Shown here piece after piece: positions 1 through 64,000 of a stretch of DNA of 64,000 nt. Positions within the stretch are counted from its first letter, which is position 1; every line of letters begins with the position of its first letter. The notes under the pieces were generated by a model. It was not told the DNA's origin, did no database searches, and worked only from the letters and a program-made list of their open reading frames with translations. Origin of the DNA: Bacteroidia bacterium (lineage in GTDB: Bacteria; Bacteroidota; Bacteroidia; J057); NCBI GenBank assembly GCA_030430575.1, contig JAUIKF010000012.1, forward strand, positions 1-64,000. The letters are read 5' to 3'. Both the position numbers and the translations under genes were made by a program.

Positions 1-24
1 CTATTTTTAGCACCACGCTAAGTT

Positions 25-120
25 AGTACGACTTTATGAGCTTTGCACCTAGCACGACTTAATGAGCCTCAACCTTAGCACGACTTAGTGAGCCTTTTGC
101 CTAGCACGACTTAGTGAGCC
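25..120. repeat. 26-bp tandem repeat, four copies
   Basis: Four direct copies start at 25, 51, 77 and 103, an exact 26-bp period. The conserved 18-bp core reads AGCACGACTTAGTGAGCC, with small changes in the first two copies, and is followed by an 8-bp spacer such as TTTTGCCT. The array stops about 110 bp before the DoxX-type gene and may continue to the left of the window. No ORF or palindrome explains it. Role unknown. Confidence 0.85.
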
Positions 121-229
121 TTGACAATGGTCAAGGGTTAATAAAGAAGAAAGAAAAAACCACGGATAAAACGGATTTTCACAGATTTTCTTCTTTTAAT
201 TTTTATTTCAATTTTGATTTTCATTCTAT

Positions 230-1579
230 ATGTCAAGCTATCAAATTATCGGACTACTGGGATTGGCACTGGGGCTAGCAGCCTGCGGGGTCATGTTTTG
301 GGAATACTTCCGTCCCCTCAATCGCAAAAAACTCATGCAGCTAGGGGGACTCACGCTGTTAGGCGTATTGTTGGCCGATTTTGGGTTAATACGCGCAGTA
401 GGACTCCTCGCTGACTACGGCCAGCCTGGCCTTAGCGTGCTAGGAACTGAGGCTGCTGGTGGCCTTACTATCGCTACCCTAGCGACGATTATAGGTCTTA
501 TACTAGCATTTGCAGTACTCATGCGTGGAGGGAAGGAAGCCGAGCTTGCCCATCGAACCGCTAGCAGCCCTACCCTTCCGTGGACCCATCGGCTGGTGCT
601 GTTGATCCGCATATATATATGTATCCTCTTTGTCTTTTCGGGCTTTGTCAAAGCCAATGACTACATCGGCTTCAGCTATAAGCTAGAAGAATACTTCGTG
701 ATCTTTGGCGAGTACCTGCCTTTCATGGCAGGATTCTGGAAGTTCTGGGGAGGACTAGCAGAGCCGTTGGCCTGGTTTATCAGCGTATTTGAGATAGCAC
801 TGGCGGTAGCCATTTTGATCGGATGGCGTATGCGCCTCACCGCTTTGCTGACCCTGATCATGATGCTCTTCTTCACCTTCCTGACCGGCTTCTCCGCGGT
901 CACTGGAAAAGTCACAGACTGCGGCTGCTTCGGTGATGCCCTCAAACTGGCTCCCTGGGAGTCATTTACCAAAGACCTTATCTATATGGTCATGCTGGTA
1001 CCGTTATTTTTAATCCGAAAACACATCAAGCCAATTCCCAATAATAAGATCACGACAATCATCACAGCTGCCGTATTCCTCATCTCAGGTATATATAGCT
1101 GGTATTGTCACGAAAACCTCCCGCTAGTAGACTACCGAGCCTACAAAATAGGTACAGACCTCAATGTATGCACGACCCAGGCAGGGCCAGACGGCATTCC
1201 CAAATGTAAAGACTGGGAAGAGATCTACCGCTTGGGCGATAATTTCCCCATCCTCCAAGGAAAAACGCTGATGCTAGTCATGTACGATATGGAAAAAACA
1301 TCGGAAGAAGGCCTCAAAGGAACCGTAGAACTTACAAATTCCCTCACCGACACCACCATACAGGTCATCGCTATGACAGCAACAGGAAAGTCGCGTGTCG
1401 ATGAATTTATTGCTAAATTTAACCTCCCTTATAGCTTCTCCTTCCGTGATCAGACCATGCTCAAGACAATTGTCAGGTCGAATCCTGCTTATGTCTTGAT
1501 GAAAGATGGCGTTGTTTTGGGTAAATGGCATCATAATAATGCACCCTCAGTGGGGGAGATAGAAGGAATGATAAAATGA
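230..1579 (+). CDS. DoxX/MauE-type membrane protein, BT_3928 family
   Basis: Polytopic inner-membrane protein of 449 residues. Hydrophobic segments are visible near residues 5-25, 40-58, 78-99, 118-140, 180-200, 205-228, 245-262 and 278-298. The hallmark is the cysteine pair DCGCFGD at residues 230-236, as in DoxX/MauE-like redox membrane proteins. From about residue 310 the chain becomes soluble and ends in a strand-rich part (PAYVLMKDGVVLGKW) resembling a thioredoxin fold without CxxC. This arrangement is that of the Bacteroidetes BT_3928 family. The roughly 110-residue N-terminal part with three extra membrane segments precedes the DoxX core. A redox role in the membrane is inferred from the family; the substrate is unknown. 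Its last codons (ATG ATA AAA TGA) already form part of the octamer repeat that fills the next gap. Confidence 0.8.
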   Translation: MSSYQIIGLLGLALGLAACGVMFWEYFRPLNRKKLMQLGGLTLLGVLLADFGLIRAVGLLADYGQPGLSVLGTEAAGGLTIATLATIIGLILAFAVLMRGGKEAELAHRTASSPTLPWTHRLVLLIRIYICILFVFSGFVKANDYIGFSYKLEEYFVIFGEYLPFMAGFWKFWGGLAEPLAWFISVFEIALAVAILIGWRMRLTALLTLIMMLFFTFLTGFSAVTGKVTDCGCFGDALKLAPWESFTKDLIYMVMLVPLFLIRKHIKPIPNNKITTIITAAVFLISGIYSWYCHENLPLVDYRAYKIGTDLNVCTTQAGPDGIPKCKDWEEIYRLGDNFPILQGKTLMLVMYDMEKTSEEGLKGTVELTNSLTDTTIQVIAMTATGKSRVDEFIAKFNLPYSFSFRDQTMLKTIVRSNPAYVLMKDGVVLGKWHHNNAPSVGEIEGMIK

Positions 1580-1659
1580 TAGGATGATAAAATGAGTAAA
1601 TGGGTTAGCAGGAAGATTTCATATTTTATCATTTATTCATTTTCTCATCTAATCATTTC
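1570..1659. repeat. Octamer-word inverted repeat (ATGATAAA type)
   Basis: The left arm (about 1570-1602) is built from ATGATAAA, ATGATAGG and ATGAGTAA words. The right arm (about 1622-1659) uses the complements TTTATCAT, TTATTCAT, TTTCTCAT and CTAATCAT. The arms can fold back with a few mismatches around a loop of about 20 nt. The repeat starts within the last codons of the upstream gene and ends just before the next start. Related words recur at 36990-37050, 40645-40720, 51238-51318 and 59300-59385. Confidence 0.75.
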
Positions 1660-1665
1660 ATACTT

Positions 1666-2718
1666 ATGGCAATACTCGTAGGACGTTGGGACTGCTCCAC
1701 TTGTGGAAATAAGGCCATTTTAGGCCCCAAGACCCAATGTCCTAATTGTGGAGCGTCGCGTCCAGAAGATGTGCGGTTTTACCTGCCAGATGATGCTGAA
1801 GTGGTGACGATAGAGGAGCAGTTGAAAGAGGCGAAGGCCGGGGTGGACTGGGTATGTGGACATTGTAGCTCTCATAATAAGGCGCTTCAGCTTAGCTGCA
1901 ATAGTTGTGGGAATCCACGCGATGAGCTGAGCGAAGATGTCGATTTAGGAGAAAAAACCTATGAACTGCATGAAGTTCCTAAGGATGCGTTAATCCCGTA
2001 TGATCCGCCCCCTAGAAAGCGAAAGGCCAATCCAGCTACCAAGTGGCTCATCGCCCTTATTTTCCTAGTAGGTATATTTATCTTTTTCAGTCAACTCCCC
2101 AAAGACATAAACGTCACAGTTTCAGGTTTCAAATGGGAACGGACCGTGCAAATGGCGCATTATGAGCCTGTGCAAAGAGAAGAGTGGGAGTTGCCCCGTG
2201 ACGCGTATGACGTCTCAAGTTATCGGGCGATCCATCATTATGATCAGGTTTTTCGCGGGTATGAAACGCGCTATCGCAATGTCCGCGTCCAGGTAGGGGA
2301 AGAAAGGTATGTATGTGGCAAAAGGGATAAGGGGAATGGGTATTTTGAGGAAGTATATTGTACCCGGCCAATTTATGAGAAGCGTCGCGAATCGTATGAA
2401 GAGGCGGTGTATGACAAAGTTCCCGTCTATCGGGAGAAATACCGCTTTACTGTGATGGAGTGGGTAGAAAAGCGATCCTACCTCCTTCGATCTCAAGGTG
2501 CTGACCACCACCCTTTCTGGCCCAGCCAGACCTATCCCGATCCCGCCAACTGGCGCGAAGGGAAAAAAAATGCTACTTATATCGCAATCGTCACTGATCC
2601 CAAGGGCATAACTCACGAAGAATCCTTTTCTTTGCAGGATTGGGATCGGTTGGCTATCAATCAACCCCTGGAAGCGACTCAGTCGTGGCTCTTTGGTACG
2701 TATTTTGGCTTGAAGTGA
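1666..2718 (+). CDS. Membrane protein with two RanBP2-type zinc fingers
   Basis: 350 residues. Two zinc fingers sit at the N-terminus: W8, C10, C13, C25, C28, and W62, C64, C67, N71, C78, C81. The second fits the RanBP2-type pattern W-x-C-x2-C-x3-N-x6-C-x2-C exactly. A basic stretch (PRKRK, about 117-120) precedes one membrane helix at 127-142, so the fingers should be cytoplasmic and the 200-residue C-terminal part periplasmic. That part is rich in Tyr, Glu and Arg, has only two Cys, and matches no domain I recognise. RanBP2 fingers bind RNA or ubiquitin in eukaryotes; the bacterial ligand is unknown. It lies between the DoxX-type and arginase-like genes on the same strand. The stop codon TGA forms the start of a GAGACCGCTCGGGC unit. 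Confidence 0.7.
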   Translation: MAILVGRWDCSTCGNKAILGPKTQCPNCGASRPEDVRFYLPDDAEVVTIEEQLKEAKAGVDWVCGHCSSHNKALQLSCNSCGNPRDELSEDVDLGEKTYELHEVPKDALIPYDPPPRKRKANPATKWLIALIFLVGIFIFFSQLPKDINVTVSGFKWERTVQMAHYEPVQREEWELPRDAYDVSSYRAIHHYDQVFRGYETRYRNVRVQVGEERYVCGKRDKGNGYFEEVYCTRPIYEKRRESYEEAVYDKVPVYREKYRFTVMEWVEKRSYLLRSQGADHHPFWPSQTYPDPANWREGKKNATYIAIVTDPKGITHEESFSLQDWDRLAINQPLEATQSWLFGTYFGLK

Positions 2719-2730
2719 GACCGCTCGGGC
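2717..2730. repeat. Single GAGACCGCTCGGGC unit
   Basis: GAGACCGCTCGGGC begins inside the TGA stop of the zinc-finger gene. The same word begins inside the mutS stop at 7728 and is expanded there into a 283-bp inverted array. The following bases (TGAAGATGAGG here, CGAAGACGG after mutS) are also alike, so about 23 bp are shared between the two sites. Confidence 0.75.
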
Positions 2731-2806
2731 TGAAGATGAGGAGATCGATAATCTTCAATCAAATTCTTCATTCTCCATTTTTAATTTTTCATTCTTAATT
2801 CCTTGA

Positions 2807-3958
2807 ATGGACTTATCTGTTTTTTTTGACCCGATAAATGACTCGCTCTTATCGTATTCGGCTCCTCTGATGGGAGATCGGATCGGGCAACAAGCCTTGA
2901 TGTCTCAGCAACACTTTGCTGCCTGGCAGGAAGCCGATCTTGTGATCATGGGAGTTCCGAGCCTGTCAAAGGCACAGGATATGGGCGATGCCATTCGCCA
3001 GCACCTATATCCGCTGTCGCTTGCGACAGACCGGTGTAAGGTCGTGGACCTTGGAGAGATGAAGGCAAAAGAAAGTGCAGAGGCGCAGGAAGATGCCCTG
3101 GCATATGTGCTGGAGCAACTGCTTCAAGCGGAGAAAACGGTTATTCTCTTGATGGAAGACCGAAGCATTACTTTTGCTCAGCATGCAGCCTATGAGCCGC
3201 TTTCAGCGCCGATTGACTATGTCCATATCGGCCCTCGACTGGATCTGTCAGACCCGGATATGGCCCCGCCCATACTGGCCTACAACCAGCGTATTTTTCG
3301 CCACGAACCCAACTACCTGTTTAACTATACCAACCTCGGGTATCAACGCTATTTTGTACTAGAAGAAGAGTTAAATAGCCTTCGGGACCTGAATTTCACC
3401 GCTGTCCGGTATGGCGTGTTACATGCTGATATTGGGGAGGCAGAGCCTTACCTGCGGGAAGCGAATCTCGCAAGCTTTGATTTGTCAGGCATTCGTCAAG
3501 CGGATTTTGGCGCTGGAATAGCCCCTTCGCCGGGCGGATTCTCCGCTACAGAGGCGTGTCAAATCGCCCGCTATGCAGGCCTGGGACGCCAATTGACGAC
3601 TTTTAGCTTAAATGGATTGCTCCCATCGGAAGACGTGCGGGGGCAAAGTGCCCATTTGGCAGCCATCATGATTTGGTATTTCATCGAAGGGTTTTCCCAG
3701 CGTGAAAAACATCAAGTAACAGGCGACCTCAAAAAACTCCGTCGCTACAATGTCCAACTAAGAGCCACAGTCTCTTCCATCAATTTCTTTGAACACCCCA
3801 ATTCTGCGCGGTGGTGGATGGAGGTTCCTTACCCAGATGAACTTGGCAAGGCCAAGCCCAAAACGCGACTCATTCCTTGCTCCAACCGCGATTATCAAAT
3901 CGCTCAAAACGACGAAATACCTGATCGCTGGTGGAAAACCTTTAATAAATTGGCCTAA
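2807..3958 (+). CDS. Arginase/formimidoylglutamase-fold protein lacking metal ligands
   Basis: 383 residues, ureohydrolase-like over most of its length, of the Bacteroidetes formimidoylglutamase-like group (NLGYQRYFV near residue 185 is typical). Active ureohydrolases bind two Mn ions through GGxH, DxHxD and SxDxDxxDP motifs. The corresponding stretches here read LLMEDRS, GPRLDLSDPD (about residues 142-151) and SFDLSGIRQADFG (about 223-235), so most ligands are missing. It is therefore probably not a classic arginase or formiminoglutamase. The gene starts at ATG 2807 after an AT-rich gap. The downstream gap holds a palindrome of GGTCTGTAGT words. A binding or regulatory role is possible; function unknown. 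Confidence 0.7.
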   Translation: MDLSVFFDPINDSLLSYSAPLMGDRIGQQALMSQQHFAAWQEADLVIMGVPSLSKAQDMGDAIRQHLYPLSLATDRCKVVDLGEMKAKESAEAQEDALAYVLEQLLQAEKTVILLMEDRSITFAQHAAYEPLSAPIDYVHIGPRLDLSDPDMAPPILAYNQRIFRHEPNYLFNYTNLGYQRYFVLEEELNSLRDLNFTAVRYGVLHADIGEAEPYLREANLASFDLSGIRQADFGAGIAPSPGGFSATEACQIARYAGLGRQLTTFSLNGLLPSEDVRGQSAHLAAIMIWYFIEGFSQREKHQVTGDLKKLRRYNVQLRATVSSINFFEHPNSARWWMEVPYPDELGKAKPKTRLIPCSNRDYQIAQNDEIPDRWWKTFNKLA

Positions 3959-3967
3959 AGATGTCTG

Positions 3968-4070
3968 AGGTCTGTAGTTTGTAGTCTAAGGTCTGTAGTC
4001 TGTACTTTTGTCCTAAACCCCAGACCACAACAAACTACAAACCACAAACCACAGACCACAGACCAAAGAC
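3968..4070. repeat. Inverted repeat of GGTCTGTAGT words
   Basis: The left arm (3968-4003) contains AGGTCTGTAGTTTGTAGTC followed by AAGGTCTGTAGTCTG. The right arm (4021-4070) contains the complementary words in several copies: CAGACCACA, AACTACAAACC, ACAAACCACAGACC and ACAGACC. The right arm has more word copies than the left. It occupies essentially the whole gap between the arginase-like gene and the ABC ATPase and would form a long imperfect hairpin in RNA. Confidence 0.8.
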
Positions 4071-4083
4071 CCCAAACTTCCCC

Positions 4084-4812
4084 TTGATCTCCCTTTCCCA
4101 CATCTACAAAGCCTTTGGCGATCAGGTCATATTCCGTGACCTGTCTTTGGATATATCGCCTGGTGACCGTCTGTGTATCGTGGGAGGAAGTGGGGTGGGC
4201 AAATCTGTGATGCTTAAACTGATTATGGGGTTTGAAACCCCTGACCAGGGGACAGTATCTCTGGAAGGGCGAAATACGGCGCTGTTCACAAAAAAAGACT
4301 GGAATGAGGCGATGCGCTCATTTGGATTGGTGTTTCAGCATGCAGCGTTGTTTGATTCGCTGAATGTCCTGGAGAATGTAGGCATGCGTTTTTTGGAAGA
4401 TAAAACATTAAGCCCTCAGGACATCAGGGAAGCAGTTGTCGGTGCCTTGGAAAAGGTACATTTGAAGGAGGATATTTTGGAGAAATATCCTGCTGAACTT
4501 TCAGGTGGTATGCAAAAGCGCGTAGGCATTGCTCGCGCCATCATTCACAAACCTAGATACTTGTTCTATGATGAACCTACTACAGGGCTGGACCCTGTCC
4601 GGGCCGCAGTGGTCGACGAACTGATCGCCGAACTGGCGGAAGACGCGGAGCGCTGTACTGTCGTCGTGACACACGATCTGCAAACGGTGAAGCGAATTGC
4701 TAATCGCGTCGTCATGCTTCAAGCAGGGAAAATCTGCTTTGAAGGCAATATGACAGAATTCTTTGAATCTGAAAAGGCAGAAGTAAAAGCTTTTTTGAAG
4801 CGGGAAAGCTAG
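4084..4812 (+). CDS. ABC transporter ATP-binding protein, MlaF-like
   Basis: 242-residue ATPase. Walker A is GGSGVGKS (34-41), signature LSGGMQ (139-144), Walker B LFYDEP (160-165) and the switch histidine H197 in VTHDL. Sequence style (IYKAFGDQVIF, MQKRVGIARAI, DEPTTGLDP) is that of MlaF/Ttg2A ATPases for phospholipid transport across the envelope. The start is TTG at 4084, directly after the repeat arm; no ATG lies further upstream in frame in the gap. MlaF genes usually adjoin an MlaE permease and an MCE protein; neither is next to it here (arginase-like protein upstream, mutS downstream), so the permease must be encoded elsewhere. The family assignment is good; the lipid substrate is inferred. 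Confidence 0.85.
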   Translation: MISLSHIYKAFGDQVIFRDLSLDISPGDRLCIVGGSGVGKSVMLKLIMGFETPDQGTVSLEGRNTALFTKKDWNEAMRSFGLVFQHAALFDSLNVLENVGMRFLEDKTLSPQDIREAVVGALEKVHLKEDILEKYPAELSGGMQKRVGIARAIIHKPRYLFYDEPTTGLDPVRAAVVDELIAELAEDAERCTVVVTHDLQTVKRIANRVVMLQAGKICFEGNMTEFFESEKAEVKAFLKRES

Positions 4813-4985
4813 TCGAGGATTACGCAAAGAGCCAACCCTCGGTCCGGAAATCCTCGACAGCGTTTGGGAGCGCAAGTTCAAACTCAAATTCAAGCTCAAA
4901 CTCAAGTTCAAGGCGTTCAAAAAAGGTGTTTTGCAGGAATTAAATGGATTGAACGCCTTGAGCGATTTGAACCCTTGAACGAATT
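4812..4985. repeat. Hairpin and hexamer-word palindrome after the ABC ATPase
   Basis: GTCGAGGATT (4812-4821) pairs with AATCCTCGAC (4849-4858) across a loop of about 27 nt, directly after the stop. Next follows a run of hexamer words of TTCAAR/CTCAAR type (about 4871-4922), ending in CAAGGCGTTCAA, and its complement TTGAACGCCTTG near 4948 with further TTGAAC words to 4985. The remaining bases up to mutS are AT-rich with ATTCAAAATTC words. No gene is seen between 4813 and 5080. Confidence 0.75.
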
Positions 4986-5080
4986 TCCCCATTCAAAATT
5001 CAACATTCCTTCATTCAAAATTCTCATATTATTCGTAACATTCGGATTCTTTTCCCATTCGCATCTATAATCACGCTATT

Positions 5081-7729
5081 TTGGCACGACCTAGCAGAAA
5101 AACGGGCACTTCCTCCAAACCCAAACCCAAGAAGCAGACGCCTTTGATGAAGCAATATGAAGCCATCAAAGCAAAATACCCTGGGACGGTATTGCTGTTT
5201 CGCGTGGGGGACTTTTATGAGACATTTGGGTCAGATGCAGTGGAGGTGGCCAAAGTACTAGGCATCGTTCTTACCCACCGAAACAATGGTGGCTCAGATG
5301 TAGAATTGGCGGGATTTCCGCATCATTCGCTGGATACCTATCTGCCCAAGCTCGTGCGAGCAGGCAAGCGCGTCGCGGTCTGCGACCAGCTCGAAGACCC
5401 CAAACAAGCCAAAGGCATCGTCAAGCGTGGCGTGACGGAACTCGTCACCCCAGGGGTCACCTTCAATGACAAGGTCCTCGAAACTACCCAAGCCAATTTC
5501 CTGGCGAGCGTGTGGTATGGCAGCAGCCAGACAGTAGGCGTTGCCTTTATAGAGGTGTCGACGGGGGATTTCTTCTGTTTTTCGGGAGGGGTAAGTTATG
5601 GGGAAAAAGTGCTTGCCACGCTTTCGCCTTCAGAGGTGGTGGTTTCGAAGCGTGATTTGCGGCGATTTAAGGAAGATTTTGGCGAAAAATATTATATCAG
5701 TCGGTTGGACGAATGGGTCTTCCAGACAGACTATACGCGAGAGAAATTGCTCTCGCATTTCAAGACCACGAGCCTGAAAGGCTTTGGGGTGGAGAAGGAA
5801 GTCATGGGCTGCGTAGCTGCGGGGGCGATTTTGCATTACCTCGAACAAAACCACCAAAAGAACCTTCACCACATCTCGCGTATCTACCGCTTCAACGATG
5901 CCGACTACGTCTGGCTAGACCAGTTCACGGTGCGGAACCTTGAACTGTTGCGGCCTTTGCATCCTGACGGAAAAGCGCTGGTGGATGTCCTCGACTATAC
6001 CCTCACGCCGATGGGCGCCCGTCATCTGCGCCGTGCGCTGTTACTTCCACTCAAAGACCTCAATGCGATCCAAAAACGCTTGGATACAGCGGAGACATTT
6101 GTGAAGGAACCCTTGCAGTTGGATGAATTGTGTTCACAATTGAAGCGCGTGGGAGACTTGGAGCGCTTAGCGTCCAAACTTGCAACGGGACGACTGTCGC
6201 CCAGAGAAGCGGTTTTGATGCGCTTGTCTTTAGAATTGGTCCCCCCTATCAAGGAGCTCCTCGTTGCTTTTGGTACAGAAACCCTGCTGAAAACGGCAAG
6301 CCGCTTCGAAGATGTAACCCCTGCCCTCAAGGTGCTCAATCGCTATATTCAGGAGGAGGCAAGCAATAATATAGCTGATGGACAGATCATTTGTGAAGGG
6401 GTTTCGGAGGAATTAGACGAACTGCGTAAGCTGCAAAAGAGTGGCAAAGATTATCTCTTGCAGATTCAGCAGCGCGAAAGTCAACGAACGGGTATCCCTT
6501 CTTTGAAAATCGGCTTCAACAAAGTTTTTGGGTACTACCTCGAAGTCACCAATGCGCATAAGGACAAGGCACCTGAAGAGTGGATTCGCAAGCAGACCCT
6601 CACCAATGCAGAGCGATATATCACGGAAGAGCTGAAGATATATGAGGATAAAATCCTCAACGCCCAAGAGCGCATTTTGACCCTGGAACACAGCCTGTAC
6701 CAAGACTTTTTGGGTCGGATGCAGGTATTTATCCATACCCTTCAGCACAATGCGCAACTCATTGCGGAGCTAGATATGGTAGCAGGCTTTGCCCAGGCTG
6801 CGAAGCACCGCAACTACACCAAACCTGAAGTTACCAATGAAGACATCATCGATATTCGTGCAGGACGACATCCGGTGATCGAAACGACGCTCCCACCCGA
6901 TAGCCCTTATATTCCAAACGACCTTTTTCTCGATAATCAGCACCAACAGATTGTCATCATCACAGGCCCAAATATGGCAGGAAAGTCAGCCCTGCTGAGA
7001 CAGACAGCACTCGTGGTGCTGATGGCTCAGATTGGGAGCTTTGTGCCTGCTGATCAGGCCAAGGTGGGCATCGTAGACAAAGTCTTTACGCGGGTAGGCG
7101 CATCGGACAATATCTCTAGTGGAGAGTCCACTTTCATGGTCGAGATGAACGAAACGGCACAGATTGCCAATAATGCGACATCGAAGAGCCTGGTGTTGTT
7201 GGACGAAATTGGGCGAGGGACTTCTACCTATGATGGGGTTTCCATCGCTTGGGCACTCGTGGAGTACCTTCACGAGACGGCCAAGGTCCAGGCAAAAACG
7301 CTATTTGCGACGCATTATCATGAGCTAAATGAGCTGGAAGGTCGTTTAGATCGGGTGAAAAATTATAATGTATCGGTAAAAGAAATAGATGGAAAAATTC
7401 TATTCCTTCGCCGCCTGATGCCTGGCGGCTCTGCCCATAGCTTTGGCATCAATGTCGCCGCCATGGCAGGCATGCCCAATACGCTCGTCACGCGGGCCAA
7501 AGAGCTGCTCAAGCATTTTGAAGCCAATAAGGTCAACGACCAGGAAGCTGCCAAGCGCGTCAAATTTGCCGCTGAGAAAAGCTCCATCCAGCTCAATATG
7601 TTTGAGCTCAAAGATTCAGATACCCTCAAAATCCGACAAATCTTGTCGGGGGTGGACATCGATCGCATGACACCTGTCGAGGCCTTGCTGAAGTTGCAGG
7701 AAATTAAGCAGGCGTTGGTGGAGGTGTGA
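5081..7729 (+). CDS. mutS: DNA mismatch repair ATPase MutS
   Basis: 882 residues, the normal MutS length. It recognises mismatches and small loops as a clamp and recruits MutL. The mismatch-reading motif F45-Y46-E47 lies in GDFYETFG. The ATPase part has Walker A GPNMAGKS (629-636), the ST motif around SSGESTF, Walker B LLDEIGRG (D708, E709) and THYHEL. The start is TTG at 5081 (MARPSRKTGTSS), with a basic, Ser-rich leader before TPLMKQYEAIK, which is where homologues begin to align. The lever, clamp and C-terminal helix-turn-helix parts are complete. The stop codon TGA is the first triplet of a large GAGACCG repeat array. Confidence 0.97.
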   Translation: MARPSRKTGTSSKPKPKKQTPLMKQYEAIKAKYPGTVLLFRVGDFYETFGSDAVEVAKVLGIVLTHRNNGGSDVELAGFPHHSLDTYLPKLVRAGKRVAVCDQLEDPKQAKGIVKRGVTELVTPGVTFNDKVLETTQANFLASVWYGSSQTVGVAFIEVSTGDFFCFSGGVSYGEKVLATLSPSEVVVSKRDLRRFKEDFGEKYYISRLDEWVFQTDYTREKLLSHFKTTSLKGFGVEKEVMGCVAAGAILHYLEQNHQKNLHHISRIYRFNDADYVWLDQFTVRNLELLRPLHPDGKALVDVLDYTLTPMGARHLRRALLLPLKDLNAIQKRLDTAETFVKEPLQLDELCSQLKRVGDLERLASKLATGRLSPREAVLMRLSLELVPPIKELLVAFGTETLLKTASRFEDVTPALKVLNRYIQEEASNNIADGQIICEGVSEELDELRKLQKSGKDYLLQIQQRESQRTGIPSLKIGFNKVFGYYLEVTNAHKDKAPEEWIRKQTLTNAERYITEELKIYEDKILNAQERILTLEHSLYQDFLGRMQVFIHTLQHNAQLIAELDMVAGFAQAAKHRNYTKPEVTNEDIIDIRAGRHPVIETTLPPDSPYIPNDLFLDNQHQQIVIITGPNMAGKSALLRQTALVVLMAQIGSFVPADQAKVGIVDKVFTRVGASDNISSGESTFMVEMNETAQIANNATSKSLVLLDEIGRGTSTYDGVSIAWALVEYLHETAKVQAKTLFATHYHELNELEGRLDRVKNYNVSVKEIDGKILFLRRLMPGGSAHSFGINVAAMAGMPNTLVTRAKELLKHFEANKVNDQEAAKRVKFAAEKSSIQLNMFELKDSDTLKIRQILSGVDIDRMTPVEALLKLQEIKQALVEV

Positions 7730-8010
7730 GACCGCTCAGGCCGAAGACGGCCTTCGCTGCGAGACCGGTCGCCCTTCGGGCTCCCTGCGAGATCGTTCGT
7801 CGCTCCGCTCCTCACTGCGAGACCGCTCGGCTCGAAGACTCGCCTACGCTGCGAGACTAAAGACAGGTCATTTTGTCCCTTGTCTCGTAGGGAGCCTGAA
7901 AGGCGACCGGTCTCGCAGTGAGTGTCGAAGACGCGACCGGTCTCGCCTCTCGCAGTGAGGGCTGAGTCTTCGAAGCCCGAGCGGTCTCTGAAGAAGCCCG
8001 AGCGGTCTCC
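7728..8010. repeat. 283-bp inverted array of GAGACCG(C/G)TCG units
   Basis: The left half (7728-7855) has five units of about 30 bp, each opening with CTGCGAGACCG-like sequence: GAGACCGCTCAGG, GAGACCGGTCGCC, GAGATCGTTCGTC, GAGACCGCTCGGC and GAGACTAAAG. The right half (7876-8010) has inverted copies ending in GACCGGTCTCGC, GACCGGTCTC, CCCGAGCGGTCTC and again CCCGAGCGGTCTC. A smaller hairpin sits at the centre around ACAGGTCATTTTGTCCCTTGT. The array fills the whole convergent gap from the mutS stop to the end of the next gene. It is GC-rich and would fold strongly; it could end transcription from both sides. Confidence 0.85.
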
Positions 8011-8012
8011 AA

Positions 8013-8468
8013 TTACATTCGAATAGTCGCACTATAATAACCACTCACCCCAATCCCTACAGTAGAGAAACATTTCCCTTCTTGATCCTCGTCATTCTCT
8101 GGAATATGGGGGCGCCAGAGGCTAAGCTCTATATCGGGAAATACATAGCTATACCCTACCTCCAGGTCATCCTGGTTAAAGTCTGAATAACTGCAAATCA
8201 CATCCAGGACCTCCTGGGCTGATTTCTCAAAGACATTGATGCCTTTTGCTTCCGCCTCAAACCCCGAATCTCGGAGCAGCTCTACAAATTCGACTGTACC
8301 TTCTTTTGAGTAAAATATCTGGAAGCCGCCGCCATGATAATTGTCTACTTGATTTCGTGCGCCACTCGTATCTGGATTTGGCCCCATGATTTGCCGTACT
8401 TCTTCTCGGCTCATGCCTAGCTTTACCTCACCAATTCCTTCCAAGGGCACTACTTCGTAAGTTTTCAT
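8013..8468 (-). CDS. Conserved-type hypothetical protein, 151 aa
   Basis: Soluble, acidic protein of 151 residues without signal peptide or membrane segment. The N-terminal GIGEVKLGMSREEVRQIMG resembles the helix opening of many small bacterial proteins in which a glycine-rich strand is followed by a GMSxxEV helix, but I recognise no family. It begins at ATG 8468 (MKTYEVVPLEG) and is transcribed towards mutS, from which the repeat array separates it. No partner gene is adjacent. It could be an orphan immunity-like or structural protein; function unknown. Confidence 0.6.
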   Translation of the reverse strand: MKTYEVVPLEGIGEVKLGMSREEVRQIMGPNPDTSGARNQVDNYHGGGFQIFYSKEGTVEFVELLRDSGFEAEAKGINVFEKSAQEVLDVICSYSDFNQDDLEVGYSYVFPDIELSLWRPHIPENDEDQEGKCFSTVGIGVSGYYSATIRM

Positions 8469-8551
8469 CTAATTCGTGTTCGATATGTTAATCTGATAGA
8501 TGGACGAAAGTTAGTTATTCTCTTCCATTATACAAATATGAAACCCACTCA

Positions 8552-8582
8552 TTGGTTTATCTCTAATTAATCCCTATATTTG
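8552..8582 (+). promoter_or_regulatory. Bacteroidetes-type promoter of rpsO
   Basis: TATATTTG at 8575-8582 matches the -7 consensus TAnnTTTG, and TTG at 8552-8554 lies 20 nt upstream as the -33 element. Transcription would start near 8588, giving a leader of about 75 nt before the rpsO ATG at 8663. Confidence 0.65.
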
Positions 8583-8662
8583 CAGCTTCGCTTAAAAAGC
8601 ACCTAAAATCGTGATTTTTAAGTATTTTAGGTCACATCCAGATTTAAAATTTTAGACAATAC

Positions 8663-8938
8663 ATGTATCTGTACAAAGAGTTAAAAGAAGAAATTTTTGC
8701 GACACATGGTATCCAAAAGAGCGCAACTGACACAGGTTCTCCAGAATCTCAAGTAGCCCTCTACACTTATCGCATTGCCCATTTGACTGAGCACCTCAAA
8801 AAGAACCGCAAGGACAAGTCTACGCAGCGTGGCCTTCAGCGCCTTGTAGGTAAGCGTCGTAGGATGCTAGACTACCTCAAGCGGAAGGACATCAACCGCT
8901 ACCGAGCCATTATCAAAGAGCTTGGCTTGAGAAGATAA
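8663..8938 (+). CDS. rpsO: 30S ribosomal protein S15
   Basis: 91 residues, the family's usual size. S15 binds the three-way junction of 16S rRNA helices 20-22 early in assembly of the small subunit platform. Typical motifs are [22 protein letters not shown] and [13 protein letters not shown]. It starts at ATG 8663 ([10 protein letters not shown]). It is followed after 156 bp by pnp, the order found in many bacteria. A hairpin with a T run directly after the stop should end most transcripts here or control read-through into pnp. Confidence 0.97.
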
Positions 8939-8947
8939 TGATCACGT

Positions 8948-8976
8948 GGGAATTCTCAGCAATTCCCTTTTTTTTT
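8948..8976 (+). terminator. Rho-independent terminator after rpsO
   Basis: GGGAATT (8948-8954), loop CTCAGC, AATTCCC (8961-8967), then a run of T from 8968 to 8976. A 7-bp stem plus nine T residues ten bases after the rpsO stop is a good intrinsic terminator or attenuator between rpsO and pnp. Confidence 0.85.
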
Positions 8977-8999
8977 GTTTCTGAAATAGAAACAAAAGC

Positions 9000-9062
9000 A
9001 TTACTAATTGGCATCTATATGAATTGTCATAGGCAGCATGTGCTTTTTGAACAATTAGTAAT
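9000..9062 (+). promoter_or_regulatory. Stem-loop in the pnp leader
   Basis: ATTACTAATTG (9000-9010) is perfectly complementary to CAATTAGTAAT (9052-9062), an 11-bp stem with a 41-nt loop, 32 bp before the pnp start. A smaller GTTTCT/AGAAAC hairpin precedes it at about 8977-8993. In Escherichia coli a structured rpsO-pnp spacer is cut by RNase III and lets PNPase repress its own mRNA; a similar role here is inference only. The words also resemble the ATTAATAATC repeats of other gaps. Confidence 0.5.
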
Positions 9063-9094
9063 TTAATCAATCTATCAATTAATAATCTCCTTAT

Positions 9095-11302
9095 ATGACT
9101 GCAATCACAAAGTCAGTAACCCTTCCTGGAGGAAAAGTTCTTGAGGTCGAAACTGGCCGGCTAGCCAGGCAAGCAGACGGGGCCGTAATGGTCAAGTGCA
9201 ATGAGACGATGTTACTAGCCACTGTAGTAGCGAAAAAAACCATTAACCTTGAGATGGACTTTCTTCCATTGATGGTTGACTATATGGAGAAGTTCTCCTC
9301 AGCGGGTAAGTTCCCTGGCGGCTTCTTCAAGCGTGATGGTCGTATGGGAGAATCAGAGATTCTGACTTCCCGTCTGATCGATAGGGCACTTCGCCCCCTC
9401 TTCCCTGATGACTACCACGGTGATACCCAAGTCATGGTACAGCTCTTTTCTAGTGATAAGGAAGACCAGCCAGATGCATTGGCGTGTTTTGCCGCATCGT
9501 GTGCCTTGATGGTATCAGATATTCCTTTCCCAGATCCTGTTGCAGAAGTGCGTGTCATTCGCAAAGAAGGGGAATTTATCATCAATCCTACTGTCTCTGA
9601 AATGGAAGGAGCTGACCTTGACCTTATGGTAGCAGCTACCGACGACTCTATTGTGATGGTAGAAGGGGAGATGAACGAAGTCAGTGAAGAGGTAATGTTG
9701 GAAGCGCTCAAAGCTGCCCATGAAGGCATCCGCGCGATGAATTCACTTCAGCATGAGTTGCGCGAAGCGGTCAACAATCCTACACGCGAATACGATAAGA
9801 TCGAGTTCAATGAAGATTTCTACAATGAACTCAAAGGCATGATTGCCGATGACATTGAGACGCTGTCTCGTTCGGCTTCTGCCAAAGAAGTGCGTAGTGA
9901 GCGTATGGGGGAAATCAAAACAAATGCATACGATACCTTATCTGAGAAATACGCAGAGGAGTTGGATTATTTTGATACCCGCTTCAATACCTATTTCAAA
10001 AAGATACAAAAAGGAATCGTTCGTGACCTCGTCGTGAAAGAAAACCTCCGCTTAGACGGACGTAATCCCGACGAAGTACGTGATATCTGGTCAGAAGTAG
10101 GCTTGCTCCCTCGCGCGCACGGCTCTTCCGTGTTCACACGTGGAGAGACCCAAAGCCTCTGTGTGACTACCCTCGGTACCAAACTGGACGAGCAGACGGT
10201 AGACACGACGATGTATAAAAGTTCGAAGAAATTTTTCCTTCATTATACCTTCCCCGGTTTTTCTACTGGAGAAGTGAAATTCAACCGCGCGCCAGCTCGT
10301 CGCGAGATTGGCCATGGTAATTTGGCAGAACGTTCGCTCAAGATCATGATGCCTGAAGACTATCCTTACACCGTACGGGTAGAGTCTAGTATTTTGGAGT
10401 CCAATGGTTCTAGTTCTATGGCTTCTGTCTGTGGAGGCTGTCTGGCATTGATGGACGCAGGTGTTCCAGTTAAGCGCCCTGTTTCAGGGATTGCAATGGG
10501 ACTGATCACGACTGATGATGGTTTTGCCGTATTGTCTGATATCCTCGGAGACGAGGACTTCCTTGGCGACATGGACTTCAAAGTAGCAGGTACGACCAAT
10601 GGCCTCACAGCTTGCCAGATGGACATCAAAATCCGCGGCCTGAGCTACGAGATTATTGAAAAAGCTCTTGCGCAGTCCAAAGCTGGTCGAGCACATATTT
10701 TGGATAAAATGCTGGAGACACTTCCAGAGCCAAGGCCAGAAATTTCTCGCCATGCACCTAGTTTCCATATCATGGAGATTCCTTTGGAAGCCTTTGGAGC
10801 GGTGATCGGCCCAGGTGGAAAAGTCATCCAAGAGATCCAGCGTATGTCTGAGACGACGATTGTCCTCGAAGAGGTGGATGCCAAAATGGGTACAGCTACT
10901 ATTAGCTCTGTGAATGCGGAAGGCATCGATATTGCTGTCAAGCAAATCAAGGCCTTGGTACAGCAACCTGAAATTGGGGATACCTTTATGTCTACCGTGA
11001 AGAGCATTACCAATTATGGTGCATTTGTCGAATTCTTGCCTGGCAAGGAAGGCTTGCTTCACATCTCTGAAATCGCTTATGAGCGCATTCCTAGCATGGA
11101 AGGTGTCTTCGAAGTGGGAGATCAAGTAGAGATCAAACTAGTCGGCGTAGATCCACGATCTGGGAAGTTCCGCCTCAGCCGTAAGGCGCTGCTCCCAAAG
11201 CCTGAAGGCTACAAAGAACGGGAAAGAGGTGGAAGAGATAATGGTGGCAATCGTGGAGGTGGAAACCGCCACGGCGGTGGAGACAGAAGAAGAAGAGATT
11301 AG
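9095..11302 (+). CDS. pnp: Polynucleotide phosphorylase
   Basis: 735 residues. PNPase degrades RNA 3' to 5' with phosphate as a trimer. Order: first RNase PH domain (FAGKFPGGFFKRDGRMGE-like stretch near 75-90), all-alpha linker, second RNase PH domain with the active-site region around GSSSMASVCGG (about 446-456) and DILGDEDFLGDMDFK (about 485-500), KH domain with GPGGKVIQEI (about 570-580), S1 domain from about residue 630. The tail from about residue 708 is unusually rich in Gly and Arg (KERERGGRDNGG and on to RRRRD), like RGG-type RNA-binding tails. The gene follows rpsO and ends at a TTCAA-word palindrome and a strong terminator. Confidence 0.96.
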   Translation: MTAITKSVTLPGGKVLEVETGRLARQADGAVMVKCNETMLLATVVAKKTINLEMDFLPLMVDYMEKFSSAGKFPGGFFKRDGRMGESEILTSRLIDRALRPLFPDDYHGDTQVMVQLFSSDKEDQPDALACFAASCALMVSDIPFPDPVAEVRVIRKEGEFIINPTVSEMEGADLDLMVAATDDSIVMVEGEMNEVSEEVMLEALKAAHEGIRAMNSLQHELREAVNNPTREYDKIEFNEDFYNELKGMIADDIETLSRSASAKEVRSERMGEIKTNAYDTLSEKYAEELDYFDTRFNTYFKKIQKGIVRDLVVKENLRLDGRNPDEVRDIWSEVGLLPRAHGSSVFTRGETQSLCVTTLGTKLDEQTVDTTMYKSSKKFFLHYTFPGFSTGEVKFNRAPARREIGHGNLAERSLKIMMPEDYPYTVRVESSILESNGSSSMASVCGGCLALMDAGVPVKRPVSGIAMGLITTDDGFAVLSDILGDEDFLGDMDFKVAGTTNGLTACQMDIKIRGLSYEIIEKALAQSKAGRAHILDKMLETLPEPRPEISRHAPSFHIMEIPLEAFGAVIGPGGKVIQEIQRMSETTIVLEEVDAKMGTATISSVNAEGIDIAVKQIKALVQQPEIGDTFMSTVKSITNYGAFVEFLPGKEGLLHISEIAYERIPSMEGVFEVGDQVEIKLVGVDPRSGKFRLSRKALLPKPEGYKERERGGRDNGGNRGGGNRHGGGDRRRRD

Positions 11303-11304
11303 GA

Positions 11305-11391
11305 GAAAGTTCAAATATAAATTCAACCTCAACTTCAAGTATAACTTATCCCATTTTGAACTTGAATTTGTACTTGAGTTTGAGCTTTTCT
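11305..11391. repeat. TTCAA hexamer-word palindrome after pnp
   Basis: The left arm (about 11305-11345) has AAGTTCAAATATAAATTC, AACCTC, AACTTCAAG words. The right arm (about 11354-11391) has TTGAACTTGAATTTG, TACTTGAG and TTTGAGCTTTTC. The outermost bases GAAAGTTCAAA and GAGCTTTTC also pair. It lies between the pnp stop and the terminator at 11427. Confidence 0.75.
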
Positions 11392-11426
11392 TTACATACC
11401 ACTTAATGACTCAGTCGAATTATGAT

Positions 11427-11453
11427 AAAATGCCCGCGAACGCGGGCATTTTT
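11427..11453. terminator. Strong bidirectional terminator
   Basis: AAAATGCCCGCG (11427-11438), loop AA, CGCGGGCATTTT (11441-11452): a perfect 12-bp stem flanked by A and T runs. It ends the rpsO-pnp transcript; no gene on the minus strand needs it here. Confidence 0.88.
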
Positions 11454-11455
11454 GC

Positions 11456-11463
11456 TATATTTG
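11456..11463 (+). promoter_or_regulatory. -7 box of the epimerase gene
   Basis: TATATTTG matches TAnnTTTG and sits 37 bp before the ATG at 11501, directly behind the terminator. No convincing -33 TTG is present because the terminator stem occupies that place. Confidence 0.5.
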
Positions 11464-11500
11464 CCCCAGCAAAAATAATAGACTACTCATCTCCCAAATA

Positions 11501-12493
11501 ATGAAAATCCTTGTTACTGGTGGCGCTGGTTTTATTGGCACAAACCTCATCCGAACCCTTTTCAGTCAAGGCCACGAAATCAAAGCGATCGATAACCTCT
11601 CCACAGGGAGAGAAGAGAATTTAGCTCCATTTCGCGACAGTGACCGTTTCGAATTTATCCAAGATACCGTGACCAATCGTGCGGTAATGGAGGGCCTTGT
11701 CGAATGGTGTGACCATTGCTATCATTTGGCTGCACCTGTAGGGGTCAAACTCATTATGGAGAATCCCGTTTTGACAATATTGGATAATGTCCGCGGGATA
11801 GATACGGTATTGGAATTGGTGAATAAGTATAAGAAGCGGGTGATGATCGCTTCTACTTCGGAGATTTATGGCAAAAGCCTGGACCTCTTAGATAAAACCA
11901 AAACCCGGAAGCTCAAAGAGACTGACTATCGCGTAGAAGGCTCTACCCGCAATCACCGCTGGGCCTACGCCAATACCAAGGCCATGGACGAGTTCCTCGG
12001 CTTTGCTTACCACAAAGAATTTGGGACAGAAGTCGTCATCGTACGATTTTTTAATACCGTTGGCCCTCGCCAACTCTCTACCTTTGGGATGGTCATTCCC
12101 AATTTTGTCAAGCGTGCCCTGGCTCATGAAGACGTTATCGTCTTTGGATCAGGAGAACAGAAACGCAGTTTCATGCACGTGAATGACTCTGTCCGTGCCG
12201 TCACAGAATTGATGCTGTCGGGTAAAGGGGTAGGCCAGGAGTTCAATGTAGGCAACCCCTTCGAAGTCACTATGAATCAGCTCGCGCAGCGGGTAATCGA
12301 GAAGACGGGGAGTCCTTCCAAGGTCGTTCATATCCCTTATGAAGAAGCTTATGGGGAGGGATTCGAGGACATGAATCGCCGCACGGCTGATATTACCAAG
12401 CTCAAAGAAACCATCGGTTTTGAGATCGGATATGACTTAGATGCCATCCTGGATGATGTAATCGCTTATCACCGTGAGCAAGCCATGGCTTAG
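11501..12493 (+). CDS. NAD-dependent epimerase/dehydratase (SDR), UDP-sugar type
   Basis: 330-residue extended short-chain dehydrogenase acting on nucleotide sugars. The NAD site GGAGFIGTNL is at residues 7-16, the active-site pair is in YANTK (about 155-159), and STSEIYG supplies the catalytic Ser/Thr. The RFFNTVGPRQ and RSFMHVNDSVRA motifs match UDP-glucuronate decarboxylase and UDP-glucose 4-epimerase relatives; which activity applies cannot be settled from sequence. It probably feeds cell-surface polysaccharide synthesis. It is transcribed alone from its own promoter; the DUF434 gene follows after 105 bp of repeat-rich spacer. Confidence 0.88.
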   Translation: MKILVTGGAGFIGTNLIRTLFSQGHEIKAIDNLSTGREENLAPFRDSDRFEFIQDTVTNRAVMEGLVEWCDHCYHLAAPVGVKLIMENPVLTILDNVRGIDTVLELVNKYKKRVMIASTSEIYGKSLDLLDKTKTRKLKETDYRVEGSTRNHRWAYANTKAMDEFLGFAYHKEFGTEVVIVRFFNTVGPRQLSTFGMVIPNFVKRALAHEDVIVFGSGEQKRSFMHVNDSVRAVTELMLSGKGVGQEFNVGNPFEVTMNQLAQRVIEKTGSPSKVVHIPYEEAYGEGFEDMNRRTADITKLKETIGFEIGYDLDAILDDVIAYHREQAMA

Positions 12494-12598
12494 GAGCGCT
12501 CATTAGAAAAGTTCGAGTAGTTCAATAGGGCTCAACGTTCAAGGGTTACTTTTGAACAATTTGAACCTTAACCCCATTGAACTTACGTATCTTCCCAC

Positions 12599-13318
12599 AT
12601 GCAACAAAAACATCGAGGGCAACATGCCCAGGATGCGGAGCTTTTTGACTCGAAATGGGAAGCACCCCTTAGAAGTGCTGTAGAAGACCTTTCCCATTTG
12701 CTCAGTAGAGGGTATGGAGAACCTTCGGCTCTCAAACTTGTGGGCGATCGCTACCGCCTTCACAAGCGACAACGGATGGCGCTGCTCCGTGCTAGCTGCT
12801 CTGATAAAGCAAAAACCTATCGGTCGGCGATTGCCCTTTCAAATGAAGCGGCTGGAGGAAAAGAGGTGGTGATTGATGGGTATAACCTCTTAATTACAAC
12901 TGAAAGTATGCTTGCAGGGGGCATCATTCTCCATTGCCGGGATGGCTGCTTTCGGGATATCGCCAGTGTGCATGGTACTTATCGCAAGGTGGAGGAGACC
13001 TTGCCTGCTCTTGGCCTCATTGGACGGACGCTACAAGCCTTAAGGGTGGCGCATGCCCATTGGATATTTGACGCGCCAGTGTCAAATAGCGGCCGACTGA
13101 AGGTACTGATGCACGAACTCGCCGAAGCCCACGGCTTCGCCTGGGACATCTCTCTCCACAACAACCCCGACAAGGTCATCGCCGAGCAATCCGAGCGGAT
13201 TCCCATCACCTCAGACGGTTGGATACTAGACCGCAGCGAATCGCACTTCAATTTACATGCAACGCTCCTGAAAAGCATTCCAAATGCGAATGTGGTAAAG
13301 CTAGGAGAAGAAGGATAG
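12599..13318 (+). CDS. DUF434/DUF5616-like domain protein
   Basis: 239 residues, no signal peptide. The N-terminal part (SAVEDLSHLLSRGYGEPSALKLVGDRYRL, about 25-55) is typical of DUF434. The following part (VVIDGYNLLITTESMLAGG, about 93-111; DGCFRDIASVHGTYRK; DAPVSNSGRL) fits the DUF5616 region, which has PIN/NYN-like features, with conserved acidic residues in IDGYN, DG and FDAP. These make a nuclease fold plausible but unproven. The start ATG 12599 follows a gap with TTGAAC words. No operon partner is evident. Confidence 0.7.
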   Translation: MQQKHRGQHAQDAELFDSKWEAPLRSAVEDLSHLLSRGYGEPSALKLVGDRYRLHKRQRMALLRASCSDKAKTYRSAIALSNEAAGGKEVVIDGYNLLITTESMLAGGIILHCRDGCFRDIASVHGTYRKVEETLPALGLIGRTLQALRVAHAHWIFDAPVSNSGRLKVLMHELAEAHGFAWDISLHNNPDKVIAEQSERIPITSDGWILDRSESHFNLHATLLKSIPNANVVKLGEEG

Positions 13319-13388
13319 AGAAAGTTCGGTTCATCGAGACATTTAGTTAATTCCATTCTCCATTTTTCATTCTCAATTCTTCATTATC

Positions 13389-14312
13389 CTAATCTTCTTC
13401 TCTTATCCGATCATACAAGTTGTGGGCTTGTATATAAGAAGAGTTGGGACTCATAAAGTGGCTAAATTCAAAGGTAATGGCCTTTTCCATCCCTGCTGCT
13501 TTGGCCGCAGCTAATTTCATTTTGAGCTTTTCCCATTTGATGGGAAGAAATTTGATGGGCATATCTCTGTCAAAGGACTCCGCATTAGTCCAGCAACGCA
13601 GGCCATGCTTGTCCGCCAGCGCTTTATTTACCTGTAAATAATCTTTCAACTCGTGAAAAGCCACATGCCCGTCTTGAAAGGCCAGAATGTCTACGGAGCC
13701 TTTCAGCCCGCTGAGAATTTCATCCCACTCATGCTCATGCTGTCGCAGACTGATGGCGTCTTCTTTGCTGATGCTGGAATTACTCGCAAGAAGTGCCTTT
13801 TTCCCATCGATATAAGGGGAAATGAGGACAGGAAGGCCATTCGAAACCTCTTTGCAATGCGCCCCCAGCTTAGCATAGGTCCCAATAATGTCCCCTACTT
13901 TTCGACTCACCTCCTGGCTGAGGTACCAGCCCTTAAATGCTTTGCGATGCCCATAGCGCGCCCATACTTCGTCGATGACGAGTTGGTTGAGCAAGACTTC
14001 CTGGTCGTAGAGGCCATTAGTCCAGTACTTTCCAGAATCGTAGAGACCAAAATAGAAATCCATTCCGTGGATTTCGCTGAGATCTAGAAATAAATCCACA
14101 AGGTCTTCTGATGGGCGGTAGCAATGCTCCTTCTCCATCAGTACCGCTGACGGGTAGGTGAGCCACCGTTGATAGCCAGCGCGGATCATGATTACGAGGT
14201 CAATTCCGATGGCTTTCATCGCCATAAAATCCCTGTTCCACTCCCTAGGACCCCAGTTTTGGTGGGGAATGTCGTGGCTGATTTCGTCAAGGAAGGTACC
14301 GGTGATGCGCAT
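13389..14312 (-). CDS. DUF4434-type TIM-barrel protein
   Basis: 307 residues without a signal peptide, starting at ATG 14312 (MRITGTFLDEISHDIPHQNWG). The pattern of DUF4434 glycosidase-like barrels is visible: FLDE at the start, then FYFGLYDSGKYW (about 107-118), KGWYLSQEVS (about 147-156) with the acidic residue where glycosidases carry their acid/base, PVLISPYIDGKK (about 182-193) and VDILAFQDGHVAF (about 229-241). It lies upstream, on the same strand, of a GHL10-type lipoprotein gene of the same fold class. The substrate is unknown. Being cytoplasmic by sequence is odd for a glycosidase. Alternative: a barrel-fold binding protein. Confidence 0.65.
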   Translation of the reverse strand: MRITGTFLDEISHDIPHQNWGPREWNRDFMAMKAIGIDLVIMIRAGYQRWLTYPSAVLMEKEHCYRPSEDLVDLFLDLSEIHGMDFYFGLYDSGKYWTNGLYDQEVLLNQLVIDEVWARYGHRKAFKGWYLSQEVSRKVGDIIGTYAKLGAHCKEVSNGLPVLISPYIDGKKALLASNSSISKEDAISLRQHEHEWDEILSGLKGSVDILAFQDGHVAFHELKDYLQVNKALADKHGLRCWTNAESFDRDMPIKFLPIKWEKLKMKLAAAKAAGMEKAITFEFSHFMSPNSSYIQAHNLYDRIREED

Positions 14313-14461
14313 AGGAAGGTTCGAGGGTTTAGGGTTCAGAGTTCAGGGTTCGATAGTTTGGGATAAATGCTAATATTTAGGGTAAGGAATGAAGAAAAAA
14401 TAACTTCTCAGTTATTCATCTATAACTCACTGAAAATCAGTTCATACTTTCATTTTAACTT

Positions 14462-15574
14462 TCATTTTAATTTTTCTCCATTCCTAAAATAAGCATTATG
14501 TTTTTTCATTCCTTCATAATAAAAAAATACTTCGCCTTGAATGCCGTGCGTACGGTTCGCTTGTATCATTTGCGTGAGGAGTGAATCGGAAGCGAAATAA
14601 TCCCCCACCCGAAGCAAAATGCCTGGAAATAGGCGAGAATGATTGTGCGGGGCAATCTGATCACCCACTATTTTTTTCAATTCCCCTTCATAGCGTTCCA
14701 ATTCATAGCGGTAAACCTGTGGGCAGACAAAGTCTACCCAGCCACTGTCCACCCACCGAGGCCAGTCTTGGAGGTATTCTTCTTTGCTCCAGGGATAGAT
14801 ACTAGGGGCAGATGAAATGGCAAGGTCAGGGCGAATAGATTTAAGGGTATCGTGAAATGTTTGCATAAAATCAGATAACAAATCCGCCCGCCATTGTACC
14901 CAGGCGGAATCTCGATAGTCAGTTGGCGGATCAGCGCCTTCATGAGATTTTTGGTACAAATCAATGGTCCAGTCATCGTATCCCGCCAGCGAGGGACAAG
15001 CAGGCAAACGATCGTCTCCTTGGATGCCATCTATGTCATAATGTATGGTGAGTTCTATTGCCAAATCGATCATAAGTCCCTGAACTTCAGGATGAAAAGC
15101 ATTCATCCAGGAAAAGTCATTTTTGACGACTTGCTGGCCGTCAGGGCCTATAGCCCGCCAGTGAGGGCGATCAGCCAGGAGGTGTTTCCCCTCCTCCTGA
15201 TACGCTTCGGCAAAGCCAAATTCCATCCAGGCATGGACGGCTATGCCTTTAGGGTGAGCGAGGTCTATGAGCTCTTGGAGGGGATCGCGCCCTGCAAAGG
15301 CAGTGTCTATGGCATATCCAGTCAGGTCTTCCATGACCTGACTGGGGTATAGCGTAAATCCGCGATTCCACACCACCACAAAAATTGTGTTGATGCCCCA
15401 GGCCTCGCAGTGAGTGACGACCTGCTGGAGGCTGTCATGGGAGAACATGGCTTCGCTCACGACATTCGTGAGCCAAAGGCCACGGATGGGAGGAGGCTCT
15501 GTTCGTGGTGCTTCCTGAGAAGTGCAAGAAAGAAGGAGTAGGGCAATCAAAAAGGGGAAAAGACTTCTTATCAT
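14462..15574 (-). CDS. GHL10/DUF187-type glycosidase-like lipoprotein
   Basis: 370 residues. The lipoprotein signal is MIRSLFPFLIALLLLSCTS, with lipobox LLSC and the acylated Cys near residue 17. The rest fits the GHL10 (DUF187) glycosyl-hydrolase-like barrel: IRGLWLTNVV (about 30-39), GINTIFVVVWNRG (about 61-73), GIAVHAWMEFGFA (about 110-122), YDIDGIQGDDRLP (about 183-195) and WVDFVCPQVYRYE. The Glu/Asp at strand ends are in place. It is probably outer-membrane anchored and acts on surface glycan or peptidoglycan; this is inference. A cluster of hairpins without genes lies upstream. Confidence 0.8.
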   Translation of the reverse strand: MIRSLFPFLIALLLLSCTSQEAPRTEPPPIRGLWLTNVVSEAMFSHDSLQQVVTHCEAWGINTIFVVVWNRGFTLYPSQVMEDLTGYAIDTAFAGRDPLQELIDLAHPKGIAVHAWMEFGFAEAYQEEGKHLLADRPHWRAIGPDGQQVVKNDFSWMNAFHPEVQGLMIDLAIELTIHYDIDGIQGDDRLPACPSLAGYDDWTIDLYQKSHEGADPPTDYRDSAWVQWRADLLSDFMQTFHDTLKSIRPDLAISSAPSIYPWSKEEYLQDWPRWVDSGWVDFVCPQVYRYELERYEGELKKIVGDQIAPHNHSRLFPGILLRVGDYFASDSLLTQMIQANRTHGIQGEVFFYYEGMKKHNAYFRNGEKLK

Positions 15575-15646
15575 GGGGATAAGTTAGGAAAAATGGGCCA
15601 TGATATCCCCAAGCCCATGGGTGTTTGGTTAAGAGAAAATGCTTCT

Positions 15647-15800
15647 ACGCTTCAGCGTCTTCGTGGAAAATTTTGTAGGGTCAGGACATGTCCTGGCCCT
15701 ACAAAATTTATCCGTGATCTCCCGCCAAAAAGCGTTTTTAACGTTTTGGAGCGGGAGACCCCTGATATTTTTCTCCCAAAGCATCGAAAAATTCAGGGGT
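15647..15800. repeat. Four successive hairpins in a 314-bp gene-free gap
   Basis: Hairpin 1: ACGCT-TC-AGCGT (15647-15658). Hairpin 2: a 42-bp loopless palindrome at 15668-15709 centred on ACATGT, containing TTTTGTAGGGTCAGGACAT, with one G-T mismatch. Hairpin 3: TCTCCCGC (15718-15725) with GCGGGAGA (15751-15758), the inner bases CAAAA/TTTTG also pairing. Hairpin 4: CCCCTGA (about 15759) with TCAGGGG (ending about 15800), flanked by TTTTT/AAAAA. No credible ORF lies between 15575 and 15888. It is located between two minus-strand genes and may end the T9SS gene's transcript. Confidence 0.8.
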
Positions 15801-15888
15801 GACTTAAAGGGAGATAGCGAGTAATCGCCTCTTTACCGCTTAACCGAACGCCTATGCCCCCACCCTCTCATTGTTGCACAATCAGCCA

Positions 15889-16794
15889 TTATTTCACCAT
15901 CACCTTCCCCCAAAAAACCGCTGTTCCACTTCTAACTTCCACAACATAAATTCCTCCAGGCAATTTCACGGAGACTGCATGTGTAGCCGATGAGTTTTGC
16001 CTCCCCATTTGTGCTACATAGACATTTTTCCCAAACCTATCCAACACCTTTATCTGCATTTCCCTTCCTTGAAGTGATTGAGGAATAGCAATTGAAAAAG
16101 TCCCTTGATTGGGATTAGGTGCAATCGTCAAGGGATTTGGGCGCAAAGGTTTTTGAATGGAAGTAGCAGCAGGATGGAGAAAAACGGCTTTCCCCCAAGT
16201 CGCTGGCGAACTGACATCAGCTGTCCCAGGCCAATACTCCCAGACCGAAAAGGTATTGCTAACGTCCAAGGCGATGCCGATGGTATCTACGATGGTGATG
16301 TCGAGATTTATCGTGTTAAAGGGAATTTGGATTTCCACGGTATCCACGTTGGGCGCTGCGGGAACAAAGTTGGGAACACCTGTCCAGTTGTGACGAATGA
16401 GCTGACAACTGTCATAATTGCTAGGCTGGCCCACAGACTCACAGTCTGTCGCAGAGACGTGAAACCACCAGTCGTCGGACATCCAGTCGACGCTTTGGTC
16501 GTGGTTGATGTCCAGCATGGCCTCTGGGAAGCGAATATTGGAAGACGCCAAATTGCCGAGATAAGCCAAATACAGATTTAGGCTATCGTGCTTGTAAAGC
16601 ACCAATACTTCGCGGCTACCGCCCATGATAGAGATGGAGACCGTATCGCTTTCATCCCACTCTCCTGTAGTGATACTGCCATCGATTGTGGGTGTTGTCC
16701 CATAAGGGATGTAGAGGATGTTTTGGGCAAATAGAGAAGAAGAAATAGCCCATAAGGCCATGAGAAAGCACAAAAGGTTGATTTTTCTTGTCAT
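15889..16794 (-). CDS. Secreted T9SS cargo protein with CBM9-like domain
   Basis: 301 residues. Signal peptide MTRKINLLCFLMALWAISSSLFAQ, cleavage after about residue 24. Residues 27-200 (TPTIDGSITTGEWDES, LNLYLAYLGNL, SDDWWFHVSATDCES) resemble the sugar-binding CBM9/DUF1083 fold. Residues 225-301 form a type A sorting domain: PNPNQGTFSIAIP, then a strand-rich stretch ending GGIYVVEVRSGTAVFWGKVMVK. That tail directs export by the type IX system and cleavage by PorU, which is encoded at 59.7 kb. Binding of a carbohydrate or surface ligand is inferred. Confidence 0.8.
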   Translation of the reverse strand: MTRKINLLCFLMALWAISSSLFAQNILYIPYGTTPTIDGSITTGEWDESDTVSISIMGGSREVLVLYKHDSLNLYLAYLGNLASSNIRFPEAMLDINHDQSVDWMSDDWWFHVSATDCESVGQPSNYDSCQLIRHNWTGVPNFVPAAPNVDTVEIQIPFNTINLDITIVDTIGIALDVSNTFSVWEYWPGTADVSSPATWGKAVFLHPAATSIQKPLRPNPLTIAPNPNQGTFSIAIPQSLQGREMQIKVLDRFGKNVYVAQMGRQNSSATHAVSVKLPGGIYVVEVRSGTAVFWGKVMVK

Positions 16795-16979
16795 GATAAA
16801 ATTGGTTAAAAGAATTGCGGCTAACGATTCCTAACAAGAATAATCAGGAGAGAGGAGAAGTCTATGGTTAAATCTGTTGGCCAATTTCACGATACCCTAC
16901 CAATTTTTTACATGAAAAACCCCCGAAAAATTCATCCTTTTTTTAGGTCAGATGAGCGAGCAAACTCGTAGTTTGGTTC

Positions 16980-17867
16980 ATGAAGCACTCCTCCTCTCCT
17001 CCCAATGCGGCCCTATTTGCTATTCCTGCCCTGATTTGGGGTTCCACGTGGTTTGCGATTCGCTTTCAGCTCGTTGACACGGTCGAACCGCTTTTCTCTA
17101 TTGCCTATCGCTTTTTGATTGCAGGAGCACTTTTGGCGACCTTTTGCCGCTTTCGGGGCATTTCCCTCCACTTCAATTGGCAGCAACATCGTGCCATTAT
17201 GATTCAAGCCCTCTGCTTGTTTGGTTTCAATTATTGGTTTACCTACCAGTCAGAACAGTACATTGCCAGTGGTTTGGTGGCACTCATTTTTTCCATGATC
17301 ATCTTTCTCAATATTGGTTTTGGACGCATCATTTTGGGGAGTCCCATTCGGAGACAAGTGGTCATTGGCGCTGTGCTAGGGCTTATCGGAACGATTTGCA
17401 TATTTGCCCCAGGCATGATCAAGGCAGAGACCAATGACCAAACGTTGTTGGGCATAGGACTCTGCGCAGCTGGGGTCGTCTTTGCCTCCCTCGGAAATAT
17501 CGCCTCAGCTTTTAACCAGCGCCATAAATTGCCAGTCGTGCCCACCACCGCTATAGGGATGCTCTATGGAGGAGGTTTTATGTTCTTTATTGCGCTTGCG
17601 CTAGGCCATACCCCCACCTTAGATACTTCCTGGCAATTCCTGACTTCACTGATCTACCTATCGGTATTTGGTTCAGTGGTAGCCTTCAGTGCTTATCTTA
17701 CCCTGATCGGGCGCATCGGAGCTGATAGGGCCGCATATGCGTTGGTGATCATGCCTGTGATCGCTATTGTGATCTCGATGTTCTTTGAAGGGTATCAACT
17801 AGAACTGATTCCAGCCTTCGGGATTGGGCTGTTGTTGGTGGGCAATGTGTTTGCGTTGCGGAAGTGA
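16980..17867 (+). CDS. EamA/DMT-family transporter
   Basis: 295 residues with ten hydrophobic helices in two EamA repeats, as in drug/metabolite exporters of the RhaT/YdcZ type. PALIWGSTWFAIRFQL (about 17-32) is the usual EamA opening, and SVFGSVVAFSAYLTLIGRIGADRAAY marks the second repeat. It exports or takes up small metabolites in the inner membrane; the substrate is unknown. The start ATG is 16980. A short gap of 30 bp leads to the AAA/nuclease gene, whose promoter-like box lies in that gap. Confidence 0.88.
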   Translation: MKHSSSPPNAALFAIPALIWGSTWFAIRFQLVDTVEPLFSIAYRFLIAGALLATFCRFRGISLHFNWQQHRAIMIQALCLFGFNYWFTYQSEQYIASGLVALIFSMIIFLNIGFGRIILGSPIRRQVVIGAVLGLIGTICIFAPGMIKAETNDQTLLGIGLCAAGVVFASLGNIASAFNQRHKLPVVPTTAIGMLYGGGFMFFIALALGHTPTLDTSWQFLTSLIYLSVFGSVVAFSAYLTLIGRIGADRAAYALVIMPVIAIVISMFFEGYQLELIPAFGIGLLLVGNVFALRK

Positions 17868-17885
17868 GGTGAGGGGAATTTTTGC

Positions 17886-17893
17886 TATTTTTG
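17886..17893 (+). promoter_or_regulatory. -7 box abutting the ATG of the AAA/nuclease gene
   Basis: TATTTTTG fits TAnnTTTG and ends only four bases before ATG 17898. With the usual 5-7 nt to the transcription start, the mRNA would be leaderless or nearly so. No -33 TTG lies at the right distance, so support is partial. Confidence 0.4.
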
Positions 17894-17897
17894 TATT

Positions 17898-19460
17898 ATG
17901 AGAAAATACCCTATTGGTATACAGGATTTTAAGAAGCTTCGCGAAGGAGGCTACTTATATGTGGACAAGACTCGAGAGATTTATGATTTATTGGAAGCAG
18001 GTAGTTATTATTTCCTCTCACGGCCCCGCCGTTTTGGAAAGTCGTTGTTGTTATCTACGATCAAGTATTTATTTGAGGGAGAAAGAGACTTGTTCAATGG
18101 CCTTTGGATAGCAGAAAATGCTGATTTTGACTGGACGCCGCACCCTGTTCTTCATTTCTCATTCAGTACCTTGAGTTATAAGGACCTAGGGCTAGAAGCT
18201 GCCTTACATCAAGCGCTAGATTTAAAAGCAGCGGAGCATGGATTTTCATTAACGCGTAAAGGACTAGGCCAACGATTTCAAGAATTGCTACAGAATATTG
18301 GTGGAAATGGGCAAAAAGTAGTACTGCTGATCGATGAATATGATAAGCCACTAGTTGACTATATAGATCAAAAAGAAAAAGCTGCAGAAAACCGAGATAC
18401 CCTGAAAAACCTTTTCTCTGTCATTAAAGACAGTGACATGTATCTCCGGTTTTTTCTTATCACAGGCGTGTCCAAATTCAGCAAAGTCTCTCTTTTTTCT
18501 GATTTGAATCACCTAAGAGATATTACGCTTCTAAAGCAATATGCCTCCATTGTTGGGTATACCCAGGAAGAGTTGGATAGCTATTTTGATGTCGATTTTG
18601 AGGCCTTGGCGCAAGAAGAAGGTAGTACAGTTGAAATAGTTCGTGAAAAAGTCAAACGGTGGTACAATGGCTACCGATGGGGAGATACCACCACCCTATA
18701 CAATCCCTTCTCTATTCTCAATTTTTTTGCTTCAAAAAAATTCGCCAATTACTGGTGGGAAACAGGAACCCCTACTTTTCTGATCAATATGCTCCGTGAA
18801 GGATTCCATTATGAAATGAAGGAAATAGAAGCAGGGGAAATTTTATTTGATAGTTATACGCTGGATAATATGGACTGGAAATCACTGATGTTTCAGACGG
18901 GCTACCTCACCATTTTGAAGTATGAAGAAGAATATCAACTGTATACCTTGGGGTATCCCAATGTAGAGGTCAAAAACTCCATGCAACAGTACTTGATGGC
19001 TTCATTTGCCCATCGTGGACGCAGTGACAGTCAAGCTTTATTTGCCCACCTTAAGCGAGCTATTGACAAACATGACCTTCCCCGCTTTATTGAAGTTGTC
19101 AACACCCTGTTTGCCAGCATTCCTTATCAACTCTTTATCGCTGATCAAGAGCGATTTTTTCACGCCATTCTTCACCTGAGCTTCAGCGGCTTAGGGATGA
19201 TCTCCCAGTCAGAAGTCAGCACGGCCAAAGGTCGTGTAGACACAATCATCCAAACAAAGACCCACATCTATATCATCGAATTTAAACTGGATGAAAGCGT
19301 GGCTTCCGCCTTTAATCAAATTCGCGATAAGCGCTATGGAAGCCCTTATCTTGGACAAGGCAAAGAAGTAATCGCTATAGGTGTTGCCTTTAGTTCAGCG
19401 ACCAAAGAAGTCTCTGATTGGAAAGCAGTACCATATGAAGCTTTGTTGGTAGAAGGGTGA
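17898..19460 (+). CDS. AAA ATPase with C-terminal PD-(D/E)XK nuclease (DUF1703 type)
   Basis: 520 residues. N-terminal AAA_ATPase-like part: YPIGIQDFKKLREGGYLYVDKT, Walker A-like RPRRFGKS (42-49), Walker B LLIDEYD (D146, E147). The C-terminal part carries a PD-(D/E)XK signature: D448 in GRVDTII and E461-F-K463 in IIEFKLDES. This architecture is common and often multicopy in Bacteroidetes and Clostridia. Its role is unknown; defence and mobile-element control have been suggested for such ATPase-nuclease fusions, which is inference. All active residues are intact. A lipoprotein gene follows after 33 bp on the same strand. Confidence 0.9.
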   Translation: MRKYPIGIQDFKKLREGGYLYVDKTREIYDLLEAGSYYFLSRPRRFGKSLLLSTIKYLFEGERDLFNGLWIAENADFDWTPHPVLHFSFSTLSYKDLGLEAALHQALDLKAAEHGFSLTRKGLGQRFQELLQNIGGNGQKVVLLIDEYDKPLVDYIDQKEKAAENRDTLKNLFSVIKDSDMYLRFFLITGVSKFSKVSLFSDLNHLRDITLLKQYASIVGYTQEELDSYFDVDFEALAQEEGSTVEIVREKVKRWYNGYRWGDTTTLYNPFSILNFFASKKFANYWWETGTPTFLINMLREGFHYEMKEIEAGEILFDSYTLDNMDWKSLMFQTGYLTILKYEEEYQLYTLGYPNVEVKNSMQQYLMASFAHRGRSDSQALFAHLKRAIDKHDLPRFIEVVNTLFASIPYQLFIADQERFFHAILHLSFSGLGMISQSEVSTAKGRVDTIIQTKTHIYIIEFKLDESVASAFNQIRDKRYGSPYLGQGKEVIAIGVAFSSATKEVSDWKAVPYEALLVEG

Positions 19461-19493
19461 CTTTTTTCTAACCATAGCACCACAAATTTCAGC

Positions 19494-20084
19494 ATGAGAT
19501 TGTTTTACCTCTTAATATTTATTCTATCTCTCCTAAGCTGCAACCTCACCTCTCCCACAGGCGGTGTTTTTGAACAATGTGTCGCCAGAGCGAACATGGC
19601 CTTTAAGCCTCCTGAAGGATATATAGAAGTCCCGCCCATTGAAAATGAGGAAATGAATTGGGACAAAGGCTATAAACACCCTCACAAGCAATTTGAGGTA
19701 AGATATAGGGTGTGGCCCCTGGACTCCTTGTTGATGGAGTTTCACGAAAAAGAGAACCATAAAAAGCCTGGAGACATCAATATCAATCCAAACAAATGGC
19801 ATAAATCAGCTTTTGAAGTAACCCTTCTCAATATCTCCGGAGGGATACTTCCTGAATACACTAAATTTGATTCCTTAGCTGTAGCTCAAGAATTTAATGC
19901 AAACTGGGGCGCCACTGCGACGGTAGAGGTGGGAGAAGAGTTTGGGCAAAAGTATCAATACTGCTTATTTGTCATGATTCATAAAGATGATCTTGGAGAT
20001 GGGTATATCTTTTATTTGGCAGATGAAAAGGAAACCATTTCCGAAGAAATGTTTCCCATTTTTCATGCATTGACTTTTCAGTAA
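19494..20084 (+). CDS. Hypothetical lipoprotein, 196 aa
   Basis: MRLFYLLIFILSLLSCNLTS is a lipoprotein signal with lipobox LLSC (Cys16). The mature part has a repetitive alpha/beta look (PEGYIEVPPIENEEMNWDKGYKHP, FEVTLLNISGG, YCLFVMIHKDDLGDGYIFYL) and belongs to no family I recognise. It follows the AAA/nuclease gene closely and ends 16 bp from the convergent peroxidase gene. It is likely an outer-membrane lipoprotein. The Trp/Tyr-rich sequence and charge are compatible with a binding protein. Confidence 0.65.
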   Translation: MRLFYLLIFILSLLSCNLTSPTGGVFEQCVARANMAFKPPEGYIEVPPIENEEMNWDKGYKHPHKQFEVRYRVWPLDSLLMEFHEKENHKKPGDININPNKWHKSAFEVTLLNISGGILPEYTKFDSLAVAQEFNANWGATATVEVGEEFGQKYQYCLFVMIHKDDLGDGYIFYLADEKETISEEMFPIFHALTFQ

Positions 20085-20100
20085 GCGTAATAAACTTTTG

Positions 20101-21480
20101 CTACCGCTTCACAAATTTCTTCACCGTCCTCCCCACAGTCAGTACATAATACCCTGAAGGATAGGCAGATACATCCAGCCGTTCCAGCACACTCCCCTGA
20201 TACATCACCTGCCCAGAAAGGCTCACAACCCGCATTTCAGGAGAATCAAAAGATTCCTCCCATTGGATGTTCAAGAAGTCTGTGGTAGGATTAGGGTAAA
20301 TAGTCAGGGAAATAGCCATCTCAGCTTCGGCAATGGAAGTCGGCGGCAGCAATGGGAGCAAAGTCAAGCTATCGCCATCAAATGGGTCAGACCACCTTTC
20401 ATCAGTGTAGACATTGGTTCCTGTGAGGGTTTGTAAAAAAGCGACCAACTGGAGCTTTTCCGGGGCAGTGAGGTTGAGGACTTGGGTGCCACTTGGCATA
20501 AGGAGAGGATCGAGATCTGGATTGAAACGAATGGAATCGTAATGGTTGATTACTGCCATGAGGTTGGGGAATCGGCCATTGTGCATCATGGGACCATTGG
20601 CGTTGCCATTGGCGTCGACGACGTCTCGCAAAGAAGGGCTTCGGGTATTGGTGAGGTCAGTACCACCGCCGATGGCAGCGATCACGCCATTATTTCTGGA
20701 ATTATCATCGATGTCAAATTCGGGTGGCCTATGGCATCCCGCACAGCCCGCACCGCCGTTGATTCGAACGCCGTTCATGTCAAAATTGGGCGCGCCCAGA
20801 AAGAGGGCCTTGCCCATGTTTTCTTGCATGGTGAAATTGGGGAAGGGGGCACCATCATTGGGTGCCTGGGCACGCCCCACATCATACTTGGAATCGTAGG
20901 ATTGAATGCTCCGCACAAACTGAGCAAGGGCTTGTTGCATACGGGCTTCTGTCACCACAGAATCACCATAAACAAGGCTAAACAGCCGATTGTAATAATC
21001 GATCCCCTGCATCCTGCGAATGAGCGAATCCAAGTCTGGATCGCCCATTGTCCCACTAAATCCCATCTCTACATGATCCTGAATGGGCAGTGTGGCCTGC
21101 TCCTCAAAGCTTGCAGCTCGCTCATCCCAAAAAGCTCTGCGTTCATTGGAAAAGCGCGCATTGATCAAGCGCATGGAGTGGCGGCCTGTGCGGCCATTAA
21201 CCCCTAAACTCGCCTGAGCCGTATCTCCGAAGGCAAATTCTTGCAAGTGACAACTGCCACAAGCAATGGTATTATTGACAGATAGGGCCTTATCATAAAA
21301 AAGTACACGCCCCAAGGTTGCCCCTTCATCTGTGAGGAGGTTATTGGGCGGGGTATTGTCCTTGGTGATGTAATTGGGGACAGGCTGCATGGCATAATTG
21401 AACAGATTGTCCAGGTCAATGGTGCCAGCGATGGCGAAGGTGGCGAGGAGAATGATTGTGAGTGTTTGAAGAGGCTTCAT
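20101..21480 (-). CDS. MauG/cytochrome c peroxidase-like dihaem protein with T9SS tail
   Basis: I place the start at ATG 21480, where the signal peptide MKPLQTLTIILLATFAIAG begins; an upstream ATG would add 26 residues derived from repeat sequence. The 459-residue product has two c-type haem sites, C74-G-S-C77-H78 and C246-A-G-C249-H250, and the MauG/CCP pattern RVLFYDKALS, LINARFSNERRAFWDERA and MMHNGRFPNL. The end (IYPNPTTDFLNIQW to YYVLTVGRTVKKFVKR) is a type A T9SS sorting domain. It should thus be haem-loaded in the periplasm and then exported to the surface. It is third in a minus-strand row behind a ferredoxin-type membrane protein and an FAD oxidoreductase. Confidence 0.88.
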   Translation of the reverse strand: MKPLQTLTIILLATFAIAGTIDLDNLFNYAMQPVPNYITKDNTPPNNLLTDEGATLGRVLFYDKALSVNNTIACGSCHLQEFAFGDTAQASLGVNGRTGRHSMRLINARFSNERRAFWDERAASFEEQATLPIQDHVEMGFSGTMGDPDLDSLIRRMQGIDYYNRLFSLVYGDSVVTEARMQQALAQFVRSIQSYDSKYDVGRAQAPNDGAPFPNFTMQENMGKALFLGAPNFDMNGVRINGGAGCAGCHRPPEFDIDDNSRNNGVIAAIGGGTDLTNTRSPSLRDVVDANGNANGPMMHNGRFPNLMAVINHYDSIRFNPDLDPLLMPSGTQVLNLTAPEKLQLVAFLQTLTGTNVYTDERWSDPFDGDSLTLLPLLPPTSIAEAEMAISLTIYPNPTTDFLNIQWEESFDSPEMRVVSLSGQVMYQGSVLERLDVSAYPSGYYVLTVGRTVKKFVKR

Positions 21481-21490
21481 AGGGGAGGTG

Positions 21491-21613
21491 ATTGATGAAT
21501 ATCGAACAAGGATTGAGGATTGAGGATTGAAGATGTGAAGAATTCTCTGCCCTTCCAAAATCCTTGTTCGTCCCTTCGACTAAGCTCAGGGCAAGCAATC
21601 GATATTCATCAAT
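21491..21613. repeat. Palindromic repeat with AACAAGGATT and TTCGACTAAGCTCAGGGC
   Basis: ATTGATGAATATCGA (21491-21505) pairs exactly with TCGATATTCATCAAT (21599-21613), and CGAACAAGGATT (21503-21514) with AATCCTTGTTCG (21559-21570). The left arm then runs into GGATTGAGGATTGAGGATTGA words; the right arm carries CCCTTCGACTAAGCTCAGGGC. A near copy of the right part (47 bp with three differences) stands at about 53458-53504. It fills the gap between the peroxidase start and the ferredoxin gene stop. Confidence 0.85.
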
Positions 21614-22944
21614 CAATAATTCCCTTCTTCCACTCTACTTTGCCCCGAATCAGGCCCATTTTCCAATTTCAAAACGCCACGGGGACATACTGCCGCACAG
21701 ATGCCACAACCTACACAGGAGGCACGGACGATGTTTTGGCCTTTCTGTGCATAAGCGCGCACGTCTATGCCCATCTCACAATAGGTAGAGCAATTGCCGC
21801 AGGAGATGCATTGACCGCCGTTGGTGGTGATGCGAAAGCGCGAGAAAAAGCGCTGTTGAAGGCCCAGGAAGGCTGCCATGGGACAGCCGAAGCGGCACCA
21901 TACACGTGAGCCCATCAAGGGATAGAACCCCACGCCGATGATGCCAGAGAAGATGGCACCGATGAAGAAGCCGTACCATTTGGACATTTCTCCTGCGACG
22001 CCTTGCATGGAACTCAGCGCGGGGAGCTTAGCTGCCCAGAGGAAGCCTGTTACCAGGACAATTAGCACCAAAATACTATATATCAACCAACGCTCTACTT
22101 TCCATGCTTTGAGCGATTTATCGGAAAGGTGGCGGAAGGAATCGCCTGCCGTTTCCGCTAAACCGCCGCAGCCGCACACCCACGAACAATACCATCTTTT
22201 TCCAAAGAAGTAGGTTAGGATAGGCGTGATCAGCAAAATAGAAATGACGCCCCAGAAGACCATGAATTTACCTAGGCCTCCATGGCTCAACAGGTCATTG
22301 ACGCTATTGGGGAAAAGCTCATAATAGCGCAGTGGCCAGATGGAGGTCCAGTCGTAATAGACGTCTTTCATTTGGTAGAGGATATTGGGCAAAAGGAAGG
22401 CAAAGCCTAGTTGAAAAAACATGACAGAGCCTGTGCGGATCATCTGGTAACGGTTGTGACGGTATTTGTACAAAAACTTCACCCCCATGACCAAAATCGC
22501 AACGGTATAAAATACCCCATACATAAACCAGTTGCTGGCATTTCCTTTCCCTATCGCATGTGAGAGCGGATCAAATATGCTGATCAGCCCTGCCATGTAT
22601 TCTGGGAACCAGTAGAGGAAGACATAAAAGGTCGTCAAGGTGATGCCGATGATCCATCCCCAAACTCCTTTGGAGGATTCGGAGAAAAACATGACCCCAT
22701 GATTTTTAATGCCCGCTGGGCGGCCTTTGTATTCGAAATAGCCATATAGAAGGCCACCGATACTCATCGTCGATAAGGAACTGATAAGGAAAAACAAGGA
22801 TTGACCTTTTGCCCCACCAAACAAGGCCACGATCAGAAAGGCTAATCCTATTCCGACAAGCCCCAGTCCCAATTTCTGCGGATTGGAAAGGTTTCGAGGA
22901 GAAGGATTGGCGAGAGAAAGACTTTTATCTACTTGCTGTGACAT
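21613..22944 (-). CDS. NosR/NapH-like membrane protein with two 4Fe-4S clusters
   Basis: 443 residues. Several membrane helices (near 30-50, 55-70, 95-115, 140-160, 175-195, 235-255, 290-310, 330-350) are followed by CxxxCP-type motifs (WYCSWVCGCGG about 270, WCRFGCP about 358) and two 4Fe-4S motifs near the C-terminus, CISCGNCSTYCEMG and CVGCGICAAVCPRG. This is the NapH/NosR/CcoG membrane ferredoxin type that passes electrons across the inner membrane. The FAD oxidoreductase upstream and the haem peroxidase downstream on the same strand suggest a chain NAD(P)H to FAD protein to Fe-S protein to acceptor; this is inference from order. Confidence 0.85.
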   Translation of the reverse strand: MSQQVDKSLSLANPSPRNLSNPQKLGLGLVGIGLAFLIVALFGGAKGQSLFFLISSLSTMSIGGLLYGYFEYKGRPAGIKNHGVMFFSESSKGVWGWIIGITLTTFYVFLYWFPEYMAGLISIFDPLSHAIGKGNASNWFMYGVFYTVAILVMGVKFLYKYRHNRYQMIRTGSVMFFQLGFAFLLPNILYQMKDVYYDWTSIWPLRYYELFPNSVNDLLSHGGLGKFMVFWGVISILLITPILTYFFGKRWYCSWVCGCGGLAETAGDSFRHLSDKSLKAWKVERWLIYSILVLIVLVTGFLWAAKLPALSSMQGVAGEMSKWYGFFIGAIFSGIIGVGFYPLMGSRVWCRFGCPMAAFLGLQQRFFSRFRITTNGGQCISCGNCSTYCEMGIDVRAYAQKGQNIVRASCVGCGICAAVCPRGVLKLENGPDSGQSRVEEGNY

Positions 22945-23120
22945 GAGAAGATAATGTTGAATTTTGAATGAGTGAATTTTGAATGGGAAAACAGCGAGCA
23001 GGGAGTAGAGAAAAGGGACAAGGGAAATGAAGCGCTAAGTGTTGCGTCTCTTCTCTCTGTTCCTTCGACGGAGCTCAGGACAAGTCTCTGTTCTCTGAGT
23101 GAAGCGGTCCCTTTTCCCGC
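22945..23120. repeat. Repeat-rich spacer with a CTTCGACGGAGCTCAGGAC unit
   Basis: The gap holds TTGAATTTTGAATGAGTGAATTT words, a GGGACAAGGG/CCCTTTTCCC type inverted match between its ends, and CCTTCGACGGAGCTCAGGAC at about 23061-23080. The last resembles the CTTCGACTAAGCTCAGGGC element at 21574 and 53471 and the CTGAGCCTGCCGAAGG at about 47113. No ORF or promoter is evident. Confidence 0.55.
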
Positions 23121-24458
23121 TTACCTCAAAAACTGAAAGACCTTCTTGGGATTTCGGCGCGTCTTCAAAGTTAAAGAAGTACCATTCTGGGCATTATACT
23201 GCTCGATGACCGCTGCCTCATATTGGCTATAGAACTCAGGGTCGAAATTGGCGAGGCCGAGGTTGGTGAGGACTTCTTCAATGTGAGTTTGCGTGTCTAT
23301 CCACTTGAGGCAGACCTCCTGGCGGTAGCGAATGCCCATGAGATTAAAGGCTTTGACGGTGCCGCTCGTCGCATCATAAATGATGCGAACAGACTTGGTA
23401 CCATCTGCATGGCCCCAGAATAAGTGCTTCTCTCCGTCCTGTGGCTGATTGCGCACATCTCCATACGTCTGCCACTCGATGTCGAGGAATTTGGCGGAAT
23501 TGAACCAGGTGGTTTGACGATAGGGGGTGGGCGTGCCCAGCAAAGTCTTGGCGAGGACAGGTCCCATATGTTTACCTGTGTACCAGACAGCTTCTATAGC
23601 GCGCCTGCCAGGCGCGGGTTCACGTAACTCTGCGCAGTCACCTATGGCATAAATGTCTTCGACGTTGGTCTGTAAGTATTCATCCACGAGAATGCCTCGA
23701 TTCGTTTCTATCTCGGTGCCGGCTGTGAGTTCTTTGCGTGGATGAACGCCTGCTGTCAGGCCCACAAACTGACAGGGGATTTCTTCCCCAGTATTCGTAA
23801 TAACCGCTCGGCAATGGCCATTTTCATCTGATAATATTTCCTTCAATTCAGTCTCTAAGCGCAAATCAATCCCATTGCGCAAGATTTCCTGATTGATCAT
23901 TTCAGATTCTTCTGGCGGCATGATCCCATTCCAAAAGCTCGTTTCTCGTACCAAAAAGGTCGTCGGGATATGGCGCGAATGCAGCATCTCTGCCAGTTCA
24001 ATTCCGATCAAGCCCCCGCCCACAATCACAGCTCGCTTGAGTCCTGGCGTAGACTGCTCCAAGGTCTGCAAGTCCTGATAAGAATAGAGGCCTTGCACGC
24101 CTCCCAAGTTCTGGCCTGGCCAGCCAAAGCGGTTGGGAGCAGAGCCTGTTGCCAGTATGAGTTTATCGTAATAGACTTCGCTTTCATCAGCCATCCGCAA
24201 TTTTTTCTCCGAAGGCATTATTTGCTGGACATGCTTTCGCAGCAGTTCTATGCGGTTTTTGCCCCAAAACCAATCCTCATAAGGCTTGGTATGTTCGTAC
24301 TTCATGTGGCCCATGTAGATGTACATGAGGGCCGTTCGGGAAAAGAAGTGATCTGTTTCGGAGGAAATAACCGTGATCCGGCAATCGCTGTCCAGCTTGC
24401 GCAGGTGACGCGCTGTGGTAATGCCTGCAATGCCGTTTCCGATGATGACGATATGCAT
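23121..24458 (-). CDS. NAD(P)/FAD-dependent oxidoreductase (NirB N-terminal/rubredoxin reductase-like)
   Basis: 445 residues. FAD-binding GNGIAG (7-12) at the very N-terminus, NAD-binding GGGLIGIELAE (about 147-157), and the FAD-closing motif DIYAIGDCAEL (about 270-280). The fold is pyridine nucleotide-disulphide oxidoreductase class II without the redox-active CxxxxC, like ferredoxin, rubredoxin and nitrite reductases' NADH modules. The C-terminal 130 residues (TTWFNSAKFLDIEWQTYGDV onward) are a family-specific extension. It likely gives NAD(P)H electrons to the membrane Fe-S protein encoded next. Confidence 0.88.
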   Translation of the reverse strand: MHIVIIGNGIAGITTARHLRKLDSDCRITVISSETDHFFSRTALMYIYMGHMKYEHTKPYEDWFWGKNRIELLRKHVQQIMPSEKKLRMADESEVYYDKLILATGSAPNRFGWPGQNLGGVQGLYSYQDLQTLEQSTPGLKRAVIVGGGLIGIELAEMLHSRHIPTTFLVRETSFWNGIMPPEESEMINQEILRNGIDLRLETELKEILSDENGHCRAVITNTGEEIPCQFVGLTAGVHPRKELTAGTEIETNRGILVDEYLQTNVEDIYAIGDCAELREPAPGRRAIEAVWYTGKHMGPVLAKTLLGTPTPYRQTTWFNSAKFLDIEWQTYGDVRNQPQDGEKHLFWGHADGTKSVRIIYDATSGTVKAFNLMGIRYRQEVCLKWIDTQTHIEEVLTNLGLANFDPEFYSQYEAAVIEQYNAQNGTSLTLKTRRNPKKVFQFLR

Positions 24459-24846
24459 GGGGAATGAAAATCGAAATGAAAATTAAAATAAGAACGTCAT
24501 GAGGGCCAAAATTGAAGCAAAAGTGACAAAGCCACTGTCAGCTAGTTGACGCTATTCGAATATAGCCGCTTATGACTTCGCAAGCATCATAAAAACAAAA
24601 GATTGACAAAAATGTGAAGCTTTTGCCATGTTTTTAGCTTGGCTTTTTGTCTTTTAGGAGGCTTCTGCTTGAAGGGGAAGGAAAAATGAGTTAAACAATC
24701 AATCGTTAAGTGCAGGGAGGGAATGGGCGATTTATCCTGTTTTTTCGGTTGTAATCGAAAAAACAGGAATTTATTCCTATTTAAGCTCAACCAGAAAATA
24801 CTTGCATTTGAGCTTGAACTTGTATTTGAACTTTTCTTTTAATGAG
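24459..24846. other. 388-bp gap with hairpin and one-armed hexamer words
   Basis: No gene seen. CCTGTTTTTTCG (24736-24747) and CGAAAAAACAGG (24756-24767) form a perfect 12-bp stem with an 8-nt loop, about 80 bp beyond the sucA stop on the minus strand. From about 24807 to 24838 there are TTTGAGCTTGAACTTG-type hexamer words without a matching left arm. The rest is AT-rich and should contain the promoter of the FAD oxidoreductase, but I found no clear TAnnTTTG box. Confidence 0.6.
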
Positions 24847-27579
24847 CTACACTCCAAACGCTTCTTTTACCAAGGCGGCCTGTTCTACATTGTGTTGCTT
24901 ATAGTAGCCTGTGGCGGGGCTAGGGCTAGGCTTGCGCGCAATGACCTGTAAAGGTACATCTGTGATGACGCGATTGGCATAACTCCAAGGCCCCATGTTG
25001 CGTGGTTCTTCTTGCACCCAGAAGTAGGACACTTTTTTTGGATAGCTGGCGATCATGGCACGTAACTGCTTGACAGGCAGGGGATATAGCTGTTCTAATC
25101 GCACGATAGCGACATCCGTACGGCCTTCTTTTTCCTGATACTCAAGCAAGTCATAGTACACTTTGCCACTACATACGAGGACACGCTTTACTTTCTTCTT
25201 ATCGACTTTGGGGTCGTCGATGAGTTCCTGAAACCGCGTTCCAGGCCCAAAGTCCGCCAAGGTGCTTACACATTTGGGATAGCGCAGCAGTTTTTTGGGG
25301 GTAAAAATGATCATGGGCAGGCGGAAGTCCCACGTGAGTTGGCGGCGAAGGGCATGGAAGAGATTCGCAGGATGGGTCAGGTTGAGCACTTGCATGTTTT
25401 TGCGGGCGCAAAGTTCGAGGTAGCGCTCGATACGTGCGGAGGAGTGCTCAGGCCCTTGGCCCTCATATCCATGCGGCAAAAGCTGAATCAGCCCACTCAT
25501 GCGCTGCCATTTGGTTTCTCCACTAGAGATGTACTGGTCCATCATGATCTGAGCACCGTTGGCAAAGTCTCCAAACTGGGCTTCCCAGATTACTGCATGC
25601 GCAGGACTGGCAATGGAATAGCCATATTCAAATCCGAGTACGCCGTATTCGGACAGCAGAGAGTTATAGGCAATGAATTCTGCCTGATCTTCATAAAGAT
25701 GGTTCAGCGGCACGTATTCGTTTTCCGCATCTTCTCCCACGATCACCGCATGGCGGTGCGAGAAGGTACCACGACGTACGTCTTGGCCACTCAAGCGAAC
25801 GGGCTTGCCTTCTTTGAGCAAGCTCCCATAAGCAAGCAATTCACCCAATGCCCAGTCAAGGCGGTCTTCCTCCACCATTTTGAGCCGATCGCCAAAGAGC
25901 TTTTTGATTTTCTTATGTGCTTTGAAGTCAGCGGGAATGGCGTGCATTTTCTGAAGCATGTGTTGCAAATCATCCAGTGCAATTCCAGTCTCGGGTGACA
26001 ATTCCTCAAAATCTGCATTGTCTACCCGTCGTATGCCTTCCCACATGCCTTTCAAATAAGACACCCGTTCCAAGTGTTCCCGATCTTTGGCCTCCATCAA
26101 TTCCTCCTGAAGCTCTTCTTTAAACTTGCGCTCCATCTCCTTGGCCATCGCCGCCTCTAGTTCACCTGCATGCATCAATTTATCTAAATACACCTGGTAG
26201 GGATTTTTATGCTTTTTGATGGCCTTATAGAGTAAAGGCTGTGTAAAGCTTGGCTCATCGGCCTCATTATGGCCATGACGACGATAGCACAGCAAATCGA
26301 TGAACACGTCACGTTTAAAAGTCTGACGAAACTCCATCGCGAGTTCTACCGCGTGGACCAGGGCTTCGACATCGTCTCCATTGACATGAAAGACCGGTGA
26401 AAGGGTCGTTTTGGCAATGTCAGTACAGTAAGTACTTGAGCGTGCATCGATATAGTTGGTGGTGAACCCTACCTGGTTATTGATGACAATGTGAATGGTG
26501 CCGCCCGTTTTGTAGCCCTTGAGCAAGGACATCTGGATGACTTCGTAGACAATGCCTTGGGCTGCGATAGCAGCGTCGCCGTGGATGAGGATAGGCGCGA
26601 GCTTACCATAATCGCCACCGTATTTGCGGTCGATTTTGGCGCGTGCGACGCCCTGAACCACAGGATTGACAGCCTCTAGGTGGGAAGGGTTGGGCATCAG
26701 GCTGAGGTGAATATCATTGCCCGAGCTGGTTTTGACATCACTAGAGAAGCCCAAATGATATTTCACATCTCCCTGAAAGACTGAGTCTGCGTGTTCTTTG
26801 CCTTCAAATTCGGAGAAAATTTCGTCGTATTCTTTGTTTAAGGTATTGGCCAATACATTGAGTCGCCCTCGGTGCGCCATGCCGATGACAAATTCACTTA
26901 CCCCAATTTCTCCCCCCTTCTCGACGACAGCGTCGAGAGCTGGGATCAAGCTCTCTGCGCCTTCCAAAGAAAAGCGCTTTTGCCCTACATACTTGGTCCC
27001 CAAAAATTTCTCAAAAGCGACGGCCTTATTCAGCTTTTCCAACAAACGACGTTTTTTATCTAACGAAAAACCGGGATCGTTTCGCCCAGACTCCATGCGC
27101 GACTGAAGCCAGCCAACCGTCTCAGGATTGCTGACATACATGTATTCTGCCCCAATCGATTGACAATATGTCTGCTCCAGCATAGTGATGATATCACGCA
27201 GCTTCGCCGGCCCGATCCCCACAGAAGTACCTGCTTCAAATACTGTGTCGAGGTCAGCTTCTGACAACCCAAAGTTTTTGATGGCTAAGGTCGGAGAATA
27301 TTTGCGGCGTTCGCGGACAGGATTGGTTTTGGTAAATAAATGCCCACGTTGACGATAGCCATTGATTAGGTCAAGGACTAGTCGCTCTTTGGCAGCTTCT
27401 TTAGTCGCAGGCTGTGAACTGCTGGCAGTTCCATTATATGACGTACTGGCAAGTTCATACCCCTCAAAAAAGCGTCGCCATTCATTCCCTACACTGGCAG
27501 GGTCAGCTTGATATTGCTGGTAGAGATTTTCGATGAATGCTGGCGTGGCGTTGCTGAGAAATGAGTTTGAATCAGACAT
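24847..27579 (-). CDS. sucA: 2-oxoglutarate dehydrogenase E1 component
   Basis: 910 residues, thiamine-diphosphate-dependent decarboxylase of the 2-oxoglutarate dehydrogenase complex. The N-terminal E2-binding segment SFLSNATPAFIENLYQQYQ is present. Then follow GMAHRGRLNVLAN (about 232-244), the ThDP region GDAAIAAQG (about 332-340) with the metal-binding NNQVGFTTN (about 365-373), the RRHGHNEADEP motif (about 432-442) and the transketolase-like second half (GTFSHRHAVI, GFEYGYS, LPHGYEGQGPEHSSARIER). It is complete and starts at ATG 27579 with a TACCTTTG box upstream. The E2 gene sucB is not adjacent, so sucA is transcribed alone here. Confidence 0.96.
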   Translation of the reverse strand: MSDSNSFLSNATPAFIENLYQQYQADPASVGNEWRRFFEGYELASTSYNGTASSSQPATKEAAKERLVLDLINGYRQRGHLFTKTNPVRERRKYSPTLAIKNFGLSEADLDTVFEAGTSVGIGPAKLRDIITMLEQTYCQSIGAEYMYVSNPETVGWLQSRMESGRNDPGFSLDKKRRLLEKLNKAVAFEKFLGTKYVGQKRFSLEGAESLIPALDAVVEKGGEIGVSEFVIGMAHRGRLNVLANTLNKEYDEIFSEFEGKEHADSVFQGDVKYHLGFSSDVKTSSGNDIHLSLMPNPSHLEAVNPVVQGVARAKIDRKYGGDYGKLAPILIHGDAAIAAQGIVYEVIQMSLLKGYKTGGTIHIVINNQVGFTTNYIDARSSTYCTDIAKTTLSPVFHVNGDDVEALVHAVELAMEFRQTFKRDVFIDLLCYRRHGHNEADEPSFTQPLLYKAIKKHKNPYQVYLDKLMHAGELEAAMAKEMERKFKEELQEELMEAKDREHLERVSYLKGMWEGIRRVDNADFEELSPETGIALDDLQHMLQKMHAIPADFKAHKKIKKLFGDRLKMVEEDRLDWALGELLAYGSLLKEGKPVRLSGQDVRRGTFSHRHAVIVGEDAENEYVPLNHLYEDQAEFIAYNSLLSEYGVLGFEYGYSIASPAHAVIWEAQFGDFANGAQIMMDQYISSGETKWQRMSGLIQLLPHGYEGQGPEHSSARIERYLELCARKNMQVLNLTHPANLFHALRRQLTWDFRLPMIIFTPKKLLRYPKCVSTLADFGPGTRFQELIDDPKVDKKKVKRVLVCSGKVYYDLLEYQEKEGRTDVAIVRLEQLYPLPVKQLRAMIASYPKKVSYFWVQEEPRNMGPWSYANRVITDVPLQVIARKPSPSPATGYYKQHNVEQAALVKEAFGV

Positions 27580-27628
27580 GATTATTTTTTTCGTTTCCCC
27601 TGATTTTTTAGAGAAATTTTTGCGCCAG

Positions 27629-27636
27629 CAAAGGTA
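27629..27636 (-). promoter_or_regulatory. -7 box of sucA
   Basis: On the minus strand this reads TACCTTTG (TAnnTTTG), about 50 bp upstream of the sucA ATG. The -33 region is not convincing. Confidence 0.5.
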
Positions 27637-27706
27637 CCAAAAGGAATTATTAATTACTGATTGAGGGATTATTAATTGGGGAGAGAGGGTGTTTTTTTAT
27701 TGGGAT

Positions 27707-27741
27707 AAAAAAATGAGCCTCCCCCGTGAGGAAGGCCCATT
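27707..27741 (-). terminator. Terminator of the T9SS protein gene at 27844
   Basis: On the minus strand ATGGGCCTTCC, a loop around TCACG, GGGGAGGCTCAT and then TTTTTTT (complement of the A run at 27707-27713). The stem includes one T-G pair. It is placed about 100 bp beyond the stop of the gene at 27844, before sucA. Confidence 0.7.
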
Positions 27742-27745
27742 TGTT

Positions 27746-27840
27746 AGAAAGTTCAAATTCAACTACAACCTCAAGTTCAACTTCGATTTTCTTTTTTTCT
27801 TTTTTGAGGTTGTGCTTGAATTTGAATTTGTGTTTTTCTT
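27746..27840. repeat. TTCAA hexamer-word palindrome
   Basis: Left arm 27746-27781: AGAAAGTTCAAATTCAAC, TACAACCTCAAG, TTCAA. Right arm 27803-27840: TTGAGGTTGTGCTTGAATTT, GAATTTGTGTTTTTC. CAACCTCAA/TTGAGGTTG is exact; outer words match with changes. Together with the terminator it fills the gap before the T9SS gene. Confidence 0.8.
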
Positions 27841-27843
27841 TTC

Positions 27844-28806
27844 CTACAGCTTAACCAGTTTCCTGGTAATCACAGCTCTTTCACTCCGTAGACGGAGGAA
27901 ATAAGTCCCCGCTCCCAGTTCCAGGTCATCGACCTCAAAGCGCATTTCCTGTAGACCAGGGGCCAATTCTTCCCTGCGAAGCAGCTTGATCATGCGGCCT
28001 TGCATATCGAAGAGTTGCACATGTACTTCACGAGCGGTGGGCAGGTCAAAGGATACCGCCAGTTCTTCCCTCAGTGGATTAGGGCCCACTTCCAGGCCAG
28101 CAAATACTTTGTTGGATTCGATAGAAAGCGTAGCGTAATAGTCTTCTATCGCTTTGTCCAGGGCCGTGAAATGAGCAGCGTCCATTGCATGGTATTGTAC
28201 AGGATTATCATACATGCTGCGCACTTGCTGATGTGAATTAGCGAGGGTACCATTGGCATTGTCCCACTCATCAGCACCGACGGTAGACAGGAACATAGAA
28301 GAGTCTAGTAAGGTGACGGTATAGCCCATCGGCAAAGAAGCGCGAATGAGCAGTTCCACACTTCTCGTGGGGTTGAGCCCGCCATTGATGACCTCAGCGA
28401 TAAACCCTGACCAGCCGTTGCCATTACCAGGCTGATCCATGTCCCAAGACATGGAAGCCCCCATACTTGCGTCCCATGGCGCAAAGTCAGGATAGACATT
28501 GTTGGTACCTGAATCCACAAAAGCAACGTATTGTAGGTCCGTGAAAATAGACGACCAGGAGTTGATGGCGCATGAGCAAAATTTATTGGGTTGCTCTTGC
28601 ATCAGGCGCAGGTTGGTGACGCGAATTTCCACTTCATCTACTGAGGGTAAATTCGTAGAATCATAATTGCAAATAATGATGACGGTGGTATCGAGGTCGA
28701 TACAGGCGCGAGAAGTATTCGGTGTGACCATGAGGCCCATCAGGCAGAGGCTGGCGAGGATAGCCCCCCATTTTCTGAGGTTTAGGGTAAAAAAAGGTTG
28801 TTTCAT
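27844..28806 (-). CDS. Secreted T9SS cargo protein, 320 aa
   Basis: The signal sequence lies in the first 34 residues (hydrophobic WGAILASLCLMGLMVTP, then ACIDLDTT). The middle part (about 40-225) has no family I recognise; it contains four Cys near the N-terminus (CIDLD, IICNYD, FCSCA). Residues 238-320 are a type A sorting domain: VGPNPLREELAVSFDLPT, VQLFDMQGRMIKLLRRE, GTYFLRLRSERAVITRKLVKL. It is therefore a surface or secreted protein cleaved by PorU. Its function is unknown. Confidence 0.7.
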   Translation of the reverse strand: MKQPFFTLNLRKWGAILASLCLMGLMVTPNTSRACIDLDTTVIIICNYDSTNLPSVDEVEIRVTNLRLMQEQPNKFCSCAINSWSSIFTDLQYVAFVDSGTNNVYPDFAPWDASMGASMSWDMDQPGNGNGWSGFIAEVINGGLNPTRSVELLIRASLPMGYTVTLLDSSMFLSTVGADEWDNANGTLANSHQQVRSMYDNPVQYHAMDAAHFTALDKAIEDYYATLSIESNKVFAGLEVGPNPLREELAVSFDLPTAREVHVQLFDMQGRMIKLLRREELAPGLQEMRFEVDDLELGAGTYFLRLRSERAVITRKLVKL

Positions 28807-28829
28807 GTTGAATAAATATTGGAGTTTTG

Positions 28830-28855
28830 AAAAAGAAAGACCCTGTTGCTCAGGG
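28830..28855 (-). terminator. Terminator of the gene at 29025
   Basis: On the minus strand CCCTG-AGCAA-CAGGG followed by TCTTTCTTTTTC. A 5-bp GC stem with a T-rich tail, about 170 bp beyond the stop; short, so moderate confidence. Confidence 0.5.
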
Positions 28856-29024
28856 ACATTTATTTTTAATAAAAAAAAGATAGGGAATAAAAAGGGTGAT
28901 AGGTAAATAGATTTTAAGAAATATTACGCATTCATTTTTTGAAAATCATACATATTTTAGGTGAAAACATAATATATGTAGTGCTATTATTACGTGTCCA
29001 GTTTTTATTTTAGGCAAAGTATTC

Positions 29025-30185
29025 CTACCGAACGATCAATTCCTCATAATACCGCCGCCCATCGGTATCTGCTACGATGAAATACTTGCCTGCAGGAAGG
29101 GGGCCAGTATACTTGATGAGATTTTGGCTAAAAGCGGCTAACTGGTCATAGAAGAGGAGACTTAATTCCCGGAACTGCTCGTCAAGCAGTTTGATGCGGA
29201 TAGCCTGCGCATCCCGCGTGGAGAAGCGCACATTCAGGCTATTGCCGCCTGCCTGCTGGCCGAGAAAGACCTCAATCTGAAAATCGTCTGTGACTTCATC
29301 CGTTCGGACCTCTACAAGTTGGGAATACGTGACTTGCCCAAATCGGTCTCTGTTTTTGACCCGATAATAATACCGTAGATTGGGTTGGATCTGGTCATCA
29401 TAGAAGCGGTAGGCTCGTACATCAGGGGCATTGCGATGGGAAGGGAGGGTGGTCGCAGGCAAAAAGGAAAGTCCATCCTCACTCCGCTCCAACTCATGCG
29501 GCAGGCAATCTCGCTCAAATAAGGTACTGCATGTAATAGCGACCACACCATTTACATATTTTCCATTAATAACCCCAAATGCGGTAGCAGGAAGGGTATT
29601 TCTGGTTCGAGAAGTCGCTTGCCATTGATCATTGATGCGGATGAAAGCCATGGCTGGATCGGGCGATACCTGGAGGTATTTCCAAATGCTTCTTTGCTCC
29701 TCAGGTACTTCAAAGGGAATTTCTTTGCTCTGGAAAGTGATCAACTTTCCCTCGTCTGGCAGGAAATTGACAATAGGCAAGGGACTGAAATAGAATGCGT
29801 CGACAATATTGCGACGTCTATCCATCAAGACGACGTAGTCGCCTTGCTCTTGGCTGCTAGGAATGCGAATGATAAAGTCGCCCACTCCTGCGAAGTCGAC
29901 ATCTATCGGGCCGCCAGGACTCCCCGATTTCCCTAGACTCAGCCGAGAAAGGGGCGGAATCTGTACCCCTGCTGGAAGCAGGACGACATACTGCCGACTG
30001 GCAATCATGTACCCTGAGACATCCTGCACACTTTCTGTCGGATTGAATATTTCCAATCGGTAAAAAGGGTCTTCGAGGTAGTTATTCCCAATATATCGAG
30101 ACAGATAAATGCTTTCCTGGCCTGAGGCGAAGCTCAGAAAAAGCGGAGAAACCGCAAGGGTCAAGATGAGCAAGGCTTTTTGCAT
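29025..30185 (-). CDS. Secreted surface protein with T9SS-like C-terminus
   Basis: 386 residues. Signal peptide MQKALLILTLAVSPLFLSFASG. The first 150 residues (YRLEIFNPTESVQDVSGYMIA, LPPAG-like strand pairs, GDYVVLMDRRRNIVDAFYFSP) recall a lamin-tail type beta sandwich. Residues about 225-300 look like a fibronectin type III-like strand set (LRYYYRVKNRDRFGQVTYSQLVEVRT). The final 85 residues end PAGKYFIVADTDGRRYYEELIVR, a T9SS-type tail. Function unknown; probably a cell-surface adhesin or scaffold. Only about 100 bp of palindromic hexamer words separate it from tyrS upstream on the same strand. Confidence 0.65.
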   Translation of the reverse strand: MQKALLILTLAVSPLFLSFASGQESIYLSRYIGNNYLEDPFYRLEIFNPTESVQDVSGYMIASRQYVVLLPAGVQIPPLSRLSLGKSGSPGGPIDVDFAGVGDFIIRIPSSQEQGDYVVLMDRRRNIVDAFYFSPLPIVNFLPDEGKLITFQSKEIPFEVPEEQRSIWKYLQVSPDPAMAFIRINDQWQATSRTRNTLPATAFGVINGKYVNGVVAITCSTLFERDCLPHELERSEDGLSFLPATTLPSHRNAPDVRAYRFYDDQIQPNLRYYYRVKNRDRFGQVTYSQLVEVRTDEVTDDFQIEVFLGQQAGGNSLNVRFSTRDAQAIRIKLLDEQFRELSLLFYDQLAAFSQNLIKYTGPLPAGKYFIVADTDGRRYYEELIVR

Positions 30186-30196
30186 GGAAGAATTGA

Positions 30197-30280
30197 GAAA
30201 AGTTCAAGTGCAAATTCAAACTCAAGTTCAAGAAAAAACCAATTGAGGTTGAATTTGCACTTGAGTTTGAACTTTTCATA
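30197..30280. repeat. Best-resolved TTCAA hexamer palindrome
   Basis: TCAAGTGCAAATTCAA (30204-30219) pairs exactly with TTGAATTTGCACTTGA (30249-30264). The outer ends GAAAAGTT (30197-30204) and AACTTTTC pair too, but the right arm has one additional hexamer (GTTTGA) between them. Arms thus differ by exactly one word, suggesting gain or loss of whole hexamers after the inverted structure formed. Confidence 0.85.
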
Positions 30281-30286
30281 TTCTTT

Positions 30287-31582
30287 CTACCCCACTAGTG
30301 CCACAATATACTTATTCTTCTTCCCTCTTTGGATCAATAGATAGGTATCGTGGAAAGCATCAGATGCTTGCAGAGAAAGGTCTATGTCTAGACATTTTTC
30401 ACCATTGACACTCACAGACTGGTCTTTCGTAATGGCTCTTCGCGCTTCCCCTTTAGAATTGACAATTCCCGCTTCTGCCATGAAGTCCATAATATTCATC
30501 CCATTGGCGAGTTGTGCCTTGGGGACTTCTAGCGTGTCTGAAGAGCTATTGGCGACCTCTTGCCACATGGCAGGGCTAAGGCTTGCAAGTCTTTCGGCGG
30601 ATATTTTTCTACTGAAAAAAAAGTCCGTTAAGGCCAAGGCCGCATCCAGTCCATCTTGGCCATGTACGCGCATGGTCACCTCTTCAGCCAAGGCTTTTTG
30701 GGCGGTACGTACAGGTAAATCCTCAGCTGTCAGTGCTTCAATTTCGTCTTTTGTCTTTAGGGTAAATACTTTGAGGTATTTGCCTGCATCCGCATCAGAA
30801 ACATTCAGCCAGTACTGGTAGAACTGGTAAGGCGTGGTTTTATTCCCATCTAGCCACACGCTTTCGCCGCTTGCTGTCTTCCCAAATTTGGATCCATCTT
30901 CGCGCGTAATGAGCGGACAGGTAATGGCAAAGGCCTTTTCTTCATGGCCAAGTTTACGACGGATCAGCTCTGTCCCAGTGGTGATATTGCCCCATTGATC
31001 AGCCCCTCCCATCTGCAATCGCACACCGTGATGTTCATACAAATGCAAAAAATCATACCCTTGGAGTAGCTGATAAGCAAACTCAGTATACGATATACCT
31101 GTCTCCAGGCGTTTTTTGACAGACTCCTTTGCCATCATATAGTTGATGGGGACGTGTTTTCCGACGTCTCTCAAGAAATCGAGGAACCCGATTTTTTGAA
31201 ACCAGTCATAGTTATTGACCATTTCGGCAGGATTATCATCCGCCTCAAAGTCAAGGAAATGCTCCAATTGCTTGCGAATGCAGGCTTGATTGTGTTGGAG
31301 TTGTTCTAATGACAGAAGTTGCCGTTCTTTGTCCCTTCCAGAAGGGTCGCCGACCATTCCTGTCGCACCTCCTACTAAGGCAATAGGTTTATGCCCTGCT
31401 CGTTGGAGATGGACTAAGAGCATGATGGTTGCCAGATTGCCTATATGGAGTGAATCGCCTGTAGGGTCAAAGCCAATATAGCCGCTGACTTGGTTCTCAT
31501 TAATAAAGGTTTCCGTTCCTGGAATTAGGGCAGATTCATTGTGGATCATTCCACGCCAACGCAGTTCTTCAATAAAGCTCAT
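30287..31582 (-). CDS. tyrS: Tyrosyl-tRNA synthetase
   Basis: 431 residues, class I synthetase charging tRNA-Tyr. HIGH-type motif HIGN (46-49) after GYIGFDPTGDSL, tyrosine-pocket motif YDFLHLYEHHGVRLQMGGADQWGN (about 175-198) and KMSKS-type KFGKT (about 232-236). The C-terminal S4-like RNA-binding domain is present (MAEAGIVNSKGEARRAITKDQSVSVNG). The length and domain order are normal. It is transcribed towards the secreted protein gene; a TTAATTTGC sequence about 30 bp upstream of ATG 31582 is a near match to a -7 box. Confidence 0.96.
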   Translation of the reverse strand: MSFIEELRWRGMIHNESALIPGTETFINENQVSGYIGFDPTGDSLHIGNLATIMLLVHLQRAGHKPIALVGGATGMVGDPSGRDKERQLLSLEQLQHNQACIRKQLEHFLDFEADDNPAEMVNNYDWFQKIGFLDFLRDVGKHVPINYMMAKESVKKRLETGISYTEFAYQLLQGYDFLHLYEHHGVRLQMGGADQWGNITTGTELIRRKLGHEEKAFAITCPLITREDGSKFGKTASGESVWLDGNKTTPYQFYQYWLNVSDADAGKYLKVFTLKTKDEIEALTAEDLPVRTAQKALAEEVTMRVHGQDGLDAALALTDFFFSRKISAERLASLSPAMWQEVANSSSDTLEVPKAQLANGMNIMDFMAEAGIVNSKGEARRAITKDQSVSVNGEKCLDIDLSLQASDAFHDTYLLIQRGKKNKYIVALVG

Positions 31583-31793
31583 GGTATGTATTTTGCAGAA
31601 TAGCTTGAGTAGTGGGGCAAATTAACCAATAATTCCAAAATTAAACCGCACCTGAATCGTTAAAGTTGCGCACGAAGACTTTAATTAATCAGGATTTTTT
31701 GATTAACTTCGAACGGACACCCTAATTCACATTTGATACAACCTTCATCTAAATCAACACCTTTTGCTGTTACTAACCTTCAAGGGAAATCAC

Positions 31794-33119
31794 ATGAAAT
31801 GCTACTTCTCTCTCTTTTTTTTGGTGGCCTTGTTGGCGGGTTTATTTGCCCCTACAACCACATACGGGCAATCTCCTGGACGATCTTATTTCATCCAAGG
31901 GGAAAATATGCGCAAGCAAAACCGCTGCAAGGATGCCATAGACAAGTATAATGACGCCATCACGGCCGAGCCGAATAATTACCGGTACTACTTCGCCAAA
32001 GGCAAATGCCAGTACAAACTCAAGCAGTTTGACCAGGCCAAAGAATCTTTCAAACTTACGGTAGACTACCGCTCTGATTACTCTCCTGCTTACTCACTTT
32101 TGGCAAAAATTTACAAAAATGAGAAAAACTACGACCAGGCGGTGTATTATTATGAGCAAGCTGCTGCGAATGAAAGAGATGACAGGAAGCGTATCCAGTA
32201 CAAATTGCTACTGATCAACCTGCTCCTTTCAGAGAATCGTACCTCTGAGGCGAGAAGGCATATTTCTGAAGCACGGAATATGGACCCCAGCAACTCTCGT
32301 GTGTTGTATTATACTGCTGAGCTAGCCGCTCAAGATGAGGACTGGCAGACGGCGCGTCGTGACTATGAGTTAGCATTGGAATCCGATGCCCTCAAAAATG
32401 GTTCCCCCGCTTCTAAAGCAAAGTATTACTATGGATTGGGGCTGGCCTATAGCAAGCTTGGCGACAACGAAAGTGCGCGTCGGGCTTGGGCTAAAGCTAA
32501 CTTTGGCCCTTATAAGAAAATGATCCAGCAGCAGTTGATGCAAAGTAGTCACGTGTATTTTTACAAAATCGCAATTAGCTACTACCTGAATGGGGAGTAT
32601 GAGGAAAGTGAAGAATATATCAGAAAATCACTGGAGCTCCAGCGAGATTTTTCTAGTGCCTTCATCCTTCGTGGAAAGATCGAGAAAAAAAGAGGCAATA
32701 TGGCCCGTGCCATCGATCATTACCAAGAGGCGATTAATATTGAGAAAGATCCTACCAAACGCGCCAAGATGTACTCTTTGGTCGCTTCGCTTCAGCTCAG
32801 CAATAACGATAGTTATGGGGCCCTGACGTCATTGGATCGCGCCCTGAGCGCTAGTCCTAGCAACTCCCGCCTGCTCTATATGCGTGCAAAAGCAGAGTAT
32901 GGTGCTGGCAGATTCCAAGATGCAGTTCGCACCATAGATCAGCTTATCGCTGCTGGTGTTGATACCAAATCTAAGGCTCGCTATAATTTCTTGAAGGGAA
33001 TGGCGGCCCGTAAGTCAGGCGACAGCGCTACTGCTCAAAAAGCATTTGAAGGCTCTATGTATGGCCCATACAAACCTGCCGCAACGATTGAGTTGGGCAA
33101 GTTGAAAGGCAATCAATAG
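31794..33119 (+). CDS. Secreted TPR-repeat protein
   Basis: I choose ATG 31794 (MKCYFSLFFLVALLAGLFAP), which gives a clean signal peptide ending near TTTYGQ; an upstream ATG adds ten residues. The 441-residue product consists almost wholly of tetratricopeptide repeats: NRCKDAIDKYNDAITAEPNN, KQFDQAKESFKLTVDYRSDY, KNYDQAVYYYEQAA, and later GNMARAIDHYQEAINIEKDP and DSYGALTSLDRALSASPSN. About ten repeats can be counted. TPR solenoids bind other proteins; this one works in the periplasm or at the surface. Partner unknown. A very strong terminator follows. Confidence 0.82.
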   Translation: MKCYFSLFFLVALLAGLFAPTTTYGQSPGRSYFIQGENMRKQNRCKDAIDKYNDAITAEPNNYRYYFAKGKCQYKLKQFDQAKESFKLTVDYRSDYSPAYSLLAKIYKNEKNYDQAVYYYEQAAANERDDRKRIQYKLLLINLLLSENRTSEARRHISEARNMDPSNSRVLYYTAELAAQDEDWQTARRDYELALESDALKNGSPASKAKYYYGLGLAYSKLGDNESARRAWAKANFGPYKKMIQQQLMQSSHVYFYKIAISYYLNGEYEESEEYIRKSLELQRDFSSAFILRGKIEKKRGNMARAIDHYQEAINIEKDPTKRAKMYSLVASLQLSNNDSYGALTSLDRALSASPSNSRLLYMRAKAEYGAGRFQDAVRTIDQLIAAGVDTKSKARYNFLKGMAARKSGDSATAQKAFEGSMYGPYKPAATIELGKLKGNQ

Positions 33120-33156
33120 ACATATTCTGACAATTATTATTGTCATGAGATTTCAG

Positions 33157-33199
33157 AAGACCCCGTAGGTTTCCAAAACCTACGGGGTCTTTCGCTTTT
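33157..33199 (+). terminator. Terminator of the TPR gene
   Basis: AAGACCCCGTAGGTTT (33157-33172), loop CCA, AAACCTACGGGGTCTT (33176-33191): a perfect 16-bp stem followed by TCGCTTTTA. It isolates the TPR gene from xisH. Confidence 0.88.
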
Positions 33200-33299
33200 A
33201 CTTCTCCTATTTTTCAGCTTAATATTTCCTTAAATTTATCCCAAGTATCTGTCCCAAATATATGCTAGTATTCGTATATTTAAAGGAATTTAATCTAAT

Positions 33300-33722
33300 A
33301 TGGCAAGAAGAGATAAAATCCATGAATCAATCAAAAGTGCGCTTATAAAAGATGGGTGGCAAGTTACTGACGATCCCTTACTAGTTTCTATTGATGAAGG
33401 CGAAAAAAGTTTTGAAATTGATCTAGGGGCCGAAAAAGTGATTTCGGCTGAGAAACAGGGAATACGGATAGCAGTAGAAGTAAAGTCTTTTGGTTCCCCA
33501 TCGATCCTTCATGCTTTTCATGAAGCCTTAGGCCAATACCTTGATTATCGGGATGCTTTGGAAGAAGCAGATATGGACCGAGAAATGTACCTCGGAATTT
33601 CTATCGAGACTTATTATCAAATCAGGGCAATCCAATTCCTCAACCGCAGGATAGAAAAATATTCCATGAAAATTTTGGTTGTTGATATAGATCAAATGAA
33701 TGTACAACAATGGATAAAATAG
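33300..33722 (+). CDS. xisH: XisH-family protein (fdxN element excision factor type)
   Basis: 140 residues matching XisH over full length: MARRDKIHESIKSALIKDGWQVTDDPLLVS at the start, FEIDLGAEKVISAEK, then IAVEVKSFG and HEALGQYLDYR. The acidic D41 with E60-V-K62 forms a PD-(D/E)XK nuclease-like signature, all residues present. In heterocystous cyanobacteria XisH and XisI help the recombinase XisF excise the fdxN element. Elsewhere the pair occurs without XisF and its job is not known; a toxin-antitoxin or defence role is possible. It overlaps xisI by 13 bp. The promoter is unclear (TATATTTA near 33274). Confidence 0.88.
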   Translation: MARRDKIHESIKSALIKDGWQVTDDPLLVSIDEGEKSFEIDLGAEKVISAEKQGIRIAVEVKSFGSPSILHAFHEALGQYLDYRDALEEADMDREMYLGISIETYYQIRAIQFLNRRIEKYSMKILVVDIDQMNVQQWIK

Positions 33723-34051
33723 AGACTTATAGAAAAATAATCTTCGAAACCTTAGAAGAAAAAGCATCCTTAAAATATGCTAATGCGCCTTCTCTCTTTC
33801 GACAGTTTATTGTCAGTAGGGACCGAAACACTTTTATCTTACTGGCCTTGGGTTGGGTAGGTAAAAGATATCGACATTCTTTTGTATATCATGTTGAAAT
33901 CAAGGAAGGGAAAGTGTGTATACATGCAGATAATACAGATGTAGGTATTGCCAGTGTGTTTGTAGATCGGGGGATTCCTCCTCAGGATATCATTCTGACT
34001 TTTCTCCCTAATTTTGCTCAGATAGAGTCGGGTTTTGCAGTTGCATCCTGA
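33710..34051 (+). CDS. xisI: XisI-family protein
   Basis: 113 residues matching XisI: MDKIETYRKIIFETLEEKASLKYAN, DRNTFILLALGWVGKRYRHSFVYHVEIKEGKVCIHADNTD, and GIASVFVDRGIPPQDIILTFLPN. It starts at ATG 33710 inside the end of xisH, so the two are translationally coupled and their products probably bind each other. No site-specific recombinase gene (XisF type) and no element boundary is visible in this window, so classical excision is not supported here. The overlapping convergent mgtE ends 40 bp downstream. Confidence 0.88.
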   Translation: MDKIETYRKIIFETLEEKASLKYANAPSLFRQFIVSRDRNTFILLALGWVGKRYRHSFVYHVEIKEGKVCIHADNTDVGIASVFVDRGIPPQDIILTFLPNFAQIESGFAVAS

Positions 34052-34090
34052 GATGAATATTTCACGAAATCTTCAGAGTCTCCCCATTTT

Positions 34091-35512
34091 TTACAACAAT
34101 ATCTTCGTAGCCAACCCAAATAACAAGATATAGCCAATAATATCGGTAAAGGCGGTTATCAGAATCGATGAAGCAACAGCGGGATCTACCCCTAAGCGCT
34201 CCAAAACGATGGGCACAAATGACCCTGCCAAACCAGCAATGGTAAGGTTGGAAAACATGGCCAGAAAAATTACCAAGCCAATGATGGGGTTACTGTGCGA
34301 AGCAATAGCGATGATAGACGCGAGGGCGCCGATCATCAGCCCATTGATAGCGCCTGTAACCACTTCTTTCAGAATGACGGGAAAGGCCTTATGGGGAGGA
34401 ATCCCATCTGTAGAAATCCGGCGAATCGTAACGGCTAGGGTCTGAGTAGCCCCATTGCCTGCGACCCCAGCAATGATCGGCATGAAGAAGGCTAAGGTGA
34501 CCAGGGAATCCAAGGTTTCCTTGAATTGAGAAATAGTGAAGGCCGCAGTACAGGCCGTCACCAAATTGATCAGGAGCCAGGGAATCCGGCTACGGACCGT
34601 TTCTGCCCAGCCGCCTCGCAAGTTGGCGTCTTCCGCTACCCCCGCAAAATTCAGCAGATCTTCTGTGCTCTCCTCCTCAATGACATCGAGGATGTCATCG
34701 AAGGTCACACGTCCCAAGAGTTTATTATCGCGGTCAATGACAGGCAGGGTCGGCAAGTTATACCGTGCCATCTTTTTTGCGACTTCCTCCTGGTCAGTAT
34801 CCACTGTGACAGACACGATATCCTGTCCCATGATCTCACTCACCTTGGTGCTTCGTTTGCTTCGAAAAAGGGACTTAAACGTGAGGTATCCTACCAGTTG
34901 GTCCTTGGCATTAAGGACATAAATCGTGTAAAAATCTTCGATTTCTTCCGATAGCTTGGCCACCTGCTGAATCGCTTGGAAAGCAGTCATGTCCGTATGA
35001 ACTGCCACAAATTCGGGGTTCATCAAGCCCCCCGCCGAATCTTCATCATAGGTCAGCAGTTGGCTGATGACCTTCTCCTCCTCATCTGGCACGTGGTGCA
35101 GGATGCGTTCTTTGTGGAGATCTGGAACCTGTGCGAGCAAGTCTGTCGCATCATCAGGGTCCAGTTCTATGATCAGATCTGCTGCGGCACGTGGGTGCAG
35201 ATTGACCAATAACTCACCAGGGTAGGTCTCTTCGTCCATCTCAGCCAAAGCTTGTGAGATGAGCTCTCTGGGCAATTGCCGGACGATGCGCTGCTGTGTT
35301 TCTTCATCACAATCTTCAAGGACATCAGCTATTTCAGTAGGATGAAGAAATCCTAGTAACTGGCGGATATGGGCGTTTTTTGACTTGATAAGTCGCTTGA
35401 CGCGTTCCACGCGATGTTCTCTATCTTTGGTGCGTTCTTGGACCACTGAAGGGAAGATTAGGGAATAATTTTCGAAAAAGCTTTCTCCATGAGGAAGCCC
35501 TAAATTAGACAA
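34091..35512 (-). CDS. mgtE: Magnesium transporter MgtE
   Basis: 473 residues, normal for MgtE. Order: cytosolic N domain with helical repeats (HPTEIADVLEDCDEETQQRIV, HPRAAADLIIELDPDDATDLL), two CBS domains (about 145-270: MNPEFVAVHTDMTAFQAI, VVDRDNKLLGRVTFDDILDVI-like), then five membrane helices with the pore-lining MPIIAGVAGNGATQT (about 340-354) and the Mg-binding Asp in TAFTDIIGYILLFG near the end. Low cytosolic Mg opens the channel by relaxing the N-CBS part. The start is TTG 35512, 23 bp from the divergent Fe-S gene; the promoter must therefore lie within that neighbour. Confidence 0.94.
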   Translation of the reverse strand: MSNLGLPHGESFFENYSLIFPSVVQERTKDREHRVERVKRLIKSKNAHIRQLLGFLHPTEIADVLEDCDEETQQRIVRQLPRELISQALAEMDEETYPGELLVNLHPRAAADLIIELDPDDATDLLAQVPDLHKERILHHVPDEEEKVISQLLTYDEDSAGGLMNPEFVAVHTDMTAFQAIQQVAKLSEEIEDFYTIYVLNAKDQLVGYLTFKSLFRSKRSTKVSEIMGQDIVSVTVDTDQEEVAKKMARYNLPTLPVIDRDNKLLGRVTFDDILDVIEEESTEDLLNFAGVAEDANLRGGWAETVRSRIPWLLINLVTACTAAFTISQFKETLDSLVTLAFFMPIIAGVAGNGATQTLAVTIRRISTDGIPPHKAFPVILKEVVTGAINGLMIGALASIIAIASHSNPIIGLVIFLAMFSNLTIAGLAGSFVPIVLERLGVDPAVASSILITAFTDIIGYILLFGLATKILL

Positions 35513-35520
35513 ATTTTTAT

Positions 35521-35528
35521 TAGCTTTG
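35521..35528 (+). promoter_or_regulatory. -7 box close to the ATG of the Fe-S gene
   Basis: TAGCTTTG fits TAnnTTTG and lies seven bases before ATG 35536, within the 23-bp space between divergent starts. The mRNA would be leaderless or begin just before the first ATG; the second ATG at 35545 could then be the used start. No -33 TTG is seen. Confidence 0.4.
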
Positions 35529-35535
35529 TAACGAT

Positions 35536-36954
35536 ATGGTATGCATGCATACTATATTTGTCACATTTTTTAACCAAAACCTCGTGATCAGCACTATCCT
35601 ATTTCTCATCGTTCTTGTAGCAGGGGGAGGATTGTTTCTCTTCCAGCTTTTACGCGTGCGTAAGAACATTCAACTAGGCCGGCCAGATGACCGTTCCGAC
35701 CAGCCAACTGCCCGATTCCGCCAGATGCTTTTAGTGGCTTTTGGGCAGCAGAAAATGTTCAAACGTTGGGTGCCTGCGTTGCTCCATGGGATTGTCTATG
35801 TGAGTTTTATTGTGATCAATATTGAGGTGTTGGAGATTGTGATTGATGGGATTTTTGGAACGCATCGCGTACTGGGGGCGTTAGGGCCTGTGTATAGTGG
35901 ACTGATATGGGTAAATGAATGGCTCGCTGCCCTGGTGATCGTCGCCTGTAGCATCTTACTGATTCGTCGCTATGTGTTGAGGCTGAAGCGCTTCAGAGGC
36001 CAAGAAATGGCTGAGTCCAAGGGCCTCATTCGCATCCGCAATTATTCCCATATCGATGCCAGCATTATCCTATGGACAGAGATCATCTTGATGTTGGCCT
36101 TATTTGCCTTCAATATCGCAGATATTTCTCTTCATCAGCTTTCCAGCGAAACGCTGGCGGGCGCATTCCCAATCAGTCAAGGGCTTGCAGACATGCAATT
36201 ATTTGGCACGAATGAAACTACTCTGCACCTAATTGAGCGAACAGGGTGGTGGGGGCATATCATTGGTATTTTGGCCTTTCTCAATTTTCTCCCAATCTCT
36301 AAGCATTTCCATGTGCTGATGGCTTTTCCCAATGTCTACTATTCCAATACAGGCCTTAAGCCCAAAGGGGAATTGAACAACCTGAGCCAGGTACAGGAGG
36401 AAATGAAAGCGATTTTGGATGAGAGTTATACGCCACAAGAAAGCCCTGATGACCCGAAGCGATTTGGGGCTAAGGACGTGACCGACCTGTCCTGGAAGAG
36501 CCTGATGGATGCATATACGTGCACAGAGTGTGGGCGCTGTACGGCCGTCTGCCCTGCCAATATCACAGGTAAAAAACTCTCTCCTCGCAAAGTCGTCATG
36601 GATGTCAGGGATCGTTTGGAAGAAATTCAAAAATTCAAATTGGTTCCAGGGGAAGATGGCTTGATGCAGCCGAGTTCAGAAATTGAGGGGGCGCAAGAAG
36701 CCGCGAGCCATACGCTGTTGGGTGATTTTTATATCACAGAAGAAGAATTGCATGCTTGCACTACTTGCAACGCTTGTGTGGAGGAGTGCCCTGTCAATAT
36801 TGACCAAGTATCCATAATCGTCGATCTACGACGTCATCTCATCATGGAAGATTCCCAGATGCCCGAAGAATGGGCTATTATGAGCAATAATATCGAAAAT
36901 AGCGGAAACCCATGGGGCATGCCTGATGCCAGTAGATTTGATTGGAAAAACTAA
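35536..36954 (+). CDS. Membrane Fe-S oxidoreductase, HdrC/NarI-like fusion
   Basis: 472 residues. The N-terminal 290 residues hold about six membrane helices with several His (a NarI/DsrM-like haem b module is plausible). The C-terminal part has two 4Fe-4S motifs: C329-x2-C332-x2-C335-x3-C339-P and C408-x2-C411-x2-C414-x3-C418-P, as in HdrC and LutB. The next gene encodes the CCG-domain partner. Such pairs move electrons between a soluble donor and the quinone pool; ETF (etfBA at 54.2-55.9 kb in this window) is a candidate donor by analogy. The start ATG 35536 or 35545. The 99-bp gap to the partner consists of octamer words. Confidence 0.82.
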   Translation: MVCMHTIFVTFFNQNLVISTILFLIVLVAGGGLFLFQLLRVRKNIQLGRPDDRSDQPTARFRQMLLVAFGQQKMFKRWVPALLHGIVYVSFIVINIEVLEIVIDGIFGTHRVLGALGPVYSGLIWVNEWLAALVIVACSILLIRRYVLRLKRFRGQEMAESKGLIRIRNYSHIDASIILWTEIILMLALFAFNIADISLHQLSSETLAGAFPISQGLADMQLFGTNETTLHLIERTGWWGHIIGILAFLNFLPISKHFHVLMAFPNVYYSNTGLKPKGELNNLSQVQEEMKAILDESYTPQESPDDPKRFGAKDVTDLSWKSLMDAYTCTECGRCTAVCPANITGKKLSPRKVVMDVRDRLEEIQKFKLVPGEDGLMQPSSEIEGAQEAASHTLLGDFYITEEELHACTTCNACVEECPVNIDQVSIIVDLRRHLIMEDSQMPEEWAIMSNNIENSGNPWGMPDASRFDWKN

Positions 36955-36989
36955 AGTAGAATTGAAAATTATAGAACTTTCATCATTCA

Positions 36990-37050
36990 TTCATTCTCTC
37001 ACTCTCCCCACATTTTATCATATACTCATTTTCTCATATAATCATTCTCC
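36990..37050. repeat. One-armed octamer words
   Basis: CATTCATTCATTCTCTCACT, then ATTTTATCATATACTCAT and CATTTTCTCATATAATCATT (from about 37027). The same words form right arms at 1622-1659 and 51282-51318, but here no left arm precedes. Confidence 0.65.
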
Positions 37051-37053
37051 CTC

Positions 37054-37836
37054 ATGAACGTCCCATTAATAGCAGATCTTGTAGACGAAGGAAACGCCCC
37101 AGAATACCTCTTTTGGATTGGATGTGCAGGCAGTTATGACAGCCGCTATCAGCGCGTGACGCGTGCATTTGCAGAGATTCTGAATACTGTGGGAATAAGC
37201 TATGCCGTTCTAGGGCCAGAGGAAACCTGCACAGGTGACCCTGCCAAACGATCCGGAAACGAGTTTCTCTTTCAGATGCAAGCCATGCAGAATATAGAAG
37301 TGATGAATGCCTATGAGGTGAAGAAGATCATCACAGCTTGCCCGCATTGTTTCAATACCATCAAGAATGAATACCCAGGGTTAGGTGGAAATTATGAAGT
37401 GATCCACCATTCTACTTTTCTCCAACAACTCATCAATGATGGAAAGGTAAAGCTCAAAGGGGGAGGCAGTTTTAAAGGAAAGAAAATCACTTTTCACGAC
37501 TCCTGTTATTTGGGGCGTGCGAATAATATATATGAGGCACCACGCAAAGTATTGCAAGCGTTGGATGCTGACTTGGCTGAGATGAAGCGATGCCGAACCC
37601 GTGGCTTATGTTGTGGCGCAGGCGGTGCTCAGATGTTCAAAGATGCCGAATCAGGGGACAGAGAGGTCAATATTGAACGTACGGAAGAGGCACTGGCGAC
37701 GGGGGCCAAGGTGATTGCGGCTGCTTGTCCATTCTGCATGACGATGATGAGTGATGGGGTAAAGCACTTTGAAAAAGAAGAACAAGTGAAAGTGCTTGAT
37801 CTAGCAGAATTGGTGGAAAGTGAAATGGAAAAATAA
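37054..37836 (+). CDS. CCG-domain Fe-S protein, HdrB/LutA-like
   Basis: 260 residues, soluble. Two cysteine-rich CCG-type domains: first FWIGCAGSYD (about 24-33) with ETCTGDPA and ITACPHCFNTIKNEYP; second FHDSCYLGR (about 148-156) with RTRGLCCGAGGAQMF and AACPFCMTMM. In HdrB these Cys bind a noncubane or 4Fe-4S cluster at the site of disulphide or substrate reduction. It is paired with the membrane HdrC-like protein upstream and ends in a strong terminator. The natural electron donor or substrate is not identifiable; heterodisulphide, lactate or ETF-linked roles are known in the family. Confidence 0.85.
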   Translation: MNVPLIADLVDEGNAPEYLFWIGCAGSYDSRYQRVTRAFAEILNTVGISYAVLGPEETCTGDPAKRSGNEFLFQMQAMQNIEVMNAYEVKKIITACPHCFNTIKNEYPGLGGNYEVIHHSTFLQQLINDGKVKLKGGGSFKGKKITFHDSCYLGRANNIYEAPRKVLQALDADLAEMKRCRTRGLCCGAGGAQMFKDAESGDREVNIERTEEALATGAKVIAAACPFCMTMMSDGVKHFEKEEQVKVLDLAELVESEMEK

Positions 37837-37854
37837 AAAAACGCCCTGAAGGCG
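37835..37854 (-). terminator. Terminator of the FKBP gene
   Basis: On the minus strand CGCC-TTCAG-GGCG followed by TTTTTTT (complement of the A run at 37835-37841). The short GC stem and T run lie about 250 bp beyond the FKBP stop. Confidence 0.6.
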
Positions 37855-37981
37855 CAAAAATGTGATTGTCGAAAATTGGTTTTTGATAAAGACCTTCTTA
37901 TCTTACGTATCCCAAAAGCAGTAAACCCGACACGCTCACGAATAAAAAATTATTCAAACCCAAAGCTGTTATTTACATGAG

Positions 37982-38017
37982 GCCACCCTGTCCGGGTTCA
38001 GGGTGGCTCTTTATTTC
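37982..38017 (+). terminator. Terminator of the Fe-S operon
   Basis: GCCACCCTG (37982-37990), loop TCCGGGTT, CAGGGTGGC (37999-38007), then TCTTTATTTC. A perfect 9-bp GC-rich stem. Confidence 0.8.
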
Positions 38018-38105
38018 AACTTCAAGTGCAAACTCAAACTCAAGTGCAAACTCAATAGTATCTCCTTGAACTTGAACTTGAACTTGAACTTGAACTTGAA
38101 CTTCC
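38015..38105. repeat. TTCAA hexamer palindrome with a pure CTTGAA run
   Basis: Left arm: TTCAACTTCAAGTGCAAAC, TCAAACTCAAGTGCAAACTC (two copies of CTCAAGTGCAAA-like words). Right arm from about 38064: six to seven uninterrupted CTTGAA hexamers. The right arm has become a simple hexamer repeat while the left retains mixed words. It ends at the FKBP stop codon. Confidence 0.8.
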
Positions 38106-38106
38106 C

Positions 38107-39033
38107 TTACTCCTTATCGACAATTGCGATCAACTCCACATCAAAGATGAGGGTTTTATTGGGAGCAATGCTTTGAGAGCCGCGAGGGCCATAGGCGAGG
38201 TTTGAAGGAATATATAATTGATATTTTGCTCCTGGCTTCATCAACTGTAGGGCTTCTGTCCAACCTGCAATAACGCCTGTCACGCCAAATGTGATTGGTT
38301 CGCCACGCTTGATGGAGCTATCAAACACTTCTCCGTCGATCAGACGACCTTCGTAATGAACTACTACTTCATCTTCCAAGGTAGGAGATGCGCCTGAACC
38401 TTCCTGGATGACCTTGTATTGCAAGCCACTTTCCGTTTCTATTACCCCTTCTTCATTCTTGTTGTTGGCCAAAAAAGCAATGCCTTCTGCTTCATTTTTG
38501 GTAGCCATTTCCGCCTGGAAAGCTTGTGATTTTTGATTTACGACCTCAAAAAACTTTTTATTCTGTGCAGCAACTTCCTCTTCAGACATCAATGCACCTT
38601 CTTGCAATACATCATCTATCCCTTTGCAAATAGCTGCAGGGTTAAATTCCATACCAATTTCTCCAAATTGATACGCATAAAAAGCCCCCAATGCATACGA
38701 AAAACTGTCTACAGAAGCTTTCATTGGATCTTCTGCTGTGACGGGTCTCCCTTGACGCTGGTTAAGTTCCATATCATAAGCTTGTAAGGTGCCCATCAGT
38801 TCTTGACGACTTTTAGCCGTTTCGTTAGCGACATCCTCGAATCCCTGATTCATCAGGGCTGTATTGATCGGATTGCCAGGCTGGTTGAGCTGCTTCCCGA
38901 CTGTATAGGCAAATCCGTAAGAGGTAGAGTCGATAGAAGTCGCCAAATCTGATATATTCGCGCCATCTCCTCCAGATTCATTACATGAAGCCAAAAAGAG
39001 AAGCACAGGAATGATTAATAGTAATTTTTTCAT
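38107..39033 (-). CDS. FKBP-type peptidyl-prolyl isomerase lipoprotein
   Basis: 308 residues. Lipoprotein signal MKKLLLIIPVLLFLASCNES (lipobox LASC, Cys17). A helical FKBP N-terminal dimerisation part (about 30-195: SFSYALGAFYAYQFGEIGMEFN and repeats) precedes the FKBP domain (about 200-305) with YKVIQEGSGASP, VVVHYEGRLIDGEVFDSS, VIAGWTEALQLMKPGAKYQLYIPSNLAYG and FDVELIAI. It speeds proline isomerisation of exported proteins, probably from the outer membrane. It is transcribed alone, divergent from guaB. Confidence 0.93.
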   Translation of the reverse strand: MKKLLLIIPVLLFLASCNESGGDGANISDLATSIDSTSYGFAYTVGKQLNQPGNPINTALMNQGFEDVANETAKSRQELMGTLQAYDMELNQRQGRPVTAEDPMKASVDSFSYALGAFYAYQFGEIGMEFNPAAICKGIDDVLQEGALMSEEEVAAQNKKFFEVVNQKSQAFQAEMATKNEAEGIAFLANNKNEEGVIETESGLQYKVIQEGSGASPTLEDEVVVHYEGRLIDGEVFDSSIKRGEPITFGVTGVIAGWTEALQLMKPGAKYQLYIPSNLAYGPRGSQSIAPNKTLIFDVELIAIVDKE

Positions 39034-39092
39034 AAAAATGTGATGAGTTTCAATTTGGGGAATAAAGGGCCAAAGGTCCGTAAAAACCCCCT

Positions 39093-39125
39093 TTTGTACA
39101 AGTCGGATTTTTCTGCGTATCTTTG
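39093..39125 (+). promoter_or_regulatory. guaB promoter
   Basis: TTTG (39093-39096) and TATCTTTG (39118-39125) are separated by 21 bp, a full match to the Bacteroidetes TTTG-N19-21-TAnnTTTG promoter. The start codon is 50 bp downstream. Confidence 0.75.
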
Positions 39126-39174
39126 ACTGGCAAATATTCCTTTTTCACCTACCGCTATTGAAAAGATATTTGCC

Positions 39175-40644
39175 ATGTCTATATCCAATAAAATTCAATT
39201 CGAAGGACTTACCTATGACGATGTCCTTCTCTTGCCTGACTACTCAGAAGTCCTTCCCCGGGAAGTAGATACTTCTACCTTTCTCACCCGTGACATCAAA
39301 CTCAAAATTCCGATCGTCAGTGCGGCGATGGACACCGTGACTGAGCACAAAATGGCTATTGCCATGGCTGCTGGTGGAGGAATAGGGGTCATTCACAAAA
39401 ACATGACCATCACCCAGCAGGCTGAGGAGGTCAGAAAAGTAAAGCGTTCTGAAAGTGGGATGATCGTCGATCCTGTCACCTTAGAAGCTGAAGCGACCCT
39501 TCAAGAAGCCTCTAGGTTGATGGCCGAGCATCGGATTGGAGGGATTCCTGTAGTAGATCAGTGGAAAAAACTGGTAGGGATCATCACCAACCGCGATTTG
39601 CGCTTTGAACGCCCTGATGGGCGACTCGTGAAAGAACTCATGACTTCTGAGAACCTGGTGACAGCTCCTCAAGGGACCACATTGGCGCAGGCAGAAGCCA
39701 TTTTTCGTACGCATAAGGTCGAAAAACTTCCTGTTGTAGATGACGATGGCAAACTGGTAGGGCTGATCACCTACCGGGACATTATCAAAACACAGACTTT
39801 CCCTAATGCCTGCAAGGACGAATTGGGGCGCTTGCGTGTAGCTGCAGCCGTAGGGGTAACGGGAGATACCTTTGACCGCGTGACTGCATTGATCAAGGCA
39901 GGGGTAGATGTCATCATCATCGACACGGCTCACGGTCATTCGAGAGGAGTGATAGAGACGGTAAAAGAAATCAAAAAGGCTTTTTCCCACACGCAATTTA
40001 TTGCAGGGAACATCGCTACCGCTTCTGGTGCGCAAGCCCTCATCGACGCAGGCGTCGATGGCATCAAGGTGGGCGTCGGCCCGGGCAGTATCTGCACGAC
40101 CCGTGTGATCGCAGGGGTAGGGGTCCCACAGCTCTCAGCTGTGCTGGAAGCTGCTAAATCTGCTCAGAAAGCGGGCATTCCCATCATCGCTGATGGGGGG
40201 ATCAAGTATTCTGGCGATATGGTCAAGGCGCTCGTTGCGGGCGGGAGCTCTATCATGGCTGGTGGCCTGTTTGCTGGAACGGACGAAAGCCCAGGAGAGA
40301 CAGTTCTCTATGAAGGCCGCAAGTTCAAACAGTACCGAGGCATGGGATCGATAGAAGCCATGAAAGAAGGGAGCAAAGACCGCTACTTCCAAGATGCCGA
40401 AGATGATCTCAAGAAGCTCGTGCCTGAAGGCATTGTGGGTCGAGTGCCATATAAGGGTTCCGTCAACGAAGTGCTCTATCAAATGATGGGCGGCTTACGT
40501 GCAGGAATGGGATACTGTGGGGCCAAAGACATCGCTACCCTTCAGCAGCGCCATTTTGTGCGTATCACGGGCGCAGGACTGCGAGAGAGCCATCCGCACG
40601 ATGTGCAGATTACGAAGGAAGCGCCAAATTATTCGGCGAGATAG
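39175..40644 (+). CDS. guaB: IMP dehydrogenase
   Basis: 489 residues. NAD-dependent oxidation of IMP to XMP, first committed step to GMP. TIM barrel with two inserted CBS domains (about 95-210: [17 protein letters not shown] and [19 protein letters not shown]). The catalytic loop is [20 protein letters not shown] with Cys near residue 306, and the flap is [10 protein letters not shown] with RY about 390-405. The length is typical. It stands alone behind a clear promoter; downstream only octamer words and a convergent lipoprotein gene. Confidence 0.97.
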
Positions 40645-40723
40645 GGGGAGAATGAGAGAATGAGAGAATGAGAGAATGATAGGATGATAGGATGATAGGA
40701 TGATAAAATGAGAGAATGAGGGT
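40645..40723. repeat. Tandem octamer words after guaB
   Basis: After the guaB stop follow GAGAATGA (four copies), TAGGATGA (three copies), TAAAATGA and GAGAATGA, a near-perfect period of 8 bp over about 75 bp. The complement does not occur in the same gap, so this is a one-armed, direct version of the octamer family. Confidence 0.8.
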
Positions 40724-41344
40724 TCATGGAATTCTTTTATAATCTCCTCGGAACCAGGTTTTGGGGCTGAGACTGGGGTCGTCATTTCCATAATACCCCC
40801 ATCCCAAAATCGTATAAGAGCTGTCCAAAACGGTTTCTTGAAAGTATTCAATCTTGAGTGGATCTTTTATGTCTCGCTGCCAGATGATGGTATAGGAAAA
40901 AGGCAGGCTCCCTGTATGGACCACCTGCTCGTCAGGTTTATTGACCACACACCACAATTGCCCATTTTCCACTTTATTTTCTCCTTCACTTTCCACGATC
41001 TGCTGGCGGCCTTGCCCATCGGTATAGGTATCAGTGATGTGTACTTTTTGTAAAAAAGGAGTTTCAGAAGTGTATTGTTGCGTAACAGAAATTGTCAATT
41101 CTTCTTGAAGGGGCAGGGTAGCAAACAGGCTATCATTGAGGGAAAAGGCGCGACTCTTAGCTCTTTGTCCTAGCGTATCTCGGTAAACATAAAAAGTGCC
41201 TTGCCACTTTCCATCCAGTGATTTGAACACATTCGCAAAGGGCTGATCAGCCTCGGTGGGTTCATAAGGCGCTGACACCTTGGTGTTTTGCTGAGTCTTG
41301 CAGCCTGCAAGCAAGGTCAGGAGGAGAATTAGGAGATTTTTCAT
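40724..41344 (-). CDS. Hypothetical lipoprotein (DUF-like, 206 aa)
   Basis: Start taken at ATG 41344 (MKNLLILLLTLLAGCKTQQ), giving lipobox LAGC with Cys15; an ATG nine bases upstream is possible. The mature protein has beta-rich sequence (DGKWQGTFYVYRDTLGQR, LTISVTQQYTSETPFLQKVHITDTY, FSYTIIWQRDIKDPLKIEYFQE), resembling small lipocalin-like or DUF3598-type barrels, but I cannot assign a family. It probably sits on the periplasmic face of an envelope membrane. It diverges from the T9SS protein gene, with a long hairpin between them. Confidence 0.65.
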   Translation of the reverse strand: MKNLLILLLTLLAGCKTQQNTKVSAPYEPTEADQPFANVFKSLDGKWQGTFYVYRDTLGQRAKSRAFSLNDSLFATLPLQEELTISVTQQYTSETPFLQKVHITDTYTDGQGRQQIVESEGENKVENGQLWCVVNKPDEQVVHTGSLPFSYTIIWQRDIKDPLKIEYFQETVLDSSYTILGWGYYGNDDPSLSPKTWFRGDYKRIP

Positions 41345-41392
41345 CAAAAACAAGATGGAAAGATTATACCAGAGAAAAAAAGACCTCGGAGT

Positions 41393-41451
41393 AAAAAAGA
41401 CATTGGAGGATTAAATCAGGATAATGGTTAGCATCCTCCAATGTCTTTTTT
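41393..41451. other. 19-bp perfect hairpin between divergent genes
   Basis: AAAAAAGACATTGGAGGAT (41393-41411) and ATCCTCCAATGTCTTTTTT (41433-41451) are exact complements with a 21-nt loop. It looks like a terminator (T run at the right end, A run at the left), yet it lies between two genes that are transcribed away from it, where no terminator is needed. It would form part of the 5' leader of one or both transcripts. Confidence 0.85.
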
Positions 41452-41526
41452 ATTTATCCACGCTGCCTATAAGTATTATCCAGCGTTTTCCTTAAAAAGC
41501 ATTTCATTTACCTCAATCCCTAAATA

Positions 41527-42531
41527 ATGAAAAAACACCTACGTTTTACCCCCTTTCTATTCGTCATTACCTCTTTCTTATCTTTTCAACCCCTCCTTTC
41601 CCAAACCAATAACTGGGCACCCATAGGAGCAGTGTGGCACTACGATGCCTTTGGACGCAATTTTTGTTTTTTCCCTTGGTTTGAAGGCTACTTCACCATG
41701 GAGTCGGTACGTGATACGCAGATGCTTGGGAAAACAGTACGCGTCATCGAACGCCGTCATGGAGGAGGCTTAAAAATACAAGAAAGAGACTTCTTGATGT
41801 ATGAGGATAGCGGCAAGGTGTATTACTACCATGATTCCTTAGCCCAATTCATGTTGCTTTATGATTTTGAAGCAAAAGTTGGGGATACCCTGGTACTGCG
41901 GACAGATACAGCCAGTTATGGCTTTGATTATTATCATTATTCCTCCCTCAGTTTTCGCGTGGATACTGGATGGGCCGTGACCATTTCACAGATAGACACC
42001 GTTCAGATGGCTGGTCAACACCGAAAAAGGTATGTGGTTGATCCTGTCGATTTGGAGCACAGGGGTGATTACTATGGATTCTGGGATGGTACTGTCATTG
42101 AGGGGATTGGGCATTTGGGCAATATGTTTGGAGGACCATTGGTTATTAGCCTCTGTGACCATATCGGCAAGCTACGCTGCTACCAGGACAGCAACGGCAG
42201 CGTCAATTTCACTTCGCGACCGTGTGATTATGTGCCTGTACCTGGCGTAGGCATTGAGGATGAGCTAGCTGAAACAGGTTTTCGCATACAATCATCCCTT
42301 GAGACTGGCAGTTTTTTTGTAGCAATAAGCCATAGTCAGCCTTATTCGCAGGTCGAATGCCGCCTCTATACCCTGACTGGTCAGCAGGTCAAAACCTGGG
42401 CCAGGCAGATGGATAACCAAGGCAACTGGCGTGGAATGGTTCCAACACATGAGCTTGCACCTGGCAGCTATTTAGCTACTTTGCTGCTCGAAGGGCAACA
42501 AAAAGCTGCTAAGCTCGTGGTTGTGAGGTGA
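41527..42531 (+). CDS. Secreted T9SS cargo protein, 334 aa
   Basis: Signal peptide MKKHLRFTPFLFVITSFLSFQPLLSQ. The body (about 30-235) starts WAPIGAVWHYDAFGRN, a motif seen in many Bacteroidetes T9SS proteins, and has paired strands (DSGKVYYYHDSLAQFMLLYDFEAKVGDTL) and four Cys near its end (CDHIGKLRCYQDS, RPCDYV). Residues about 255-334 form a type A sorting domain (FRIQSSLETGSFFVAISH, VECRLYTLTGQQVKTWARQ, PGSYLATLLLEGQQKAAKLVVVR). It should be exported and cleaved by PorU. Function of the body unknown. Confidence 0.75.
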   Translation: MKKHLRFTPFLFVITSFLSFQPLLSQTNNWAPIGAVWHYDAFGRNFCFFPWFEGYFTMESVRDTQMLGKTVRVIERRHGGGLKIQERDFLMYEDSGKVYYYHDSLAQFMLLYDFEAKVGDTLVLRTDTASYGFDYYHYSSLSFRVDTGWAVTISQIDTVQMAGQHRKRYVVDPVDLEHRGDYYGFWDGTVIEGIGHLGNMFGGPLVISLCDHIGKLRCYQDSNGSVNFTSRPCDYVPVPGVGIEDELAETGFRIQSSLETGSFFVAISHSQPYSQVECRLYTLTGQQVKTWARQMDNQGNWRGMVPTHELAPGSYLATLLLEGQQKAAKLVVVR

Positions 42532-42670
42532 TTGGCAAATTCCTATATTGGCCGCTGAAAGTGTAATTCCGCTAACAAATAAGATGATTCGTCATCTTTT
42601 TGTGTAATTTTACACCCTATTTTTCCTTTGCTCACTAATCAAAAGCTTTCCTATTAGCTAACGCACCCGC

Positions 42671-43417
42671 ATGAATACACCCCGCCCATTTTTGCTTGCT
42701 TGCTTGTCTATTTTTCTATCATTTACCCTTTTTGCCCAGCAATCCGTTCCCAATCAGTTCATTACTTATGATCAGTTTTTGAAGGAATGTATTGATTTTA
42801 AAAAACAGACCAATATCCAGGAAGTCTGGGTTGTCCATTTCTGGGCTGACTTTGATGGGAAATCGATGGAGCAAATCAGGCCGATCAAAGCCCTGTTTGA
42901 TCGCTACCAGAACAAACCTGTTCGTTTTGTAAGTGCTTCGATTCAGAAAGTACATGCCAACTGGATGAAATCCCTGAAACGCCATAATATGCCCTGGGAG
43001 CAGCTTAATATCCCACGGGAAGATGACCTCAGCTTCATCAAGCGTGCCTTCCGATACGGTTCTCTGCCAGCCCTATTTGTCGTAGACCAGCAAGGCATGG
43101 TCCGTCGGATGAAGGACGTAAACGAACTTCAGACATTTCTCCAAACCGCTACCACTCGCCTGCCAGATCGCCCTTATTATAAAGCGTCGGGGACCTCTAT
43201 CTCCAATGTAGGTTCCAATAATAGCTCGAATGCCAACACCAATAATGGAAATGATACGCCCAATGATGATGGGTGGGTCATCCATGTAGTACAGCCTGGT
43301 GAGACGCTATTTGGTCTCTATAGAAAATATGGGGTGAAAGTGGATGAAATCAAACGGCTCAATGGACTTACTGATAATACCATTAAGGTGGGCCAGCGGT
43401 TGAAGATCAAAAAATGA
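42671..43417 (+). CDS. Secreted thioredoxin-fold protein fused to LysM
   Basis: 248 residues. Signal peptide MNTPRPFLLACLSIFLSFTLFAQ. Residues about 25-165 form a thioredoxin-like domain (EVWVVHFWADFDGKSMEQIRPIK; PALFVVDQQGMVRRM), but the WCxxC position reads FWADFDGKS, so both redox cysteines are absent. After an Asn/Ser-rich linker (about 170-200) comes one LysM domain (WVIHVVQPGETLFGLYRKYGVKVDEIKRLNG, about 203-247) that binds peptidoglycan. This mix suggests a wall-anchored chaperone or binding module, not an oxidoreductase. Its stop overlaps the region just before the amidohydrolase start, so both may be one operon. Confidence 0.78.
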   Translation: MNTPRPFLLACLSIFLSFTLFAQQSVPNQFITYDQFLKECIDFKKQTNIQEVWVVHFWADFDGKSMEQIRPIKALFDRYQNKPVRFVSASIQKVHANWMKSLKRHNMPWEQLNIPREDDLSFIKRAFRYGSLPALFVVDQQGMVRRMKDVNELQTFLQTATTRLPDRPYYKASGTSISNVGSNNSSNANTNNGNDTPNDDGWVIHVVQPGETLFGLYRKYGVKVDEIKRLNGLTDNTIKVGQRLKIKK

Positions 43418-43482
43418 GGGTTATCAAAGCCTTTCCTGGTAGCCGTAAATTAAGCTTACTTTTACTTTTTCATCAACCTACC

Positions 43483-45174
43483 ATGCAGATGCATTCCACG
43501 TTTCTGACAAGTTTCTGCCTATTCCTCTTGGTAGGATTTTTCGCTTGTGGGGACGACAGTATCCCTCCCCAGCCTGTGGAAGGAACCATTTATTTCAATG
43601 GAAAAATCTATACGGTCAATCCCAATCAGCCTTGGGCAGAGGCCGTTTATGTCAAAGATGGCGTCATTCAGTTGGTAGGAACTGACGAAGCTACGGTAAA
43701 TGCAGCCCCTGAAGGCGTTGCTCAAATCGATCTACAGGGTGCCTTTATGATGCCTGGCATCCACGATGTACATATGCACCCATTGGAAGCCTCTTCCAAT
43801 AATTTTCATTTCACAGTAGATGAGAATGAGGAGGACCCTGAAGCGTATCAGGATGATGTAGAAGATGCGATACAAAATAACCCTGGTACTGGCTGGCTCC
43901 TCGGTTGGGGCCATCGCTTGTCAACGGTATTAAATGCCCTCAGGCCCCCTGTTGAGATATTAACAGAAGTGGCCCCTAATCGCCCTGTGGCTATCATGGA
44001 GCAGACTTCTCATTCGATTTGGTGCAATGCAAAGGCACTAGAACTGATGGGCATTTCCATGGCTTCTGCCAACCCTGTAGGCGGCATCATCATGCGCGAC
44101 AGTACAGGTGCGCCAAATGGCTTGCTAATGGACAATGCGGGCAATCTCTTGATGGAATTGGCCTTGCAACCTGCTGCTTCAAGTGAGCAAAACGACTATC
44201 AAGGGTTGATCGACTTTGGGTTGCCAGAATTGGCTGAGCATGGCATTACGTCTATATGTGACGCCAGAACCTATTGGAAGAGAAATCACCACAAGGTATG
44301 GCAACGCATCGCTGACGAAGGAAAACTCACAGCGCGTGTCAATCTCGGCCTTTGGGCCTATCCGATGGAAGATGATGCCTCCCAGATCGCTACCATCAGG
44401 TCACTCTATAGAAATGATGCCAATAGCCTGCTCAAGATCAACCAGGTCAAGCTATACAGCGATGGCATTATCCACAATACCACAGCCGCCATGCATGCGG
44501 ACTATTTGGTGGATTATTTTGGAAATACGCCTAATAATGGATTGAACTATTTCACCGAAAAACGCATCTCCGACTATATCGCGCAGCTCGAAGGCACAGG
44601 CTTTGACTTTCATATCCACGCCCTCGGCAATCGCGGCATCCACGAAGCGCTAAACGCCATTGAGGAAAGTGGTTCCGCGAACGGAAGGCACCGCCTGACC
44701 CACGTCGAATTTCTCGACCCCGCAGATTATACACGTTTTGCACAGCTCAACGTCACGGCCGACGCGCAAGTCGCAGGCGACTTCACCAACCCCAGCCAAT
44801 GGTTTGGCAATGCTTACCTCGTGGGCACAGCCCTTTCGGATAATTTCATCCCCCTCAAAAGCCTCAAAAATGCCCAGGCGCGTATCACCCTGAGCAGTGA
44901 CTGGGATGTAAGCAGTGTGAATCCCTTTGTGGGCCTGCAACATGCCGTAACCCGTGTCCCTCAGGAACTGAGCCTGGAAGAGGCCATTCAGGCCTATACC
45001 CTCAATGCTGCCTATGTCATGCGCCAGGAAGACAAGGTCGGATCAATAGAAGTTGGGAAAGAAGCCGATCTGATCGTTCTCGATCGCAATCCTTTTGACC
45101 TCCAGCCAACCCAGATCAGCAAAATCAAGGTCGTGGAGACTTATCTTCAGGGGCAGCTGGTATATGAGCAATAA
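43483..45174 (+). CDS. Amidohydrolase (YtcJ-like) lipoprotein
   Basis: I prefer ATG 43483 (MQMHSTFLTSFCLFLLVGFFACGDD), which gives a lipoprotein signal with lipobox FFAC; an ATG at 43414 would add 23 residues and overlap the previous stop. About 563 residues. The YtcJ-type amidohydrolase pattern is visible: DGVIQLVGTDEAT, metal-binding DVHMHP, LLGWGHRL, NGLLMDNAGNL, FDFHIHALGNRGIHEALN, RHRLTHVEF and DWDVSSVNPF near the end, with GKEADLIVLDRNPF. It hydrolyses an amide, probably outside the cytoplasm; substrate unknown. Confidence 0.87.
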   Translation: MQMHSTFLTSFCLFLLVGFFACGDDSIPPQPVEGTIYFNGKIYTVNPNQPWAEAVYVKDGVIQLVGTDEATVNAAPEGVAQIDLQGAFMMPGIHDVHMHPLEASSNNFHFTVDENEEDPEAYQDDVEDAIQNNPGTGWLLGWGHRLSTVLNALRPPVEILTEVAPNRPVAIMEQTSHSIWCNAKALELMGISMASANPVGGIIMRDSTGAPNGLLMDNAGNLLMELALQPAASSEQNDYQGLIDFGLPELAEHGITSICDARTYWKRNHHKVWQRIADEGKLTARVNLGLWAYPMEDDASQIATIRSLYRNDANSLLKINQVKLYSDGIIHNTTAAMHADYLVDYFGNTPNNGLNYFTEKRISDYIAQLEGTGFDFHIHALGNRGIHEALNAIEESGSANGRHRLTHVEFLDPADYTRFAQLNVTADAQVAGDFTNPSQWFGNAYLVGTALSDNFIPLKSLKNAQARITLSSDWDVSSVNPFVGLQHAVTRVPQELSLEEAIQAYTLNAAYVMRQEDKVGSIEVGKEADLIVLDRNPFDLQPTQISKIKVVETYLQGQLVYEQ

Positions 45175-45261
45175 TTATTGATTGCAGAACAAGGATTGAA
45201 GATGTACCACAGCCATTTTTTCTTCATCAATAATCAATCAATTACTAATCAATAATCTCCA

Positions 45262-46167
45262 ATGCCTCTCCCCTACATCACCGCGATCGGTGGGCTGCTC
45301 GTCGACATCAAGACATGGCCAGAAGCCCTGCTACTTCCGCATGACTCCAACCCAGGAAAGATCGAGATCTTTCCTGGCGGCGTAGCGCGGAACATCGCGG
45401 AGAACCTGGCGCGATTGGAGGTGCCTTGTCATTTATTGGGAACAGTGGGGAGGGATGATTTTGGTAAAACCTTGATTGATGAAACGAGAAAAACAGGCGT
45501 TCAAGTAGACCATATTGCCCAATTAGCTGGTAAGCCTACGGGCCTCTGTGTGAGTGTATTTGATGAAAAGGGCGAATTGAATATAGGCATGGCGGACTTA
45601 TCGACCATCGCCGAAACCAGCGTAGCTTATCTCAAGGAAACGGAATCCATTTGGCGCCATAGCCACTTGATCGTCGCAGACACCAATCTGCCCATTCCCA
45701 CGCTTCAATACTTGATCCAACAAGCCAACCAGGGTGGCATTCCCACCCTGATAGACCCTGTCTCCATCCAATTGGCGCCAAGGCTGCTACAACTCAAAGG
45801 CGTCATTGACTTCTTGACGCCCAATCAAGCAGAGTACGAAGTGATTCGTGAACTCGCCAAAGGGCTTGCAGTGAAGCATTGGTTGGTTTCAAATGGGGAA
45901 AAAGGGCTTTCGCATATCTCGTATGAGACTTCTCAGACGTATCATTACCCTGCTCACCCTACCAGAGTTGTTGATGTGAACGGCGCAGGAGATGCCTTTA
46001 TCGCAGGATTTATTTATGGAAATTATCATGGACAAAGTCACGATATTGCGGTCCATTATGGCCTCGCTGCAGCAGCCCTTTGTTTACAGTCGCCACATTC
46101 TGTGGCGCATACATTGACACCTGAAGTGTTAAAGGCCTTTTCTACGGGAAAAGGCCAGGCCGAGTAG
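45262..46167 (+). CDS. psuK: PfkB-family kinase, probable pseudouridine kinase
   Basis: 301 residues. PfkB signatures: GGVARNIAENLARL (about 39-52) and VVDVNGAGDAFIAGF (about 234-248), the latter with the catalytic Asp and anion hole. It begins AIGGLLVDIK as PsuK enzymes do. It stands 16 bp before psuG, the standard partner: PsuK phosphorylates pseudouridine to pseudouridine 5'-phosphate, PsuG then splits it to uracil and ribose 5-phosphate. The pair salvages pseudouridine from RNA turnover. Specificity is inferred mainly from this context. Confidence 0.88.
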   Translation: MPLPYITAIGGLLVDIKTWPEALLLPHDSNPGKIEIFPGGVARNIAENLARLEVPCHLLGTVGRDDFGKTLIDETRKTGVQVDHIAQLAGKPTGLCVSVFDEKGELNIGMADLSTIAETSVAYLKETESIWRHSHLIVADTNLPIPTLQYLIQQANQGGIPTLIDPVSIQLAPRLLQLKGVIDFLTPNQAEYEVIRELAKGLAVKHWLVSNGEKGLSHISYETSQTYHYPAHPTRVVDVNGAGDAFIAGFIYGNYHGQSHDIAVHYGLAAAALCLQSPHSVAHTLTPEVLKAFSTGKGQAE

Positions 46168-46183
46168 TCTTAACCCTAACGCT

Positions 46184-47080
46184 ATGTACCTAGATTATTC
46201 CACTGAAATAACAGAAGCAAAAAAAACAGGCCAGCCCATCGTGGCATTGGAATCGACGATCATCGCGCATGGAATGCCTTATCCCCAAAACCTTGAAACA
46301 GCGCAGCGTGTCGAGCAACTGATTCGGGATGAAGGCGCTGTGCCTGCGACCATGGCCATCCTTCATGGCCGTGTCAAGGCTGGCTTAGACACAGACGATC
46401 TCCATTACCTCGCTACGGCGAAAGGTATTGCGAAGGCGAGTCGTAGAGATTTGCCCATCCTGATGGCCCAGGGAAAAAGCGCAGCGACCACGGTCGCCGC
46501 AACGATGATCTGCGCGCAAATGGCAGGGGTTCGCATATTCGCGACGGGTGGGATCGGCGGCGTGCATAGGGGCGGTGCCGATACCTTCGACATTTCTGCT
46601 GACTTGCAGGAACTGGCGCGGACCTCGGTGGCTGTAGTATCTGCAGGGGCCAAGGCCATCCTGGACCTCGAGCTGACGCTCGAATACCTGGAAACGCATG
46701 GCGTTCCTGTGATCGGCGTAGGCACGGACGACTTTCCAGCTTTCTATAGCCGCAGCAGTGGAATAGCTGCGCCTTATCGACTCGATACGCCAGCGGAAAT
46801 CGCGGCGATGCTGCGCATGAAGTGGGAAATGGGGTTGGAAGGGGGCGCTTTGATCGCAAATCCTATCCCTGAAGCAGCTTCTTTGCCCCGAGAACAAATT
46901 CAACAAGTCATCGATCAATCCATACAAGAGGCTGAGAGCCAGGGGATAAAAGGCAAAAAACTTACGCCTTTTCTGTTGGCGCGGATCGCGGAGATCAGCG
47001 CAGGCAAAAGCCTGGTTTCCAATATCGAATTGGTGTACCATAATGCGCGACTGGCGGCGAAGATCGCCTGTGCGATGTGA
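46184..47080 (+). CDS. psuG: Pseudouridine-5'-phosphate glycosidase
   Basis: 298 residues, full length. Family motifs: VALESTIIAHGMPYPQNLETA (about 21-41), EGAVPATMAILHGR, SRRDLPILMAQGKSAATTVAATM with the catalytic Lys, FATGGIGGVHRG (about 124-135), VVSAGAKAILDLELTLEYLET, and NPIPEAASLP. It cleaves the C-C glycosidic bond of pseudouridine 5'-phosphate reversibly. Operon with psuK directly upstream. Confidence 0.95.
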   Translation: MYLDYSTEITEAKKTGQPIVALESTIIAHGMPYPQNLETAQRVEQLIRDEGAVPATMAILHGRVKAGLDTDDLHYLATAKGIAKASRRDLPILMAQGKSAATTVAATMICAQMAGVRIFATGGIGGVHRGGADTFDISADLQELARTSVAVVSAGAKAILDLELTLEYLETHGVPVIGVGTDDFPAFYSRSSGIAAPYRLDTPAEIAAMLRMKWEMGLEGGALIANPIPEAASLPREQIQQVIDQSIQEAESQGIKGKKLTPFLLARIAEISAGKSLVSNIELVYHNARLAAKIACAM

Positions 47081-47145
47081 TGGAATTAATTTTGAATGAT
47101 TGAATGCTCGCCCTGAGCCTGCCGAAGGGTTGAATTTTGAATGAT

Positions 47146-48867
47146 TTATTGGCCCAATAAAATTCGATCGATCTGCTCAGTGACGCTGTCTTCATCAGGC
47201 GCTTTTGCTTTGGCGACGGCTACTTGTCCATTGCGATCTAGTATCATAAAATGGGGCGTTTCTGTCACACCATAACGCTTCAATAAACTAGAGCCTGGTT
47301 TTGTCAAGATCAACAGCCCACTGTTCATCACTTCGGGTTTGTCACGGATAAGGGCAGGCAGCCCATTTCCCTTTTCGTCTACATATACAAATAAGACCAT
47401 GACACGACCGTCTGCGTATTTTCGCTTTGCCAGACGACGGGTTGCGTTCAGTTTTCCCAGTGCCAAATTGTGATAAAATTGTACGTAGGTGACTCTTCCC
47501 TTGAAGTATTCAAGCATCTGATCGAAAGCGGCTTCACCTTCCAAGGCAATCGCGCCTCGGCGTGCATTGAACGCGCGAAACTGTTCGTCGAGGGGCATGT
47601 GCTGTTGCAGGTCAATAGCTATCTGCTGTTCTAAGGGAGTCGCTTTCAACTGATTATACCCTTGCCAAAAATCGGGATCAAAAGGAATGTTCAATAACTG
47701 CTTAGCCGAAGGCTCTTTTCCATTAATCGGCTGATAATCATCCATTTGTAATTCCGAAACCATGAAGTCGATGTGATGAAAATGGTCTTGTTTGCTTACC
47801 ACCCGCCCATCTGATTCTTGTAGCTCATGATGTCTTTTGCCTTCATTCCGCATGTGGCTGAGGTAGTAATAAGCGCCTGCTTTTTGGTAATGCGTCGTAT
47901 GGTGTTCTGTGTACTGAGTTACGGCAGAGAAAGGTCCTTCGCTCCCATATACATTTTGCCTGATGGTGAAATCAATTTTTACAAATGCCAAATCATCCGC
48001 CGAGATATACAATAAACCAGAATAGTTTCTAGGTTTTTCCTTTTGGGGTTGAAAACCAATGACATAGACCCAGTGTCCATCGAGGTAGGTGGTGTCCTTA
48101 TAATGGAAGAGATATAACTCAGGGTGCCGCGTAAGGGGATTTTTATAACTCACCCAATCTCCCATGAGCATTTTATTGAGGGAAATCGGCGCGTGAGATT
48201 GGGCATAAAGGCGGGTGAAGTCGAAGCTCCTGCGAAGTTGCTTCACCTCCAGGCCGGTACGCTGGGTAGGCCATCCAACCGGCTTCTTATGGCCTTTCTG
48301 CTCCTGAACCGTTACTGCTGCCTCGATCAGGCGCCCGTAAACCTTGCCTTCTTTGCAGTAATGTCGATAAAAGGTATTGAGGGTATAAGGGGTGGGAGAA
48401 TAATTTTGGGGAATTTGTTCAAAGGCCCGTTTCACCAATTCTGGCGCCGTCAGGCGCGTATAGCTGATCAGCACATCGTCCAGGGCATAGGGTTGTTCGG
48501 TCAAGGCCAATTGAAGGTTATTGCCCTTTAATGCTTGAAGCTGCCAAATCCCAGTCTGGTAGCCTATGCACGACACCACCAAGCTTCGCTTTTCACGGAT
48601 AAAGCGACCTTTGATCAAGAGTTCAAATTCTCCGTCCTTATTGGAAAGTGTGCCTTCCATTAGGGAGTCTATGCGAAGACTCGCATAGGGAATGGGTGCC
48701 TGAGTGGCTGCGTCGAGGACTGTTCCTCGGATGTGTACAAAGTCGCCTTTTTGGGCGGAAAGAAGGAGAGGGAGGAAGAAGAAAAGGAGGGAATGTAGCC
48801 TTTTTGAGGCGTAAAAAGTTTTCTTCAACCTGTTACGCCTCATGTCAAACGCACGTTTTTTTACCAT
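47146..48867 (-). CDS. Carboxypeptidase-regulatory-domain protein with Trx-like C-terminus
   Basis: 573 residues from ATG 48867, or 565 from the ATG eight codons later (MRRNRLKKTFYASKRL); either gives a signal ending LLLSAQ. Residues about 42-125 are a CarboxypepD_reg-like beta domain (IRGTVLDAATQAPIPYASLRI, GYQTGIWQL). The middle 300 residues match the large Bacteroidetes family that follows this domain (DDVLISYTRL, TPYTLNTFYRHYCKEGKVYGRLIEA). The last 120 residues (RVTYVQFYHNLALGKLNA, PHFMILDRNGQVAVAKAKAPDE) look like a thioredoxin fold with no CxxC. It is probably an outer-membrane associated protein; function unknown. Confidence 0.72.
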   Translation of the reverse strand: MVKKRAFDMRRNRLKKTFYASKRLHSLLFFFLPLLLSAQKGDFVHIRGTVLDAATQAPIPYASLRIDSLMEGTLSNKDGEFELLIKGRFIREKRSLVVSCIGYQTGIWQLQALKGNNLQLALTEQPYALDDVLISYTRLTAPELVKRAFEQIPQNYSPTPYTLNTFYRHYCKEGKVYGRLIEAAVTVQEQKGHKKPVGWPTQRTGLEVKQLRRSFDFTRLYAQSHAPISLNKMLMGDWVSYKNPLTRHPELYLFHYKDTTYLDGHWVYVIGFQPQKEKPRNYSGLLYISADDLAFVKIDFTIRQNVYGSEGPFSAVTQYTEHHTTHYQKAGAYYYLSHMRNEGKRHHELQESDGRVVSKQDHFHHIDFMVSELQMDDYQPINGKEPSAKQLLNIPFDPDFWQGYNQLKATPLEQQIAIDLQQHMPLDEQFRAFNARRGAIALEGEAAFDQMLEYFKGRVTYVQFYHNLALGKLNATRRLAKRKYADGRVMVLFVYVDEKGNGLPALIRDKPEVMNSGLLILTKPGSSLLKRYGVTETPHFMILDRNGQVAVAKAKAPDEDSVTEQIDRILLGQ

Positions 48868-48899
48868 TAATAATTAGTCAATTTATCAATCTATAATCT

Positions 48900-50018
48900 T
48901 CACCCTTCCTCCAATTCAAACGCTGTCTCAGCCACGATCTGCCCATTGATTTGGAGAGAGACTTTGTGCGTACCAGGGTAATAACGCCTGGTACTGATGG
49001 GGCGTATGGCCTGGCGCTTTTGCAGTTCCAAATGTCCGTAGGCAGGCAGTGTTTTTTGGGTTAATTTAAAGACTTTGGCGAAGGTGCTGCCATTGGCCTT
49101 GACGAGATGAATGATGTAGTCAATCATGAGGGGCTGCTCGGCTTTGCTATTGCTTTCAAGCTCGATATCGAGTTGTAGGGTCTCGCCCAGTCGTAACACC
49201 TTCGGCGTTACAGAAAATAGCGTCACCGTCAGTTCCGCTCCCCCAAATCCCAAGATGGCCAAGGCCCTGGGATGCCCCGCTTTGATGAGGCTCCGCAAAG
49301 CATGGCGAACCATCCACATGCGTTCATCTGAGGCTCCTTCCTTCCATCGTTCGAGGAGGTCCAACACCATTTCAGGATGGTCCTTGGTGAGGTCGTTGAG
49401 GTTATTGGCGACAGAGCGGCGCACGTATAGCTCGGGATCGTCCTTGAGCTTCTCCAATAAAGCGATGACAGGCGCAGGGTCTTTGATAAACGGATGGAGG
49501 CGAATGCCCCAGGGAAGGCGGGTGCGGGTTCCTTCGCTCACCAGCCGCCGCACATGCAGGCTCTCATCCATAGCCCATTGATGAAGGAGCGGTTCCATCT
49601 GCGCCTGATAGCGAAGCAGGTATGGACGAATGGCCCATTCGGCGGTAAAGCGCTGGGTGACTTCGTAGAGGCCTCGAATAGAGGCTTCGTAGTGGTCGTG
49701 GCCATATTCCTCAATGAAGTGCGCCACGGGCCAAAACTGAAAGCCAGAATTGGTGAGGTCGCGGTCATCTGTCAAGGGGGCTTCCAGAGTCGCCAGCAGC
49801 AGATCTAGCGCTTTGGGGTAGGATTCGGGCAAAAAGTCGCGGTAGGCGACGGCAATATGCGCGACGCGCGCTTTGAGTTCGAGGGCTTCTAGTCCGTTCA
49901 ATACTTGCTGGACAAACCCTTTTTGATCCAAACCGGGATAAGCCGTTTTTAGTCTATCCGCCAGGCCATTCGCCATTTTTTCATCAAAATAATGTTTAAG
50001 GGGGGTATATTCGCTCAT
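48900..50018 (-). CDS. AlkC-like DNA alkylation repair glycosylase
   Basis: 372 residues, no signal peptide. The N-terminal 250 residues are a HEAT-like helical solenoid with the AlkC style (TPLKHYFDEKMANGLADRLKTAYPG; FWPVAHFIEEYG; DESLHVRRLVSEGTRTRLPWGIRLHPF; DPELYVRRSVANNLNDLTKDHP). Residues about 270-370 form an Ig-like domain (VTPKVLRLGETLQLDIELES, YYPGTHKVSLQINGQIVAETAFEL), the C-terminal addition known in AlkC. Such enzymes remove N3-methyladenine and related cationic lesions without base flipping. No other repair gene is adjacent. It is transcribed away from the serine hydrolase-like gene. Confidence 0.85.
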   Translation of the reverse strand: MSEYTPLKHYFDEKMANGLADRLKTAYPGLDQKGFVQQVLNGLEALELKARVAHIAVAYRDFLPESYPKALDLLLATLEAPLTDDRDLTNSGFQFWPVAHFIEEYGHDHYEASIRGLYEVTQRFTAEWAIRPYLLRYQAQMEPLLHQWAMDESLHVRRLVSEGTRTRLPWGIRLHPFIKDPAPVIALLEKLKDDPELYVRRSVANNLNDLTKDHPEMVLDLLERWKEGASDERMWMVRHALRSLIKAGHPRALAILGFGGAELTVTLFSVTPKVLRLGETLQLDIELESNSKAEQPLMIDYIIHLVKANGSTFAKVFKLTQKTLPAYGHLELQKRQAIRPISTRRYYPGTHKVSLQINGQIVAETAFELEEG

Positions 50019-50144
50019 AAGGGATAGGAGAAATAAAAGTAAAAATGAAAATCAAAATGAAAGTATGAACTAACTTGCAGAAGTTTATCATGGAATTTAG
50101 CTAAAAATACCATCTTTTCGCTTAAAAAAATAGTATTTACGCTT

Positions 50145-51245
50145 TTGTTTTTGGTGAACATAACCATCGCACAAACAACTGCCGAGCAGGTCTCAACGCT
50201 CTGTGATGCGGTATATGACCACAACCAATTCAACGGGGTGGCTCTGGTAGTCGAGGGCGGTACTGTAGTTCACCGAAAGGCCTATGGATGGGCAGATGTA
50301 GCGAAACAAAGATTGCTTGAGCCTAGGTCTTCTTTCAATATTGGAGAGCTCTCCAAGCAATTTACGGCCGTTGGCATTTTGCTCTTGCAAGCCGAAGGCA
50401 AGCTCGGGCTGGACGAGGATGTCTCGCATCATTTGACTGAACTGCCGTACCAGAATATTCGCATTCGTGATTTGCTCTACCACACGGCAGGACTGCCAGA
50501 CTATATGGAAATCGGTGAGCGCTACTGGGATGCTTCGCGGCCCCTCAATAACCACGATGTATTGGCCTTATTTGCCCAGTACGAGCCTGCTTTGCTTTTC
50601 CCTCCGGGACGGCAGTTTGCTTATAGTCACACGGGATACGCATTGCTCGCCATGCTCATTGAGCGCATCAGTTGGCAGTCTTATGCTGACTTCATGAAGT
50701 CGCGCATCTTTGCCCCGCTGGGCATGGCAGATGCTTTTGTCTATCGCCCTGACGAACCTAATTTCCCCACTTCAACTGCCCAAAGTTATTATTTGACCTT
50801 GGGGAAAGCCTTTGTTGAAGAACCCCTTTCCTACTTAGATGGCGTTGTGGGCGATAAAGGTATTTATGCTTCGGTGGATGATTTGTACCGTTGGGTAAAA
50901 GGGCTAACGGATACTTCTTTTCTGGCATCAGAATCCTTCTCCTTACTTTTTGAATCAGGGAAACTTGCCGATGGCACGCCTACGCACTATGCGTTGGGGT
51001 GGGTAACTTTGCAGGCGCCAGCAGCCTATTATCACGACAGCAAATGGCTGGGTTACCATGCTACCATGATCTATTATCCGCCCACAAATCACCTGATCAT
51101 CCTCCTTTCCAATCGCAAGGATCGCGTTGTCGCCATCCAGCGTAAAATCTCCCGCGTCCTCGCGGGCCAAAAAGCAAACCGCCCCTGGAGTAGTCTCAAG
51201 GAGCGGTTGACGCGTGGGCGGTTCAGGAAGAGAATGATTAGATGA
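50145..51245 (+). CDS. Serine-hydrolase (beta-lactamase class C) fold protein, active site degenerate
   Basis: 366 residues from TTG 50145. The reading frame stays open upstream to a stop at 50058, and the extra residues (IFSLKKIVFT before LLFLVNITIAQ) would complete a convincing signal peptide, but no ATG, GTG or TTG lies there, so the true start may be non-standard (ATC 50112). The fold is that of beta-lactamase-related serine hydrolases (GVALVVEGGTVVHRKAYGWAD; DGVVGDKGIYASVDDLYRWVKGL). Catalytic positions are changed: SxxK reads E68-L-S-K71, YxN reads YSH, HxG reads HDS. Probably an inactive binding relative. Confidence 0.72.
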   Translation: MFLVNITIAQTTAEQVSTLCDAVYDHNQFNGVALVVEGGTVVHRKAYGWADVAKQRLLEPRSSFNIGELSKQFTAVGILLLQAEGKLGLDEDVSHHLTELPYQNIRIRDLLYHTAGLPDYMEIGERYWDASRPLNNHDVLALFAQYEPALLFPPGRQFAYSHTGYALLAMLIERISWQSYADFMKSRIFAPLGMADAFVYRPDEPNFPTSTAQSYYLTLGKAFVEEPLSYLDGVVGDKGIYASVDDLYRWVKGLTDTSFLASESFSLLFESGKLADGTPTHYALGWVTLQAPAAYYHDSKWLGYHATMIYYPPTNHLIILLSNRKDRVVAIQRKISRVLAGQKANRPWSSLKERLTRGRFRKRMIR

Positions 51246-51318
51246 TAAGATGAGAAAATGATAAAATAGAAAAACTCCTCCCATTTTCTCATCTATTCAT
51301 ATACTCATTTAATCATTT
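51238..51318. repeat. Octamer-word inverted repeat
   Basis: Left arm (about 51238-51270) ATTAGATGATAAGATGAG, AAAATGATAAAAT; right arm (about 51282-51318) CATTTTCTCATCTATTCAT, ATACTCATTTAATCATTT. It begins within the last codons of the serine hydrolase-like gene (ATG ATT AGA TGA) and ends at the stop of the convergent LVIVD lipoprotein gene. Confidence 0.75.
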
Positions 51319-51321
51319 CCC

Positions 51322-52632
51322 CTATTTCACCACCAAAATCGAGCTAATCTGGCGGATATTATTTAGGTCAGAATAGTCGTATTGGTACAGGCCATCCTCT
51401 CCAATCATCAAGAGAATATTTTCTAACGGAATGACATCCATCGCATGGATATCGCCATAGTGTGCGAGTTGGTTGAAGCTGATTCTCATGGGGTCTTCTG
51501 CATCGAAGACTTTTAAGCCGTCATTTCCATCACAGATAAACAAGGTCCCATTGCGGATGCCCAGCCCTGCGGGGTTAGTCATATTGTAAATCGCGAGGCG
51601 ACTGGGGTTGGCAAGGTCGGTGATGTCGATGACATGGAGCTGATTGGCTGTACCTGGGCAGCCGTTGCCTGAGCGGAGGGTGACGTAGGCTGTATTGCCT
51701 TCGATGGCGACTGGGTCACAGTTTCTCATGTGCTGAAATTCAGAGACAAAGGAGGGGTTGTCAGGATTGACGAGGTCATAGATAAACATGCCTGTCTGGC
51801 TGCCGATGAAGAGGTTTTCTTTGTATGGGAAAATGGTTTCGATACCAAAGCCTACGTTGGTTCGGTTGGCGAGGACGGGATTGGTGAGGTCGTCTATATT
51901 AAAGGAAACAAGGTCCTGATCGGTGACGACGTAGAGGCGGCTGCCTGTGATGGCAAATCTGGCCATCGATCCGCCTACGCCTTCCGGCGCATTGGCAAAA
52001 GACTCTACGCCAGTAGTACTGCCACTACTTGCATTAAAATCTACCGTAGGGCTAACAAGTCCGCTAGTAGTGGAAGAAAAAAGAACAAACTCATTGCGGG
52101 TAGCCAATGAAGACGAGCAGTCAACATTTTCAGTCACTTCTTTAGCGACCCACTCCTTCACTACCCCAAGGGTTGGATCAAGTGGTGCGCCATTTTGCCA
52201 GTTATCATAGGGGAAAACATCCTGCACGCGGCTGACAAATTGTGCTTGCATTGGGTCAGAGATGTCTATGGACAGGAGGTCCATATAAGCATCGGCATAG
52301 ATGATATTGCCTTTGACAGCGAGGTCGCGGATGCCTAGCACTTTGATGAAGGCAATGTTTTGAGGGGCATCGGGATTCAGGTTATTGATGACATGGATAC
52401 CTTCATTGAATTCTGAAATGAAGATGTAGTTGTTCCAATAATAGATTTTGCCGGGGTGTTTGAGGTCACGTGGTGCTTCTGATCCGATGGATTTGCGCAT
52501 CTCCTCAAAGCTGATGTATACAGGCTCTAGAACTGTATAGGTCACTGTCTGATTGCAGATGTCCTGGACACAGCCAGAAAGAAATAGCAACAAGCTTGAA
52601 ACAAATAGTAGAGTAGTTATTTTTTTCATCAT
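51322..52632 (-). CDS. LVIVD-repeat lipoprotein
   Basis: 436 residues. Lipoprotein signal MMKKITTLLFVSSLLLFLSGCVQD (lipobox LSGC). The rest is a series of beta-propeller-like LVIVD repeats: NEGIHVINNLNPDAPQNIAFIKV, MDLLSIDISDPMQAQFVSRV, QDLVSFNIDDLTNPVLANRT, TGMFIYDLVNPDNPSFVSEF, NQLHVIDITDLANPSRLAIY and DGLKVFDAEDPMRISF. Such proteins are common at the Bacteroidetes surface and their role is unknown. It is transcribed towards the serine hydrolase-like gene. Confidence 0.85.
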   Translation of the reverse strand: MMKKITTLLFVSSLLLFLSGCVQDICNQTVTYTVLEPVYISFEEMRKSIGSEAPRDLKHPGKIYYWNNYIFISEFNEGIHVINNLNPDAPQNIAFIKVLGIRDLAVKGNIIYADAYMDLLSIDISDPMQAQFVSRVQDVFPYDNWQNGAPLDPTLGVVKEWVAKEVTENVDCSSSLATRNEFVLFSSTTSGLVSPTVDFNASSGSTTGVESFANAPEGVGGSMARFAITGSRLYVVTDQDLVSFNIDDLTNPVLANRTNVGFGIETIFPYKENLFIGSQTGMFIYDLVNPDNPSFVSEFQHMRNCDPVAIEGNTAYVTLRSGNGCPGTANQLHVIDITDLANPSRLAIYNMTNPAGLGIRNGTLFICDGNDGLKVFDAEDPMRISFNQLAHYGDIHAMDVIPLENILLMIGEDGLYQYDYSDLNNIRQISSILVVK

Positions 52633-52716
52633 AAAAAGGAATTAGTGGTTAATTTTGAATGGAACTTTTACACAGGTTAATATCATTCTAAATTGCGTAA
52701 AAAGTCATGCTAATAG

Positions 52717-52796
52717 GAACCATATAAGGCATATAAGAACATTTAAGAAAACCGTCTTTTTTGAACTTATATGCCCTTAAATGTCTTATATGGTTC
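52717..52796. repeat. Inverted repeat of ATATAAG/ATTTAAG words
   Basis: GAACCATATAAG (52717-52728) pairs exactly with CTTATATGGTTC (52785-52796). Inside, the left arm continues GCATATAAGAACATTTAAG while the reverse complement of the right arm reads ACATTTAAGGGCATATAAG: the same two words in opposite order. From 52797 to the ATG at 52906 follow AACTCAAAACTCAGAACCC-type words. No gene in 52633-52905 is supported. Confidence 0.8.
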
Positions 52797-52905
52797 AACA
52801 AATGCCCCTAAGTCTAAAGTGTACTATCATACAAATGACGAACGAGCATACAAAACTGCTGCATTTAACTCAAAACTCAGAACCCAAAACATAAAACTTC
52901 CTCCT

Positions 52906-53379
52906 ATGACTTCAAATACCTGGTTTTTTTCGATCAAAACACCCCTTAATCCAGCGCAAGAAAGCGCATTGCAGACGGACTTTGATCGCTTCACAGCGAG
53001 CTGGAAGTCTCACGGGGCTGACGTATCTGGGGGGGTATCTGTGAAATATCATCGATTTGTGATTGTCCAGTCGGACCCAAGAGAAGACCGCCCTTCGGGC
53101 TGCTCGATTGACAGCATGCGCAAGACAGTGGAGGGGATTTTGGCACATCACCAGATCGAATGTGTGGACGCTGGACATGTGTTTTTCAGAGATGGAGCAG
53201 GGCAAATTGCCTTTGTGAATTTTCGCGAATTGCCGCAATGTGTAGCGGATGGGACCCTGACCGCTGGAACTCTCATTTTTGATCATACCTTGTCGCAGAC
53301 TGATGACCTCAATCGCTGGGAAGTGCCCTTGGTGGAGACATGGGTGAAGCGTTATTTGCCCGTAGCAGATCGGACGTAG
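52906..53379 (+). CDS. Conserved small protein (GCSIDS family, unknown function)
   Basis: 157 residues from ATG 52906 (MTSNTWFFSIKTPLNPAQE); an ATG at 52771 would add 45 residues of repeat-derived sequence and is rejected. The protein shows the pattern of a Bacteroidetes family of about 160 residues often mislabelled ABC transporter ATPase: FDRFTASWKSHG, YHRFVIVQSDPREDRPSGCSIDSMRKTV and a C-terminal VETWVKRYL. It has no Walker motifs, so it is not an ATPase. The Cys in GCSIDS is the most conserved point. Function unknown. Confidence 0.75.
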   Translation: MTSNTWFFSIKTPLNPAQESALQTDFDRFTASWKSHGADVSGGVSVKYHRFVIVQSDPREDRPSGCSIDSMRKTVEGILAHHQIECVDAGHVFFRDGAGQIAFVNFRELPQCVADGTLTAGTLIFDHTLSQTDDLNRWEVPLVETWVKRYLPVADRT

Positions 53380-53387
53380 GGGGAAGA

Positions 53388-53504
53388 GATTGATGAATGT
53401 CGAACAAGGATTTATGATTTTTGAAGGAAAGAGAAAGAGTCTTATCCCTTCATCAATCCTTGTTCATCCCTTCGGCTAAGCTCAGGGCAAACAATCGATA
53501 TTCT
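53388..53504. repeat. Second copy of the AACAAGGATT / CTTCGGCTAAGCTCAGGGC repeat
   Basis: Left: GATTGATGAATGT, CGAACAAGGATTTATGATT (53388-53419). Right: AATCCTTGTTCATCCCTTCG, GCTAAGCTCAGGGC, AAACAATCGATATTC (about 53455-53504). It matches the element at 21491-21613, differing at three positions over 47 bp in the right part. The flanking genes are unrelated, so this is a dispersed repeat. Confidence 0.85.
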
Positions 53505-53516
53505 GAAATCTTTTGG

Positions 53517-54155
53517 CTAATCATTTTTTTTCATCCGAGAGATTTCATCTCGGAGTTTGGCAGCTAGTTCATAATCTTCCCTGCCCAGCGCCTCTTCCAA
53601 CAAGGAATTGAGCTTGCGGAGATTATCGGGAGATGATTTGATACTAGAAACTTCTTCTTCGCCTTCGAGAGGGTCGGATTTTTCTACTTCAGCAAGCGAA
53701 AACTCTCCTTCATCATCGGCGTATTCCTGCCCTTCTTCTTCCTCCTCATCTATGATGATTCCCGCTTCATCTAGCACATTTTCATATGCATAGATAGGTA
53801 CTTTAAAACGGACGGCGATAGCGACTGCATCACTAGGGCGGCTATCTATCTCATGTATTTCCCCATCATTTTCCAGAATCAACCTCGCATAGAAGATCCC
53901 TTCATGGAGATCGTTGATCACGATCTCCATGAGAGAAATATCAAAATGTGTGGCTAGATTATAGATCAGGTCATGGGTCATGGGCCGGTTGGTCTTGATG
54001 CTCTCCAACTCAAGCGCAATCGCCTGTGCTTCCGCCCCACCAATAATGATAGGCAGGCGTCGACTTCCTTCGCTCTCTCCCAGCACCAGCGCATAATGCC
54101 CGATCTGTGAATGGCTAGATGAAAGGCCAATAATGTCTAATCGAATTTTCTTCAC
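53517..54155 (-). CDS. Bifunctional nuclease family protein with UVR motif
   Basis: 212 residues. The N-terminal DUF151/BFN domain (about 1-135): VLGESEGSRRLPIIIGGAEAQAIALELE, RPMTHDLIYNL, DSRPSDAVAIAVRFKVPIYAYENVL. An acidic linker (about 137-175) is followed by a UVR motif (about 180-210: LRKLNSLLEEALGREDYELAAKLRDEISRM), as found in UvrB and UvrC for their contact. This domain pairing occurs in several phyla. Plant BFN1 cuts RNA and DNA; the bacterial protein's activity is not settled. The gene is separate from the etf operon, which ends 51 bp away on the same strand. Confidence 0.88.
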   Translation of the reverse strand: MKKIRLDIIGLSSSHSQIGHYALVLGESEGSRRLPIIIGGAEAQAIALELESIKTNRPMTHDLIYNLATHFDISLMEIVINDLHEGIFYARLILENDGEIHEIDSRPSDAVAIAVRFKVPIYAYENVLDEAGIIIDEEEEEGQEYADDEGEFSLAEVEKSDPLEGEEEVSSIKSSPDNLRKLNSLLEEALGREDYELAAKLRDEISRMKKND

Positions 54156-54206
54156 GCTAGATTAAACTTACACTAATATTATGAAAAAACCATGCGCCAA
54201 GAAAAT

Positions 54207-55181
54207 TTATACCGCTGCTTTGGCCGCGCGTATAGCCGCATTGAGTTTGGGGACAACCTCAAAAAGGTCCCCTACGATTCCATAGTCAGCTACTTTGAAA
54301 AAAGGAGCCTCAGGGTCTTTATTGATCACAACAATGGTCTTGGAAGAGCTCACGCCGGCCAAGTGCTGGATCGCTCCAGATATGCCGATGGCAATGTAGA
54401 GGTTGGGGGCAATTTGGATACCTGTCTGGCCTACGTGCTCATGGTGAGGTCTCCAGTCCATGTCTGCAGTAGGTTTGGAGCATGCGGTGGCAGCTCCTAG
54501 GAGCTCGGCCATTTCTTCAATAATGCCCCAGTTTTCGGGTCCCTTCATCCCTCTTCCCGCTGATACGACGGTATCTGCTTCTGTAAGCGAAATGCCTTCG
54601 GAGGCTTTAATGATCTCTTTGGCGATGGCGTCAAAGTTTTCCTCAGACGCACTGAAGTCGGCGGAGATGACCTCAGCTGTTACAGGGTTTTCAGTTATTT
54701 GATAGGAGTTTCCCTTAACTGTAAGGACAACTTTGTCATTATCTGTGCGGAAACTCTGTACGCCTTTTCCAGAATAGGAGAGGCGCAATGCTTTGAATCC
54801 ATCTGCTGGATCCACCATGCTCGTCACGCCTGAGATAGGCGTAGCTCTCAGCTTCACCGCTACCCGTGGGGCTACTGCACGGCCATTATAACTTTGGGTC
54901 ATGACGACCGCTTTGGCATCTATTTTTTTAGCTACATTAGCTATGGCAGCTGCATAAGCGGTATTGACAAAAGCATTGAACTTCTCATCCCTAACATCAT
55001 ATATGTTGGATACCCCATATTTTCCGAGGCTAGCTAGCGCTTCTTCACTTACTTGGCCTACGGAGACAGCAGAAAGGGTCGTTCCCATTGCTTGTGCCAA
55101 ATCATAGGCATAGGTGGCAGCTTCAAAAGTGGCTTTTTTAAACGTTCCTTGAGCGTTTTCGGCAAAAAGTAATACGGACAT
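54207..55181 (-). CDS. etfA: Electron transfer flavoprotein alpha subunit
   Basis: 324 residues from ATG 55181 ([16 protein letters not shown]); an ATG 33 bases upstream is less likely, since it overlaps etfB and homologues begin here. The C-terminal FAD-binding part shows [15 protein letters not shown] (about 206-220), [27 protein letters not shown] (about 232-258), [16 protein letters not shown] (about 262-277) and [22 protein letters not shown]. With EtfB it carries electrons from acyl-CoA dehydrogenases to the quinone pool. The ETF-ubiquinone oxidoreductase gene is not here; the HdrC/B-like pair at 35.5-37.8 kb could play that part. Confidence 0.95.
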
Positions 55182-55194
55182 AAGTAATATTTTA

Positions 55195-55938
55195 TCAAAT
55201 AATTCCCTTTTCAATCAGATTGTCAATCAACTTCTCAGGTGCATCCGCATCGATATAGACGGTATCGCCCTTGGCAGGCGGATAGGAGAAGGAAGTGGTA
55301 GCCAATTGCTCTTCGGCATTTGCGCCAGAGATGACTGCCAATGGCTTTTTCCGGGCAGCCATGATGCCACGCATTTTGGGGATACGCCACTCTGCCATTC
55401 CTTTTTGACAGCTGACTACGATTGGAAGCTGACTTTCTACAACTTCGACACCTCCATCGACTTCCCGCTTGAGAGTCACAGCCCCTTCTTCCCCTAATTG
55501 CATGTCCGTAGCAAATGAGACAAATGGCATGCCTAGCATCTCTGCTACAAGGCCAGGGACCATGGCACTATTAAAATCAATGGACTCTTTGCCCATAAAA
55601 ATAATATCAAACTCTCGCGGCTCGGCATATTCTGCTATTTCTTTAGCAACTTGATAAGAGTCCAAAGCAGGTTTATCTACCCTCACGGCGCTTTCCGCGC
55701 CGATCGCCAATGCTTTGCGCAAAGTGGCTTCCACCTCTTTCCCGCCAACTGAAAGTGCCGTAATTGATACTTGTTTCCCTTCTTTTTCCTGAAAATCCAA
55801 TGCGCGGGAAAGGCCATACTCATCATAGGGATTAATGACAAAAGTGACCCCAGTTGAATTGAGCGCAGAACCGTCTTCTTGGAATTGGATTTTGGTGGTA
55901 GTATCAGGGACGTGACTGATACAGACTAAAATTTTCAT
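55195..55938 (-). CDS. etfB: Electron transfer flavoprotein beta subunit
   Basis: 247 residues, normal size. Motifs: MKILVCISHVPDTTTKI, FVINPYDEYGLSRALDFQEK (about 33-52), LRKALAIGAESAVRVD, IIFMGKESIDFNSAMVPGLVAEMLG and VDGGVEVVESQLPIVVSCQKGMAEWRIPKM (AMP-binding recognition loop). It starts at ATG 55938, and etfA follows 13 bp after its stop, so both are co-transcribed. A TAACTTTG box lies 26 bp upstream. Confidence 0.96.
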   Translation of the reverse strand: MKILVCISHVPDTTTKIQFQEDGSALNSTGVTFVINPYDEYGLSRALDFQEKEGKQVSITALSVGGKEVEATLRKALAIGAESAVRVDKPALDSYQVAKEIAEYAEPREFDIIFMGKESIDFNSAMVPGLVAEMLGMPFVSFATDMQLGEEGAVTLKREVDGGVEVVESQLPIVVSCQKGMAEWRIPKMRGIMAARKKPLAVISGANAEEQLATTSFSYPPAKGDTVYIDADAPEKLIDNLIEKGII

Positions 55939-55964
55939 AAATTACCAGACAATTATTTTTTGCG

Positions 55965-55972
55965 CAAAGTTA
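55965..55972 (-). promoter_or_regulatory. etfBA -7 box
   Basis: TAACTTTG on the minus strand fits TAnnTTTG; a TTG 22 nt upstream (in CCATTGGTG, across the TPR gene start) may serve as the -33 element. It lies in the 58-bp space between divergent etfB and the TPR gene. Confidence 0.6.
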
Positions 55973-55996
55973 CAAAAAAGCACCAACATTTCACCA

Positions 55997-56329
55997 ATGG
56001 AATCTGTGATTCTCAAGCGTCTTTTTTCTTTCCTCGAAAAAGACCCCAATGACGCCTTTGCCCTCTATGCGATTGCCTATGAATACGCCAAGGCTGGCCA
56101 GCACGATCTGGCCATCAAATACTTTCTGGAATTAAAGGATAAACATCCCGATTATGTCGGTTTGTATTATCATTTGGGCAAATCATTTGAATTGACCGAC
56201 AAAGCGGATGATGCTGAAAAAACCTACCGAGAAGGGATGAATGTCGCCCGTCAGCAGGGAGAATTTCACCCGCTGAGTGAATTGCAAGGCGCCCTCAATC
56301 AGCTCTTAGGGCTTGATTATGAGGATTAA
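55997..56329 (+). CDS. Small TPR protein
   Basis: 110 residues, cytoplasmic. Three helical repeats of TPR type: PNDAFALYAIAYEYAKAGQHDLAIKYF, YVGLYYHLGKSFELTDKADDAEKTYREG and the capping helix FHPLSELQGALNQLLG. Divergent from etfBA with 58 bp between starts. It is probably a protein-protein adaptor. Function unknown. Confidence 0.75.
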   Translation: MESVILKRLFSFLEKDPNDAFALYAIAYEYAKAGQHDLAIKYFLELKDKHPDYVGLYYHLGKSFELTDKADDAEKTYREGMNVARQQGEFHPLSELQGALNQLLGLDYED

Positions 56330-56622
56330 GAAGTTCTGGGTTTTAGGTTTTGTGTTTATTCAAGGTTGAATTGTTGGGTTAAGTAAAAATAATAAACAAG
56401 GAACAAGGAAGCCAAAAGTATTACTCTGTCATGGATCGCTAGTTGTTTCTTCCCTTTTCACTTTTTTATTTCTTGTTAGTTATTTGGACTTATCGAAAGC
56501 CAAGAATTGTAAATGAATTTCAACTACACCTTTCAAAATTGAAAGAACTCTAGGCTTTAGATTGAGGTATGGACAATCGATAAAACCTAGAACATAAAAC
56601 TTAAAACCTAAAACCTTCTTTG
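56330..56622. other. Gene-free gap with TTTTAGGTTTT words
   Basis: TTTTAGGTTTT (56341-56351) is complementary to AAAACCTAAAA (56603-56613), and the neighbouring GTTCTGGG and CCTAGAAC also match. The rest is AT-rich without an ORF. The right arm abuts the -7 box of the Nfu gene. Confidence 0.65.
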
Positions 56623-56630
56623 TATCTTTG
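56623..56630 (+). promoter_or_regulatory. -7 box nine bases before the Nfu ATG
   Basis: TATCTTTG fits TAnnTTTG. With ATG at 56640 the leader would be about three to five bases, that is, almost leaderless. No TTG at -33. Confidence 0.45.
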
Positions 56631-56639
56631 CCGCCTATT

Positions 56640-57203
56640 ATGAAAAGACATGTTATCCTACATATAGAAGGGGTCCCCAACCCCAATGCCATCAAGATCG
56701 TCCTTGAAAATGGCATGCTCGTGGACCAGCCGTATGAATTTACGGATGTCATAGATACGGCGAGTTCGCCGCTGGCGCAGAAACTGATGATGTTTCGCTA
56801 TGTCAAGCGAGTGATGCTCAATCAGAACTATGTCACGATCGTCAAAGACCCCAAAAAGAAACTTGATTGGGAAGATGTGTTGTATGACCTAAAATCAATC
56901 ATTCAGCAGCACTTGGCCGATGATGAGCCTATCATTTATATCGGCAGCGATGGCAATAAGCATAAAAAAGACGACGAAGTAGTGCCCAAAATGGTCACGG
57001 ATGTCCTCAATAAATTTGTGCGGAATGCGGCTCAAGAAGACGGCGGAGACATCCTCTTCGAAGCTTATGACAATGGGGTGCTCACCCTTTCCATGCGTGG
57101 TGCTTGCCACCAATGCCCCCACATCCATCAGACCATCAAAGATGGCGTAGAACCCGTCTTACGGCAGTTTGTGCCAGAGATCAGAGAGGTGAAGACGGTG
57201 TAG
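56640..57203 (+). CDS. NifU/Nfu-type iron-sulphur scaffold
   Basis: 187 residues from ATG 56640 (MKRHVILHIEG); a TTG four codons upstream overlaps the promoter box and is rejected. The N-terminal Nfu_N domain has VPNPNAIKIVLENGMLV and SSPLAQKLMMFRYVKRVMLNQNYVTIVK. The C-terminal NifU-like domain holds C156-H-Q-C159 in GACHQCP, the residues that bind the bridging 4Fe-4S cluster in the dimer. It delivers clusters to target enzymes, perhaps the many Fe-S proteins seen in this window. It is transcribed alone. Confidence 0.92.
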   Translation: MKRHVILHIEGVPNPNAIKIVLENGMLVDQPYEFTDVIDTASSPLAQKLMMFRYVKRVMLNQNYVTIVKDPKKKLDWEDVLYDLKSIIQQHLADDEPIIYIGSDGNKHKKDDEVVPKMVTDVLNKFVRNAAQEDGGDILFEAYDNGVLTLSMRGACHQCPHIHQTIKDGVEPVLRQFVPEIREVKTV

Positions 57204-57276
57204 AGGCTTGAAGAGTGATTTCAGACTGACGAACAAGGATTGAAGATTTAAGAAATAAAGAGGTCCTTTTCCCTTC

Positions 57277-59292
57277 TTAAGACATTTGCACTTGTGCGTC
57301 GGCGACTGTATGGACGGGGAGCTGACAAGCATGCCCTTCACATACATAGATCGTCGCCTGATCGGTAAATCGATTTTGGAGAATAGGCAATTCGCTAGAC
57401 GATTTTGCGCCAGCAAAGAGACGATTGGGCGCATAGTCCCCTTCGAACTGATGGCGGAGTGCCAATGCTTCTTCTCCCGTGATCGCCACCTCATAGTGCG
57501 GAAATGCATGCCTCAATAACAACATGGCCCAGTGGGCATGCCAGGAAGGTCGTTCCTGTACCTGTCCAGCCATATGCTGAAGCATCTCTGCCGCCCTTCC
57601 CAAATACCTGCTGTCTCCCAATAATAACCCCATGGTGTGCAGGTTGTGCGCCATGATAGAGTTGGAAGCTGGTGTGACATCGTCGGTGAGTTCTGTTTTT
57701 CGGGTAATGAGGGCAGCATCTAGGTCTGAGGTATAGTAAAAAAGCCCATTCGTTTTGGTAGAAAAATGTGTCATGGCATAGTCGAGGTGGGCTTGTACAG
57801 CCTGGAACCATTTTTCATCAAAAGTGACTTGATATAGCGCCAAATACGCATCGATGAGATAGGCATAATCATCGAGAAAAGCATTGATAGAGCGCTTGCC
57901 ATCCTTATAATTCCGCCAGAGTTTGCCATTTTCGCTCAGGTTATCCGCGATAAATTGGGCATTGGTGAGGGCTATTTGGAGGAAGTGTTTGTCTTGGAAG
58001 ACGCGATAAGCATCTACATAGCCCTTGAGCATCAGCGCATTCCAGCTCGTAAGGATTTTGTCATCCAAGGCGGGACGAATGCGCTGGGCGCGTGCTTCAA
58101 ATAGCTGCTGGCGGTTTCGCGCCATCTGGGTGGAAAAGGCTTCCGCATCAAGGCCCCATTGCTTCGCATAGTCAGCTTCCTCTTCCAGCACAAAAAGGAC
58201 GTTCGTCTCTTCCCAGTTGCCATTGGGCTGCACATTGTAATAAGCTGCAAATTGAGCCGCTTCTTTGCCCAAAATCGCTTGTATTTCCTCATACCCCCAC
58301 ACATAAAATTTTCCCTCAACCCCCTCACTATCAGCATCTAAGGACGCATAAAAACCGCCCTCAGGAGACGTCAATTCTCTTTCTACAAATGCCAGCGTAT
58401 CGTAGACCACTCGTTTGTACAAATCCTTGGGATCAGCCTGATAAGCTTCTGCGTATAGGCTCACGAGTTGCCCATTGTCATAGAGCATCTTTTCGAAGTG
58501 AGGCACCTTCCAATAGGGGTCTACCGCATACCGCGAAAATCCCCCGCCCAGGTGATCGTAGATGCCGCCAAAAGCCATTTTGGACAAGGTCACATCGGCT
58601 ACAGCTTGTACTTGAGGGGCTATTTCTGTATCGGTTTTTGATAAAAAATGGGCAGCGCGCAGGAGAAACAGGTTGTTCCCTGGAAGGGGAAATTTATTGC
58701 GGGATTGTTTGCGCCCGCCAAACTGATAGTCTACTTGTTTGACCCAGTGTTGGCAGACGGTGTTCACCATGCCTTGGGTGAGGGGAACTTCATTTGTATG
58801 GGCGTCTACTTTGTCTAGCTGGCGCAGGTGGCTGGTGACGCTTGCTCCCGCCTCCAAAACGCGTTCGCGCTCCGAGTGATAAAGGGACGCCAGTTGGGTC
58901 AATATGTCCATCCATTTTTCTTTGGGATAATAGGTGCCGCCAGCGATAGGGCGCCCATCGGGCAAGGTGAAGCAATTGAGTGGCCAGCCACCATGACCAA
59001 TCATTAGCATGACTGCGTCCATATAGACTTGATCTATGTCAGGGCGCTCCTCTCGATCGATTTTGATACAGACAAAATGCTGATTCATCAAGGCAGCCAC
59101 TTCTTCGTCTTCGAATGATTCATGTTCCATCACATGGCACCAATGACATGCGGCATAGCCAATGCTCACCAGAATGAGTTTATCTTCGTCTTTGGCTTTC
59201 TGGAGCGCCTCCTCCCCCCAAGGATACCAATCCACAGGGTTATTGGCATGTTGCAGGAGGTATGGGCTGGATTGATCGGCGAGATGATTCAT
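57277..59292 (-). CDS. DUF255/YyaL-type thioredoxin and glycosidase-like protein
   Basis: 671 residues, complete. N-terminal thioredoxin-like DUF255 domain: [29 protein letters not shown], with C49-H-W-C52 in [18 protein letters not shown]. The remainder (about 200-640) is an (alpha/alpha)6 barrel like N-acylglucosamine epimerases ([72 protein letters not shown]). Homologues are found from bacteria to human SPATA20. The biochemical role is not established. It is cytoplasmic (no signal). Octamer words precede its start. Confidence 0.92.
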
Positions 59293-59719
59293 GGGAGAAG
59301 AAAATGATAGAATGTGTGGATGATAGAATGAGAGAATAGAATGAGAGAATAGAATGAGAAAATGAGTAGATGAATAAATGAGTAAATGGAGGGGCTTCCT
59401 TTTGTTTTTGAAGTGGCCGAAAGTTAGCGAAAACTGGGGTGGGATTTTGGATAAAAGTTAAGATCAAAAATATTTTACTTCGATGGTCTCTTGCCATAAT
59501 TGTCCATTCAATACTTTTCATTTTTGGTTCCCTCCAAATCATTCCCTTTTTTTTACCCTAGTAGCCAACCATGATTTTCTTAAATTTGTTAATTGATTAC
59601 AAAAGGTGATTGGCTGCCTGTCAGCTTTCTGACAAACTGTTTGCTGAAAATCTGGTTCCATTGCTAAAAGATGAATCCCGATTTTTCATTTTGATTTTCA
59701 TTCTAAACTCCTTCTCCAT
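59293..59719. other. 427-bp gap upstream of porU
   Basis: No gene seen. The first 100 bp are octamer and related words (ATGATAGA, ATGAGAGA, ATAGAATGAG, ATGAGTAA). A small hairpin TGTCAG-CTTT-CTGACA lies at 59619-59634. The last 50 bp have TTTTCATTTTGATTTTCATT words directly before ATG 59720. No TAnnTTTG promoter was found for porU. Confidence 0.55.
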
Positions 59720-62700
59720 ATGCGATTATTCACCCTCTTCCTCGCAGTATTACTCGGCCTCTCTCCCCTTATGAGCCATGCTCAGCGCACATATGCCAAT
59801 GAGTCGGCCCTCAATCAAGGGACTTGGTATAAGCTTTCTATTGTAGAAAATGGCATTTATCGGTTGGATGCTAGCTATCTGAGTAGCTTGGGCATCAATA
59901 CGAGTAGCATTGATCCGCGCACGATCCAGATCTTTGGGTATGGCGGCGGGATGGTCCCTCAGGCAAACGCTATTGATCGGCCTGATGATATGTTGGAAAA
60001 CCACATCTATGTGGAAGGAGAGGGAGACGGCAGGATGGACGCCAACGATTATGTGCTATTTTATGCCGAAGGGCCCCATGGCTGGACGCATAATGAAAGT
60101 GCTAATCGCTATGATCATAGTTTTAACCTCTATTCAGATACCAGTTACTATTTCTTGCGGGTTGGCGAAACGACGGGCAAACGCATCCCCGATGTGCCTT
60201 CTGAGGCCAGTAAGACCTATACTCCCACTGCAGGCCACGGCTTGCAATTTCACGAGTCAGACTTGGAAAACCTGATCAAGTCAGGCCGTCATTGGATGGG
60301 AGAGAAATTTGACTTGATCACGAGCAGGGCGTATTCCTTCTACGTCCCAGATATAGCTCCTGGCGGCCAAATCCGCGTCAAAATCTCTGTGGCAGCCCGC
60401 TCTGACGTGACGACGGCTTTTAACCTCCGTACAGGCAATAGCCTGATTGGCAGCATGTCTATCAATTCGGTGAATATCATCAGCAATGAAGCGACTTATT
60501 ATCGCCGCAGGACCGAGACCTATACGGTGCCTGCATCGGCTATATCGGCAGATTCTTTGCGTCTGCTCCTCGACTTTCAGCGCGCCAACTCCAACCGCTC
60601 CGAAGGATGGCTGGACTGGATAGAAATCGACTATGACAAGGCGATGGATACGCGCAATGCCAATGTCTCTTATATGAGCCAGTCGGATCAGATAGGCCCT
60701 GGAGAAGTAGCAGAATTACTCATCAAAAATGGAAGCAATAACTATCGCATCTGGGACATCACCGAGCCGCATCATGTTGTCAATCAGACATTTACGCTAA
60801 CGGGTACTACCATGGGGTTCATGGACAGAACCGAGAAGGCCCGCACCTACGCCATTTTCAAGGGCGGATATAAGACGCCCGTTGGAAGTAGCCCTGTGCC
60901 CAATCAGAACTTGCACGATGAGACGCTTTATGACTACCTGATGGTGGTATATCCCGCTTTCATGGAGGCTGCACAGAAATTGGCGGACTTCCACCAAGAC
61001 CATTATGGCAATACCGTCAAGCTAGTCACGCCTCAGCAGATTTACAATGAATTTTCCAGTGGCCGCCAGGATGTGGCTGCCATTCGCGATTATATCAAAA
61101 TGCATTATGATCGCTCAGGAGGGACTCATCCGAGCTTTGTACTCTTTTTTGGGGATGGCACCTATGACTATAAAAACATTACCAAATCTCCTACCCTTCG
61201 CAACTTTATCCCGAGTTATCAAAGTCGCTCATCGGATAGCCCGACCATTTCCTATACCAGCGACGACTTTTTTGCGATGCTGGATGACAGTGAAGGCGCT
61301 TGGGGAGAAGGGACAGGTGCCAGTGATCCGTACCAAGTCAACCAAATGGACGTAGCGATTGGCCGTTTGCCAGTAGAGAATTTGGAAGAAGGGCATGGAG
61401 TAGTAGACAAAATCATCGACTACGTCACCAACCCAGAAGCCTTTGGCGACTGGCGGAATCGCGTCGTGCTTGTAGGCGATTATAAGGATGGGGAAGGCTT
61501 CACCCACATCAGCCAGGCGGACCGCCTGCCGCCGATCTTGAGCCAGTACAATACTTGCATGAACGTCGAGAAGATCTACCTCGACAACTATCCTGTCGTG
61601 CGCACCGCAGGCGGTACACGCTTCCCAGAAGCGCGTGAAGCCATGCTCGATCAGTTCAGGCGTGGCAGCCTTTTCGTCAACTACACCGGCCACGGCGGTG
61701 AATATGCATGGTCGAATGCCGGTATCCTCAACTTGGCGGACATCCAAGGCATGAAAAATGGCCGTCGCCAGCCCGCCGTTGTCACAGCGACTTGTGAGTT
61801 TGGGCGCTTTGACGACCACGACCGCAGGTCCGGAGCCGAGATATTCGTGATGCGCCCCGATGGCGGCGCCATCGCTATGTTCACGACCGTGCGTCTCGTC
61901 TACTCTTCGCCCAATGCGACCATGAACCAGAACATGTACCACGAGGCATTTAAGTACAATGAGGAAAAGCAACGCATGCCCACCGTCGGAGAGATCATGC
62001 AAGCCACCAAAAACCGCACCTTCACAGGCGGTCAAACCACCGACATCAATTCCCGAAACTTCACCCTCCTGGGCGACCCAGGCTTGATTTTGGCCTACCC
62101 AGAACTCAAAGCGGAGATCACTACCATCAACCAACGCGAAGTAGACCCCTTCAGAGAAGATACGCTCAAGTCACTGTCCAAAGTGACCATGTCGGGCCGC
62201 ATCGTAGATGATCGCGGCATCTTCCAAGCAGATTTCAACGGAGACATGTCCGTGACGGCTTATGACAAGCCGAGTAAATTTGTCACACGCCTGGCGCCTT
62301 TCCCCTTCTACTGGCAGACCAACCGCATTTTTAACGGAAATGTCAGTGTAGTAAATGGAGAATTCACCTTTGAATTTGTCGTGCCAATTGACATTTCTTA
62401 TGAGGATGGCAGCGGAAAAATCAGCCTCTATTTTGACAATGGGGTACAGGACGGCACAGGCTGCTATGACAATATGTATATCGGGGGGACAGATACCACG
62501 GTGGCACCTGATACCGAAGGGCCCAAGGTTGAGTTATTTATGTTTGATGAATACTGGCAGAATGGTGGAAAAACGGGTCCCGACCCTTACCTCTTTGCCA
62601 AGCTCCATGACGAAAACGGGATCAATACCGTTTCCAGCGGTATAGGTCACGAGATCATCGGCATCCTTGACGGAGATGAAGAGAATGTCATCATCCTCAA

Positions 62701-63190
62701 TGACTACTACCGCGCCGAGCGCGACAATTATAAAAAAGGCACCGTCTACCACCAGCTTTCGGGCCTCAGCGAAGGCTTTCACAGCCTGAAGATCCGCGTC
62801 TGGGACGTTGCTAATAATTGGGCGGAAGCGACCACGACTTTTGTCGTGGTTTCCGACGACAAGCTCGACATCACCGAGGCCAAGCCATTCCCCAATCCAT
62901 TGCTCGCCAGCCACGACGGCGTACAGTTCTTGGTAGGCTTTACCCAGATCGAAAGAGACTTCGACATTCACCTCCGTGTCTACGACCTCGGCGGCAAGGT
63001 CGTCCGCACCCTTGACGACAGTTTCTTCGCCACCGGCAACTATTACAGAGGCCTCCACTGGGACGGACGCACCGCCCAAGGCTTCCCTGTAAGCGACGGC
63101 TTCTATGTCTATGAGGTGACCCTCACAGAGCGTGAAACGGGCATTGCCACCCGCGAGACAGGGAAATTGGTGATGATGACGGGAAGGTAA
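59720..63190 (+). CDS. porU: Type IX secretion system sortase PorU
   Basis: 1156 residues. Signal peptide MRLFTLFLAVLLGLSPLMSHAQ. PorU is the gingipain-related (C25) cysteine protease on the outer face of the outer membrane that removes the sorting domain of T9SS cargo and joins it to LPS. The catalytic pair is H658 in YTGHGGEYAW and C692 in VTATCEFGRFDDHDRRSGAE. Upstream lie propeptide-like beta domains (GTWYKLSIVENGIYRLDASYL at 30-50). The C-terminus is an FlgD-like Ig domain (FPNPLLASH, HWDGRTAQGFPVSDGFYVYEV). porV, which often follows porU, is not adjacent; a convergent gene is. A perfect terminator follows. Confidence 0.94.
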   Translation: MRLFTLFLAVLLGLSPLMSHAQRTYANESALNQGTWYKLSIVENGIYRLDASYLSSLGINTSSIDPRTIQIFGYGGGMVPQANAIDRPDDMLENHIYVEGEGDGRMDANDYVLFYAEGPHGWTHNESANRYDHSFNLYSDTSYYFLRVGETTGKRIPDVPSEASKTYTPTAGHGLQFHESDLENLIKSGRHWMGEKFDLITSRAYSFYVPDIAPGGQIRVKISVAARSDVTTAFNLRTGNSLIGSMSINSVNIISNEATYYRRRTETYTVPASAISADSLRLLLDFQRANSNRSEGWLDWIEIDYDKAMDTRNANVSYMSQSDQIGPGEVAELLIKNGSNNYRIWDITEPHHVVNQTFTLTGTTMGFMDRTEKARTYAIFKGGYKTPVGSSPVPNQNLHDETLYDYLMVVYPAFMEAAQKLADFHQDHYGNTVKLVTPQQIYNEFSSGRQDVAAIRDYIKMHYDRSGGTHPSFVLFFGDGTYDYKNITKSPTLRNFIPSYQSRSSDSPTISYTSDDFFAMLDDSEGAWGEGTGASDPYQVNQMDVAIGRLPVENLEEGHGVVDKIIDYVTNPEAFGDWRNRVVLVGDYKDGEGFTHISQADRLPPILSQYNTCMNVEKIYLDNYPVVRTAGGTRFPEAREAMLDQFRRGSLFVNYTGHGGEYAWSNAGILNLADIQGMKNGRRQPAVVTATCEFGRFDDHDRRSGAEIFVMRPDGGAIAMFTTVRLVYSSPNATMNQNMYHEAFKYNEEKQRMPTVGEIMQATKNRTFTGGQTTDINSRNFTLLGDPGLILAYPELKAEITTINQREVDPFREDTLKSLSKVTMSGRIVDDRGIFQADFNGDMSVTAYDKPSKFVTRLAPFPFYWQTNRIFNGNVSVVNGEFTFEFVVPIDISYEDGSGKISLYFDNGVQDGTGCYDNMYIGGTDTTVAPDTEGPKVELFMFDEYWQNGGKTGPDPYLFAKLHDENGINTVSSGIGHEIIGILDGDEENVIILNDYYRAERDNYKKGTVYHQLSGLSEGFHSLKIRVWDVANNWAEATTTFVVVSDDKLDITEAKPFPNPLLASHDGVQFLVGFTQIERDFDIHLRVYDLGGKVVRTLDDSFFATGNYYRGLHWDGRTAQGFPVSDGFYVYEVTLTERETGIATRETGKLVMMTGR

Positions 63191-63266
63191 GACAACGCCT
63201 GAGTGTTTGAGCGTTCGAAAGTTCGAGTGTTGGGTCTGCTCTTCAATGTCAAATTTGATTTTTCCC

Positions 63267-63306
63267 CTATTGCGACGGACTAAAGTCGCGTCGCAATAGT
63301 TTTTTT
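63267..63306 (+). terminator. porU terminator
   Basis: CTATTGCGACG (63267-63277) pairs with CGTCGCAATAG (63289-63299), with GACT/AGTC pairing inside, followed by seven T (63300-63306). A classic intrinsic terminator about 75 bp after the stop. Confidence 0.88.
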
Positions 63307-63319
63307 TGGCCTCTTTTAT

Positions 63320-63376
63320 TATTGCGACTGGGCTTCAGCCCGTCGCAATCAGGCAAACCTCCTTTAAAAAGGAGGT
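63320..63376. repeat. Two further perfect hairpins
   Basis: Hairpin at 63320-63348: ATTGCGAC, GGGCT-TC-AGCCC, GTCGCAAT, sharing its outer stem words with the porU terminator 20 bp earlier. Hairpin at 63355-63376: AACCTCCTTT-AA-AAAGGAGGTT. Both lie in the convergent gap between porU and the HTTM gene. Confidence 0.85.
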
Positions 63377-63476
63377 TGAAGAGCAGGCTCAAAATATAAG
63401 CGTCAACATACTTTGCTCGAAGCCTAACGATCAGACGTTCGGACACTCAGACTTTCAGACGTTACTCTTTCAGACC

Positions 63477-64000
63477 TTACTCTTCGAGTTTCGGAATCCA
63501 CTCCGCATGCTGCATAAATCCCACTTCCGCAGTAGCCAGGTCCGCTTCGGAGTCCACAGTCGACTGCGGTGGCCGTCCGTTGAAGCCAACGGGGATATTG
63601 GCGAGTACCTCGACACGGCGGGCGCCTGTGCGCTGCTTGTGATCTTCTGCCAGGAAGCGGGCAAAACGCGCCACCATCATGGGATCATGGGCCATCTGCA
63701 CGCGCTGGTCGCGGTTGATGCCAAATGCGTTTAGCACCTTTTCGTCTACTGGAATCTGCTGTTTTTTGTCAAAATCTCGGATCAGGAATTTGATGTCAGA
63801 GAGTTGAAAAGAGCGGTGCTGGATCTTCATGCGCCAGGAGAAGCGTTGCGCTTCGCCCGTCCAGTCCACGTTGCCAGGGATGAGCCAATGCCTGAAGGGC
63901 ATTAGGACTTGGATCGCGAAGTAGAGCGTGAGTAATAGGACTACTGTTTTATTTACCCCAAAAGCTCCTGAAGCCGTTTCCGCCTGCGTATTTTTTGCCT
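63477..64000 (-). CDS. HTTM-domain (vitamin K-dependent carboxylase-like) protein, C-terminal part
   Basis: Only the C-terminal 174 residues or so are in the window; the frame is open to the right edge and the start lies beyond it. A membrane helix (VVLLLTLYFAIQVLMPFRHWL) is followed by PGNVDWTGEAQRFSWRMKIQHRS, the typical sequence after the last helix of HTTM proteins related to gamma-glutamyl carboxylase. The cytosolic or periplasmic tail (VLANIPVGFNGRPPQSTVDSEADLA) ends PKLEE. Whether the active-site Lys of carboxylases is kept cannot be seen here. The ATG at 63902 is internal, not the start. Confidence 0.8.
   Translation of the reverse strand, partial: AKNTQAETASGAFGVNKTVVLLLTLYFAIQVLMPFRHWLIPGNVDWTGEAQRFSWRMKIQHRSFQLSDIKFLIRDFDKKQQIPVDEKVLNAFGINRDQRVQMAHDPMMVARFARFLAEDHKQRTGARRVEVLANIPVGFNGRPPQSTVDSEADLATAEVGFMQHAEWIPKLEE

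Follow-up and report, generated by a model that had tools for sequence, protein, structure and literature searches.

A RanBP2-type zinc finger in an uncharacterised family of predicted single-pass membrane proteins from many bacterial phyla

Introduction

TcaA of staphylococci comprises a zinc ribbon, one membrane helix and outer domains. YdjG of Bacillus subtilis, encoded by the pspA-ydjGHI operon, is described as containing two zinc ribbons, an NTF2-like YpeB-related domain and a transmembrane segment (PMC11237479). Deletion of ydjG or ydjH is reported to abolish the membrane recruitment of the SPFH protein YdjI and of PspA (PMC8581546, PMC11237479), and two-hybrid data are described in which YdjH contacts YdjI and PspA and YdjG contacts YdjH (PMC8581546). 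ArnA of Sulfolobus acidocaldarius is described as carrying an N-terminal RanBP2-type finger, and is thus a prokaryotic counterpart in this respect of the protein reported here, from which it differs in being archaeal and in containing an FHA domain (PMC6509490).

The window, i.e. the whole stretch of 64 000 nucleotides of Bacteroidia DNA analysed here, contains a gene for a protein with two zinc fingers ahead of a predicted membrane segment. It differs from the usual proteins of the RanBP2 finger family (PF00641) in being bacterial and in bearing the finger on a predicted single-pass membrane protein. Compared by description, it resembles YdjG in its two zinc knuckles, membrane segment and further domain, and in the SPFH gene found as a neighbour at a few loci of its family. 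No published description of this family was found in searches of an open-access library. The family is bacterial and uncharacterised. Its general build (zinc knuckles, a single membrane helix and a further domain) is of a known kind, its outer domain is unusual, and a finger that is usually thought to be eukaryotic is a conserved part of this membrane-protein family across many phyla.

Results and discussion

The gene and its surroundings

The features of the locus are collected in Table 1. The open reading frame is confirmed as a real gene encoding the finger-bearing, predicted membrane protein; the product can be aligned along its full length with seven relatives at 44–54% identity, and its single match in its own genome is itself. 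The neighbouring genes in the window encode a BT_3928-family protein, an arginase-family protein and an ABC ATPase. The gap to the upstream gene, for a BT_3928-family/DoxX-like membrane protein, is 86 nt, and that to the downstream arginase-family gene is 88 nt. No equivalog model reaches its cut-off for the arginase-family product, which may be a divergent ureohydrolase-like protein.

Table 1
Coordinates of the features in and around the gene (positions in the window)
Feature	Position	Strand	Description
Upstream gene	230–1579		BT_3928 family NF045576, 272 bits (cut-off 250); MauE/DoxX domains
Whole gene	1666–2718	+	ATG start, 350 amino acids, predicted single-pass membrane protein
Finger 1, RanBP2-like, off pattern	1687–1749	+	Residues 8–28, C-x2-C-x11-C-x2-C
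Finger 2, RanBP2-type	1834–1920	+	Residues 57–85; PF00641 score, fold match
Membrane segment	2044–2100	+	Residues 127–145, after PRKRKAN; model helix 128–142
Outer (periplasmic) domain	2101–2715	+	Residues 146–350, about 205 residues, predicted long beta strands
Hairpin tip	2314–2361	+	Cys217 and Cys232 around GNGYF (residues 223–227)
Downstream gene	2807–3958		Arginase family PF00491, 33 bits (cut-off 22)

An inverted repeat with 32-nt arms, which are 84% complementary and 27 nt apart, occupies positions 1571–1661 of the window, where it takes in the tail of the upstream gene together with the AT-rich spacer ahead of the start codon. Scans for promoters and terminators gave hits at about the chance level (4 versus 2.8 and 1 versus 1.5, respectively). 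A phage or plasmid origin was rejected, as no tblastn match was found in phages or plasmids and no relative in IMG/VR. PADLOC gave no defence-system match for the window protein, and a DruE model was matched by two of eight family members (best E 0.00043).

The two zinc fingers

Two fingers had originally been predicted, one of them with the full W-x-C-x2-C-x3-N-x6-C-x2-C pattern, and this is borne out: finger 2 shows the complete pattern at residues 62–81 and finger 1 lies off it. The window protein scores 29.1 bits against PF00641 (Zn_ribbon_RanBP; Pfam cut-off 27), the best stretch being that of finger 2. The pattern of finger 2 is present in 72 of the 76 aligned rows of the family, including the window. 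Trp62 and all four cysteines are invariant (76/76 rows, the window included), Asn71 is kept in 72/76 and the aspartate directly before the tryptophan in 66/76. The host genome contains no second PF00641 match above the cut-off. Within a sample of 296 genomes of the phylum, such matches occur in five (the host included), four of which fall by their coordinates within members of the window family, and another 14 give matches that stay short of it; the above-cut-off finger is thus, in this sample, almost confined to the window family.

The finger region (residues 1–104) was modelled with AlphaFold2 from 70 sequences, without zinc, the best model having a mean pLDDT of 85.0 and the other four having values of 67.8–78.9. 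Using Foldseek, fingers of RanBP2, Nup153, ZRANB2, RBM5, HOIP and TAB2 were superimposed onto this model at 0.4–0.8 Å over 24–29 columns, and a single ZRANB2 NMR model at 1.5 Å over 28 columns. Because the domain is short, every E-value exceeded 0.001, and zinc ribbons that are unrelated (archaeal PolD and L40e) came ahead by E-value, at r.m.s.d.s of about 4 Å and more. The ZRANB2 match was assigned to finger 2, since its 44% identity over 25 columns fits only this finger. VIA-align placed the TAB2 NZF on residues 58–87 (Z 4.0, r.m.s.d. 1.0, 30 residues); no row for the finger model reached Z 5, and L40e ribosomal zinc ribbons reached up to Z 3.8 (r.m.s.d. 4.5). Taken together, the pattern, the Pfam score and the sub-ångström superpositions show finger 2 to be a true RanBP2-type finger, its predicted fold agreeing with the pair of small beta hairpins about a single zinc that defines the class. 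A rubredoxin or zinc-ribbon fold instead, which would have spoken against the original prediction, was not predicted for this finger.

Finger 1 has one additional residue between its cysteine pairs and lacks the asparagine, so that the RanBP2 pattern is not matched. Its spacing of 2-11-2 is found in 71 of 73 rows and 2-10-2 in the other two, its cysteines are kept across the rows with one exception, and asparagine stands at the expected place in a single row (1/73). Finger 1 of two relatives (G342 and G134) matches PF00641 below the cut-off. Foldseek and VIA-align gave no match to finger 1 distinct from those to finger 2.

Membrane topology and the cysteine pair

A membrane segment, taken as a Kyte–Doolittle mean of 1.6 or more over 19 residues, lies between the fingers and the outer domain in 74 of the 76 rows; the exceptions are L075, which is truncated, and L033, where the mean reaches 1.31. 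Lysine and arginine are more numerous before this segment than after it in 55 of the 74 rows, fewer in 11 and equal in eight, and by the same criterion none of the 76 outer domains contains a membrane segment. Since the one membrane segment is preceded by a sequence rich in lysine and arginine, the fingers most likely lie inside the cell and the further domain outside, connected by one inner-membrane helix. The original prediction that the fingers face the cytoplasm is thus likely to be right.

Within the outer domain, 22 of 77 rows carry Cys217 as well as Cys232 and 55 lack the two, one of these 55 being truncated ahead of this region; in no row is there only one of the cysteines. The state of the pair changes six times on the tree of the family. 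As the two cysteines occur together or not at all, a periplasmic disulfide is suggested, which probably pins the GNGYF tip in the window lineage.

Distribution and descent of the family

Scanning GTDB contigs with a profile-derived pattern gave 76 loci, which were confirmed by tblastn. According to their NCBI labels, these come from seven named phyla, Bacteroidota, Bacillota, Acidobacteriota, Myxococcota, Gemmatimonadota, Chlorobiota and Planctomycetota, and also from three candidate phyla; five of the 70 rows used for the tree, the window among them, carry no phylum label. One record bears the name Burkholderiales in its title (L081), but it matches in part, sits on a contig of 5.9 kb and has neighbours in common with L073 and L084 of UBP9, and for this reason no member from Pseudomonadota was counted. 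The spread that the original prediction had proposed to examine is therefore wide yet patchy, and the family is not specific to Bacteroidota. Within the host's taxonomic family, nine of 13 genomes have the gene (the host included); the other nine genomes of its order lack it, and in the phylum sample it occurs in four of 296 genomes (again with the host included). Among 199 genomes of the phylum to which G361 belongs, the one full-length match was in G361; the 16 other matches in that phylum are partial and all lie within profile positions 4–149, which cover the fingers and the linker.

A tree of the 70 rows, calculated by a quick method and with 22 of 67 inner branches weak, requires 11 label changes for ten phyla, where the minimum possible is nine and the mean after shuffling is 34.9. 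Because the tree largely follows the phyla, old vertical descent with many losses fits better than recent import, and the family is apparently an old and patchily kept bacterial one; as the scan was made with a pattern and leaned on metagenome bins, some transfers may also have taken place. The import hinted at by the earlier term 'eukaryotic-style' finds no support in this distribution, nor in the finger described for archaeal ArnA (PMC6509490). Two family copies are interrupted by stops (L028, 5945–7006, and L056, 5992–7167), through either real decay or assembly error.

Residues of finger 2 compared with RNA-binding and ubiquitin-binding fingers

The original prediction had raised RNA or ubiquitin binding by the fingers. 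ZRANB2 is described as contacting RNA through W17, R19, R20, N14 and N24 (PMC6384913), which a phmmer alignment maps onto residues 72, 74, 75, 69 and 79 of the window protein. The stacking position, residue 72, is tryptophan, phenylalanine or tyrosine in none of the 76 rows. Residues 74 and 75 are both basic in none, with three basic rows for each position counted alone, and asparagine is found at the N14 equivalent in one row and at the N24 equivalent in five. These counts argue against a membrane-bound sensor that uses finger 2 to read single-stranded RNA, a reading which we consider very improbable, even though the RNA-bound ZRANB2 finger superposes at 0.4 Å over 25 columns with 44% identity and the window retains Asn79, the N24 equivalent. 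Two further points on the side of RNA reading are that the family mostly keeps the aspartate before the tryptophan, where D4 is reported to matter for affinity (the mapping between the two is uncertain), and that no simple recognition code is reported for this class of finger (PMC6384913).

The criterion described for ubiquitin-binding NZF fingers is a T-F/phi patch (PMC4386640), here mapped to residues 68, 69 and 80. Threonine followed by a hydrophobic residue at the first two positions occurs in none of the 76 rows and a hydrophobic third position in one, so that the complete patch is found in none. A membrane-bound reader of small beta-grasp proteins, ubiquitin-like ones among them, for which the superposition of the TAB2 NZF on finger 2 would speak, is accordingly the least credible of the readings considered. 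With the stacking aromatic and the complete patch both absent from all rows, RNA and ubiquitin functions are unsupported. The role of the window protein is probably to dock other proteins and not to read RNA or ubiquitin; for the fingers, a protein-docking or structural role would then be left.

The outer domain

The outside domain of some 200 residues that the original prediction had called unknown is matched by no Pfam family in the window protein itself, and no NCBIfam model comes near its cut-off for this protein. A full-length AlphaFold2 model from eight sequences has a mean pLDDT of 84.5 and a pTM of 0.43, so that the placement of the domains is uncertain. In this model, the strands of the outer domain comprise residues 146–173, 181–221, 226–278 and 296–310, with a pLDDT mostly of 90 or more; those between residues 181 and 278 are predicted to be very long and to carry the GNGYF tip between the two cysteines. 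The longest conserved stretch of the family, D-x-G-N-G-Y-F, lies in this domain; its conservation is inflated, since the loci beyond the nearest relatives were collected using that pattern, and in eight proteins collected without any pattern GNGYF is invariant.

In VIA-align, the outer domain was matched best by PDB entries 3q6c and 3rd4, both of which are DUF2500 (YhhM; PF10694) by sequence, at Z 5.3 (62 residues, r.m.s.d. 3.8) and Z 4.8 (76 residues, r.m.s.d. 5.7), values below 8 that may reflect just a common arrangement. The DUF2500 HMM weakly matches two of 68 outer domains (best E 0.00069); at E 1 it does not match the window protein, and it matches nothing in the host genome. In a profile–profile comparison, hhalign against a four-sequence alignment was not significant (P 0.23 for the whole and 0.047 for the tail), with a score of 13.4 compared with 16.2 for the best of 60 shuffled controls. 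The long hairpin of the window protein would be an insert relative to DUF2500. In a Pirellulaceae protein (L092, 1042–1821), whose genome also carries a member of the window family (L034), a zinc ribbon and membrane helices (assigned by eye) are combined with a DUF2500 domain that scores over its cut-off. As this protein joins the three elements, the resemblance to DUF2500 is plausible, and the window protein is not filed in that family.

DUF7489 (PF24315) is weakly matched by five of the 68 outer domains (best E 0.0049) and not by the window protein. Matches to pore-forming toxins (lysenin, aerolysin and others; Foldseek E 0.0092 and worse, TMq at most 0.15) were rejected as generic to long hairpins. 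A Pseudomonas phage protein, itself uncharacterised, was matched in BFVD (E 5.9e-4, probability 1.00, TMq 0.19).

The size of the outer domain bears on the reading that we rank second: an envelope protein acting outside, modelled on TcaA, in which the hairpin domain would bind a wall or envelope component and the fingers would merely fold or dimerise the tail. The outer domain is the larger part of the protein and holds its longest conserved stretch, and the TcaA model is weakly matched by three of 38 members (best E 0.00087). A homologue from Gemmatimonadota (L085, 1436–2410) keeps the outer domain without fingers as an apparent lipoprotein, with a signal peptide and the lipobox LPVAGC recognised by eye; the same bin also holds a finger-bearing copy (L033). 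However, the fingers are conserved like the tip, as seen in the tryptophan, the cysteines and Asn71 of finger 2, which is more than a mere stub would need, and the search pattern accounts for part of the conservation of GNGYF. We regard this reading as possible but doubtful.

Genomic neighbourhood and possible function

A Band_7_1/SPFH gene (PF13421) lies immediately upstream on the same strand at three of the 76 loci, 69 of which have more than 600 nt of upstream sequence. These three loci span two phyla, with gaps to the family gene of 77 nt (L014, Bacteroidota), 11 nt (L030, Chlorobiota) and 10 nt (L031, Chlorobiota). About 0.038 SPFH neighbours would be expected by chance, with a probability of 0.0007 for two or more lineages, an estimate that takes one gene in 4000 to be of the SPFH kind and counts two neighbours at each locus, and that is post hoc, as 61 neighbour clusters were inspected and L030 and L031 are near relatives. 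PF13421 is present in all 13 genomes of the host's family, and this co-occurrence is uninformative because all four of the 13 that are without the family gene also have the SPFH gene. In the host genome, the SPFH gene is on another contig (C109) and the family gene is not beside it. In four relatives (L147, L148, L149 and L151), the SPFH gene follows an HflX-like gene and a gene for a DUF2480-like protein of 167–172 amino acids, both named by eye; in the genome with locus L014 (G007) the zinc-finger gene sits behind this trio, which is absent from the host genome (L146).

The neighbourhood check that had originally been proposed therefore gave the recurrence of SPFH on the one hand, and, on the other, individually scanned neighbours that are mostly unrelated to one another. 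Neighbour genes in loci of high GC content were called with codon scoring. No pspA or ydjH gene was found among the neighbours scanned, and neither TPM nor PspA is among the 25 commonest Pfam families of 58 of the 74 close same-strand neighbours, in which 82 less common families also occur. Besides SPFH, the clusters among the 61 that recur across phyla are ABC ATPases, response-regulator/kinase-like proteins and clusters 8 and 19; the ABC ATPase of the window was identified by Pfam, the other ABC ATPases and the regulator/kinase-like proteins were named by eye, and no search gave an identity for clusters 8 and 19.

The reading that we place first, ahead of the envelope protein and with RNA or ubiquitin reading ranked low, is that of a single-pass inner-membrane adaptor working like B. 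subtilis YdjG, which we offer tentatively. The fingers inside the cell would be a protein-docking module, the outer domain would sense or hold an envelope component, and the adaptor would help to bring SPFH/PspA-type proteins to the membrane, as YdjG does, with the Band_7_1/SPFH protein as its candidate partner. It is favoured by the fold and pattern of finger 2, the topology, with which the paired cysteines and the lipoprotein-like homologue L085 agree, the absence of RNA-binding and ubiquitin-binding residues and the SPFH neighbours in two phyla, and disfavoured by the rarity of this neighbour (3/76 loci) and by the location of the SPFH gene on another contig here. The two-hybrid data also count against it, because it is YdjH and not YdjG that is described as contacting YdjI and PspA (PMC8581546). 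A YdjG-type operon (pspA, ydjH and an SPFH gene) is absent at the window locus, and the Foldseek and VIA-align results for the outer domain contain no NTF2-like or YpeB-related resemblance.

Should the adaptor reading hold, a sensor component would be added to membrane-surveillance systems outside the Bacillus type, and SPFH is a testable candidate partner of the window protein. A bolder version, which we consider unlikely, is that the RanBP2 finger would form the cytoplasmic docking end of an envelope sensor with a rigid, disulfide-pinned beta-hairpin probe outside (tip GNGYF), coupled to SPFH/PspA-like scaffolds, in an undescribed ancient family; on this view, the finger would be a protein-docking fold of old prokaryotic stock, which eukaryotes put to use later for Ran, RNA and ubiquitin. 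At the locus from a Faecalibacterium bin (L078, 3616–4356), the next downstream gene encodes a DUF4230 protein (E 4.7e-33) and is followed by one for an EcsC-like protein (E 0.004, a weak match).
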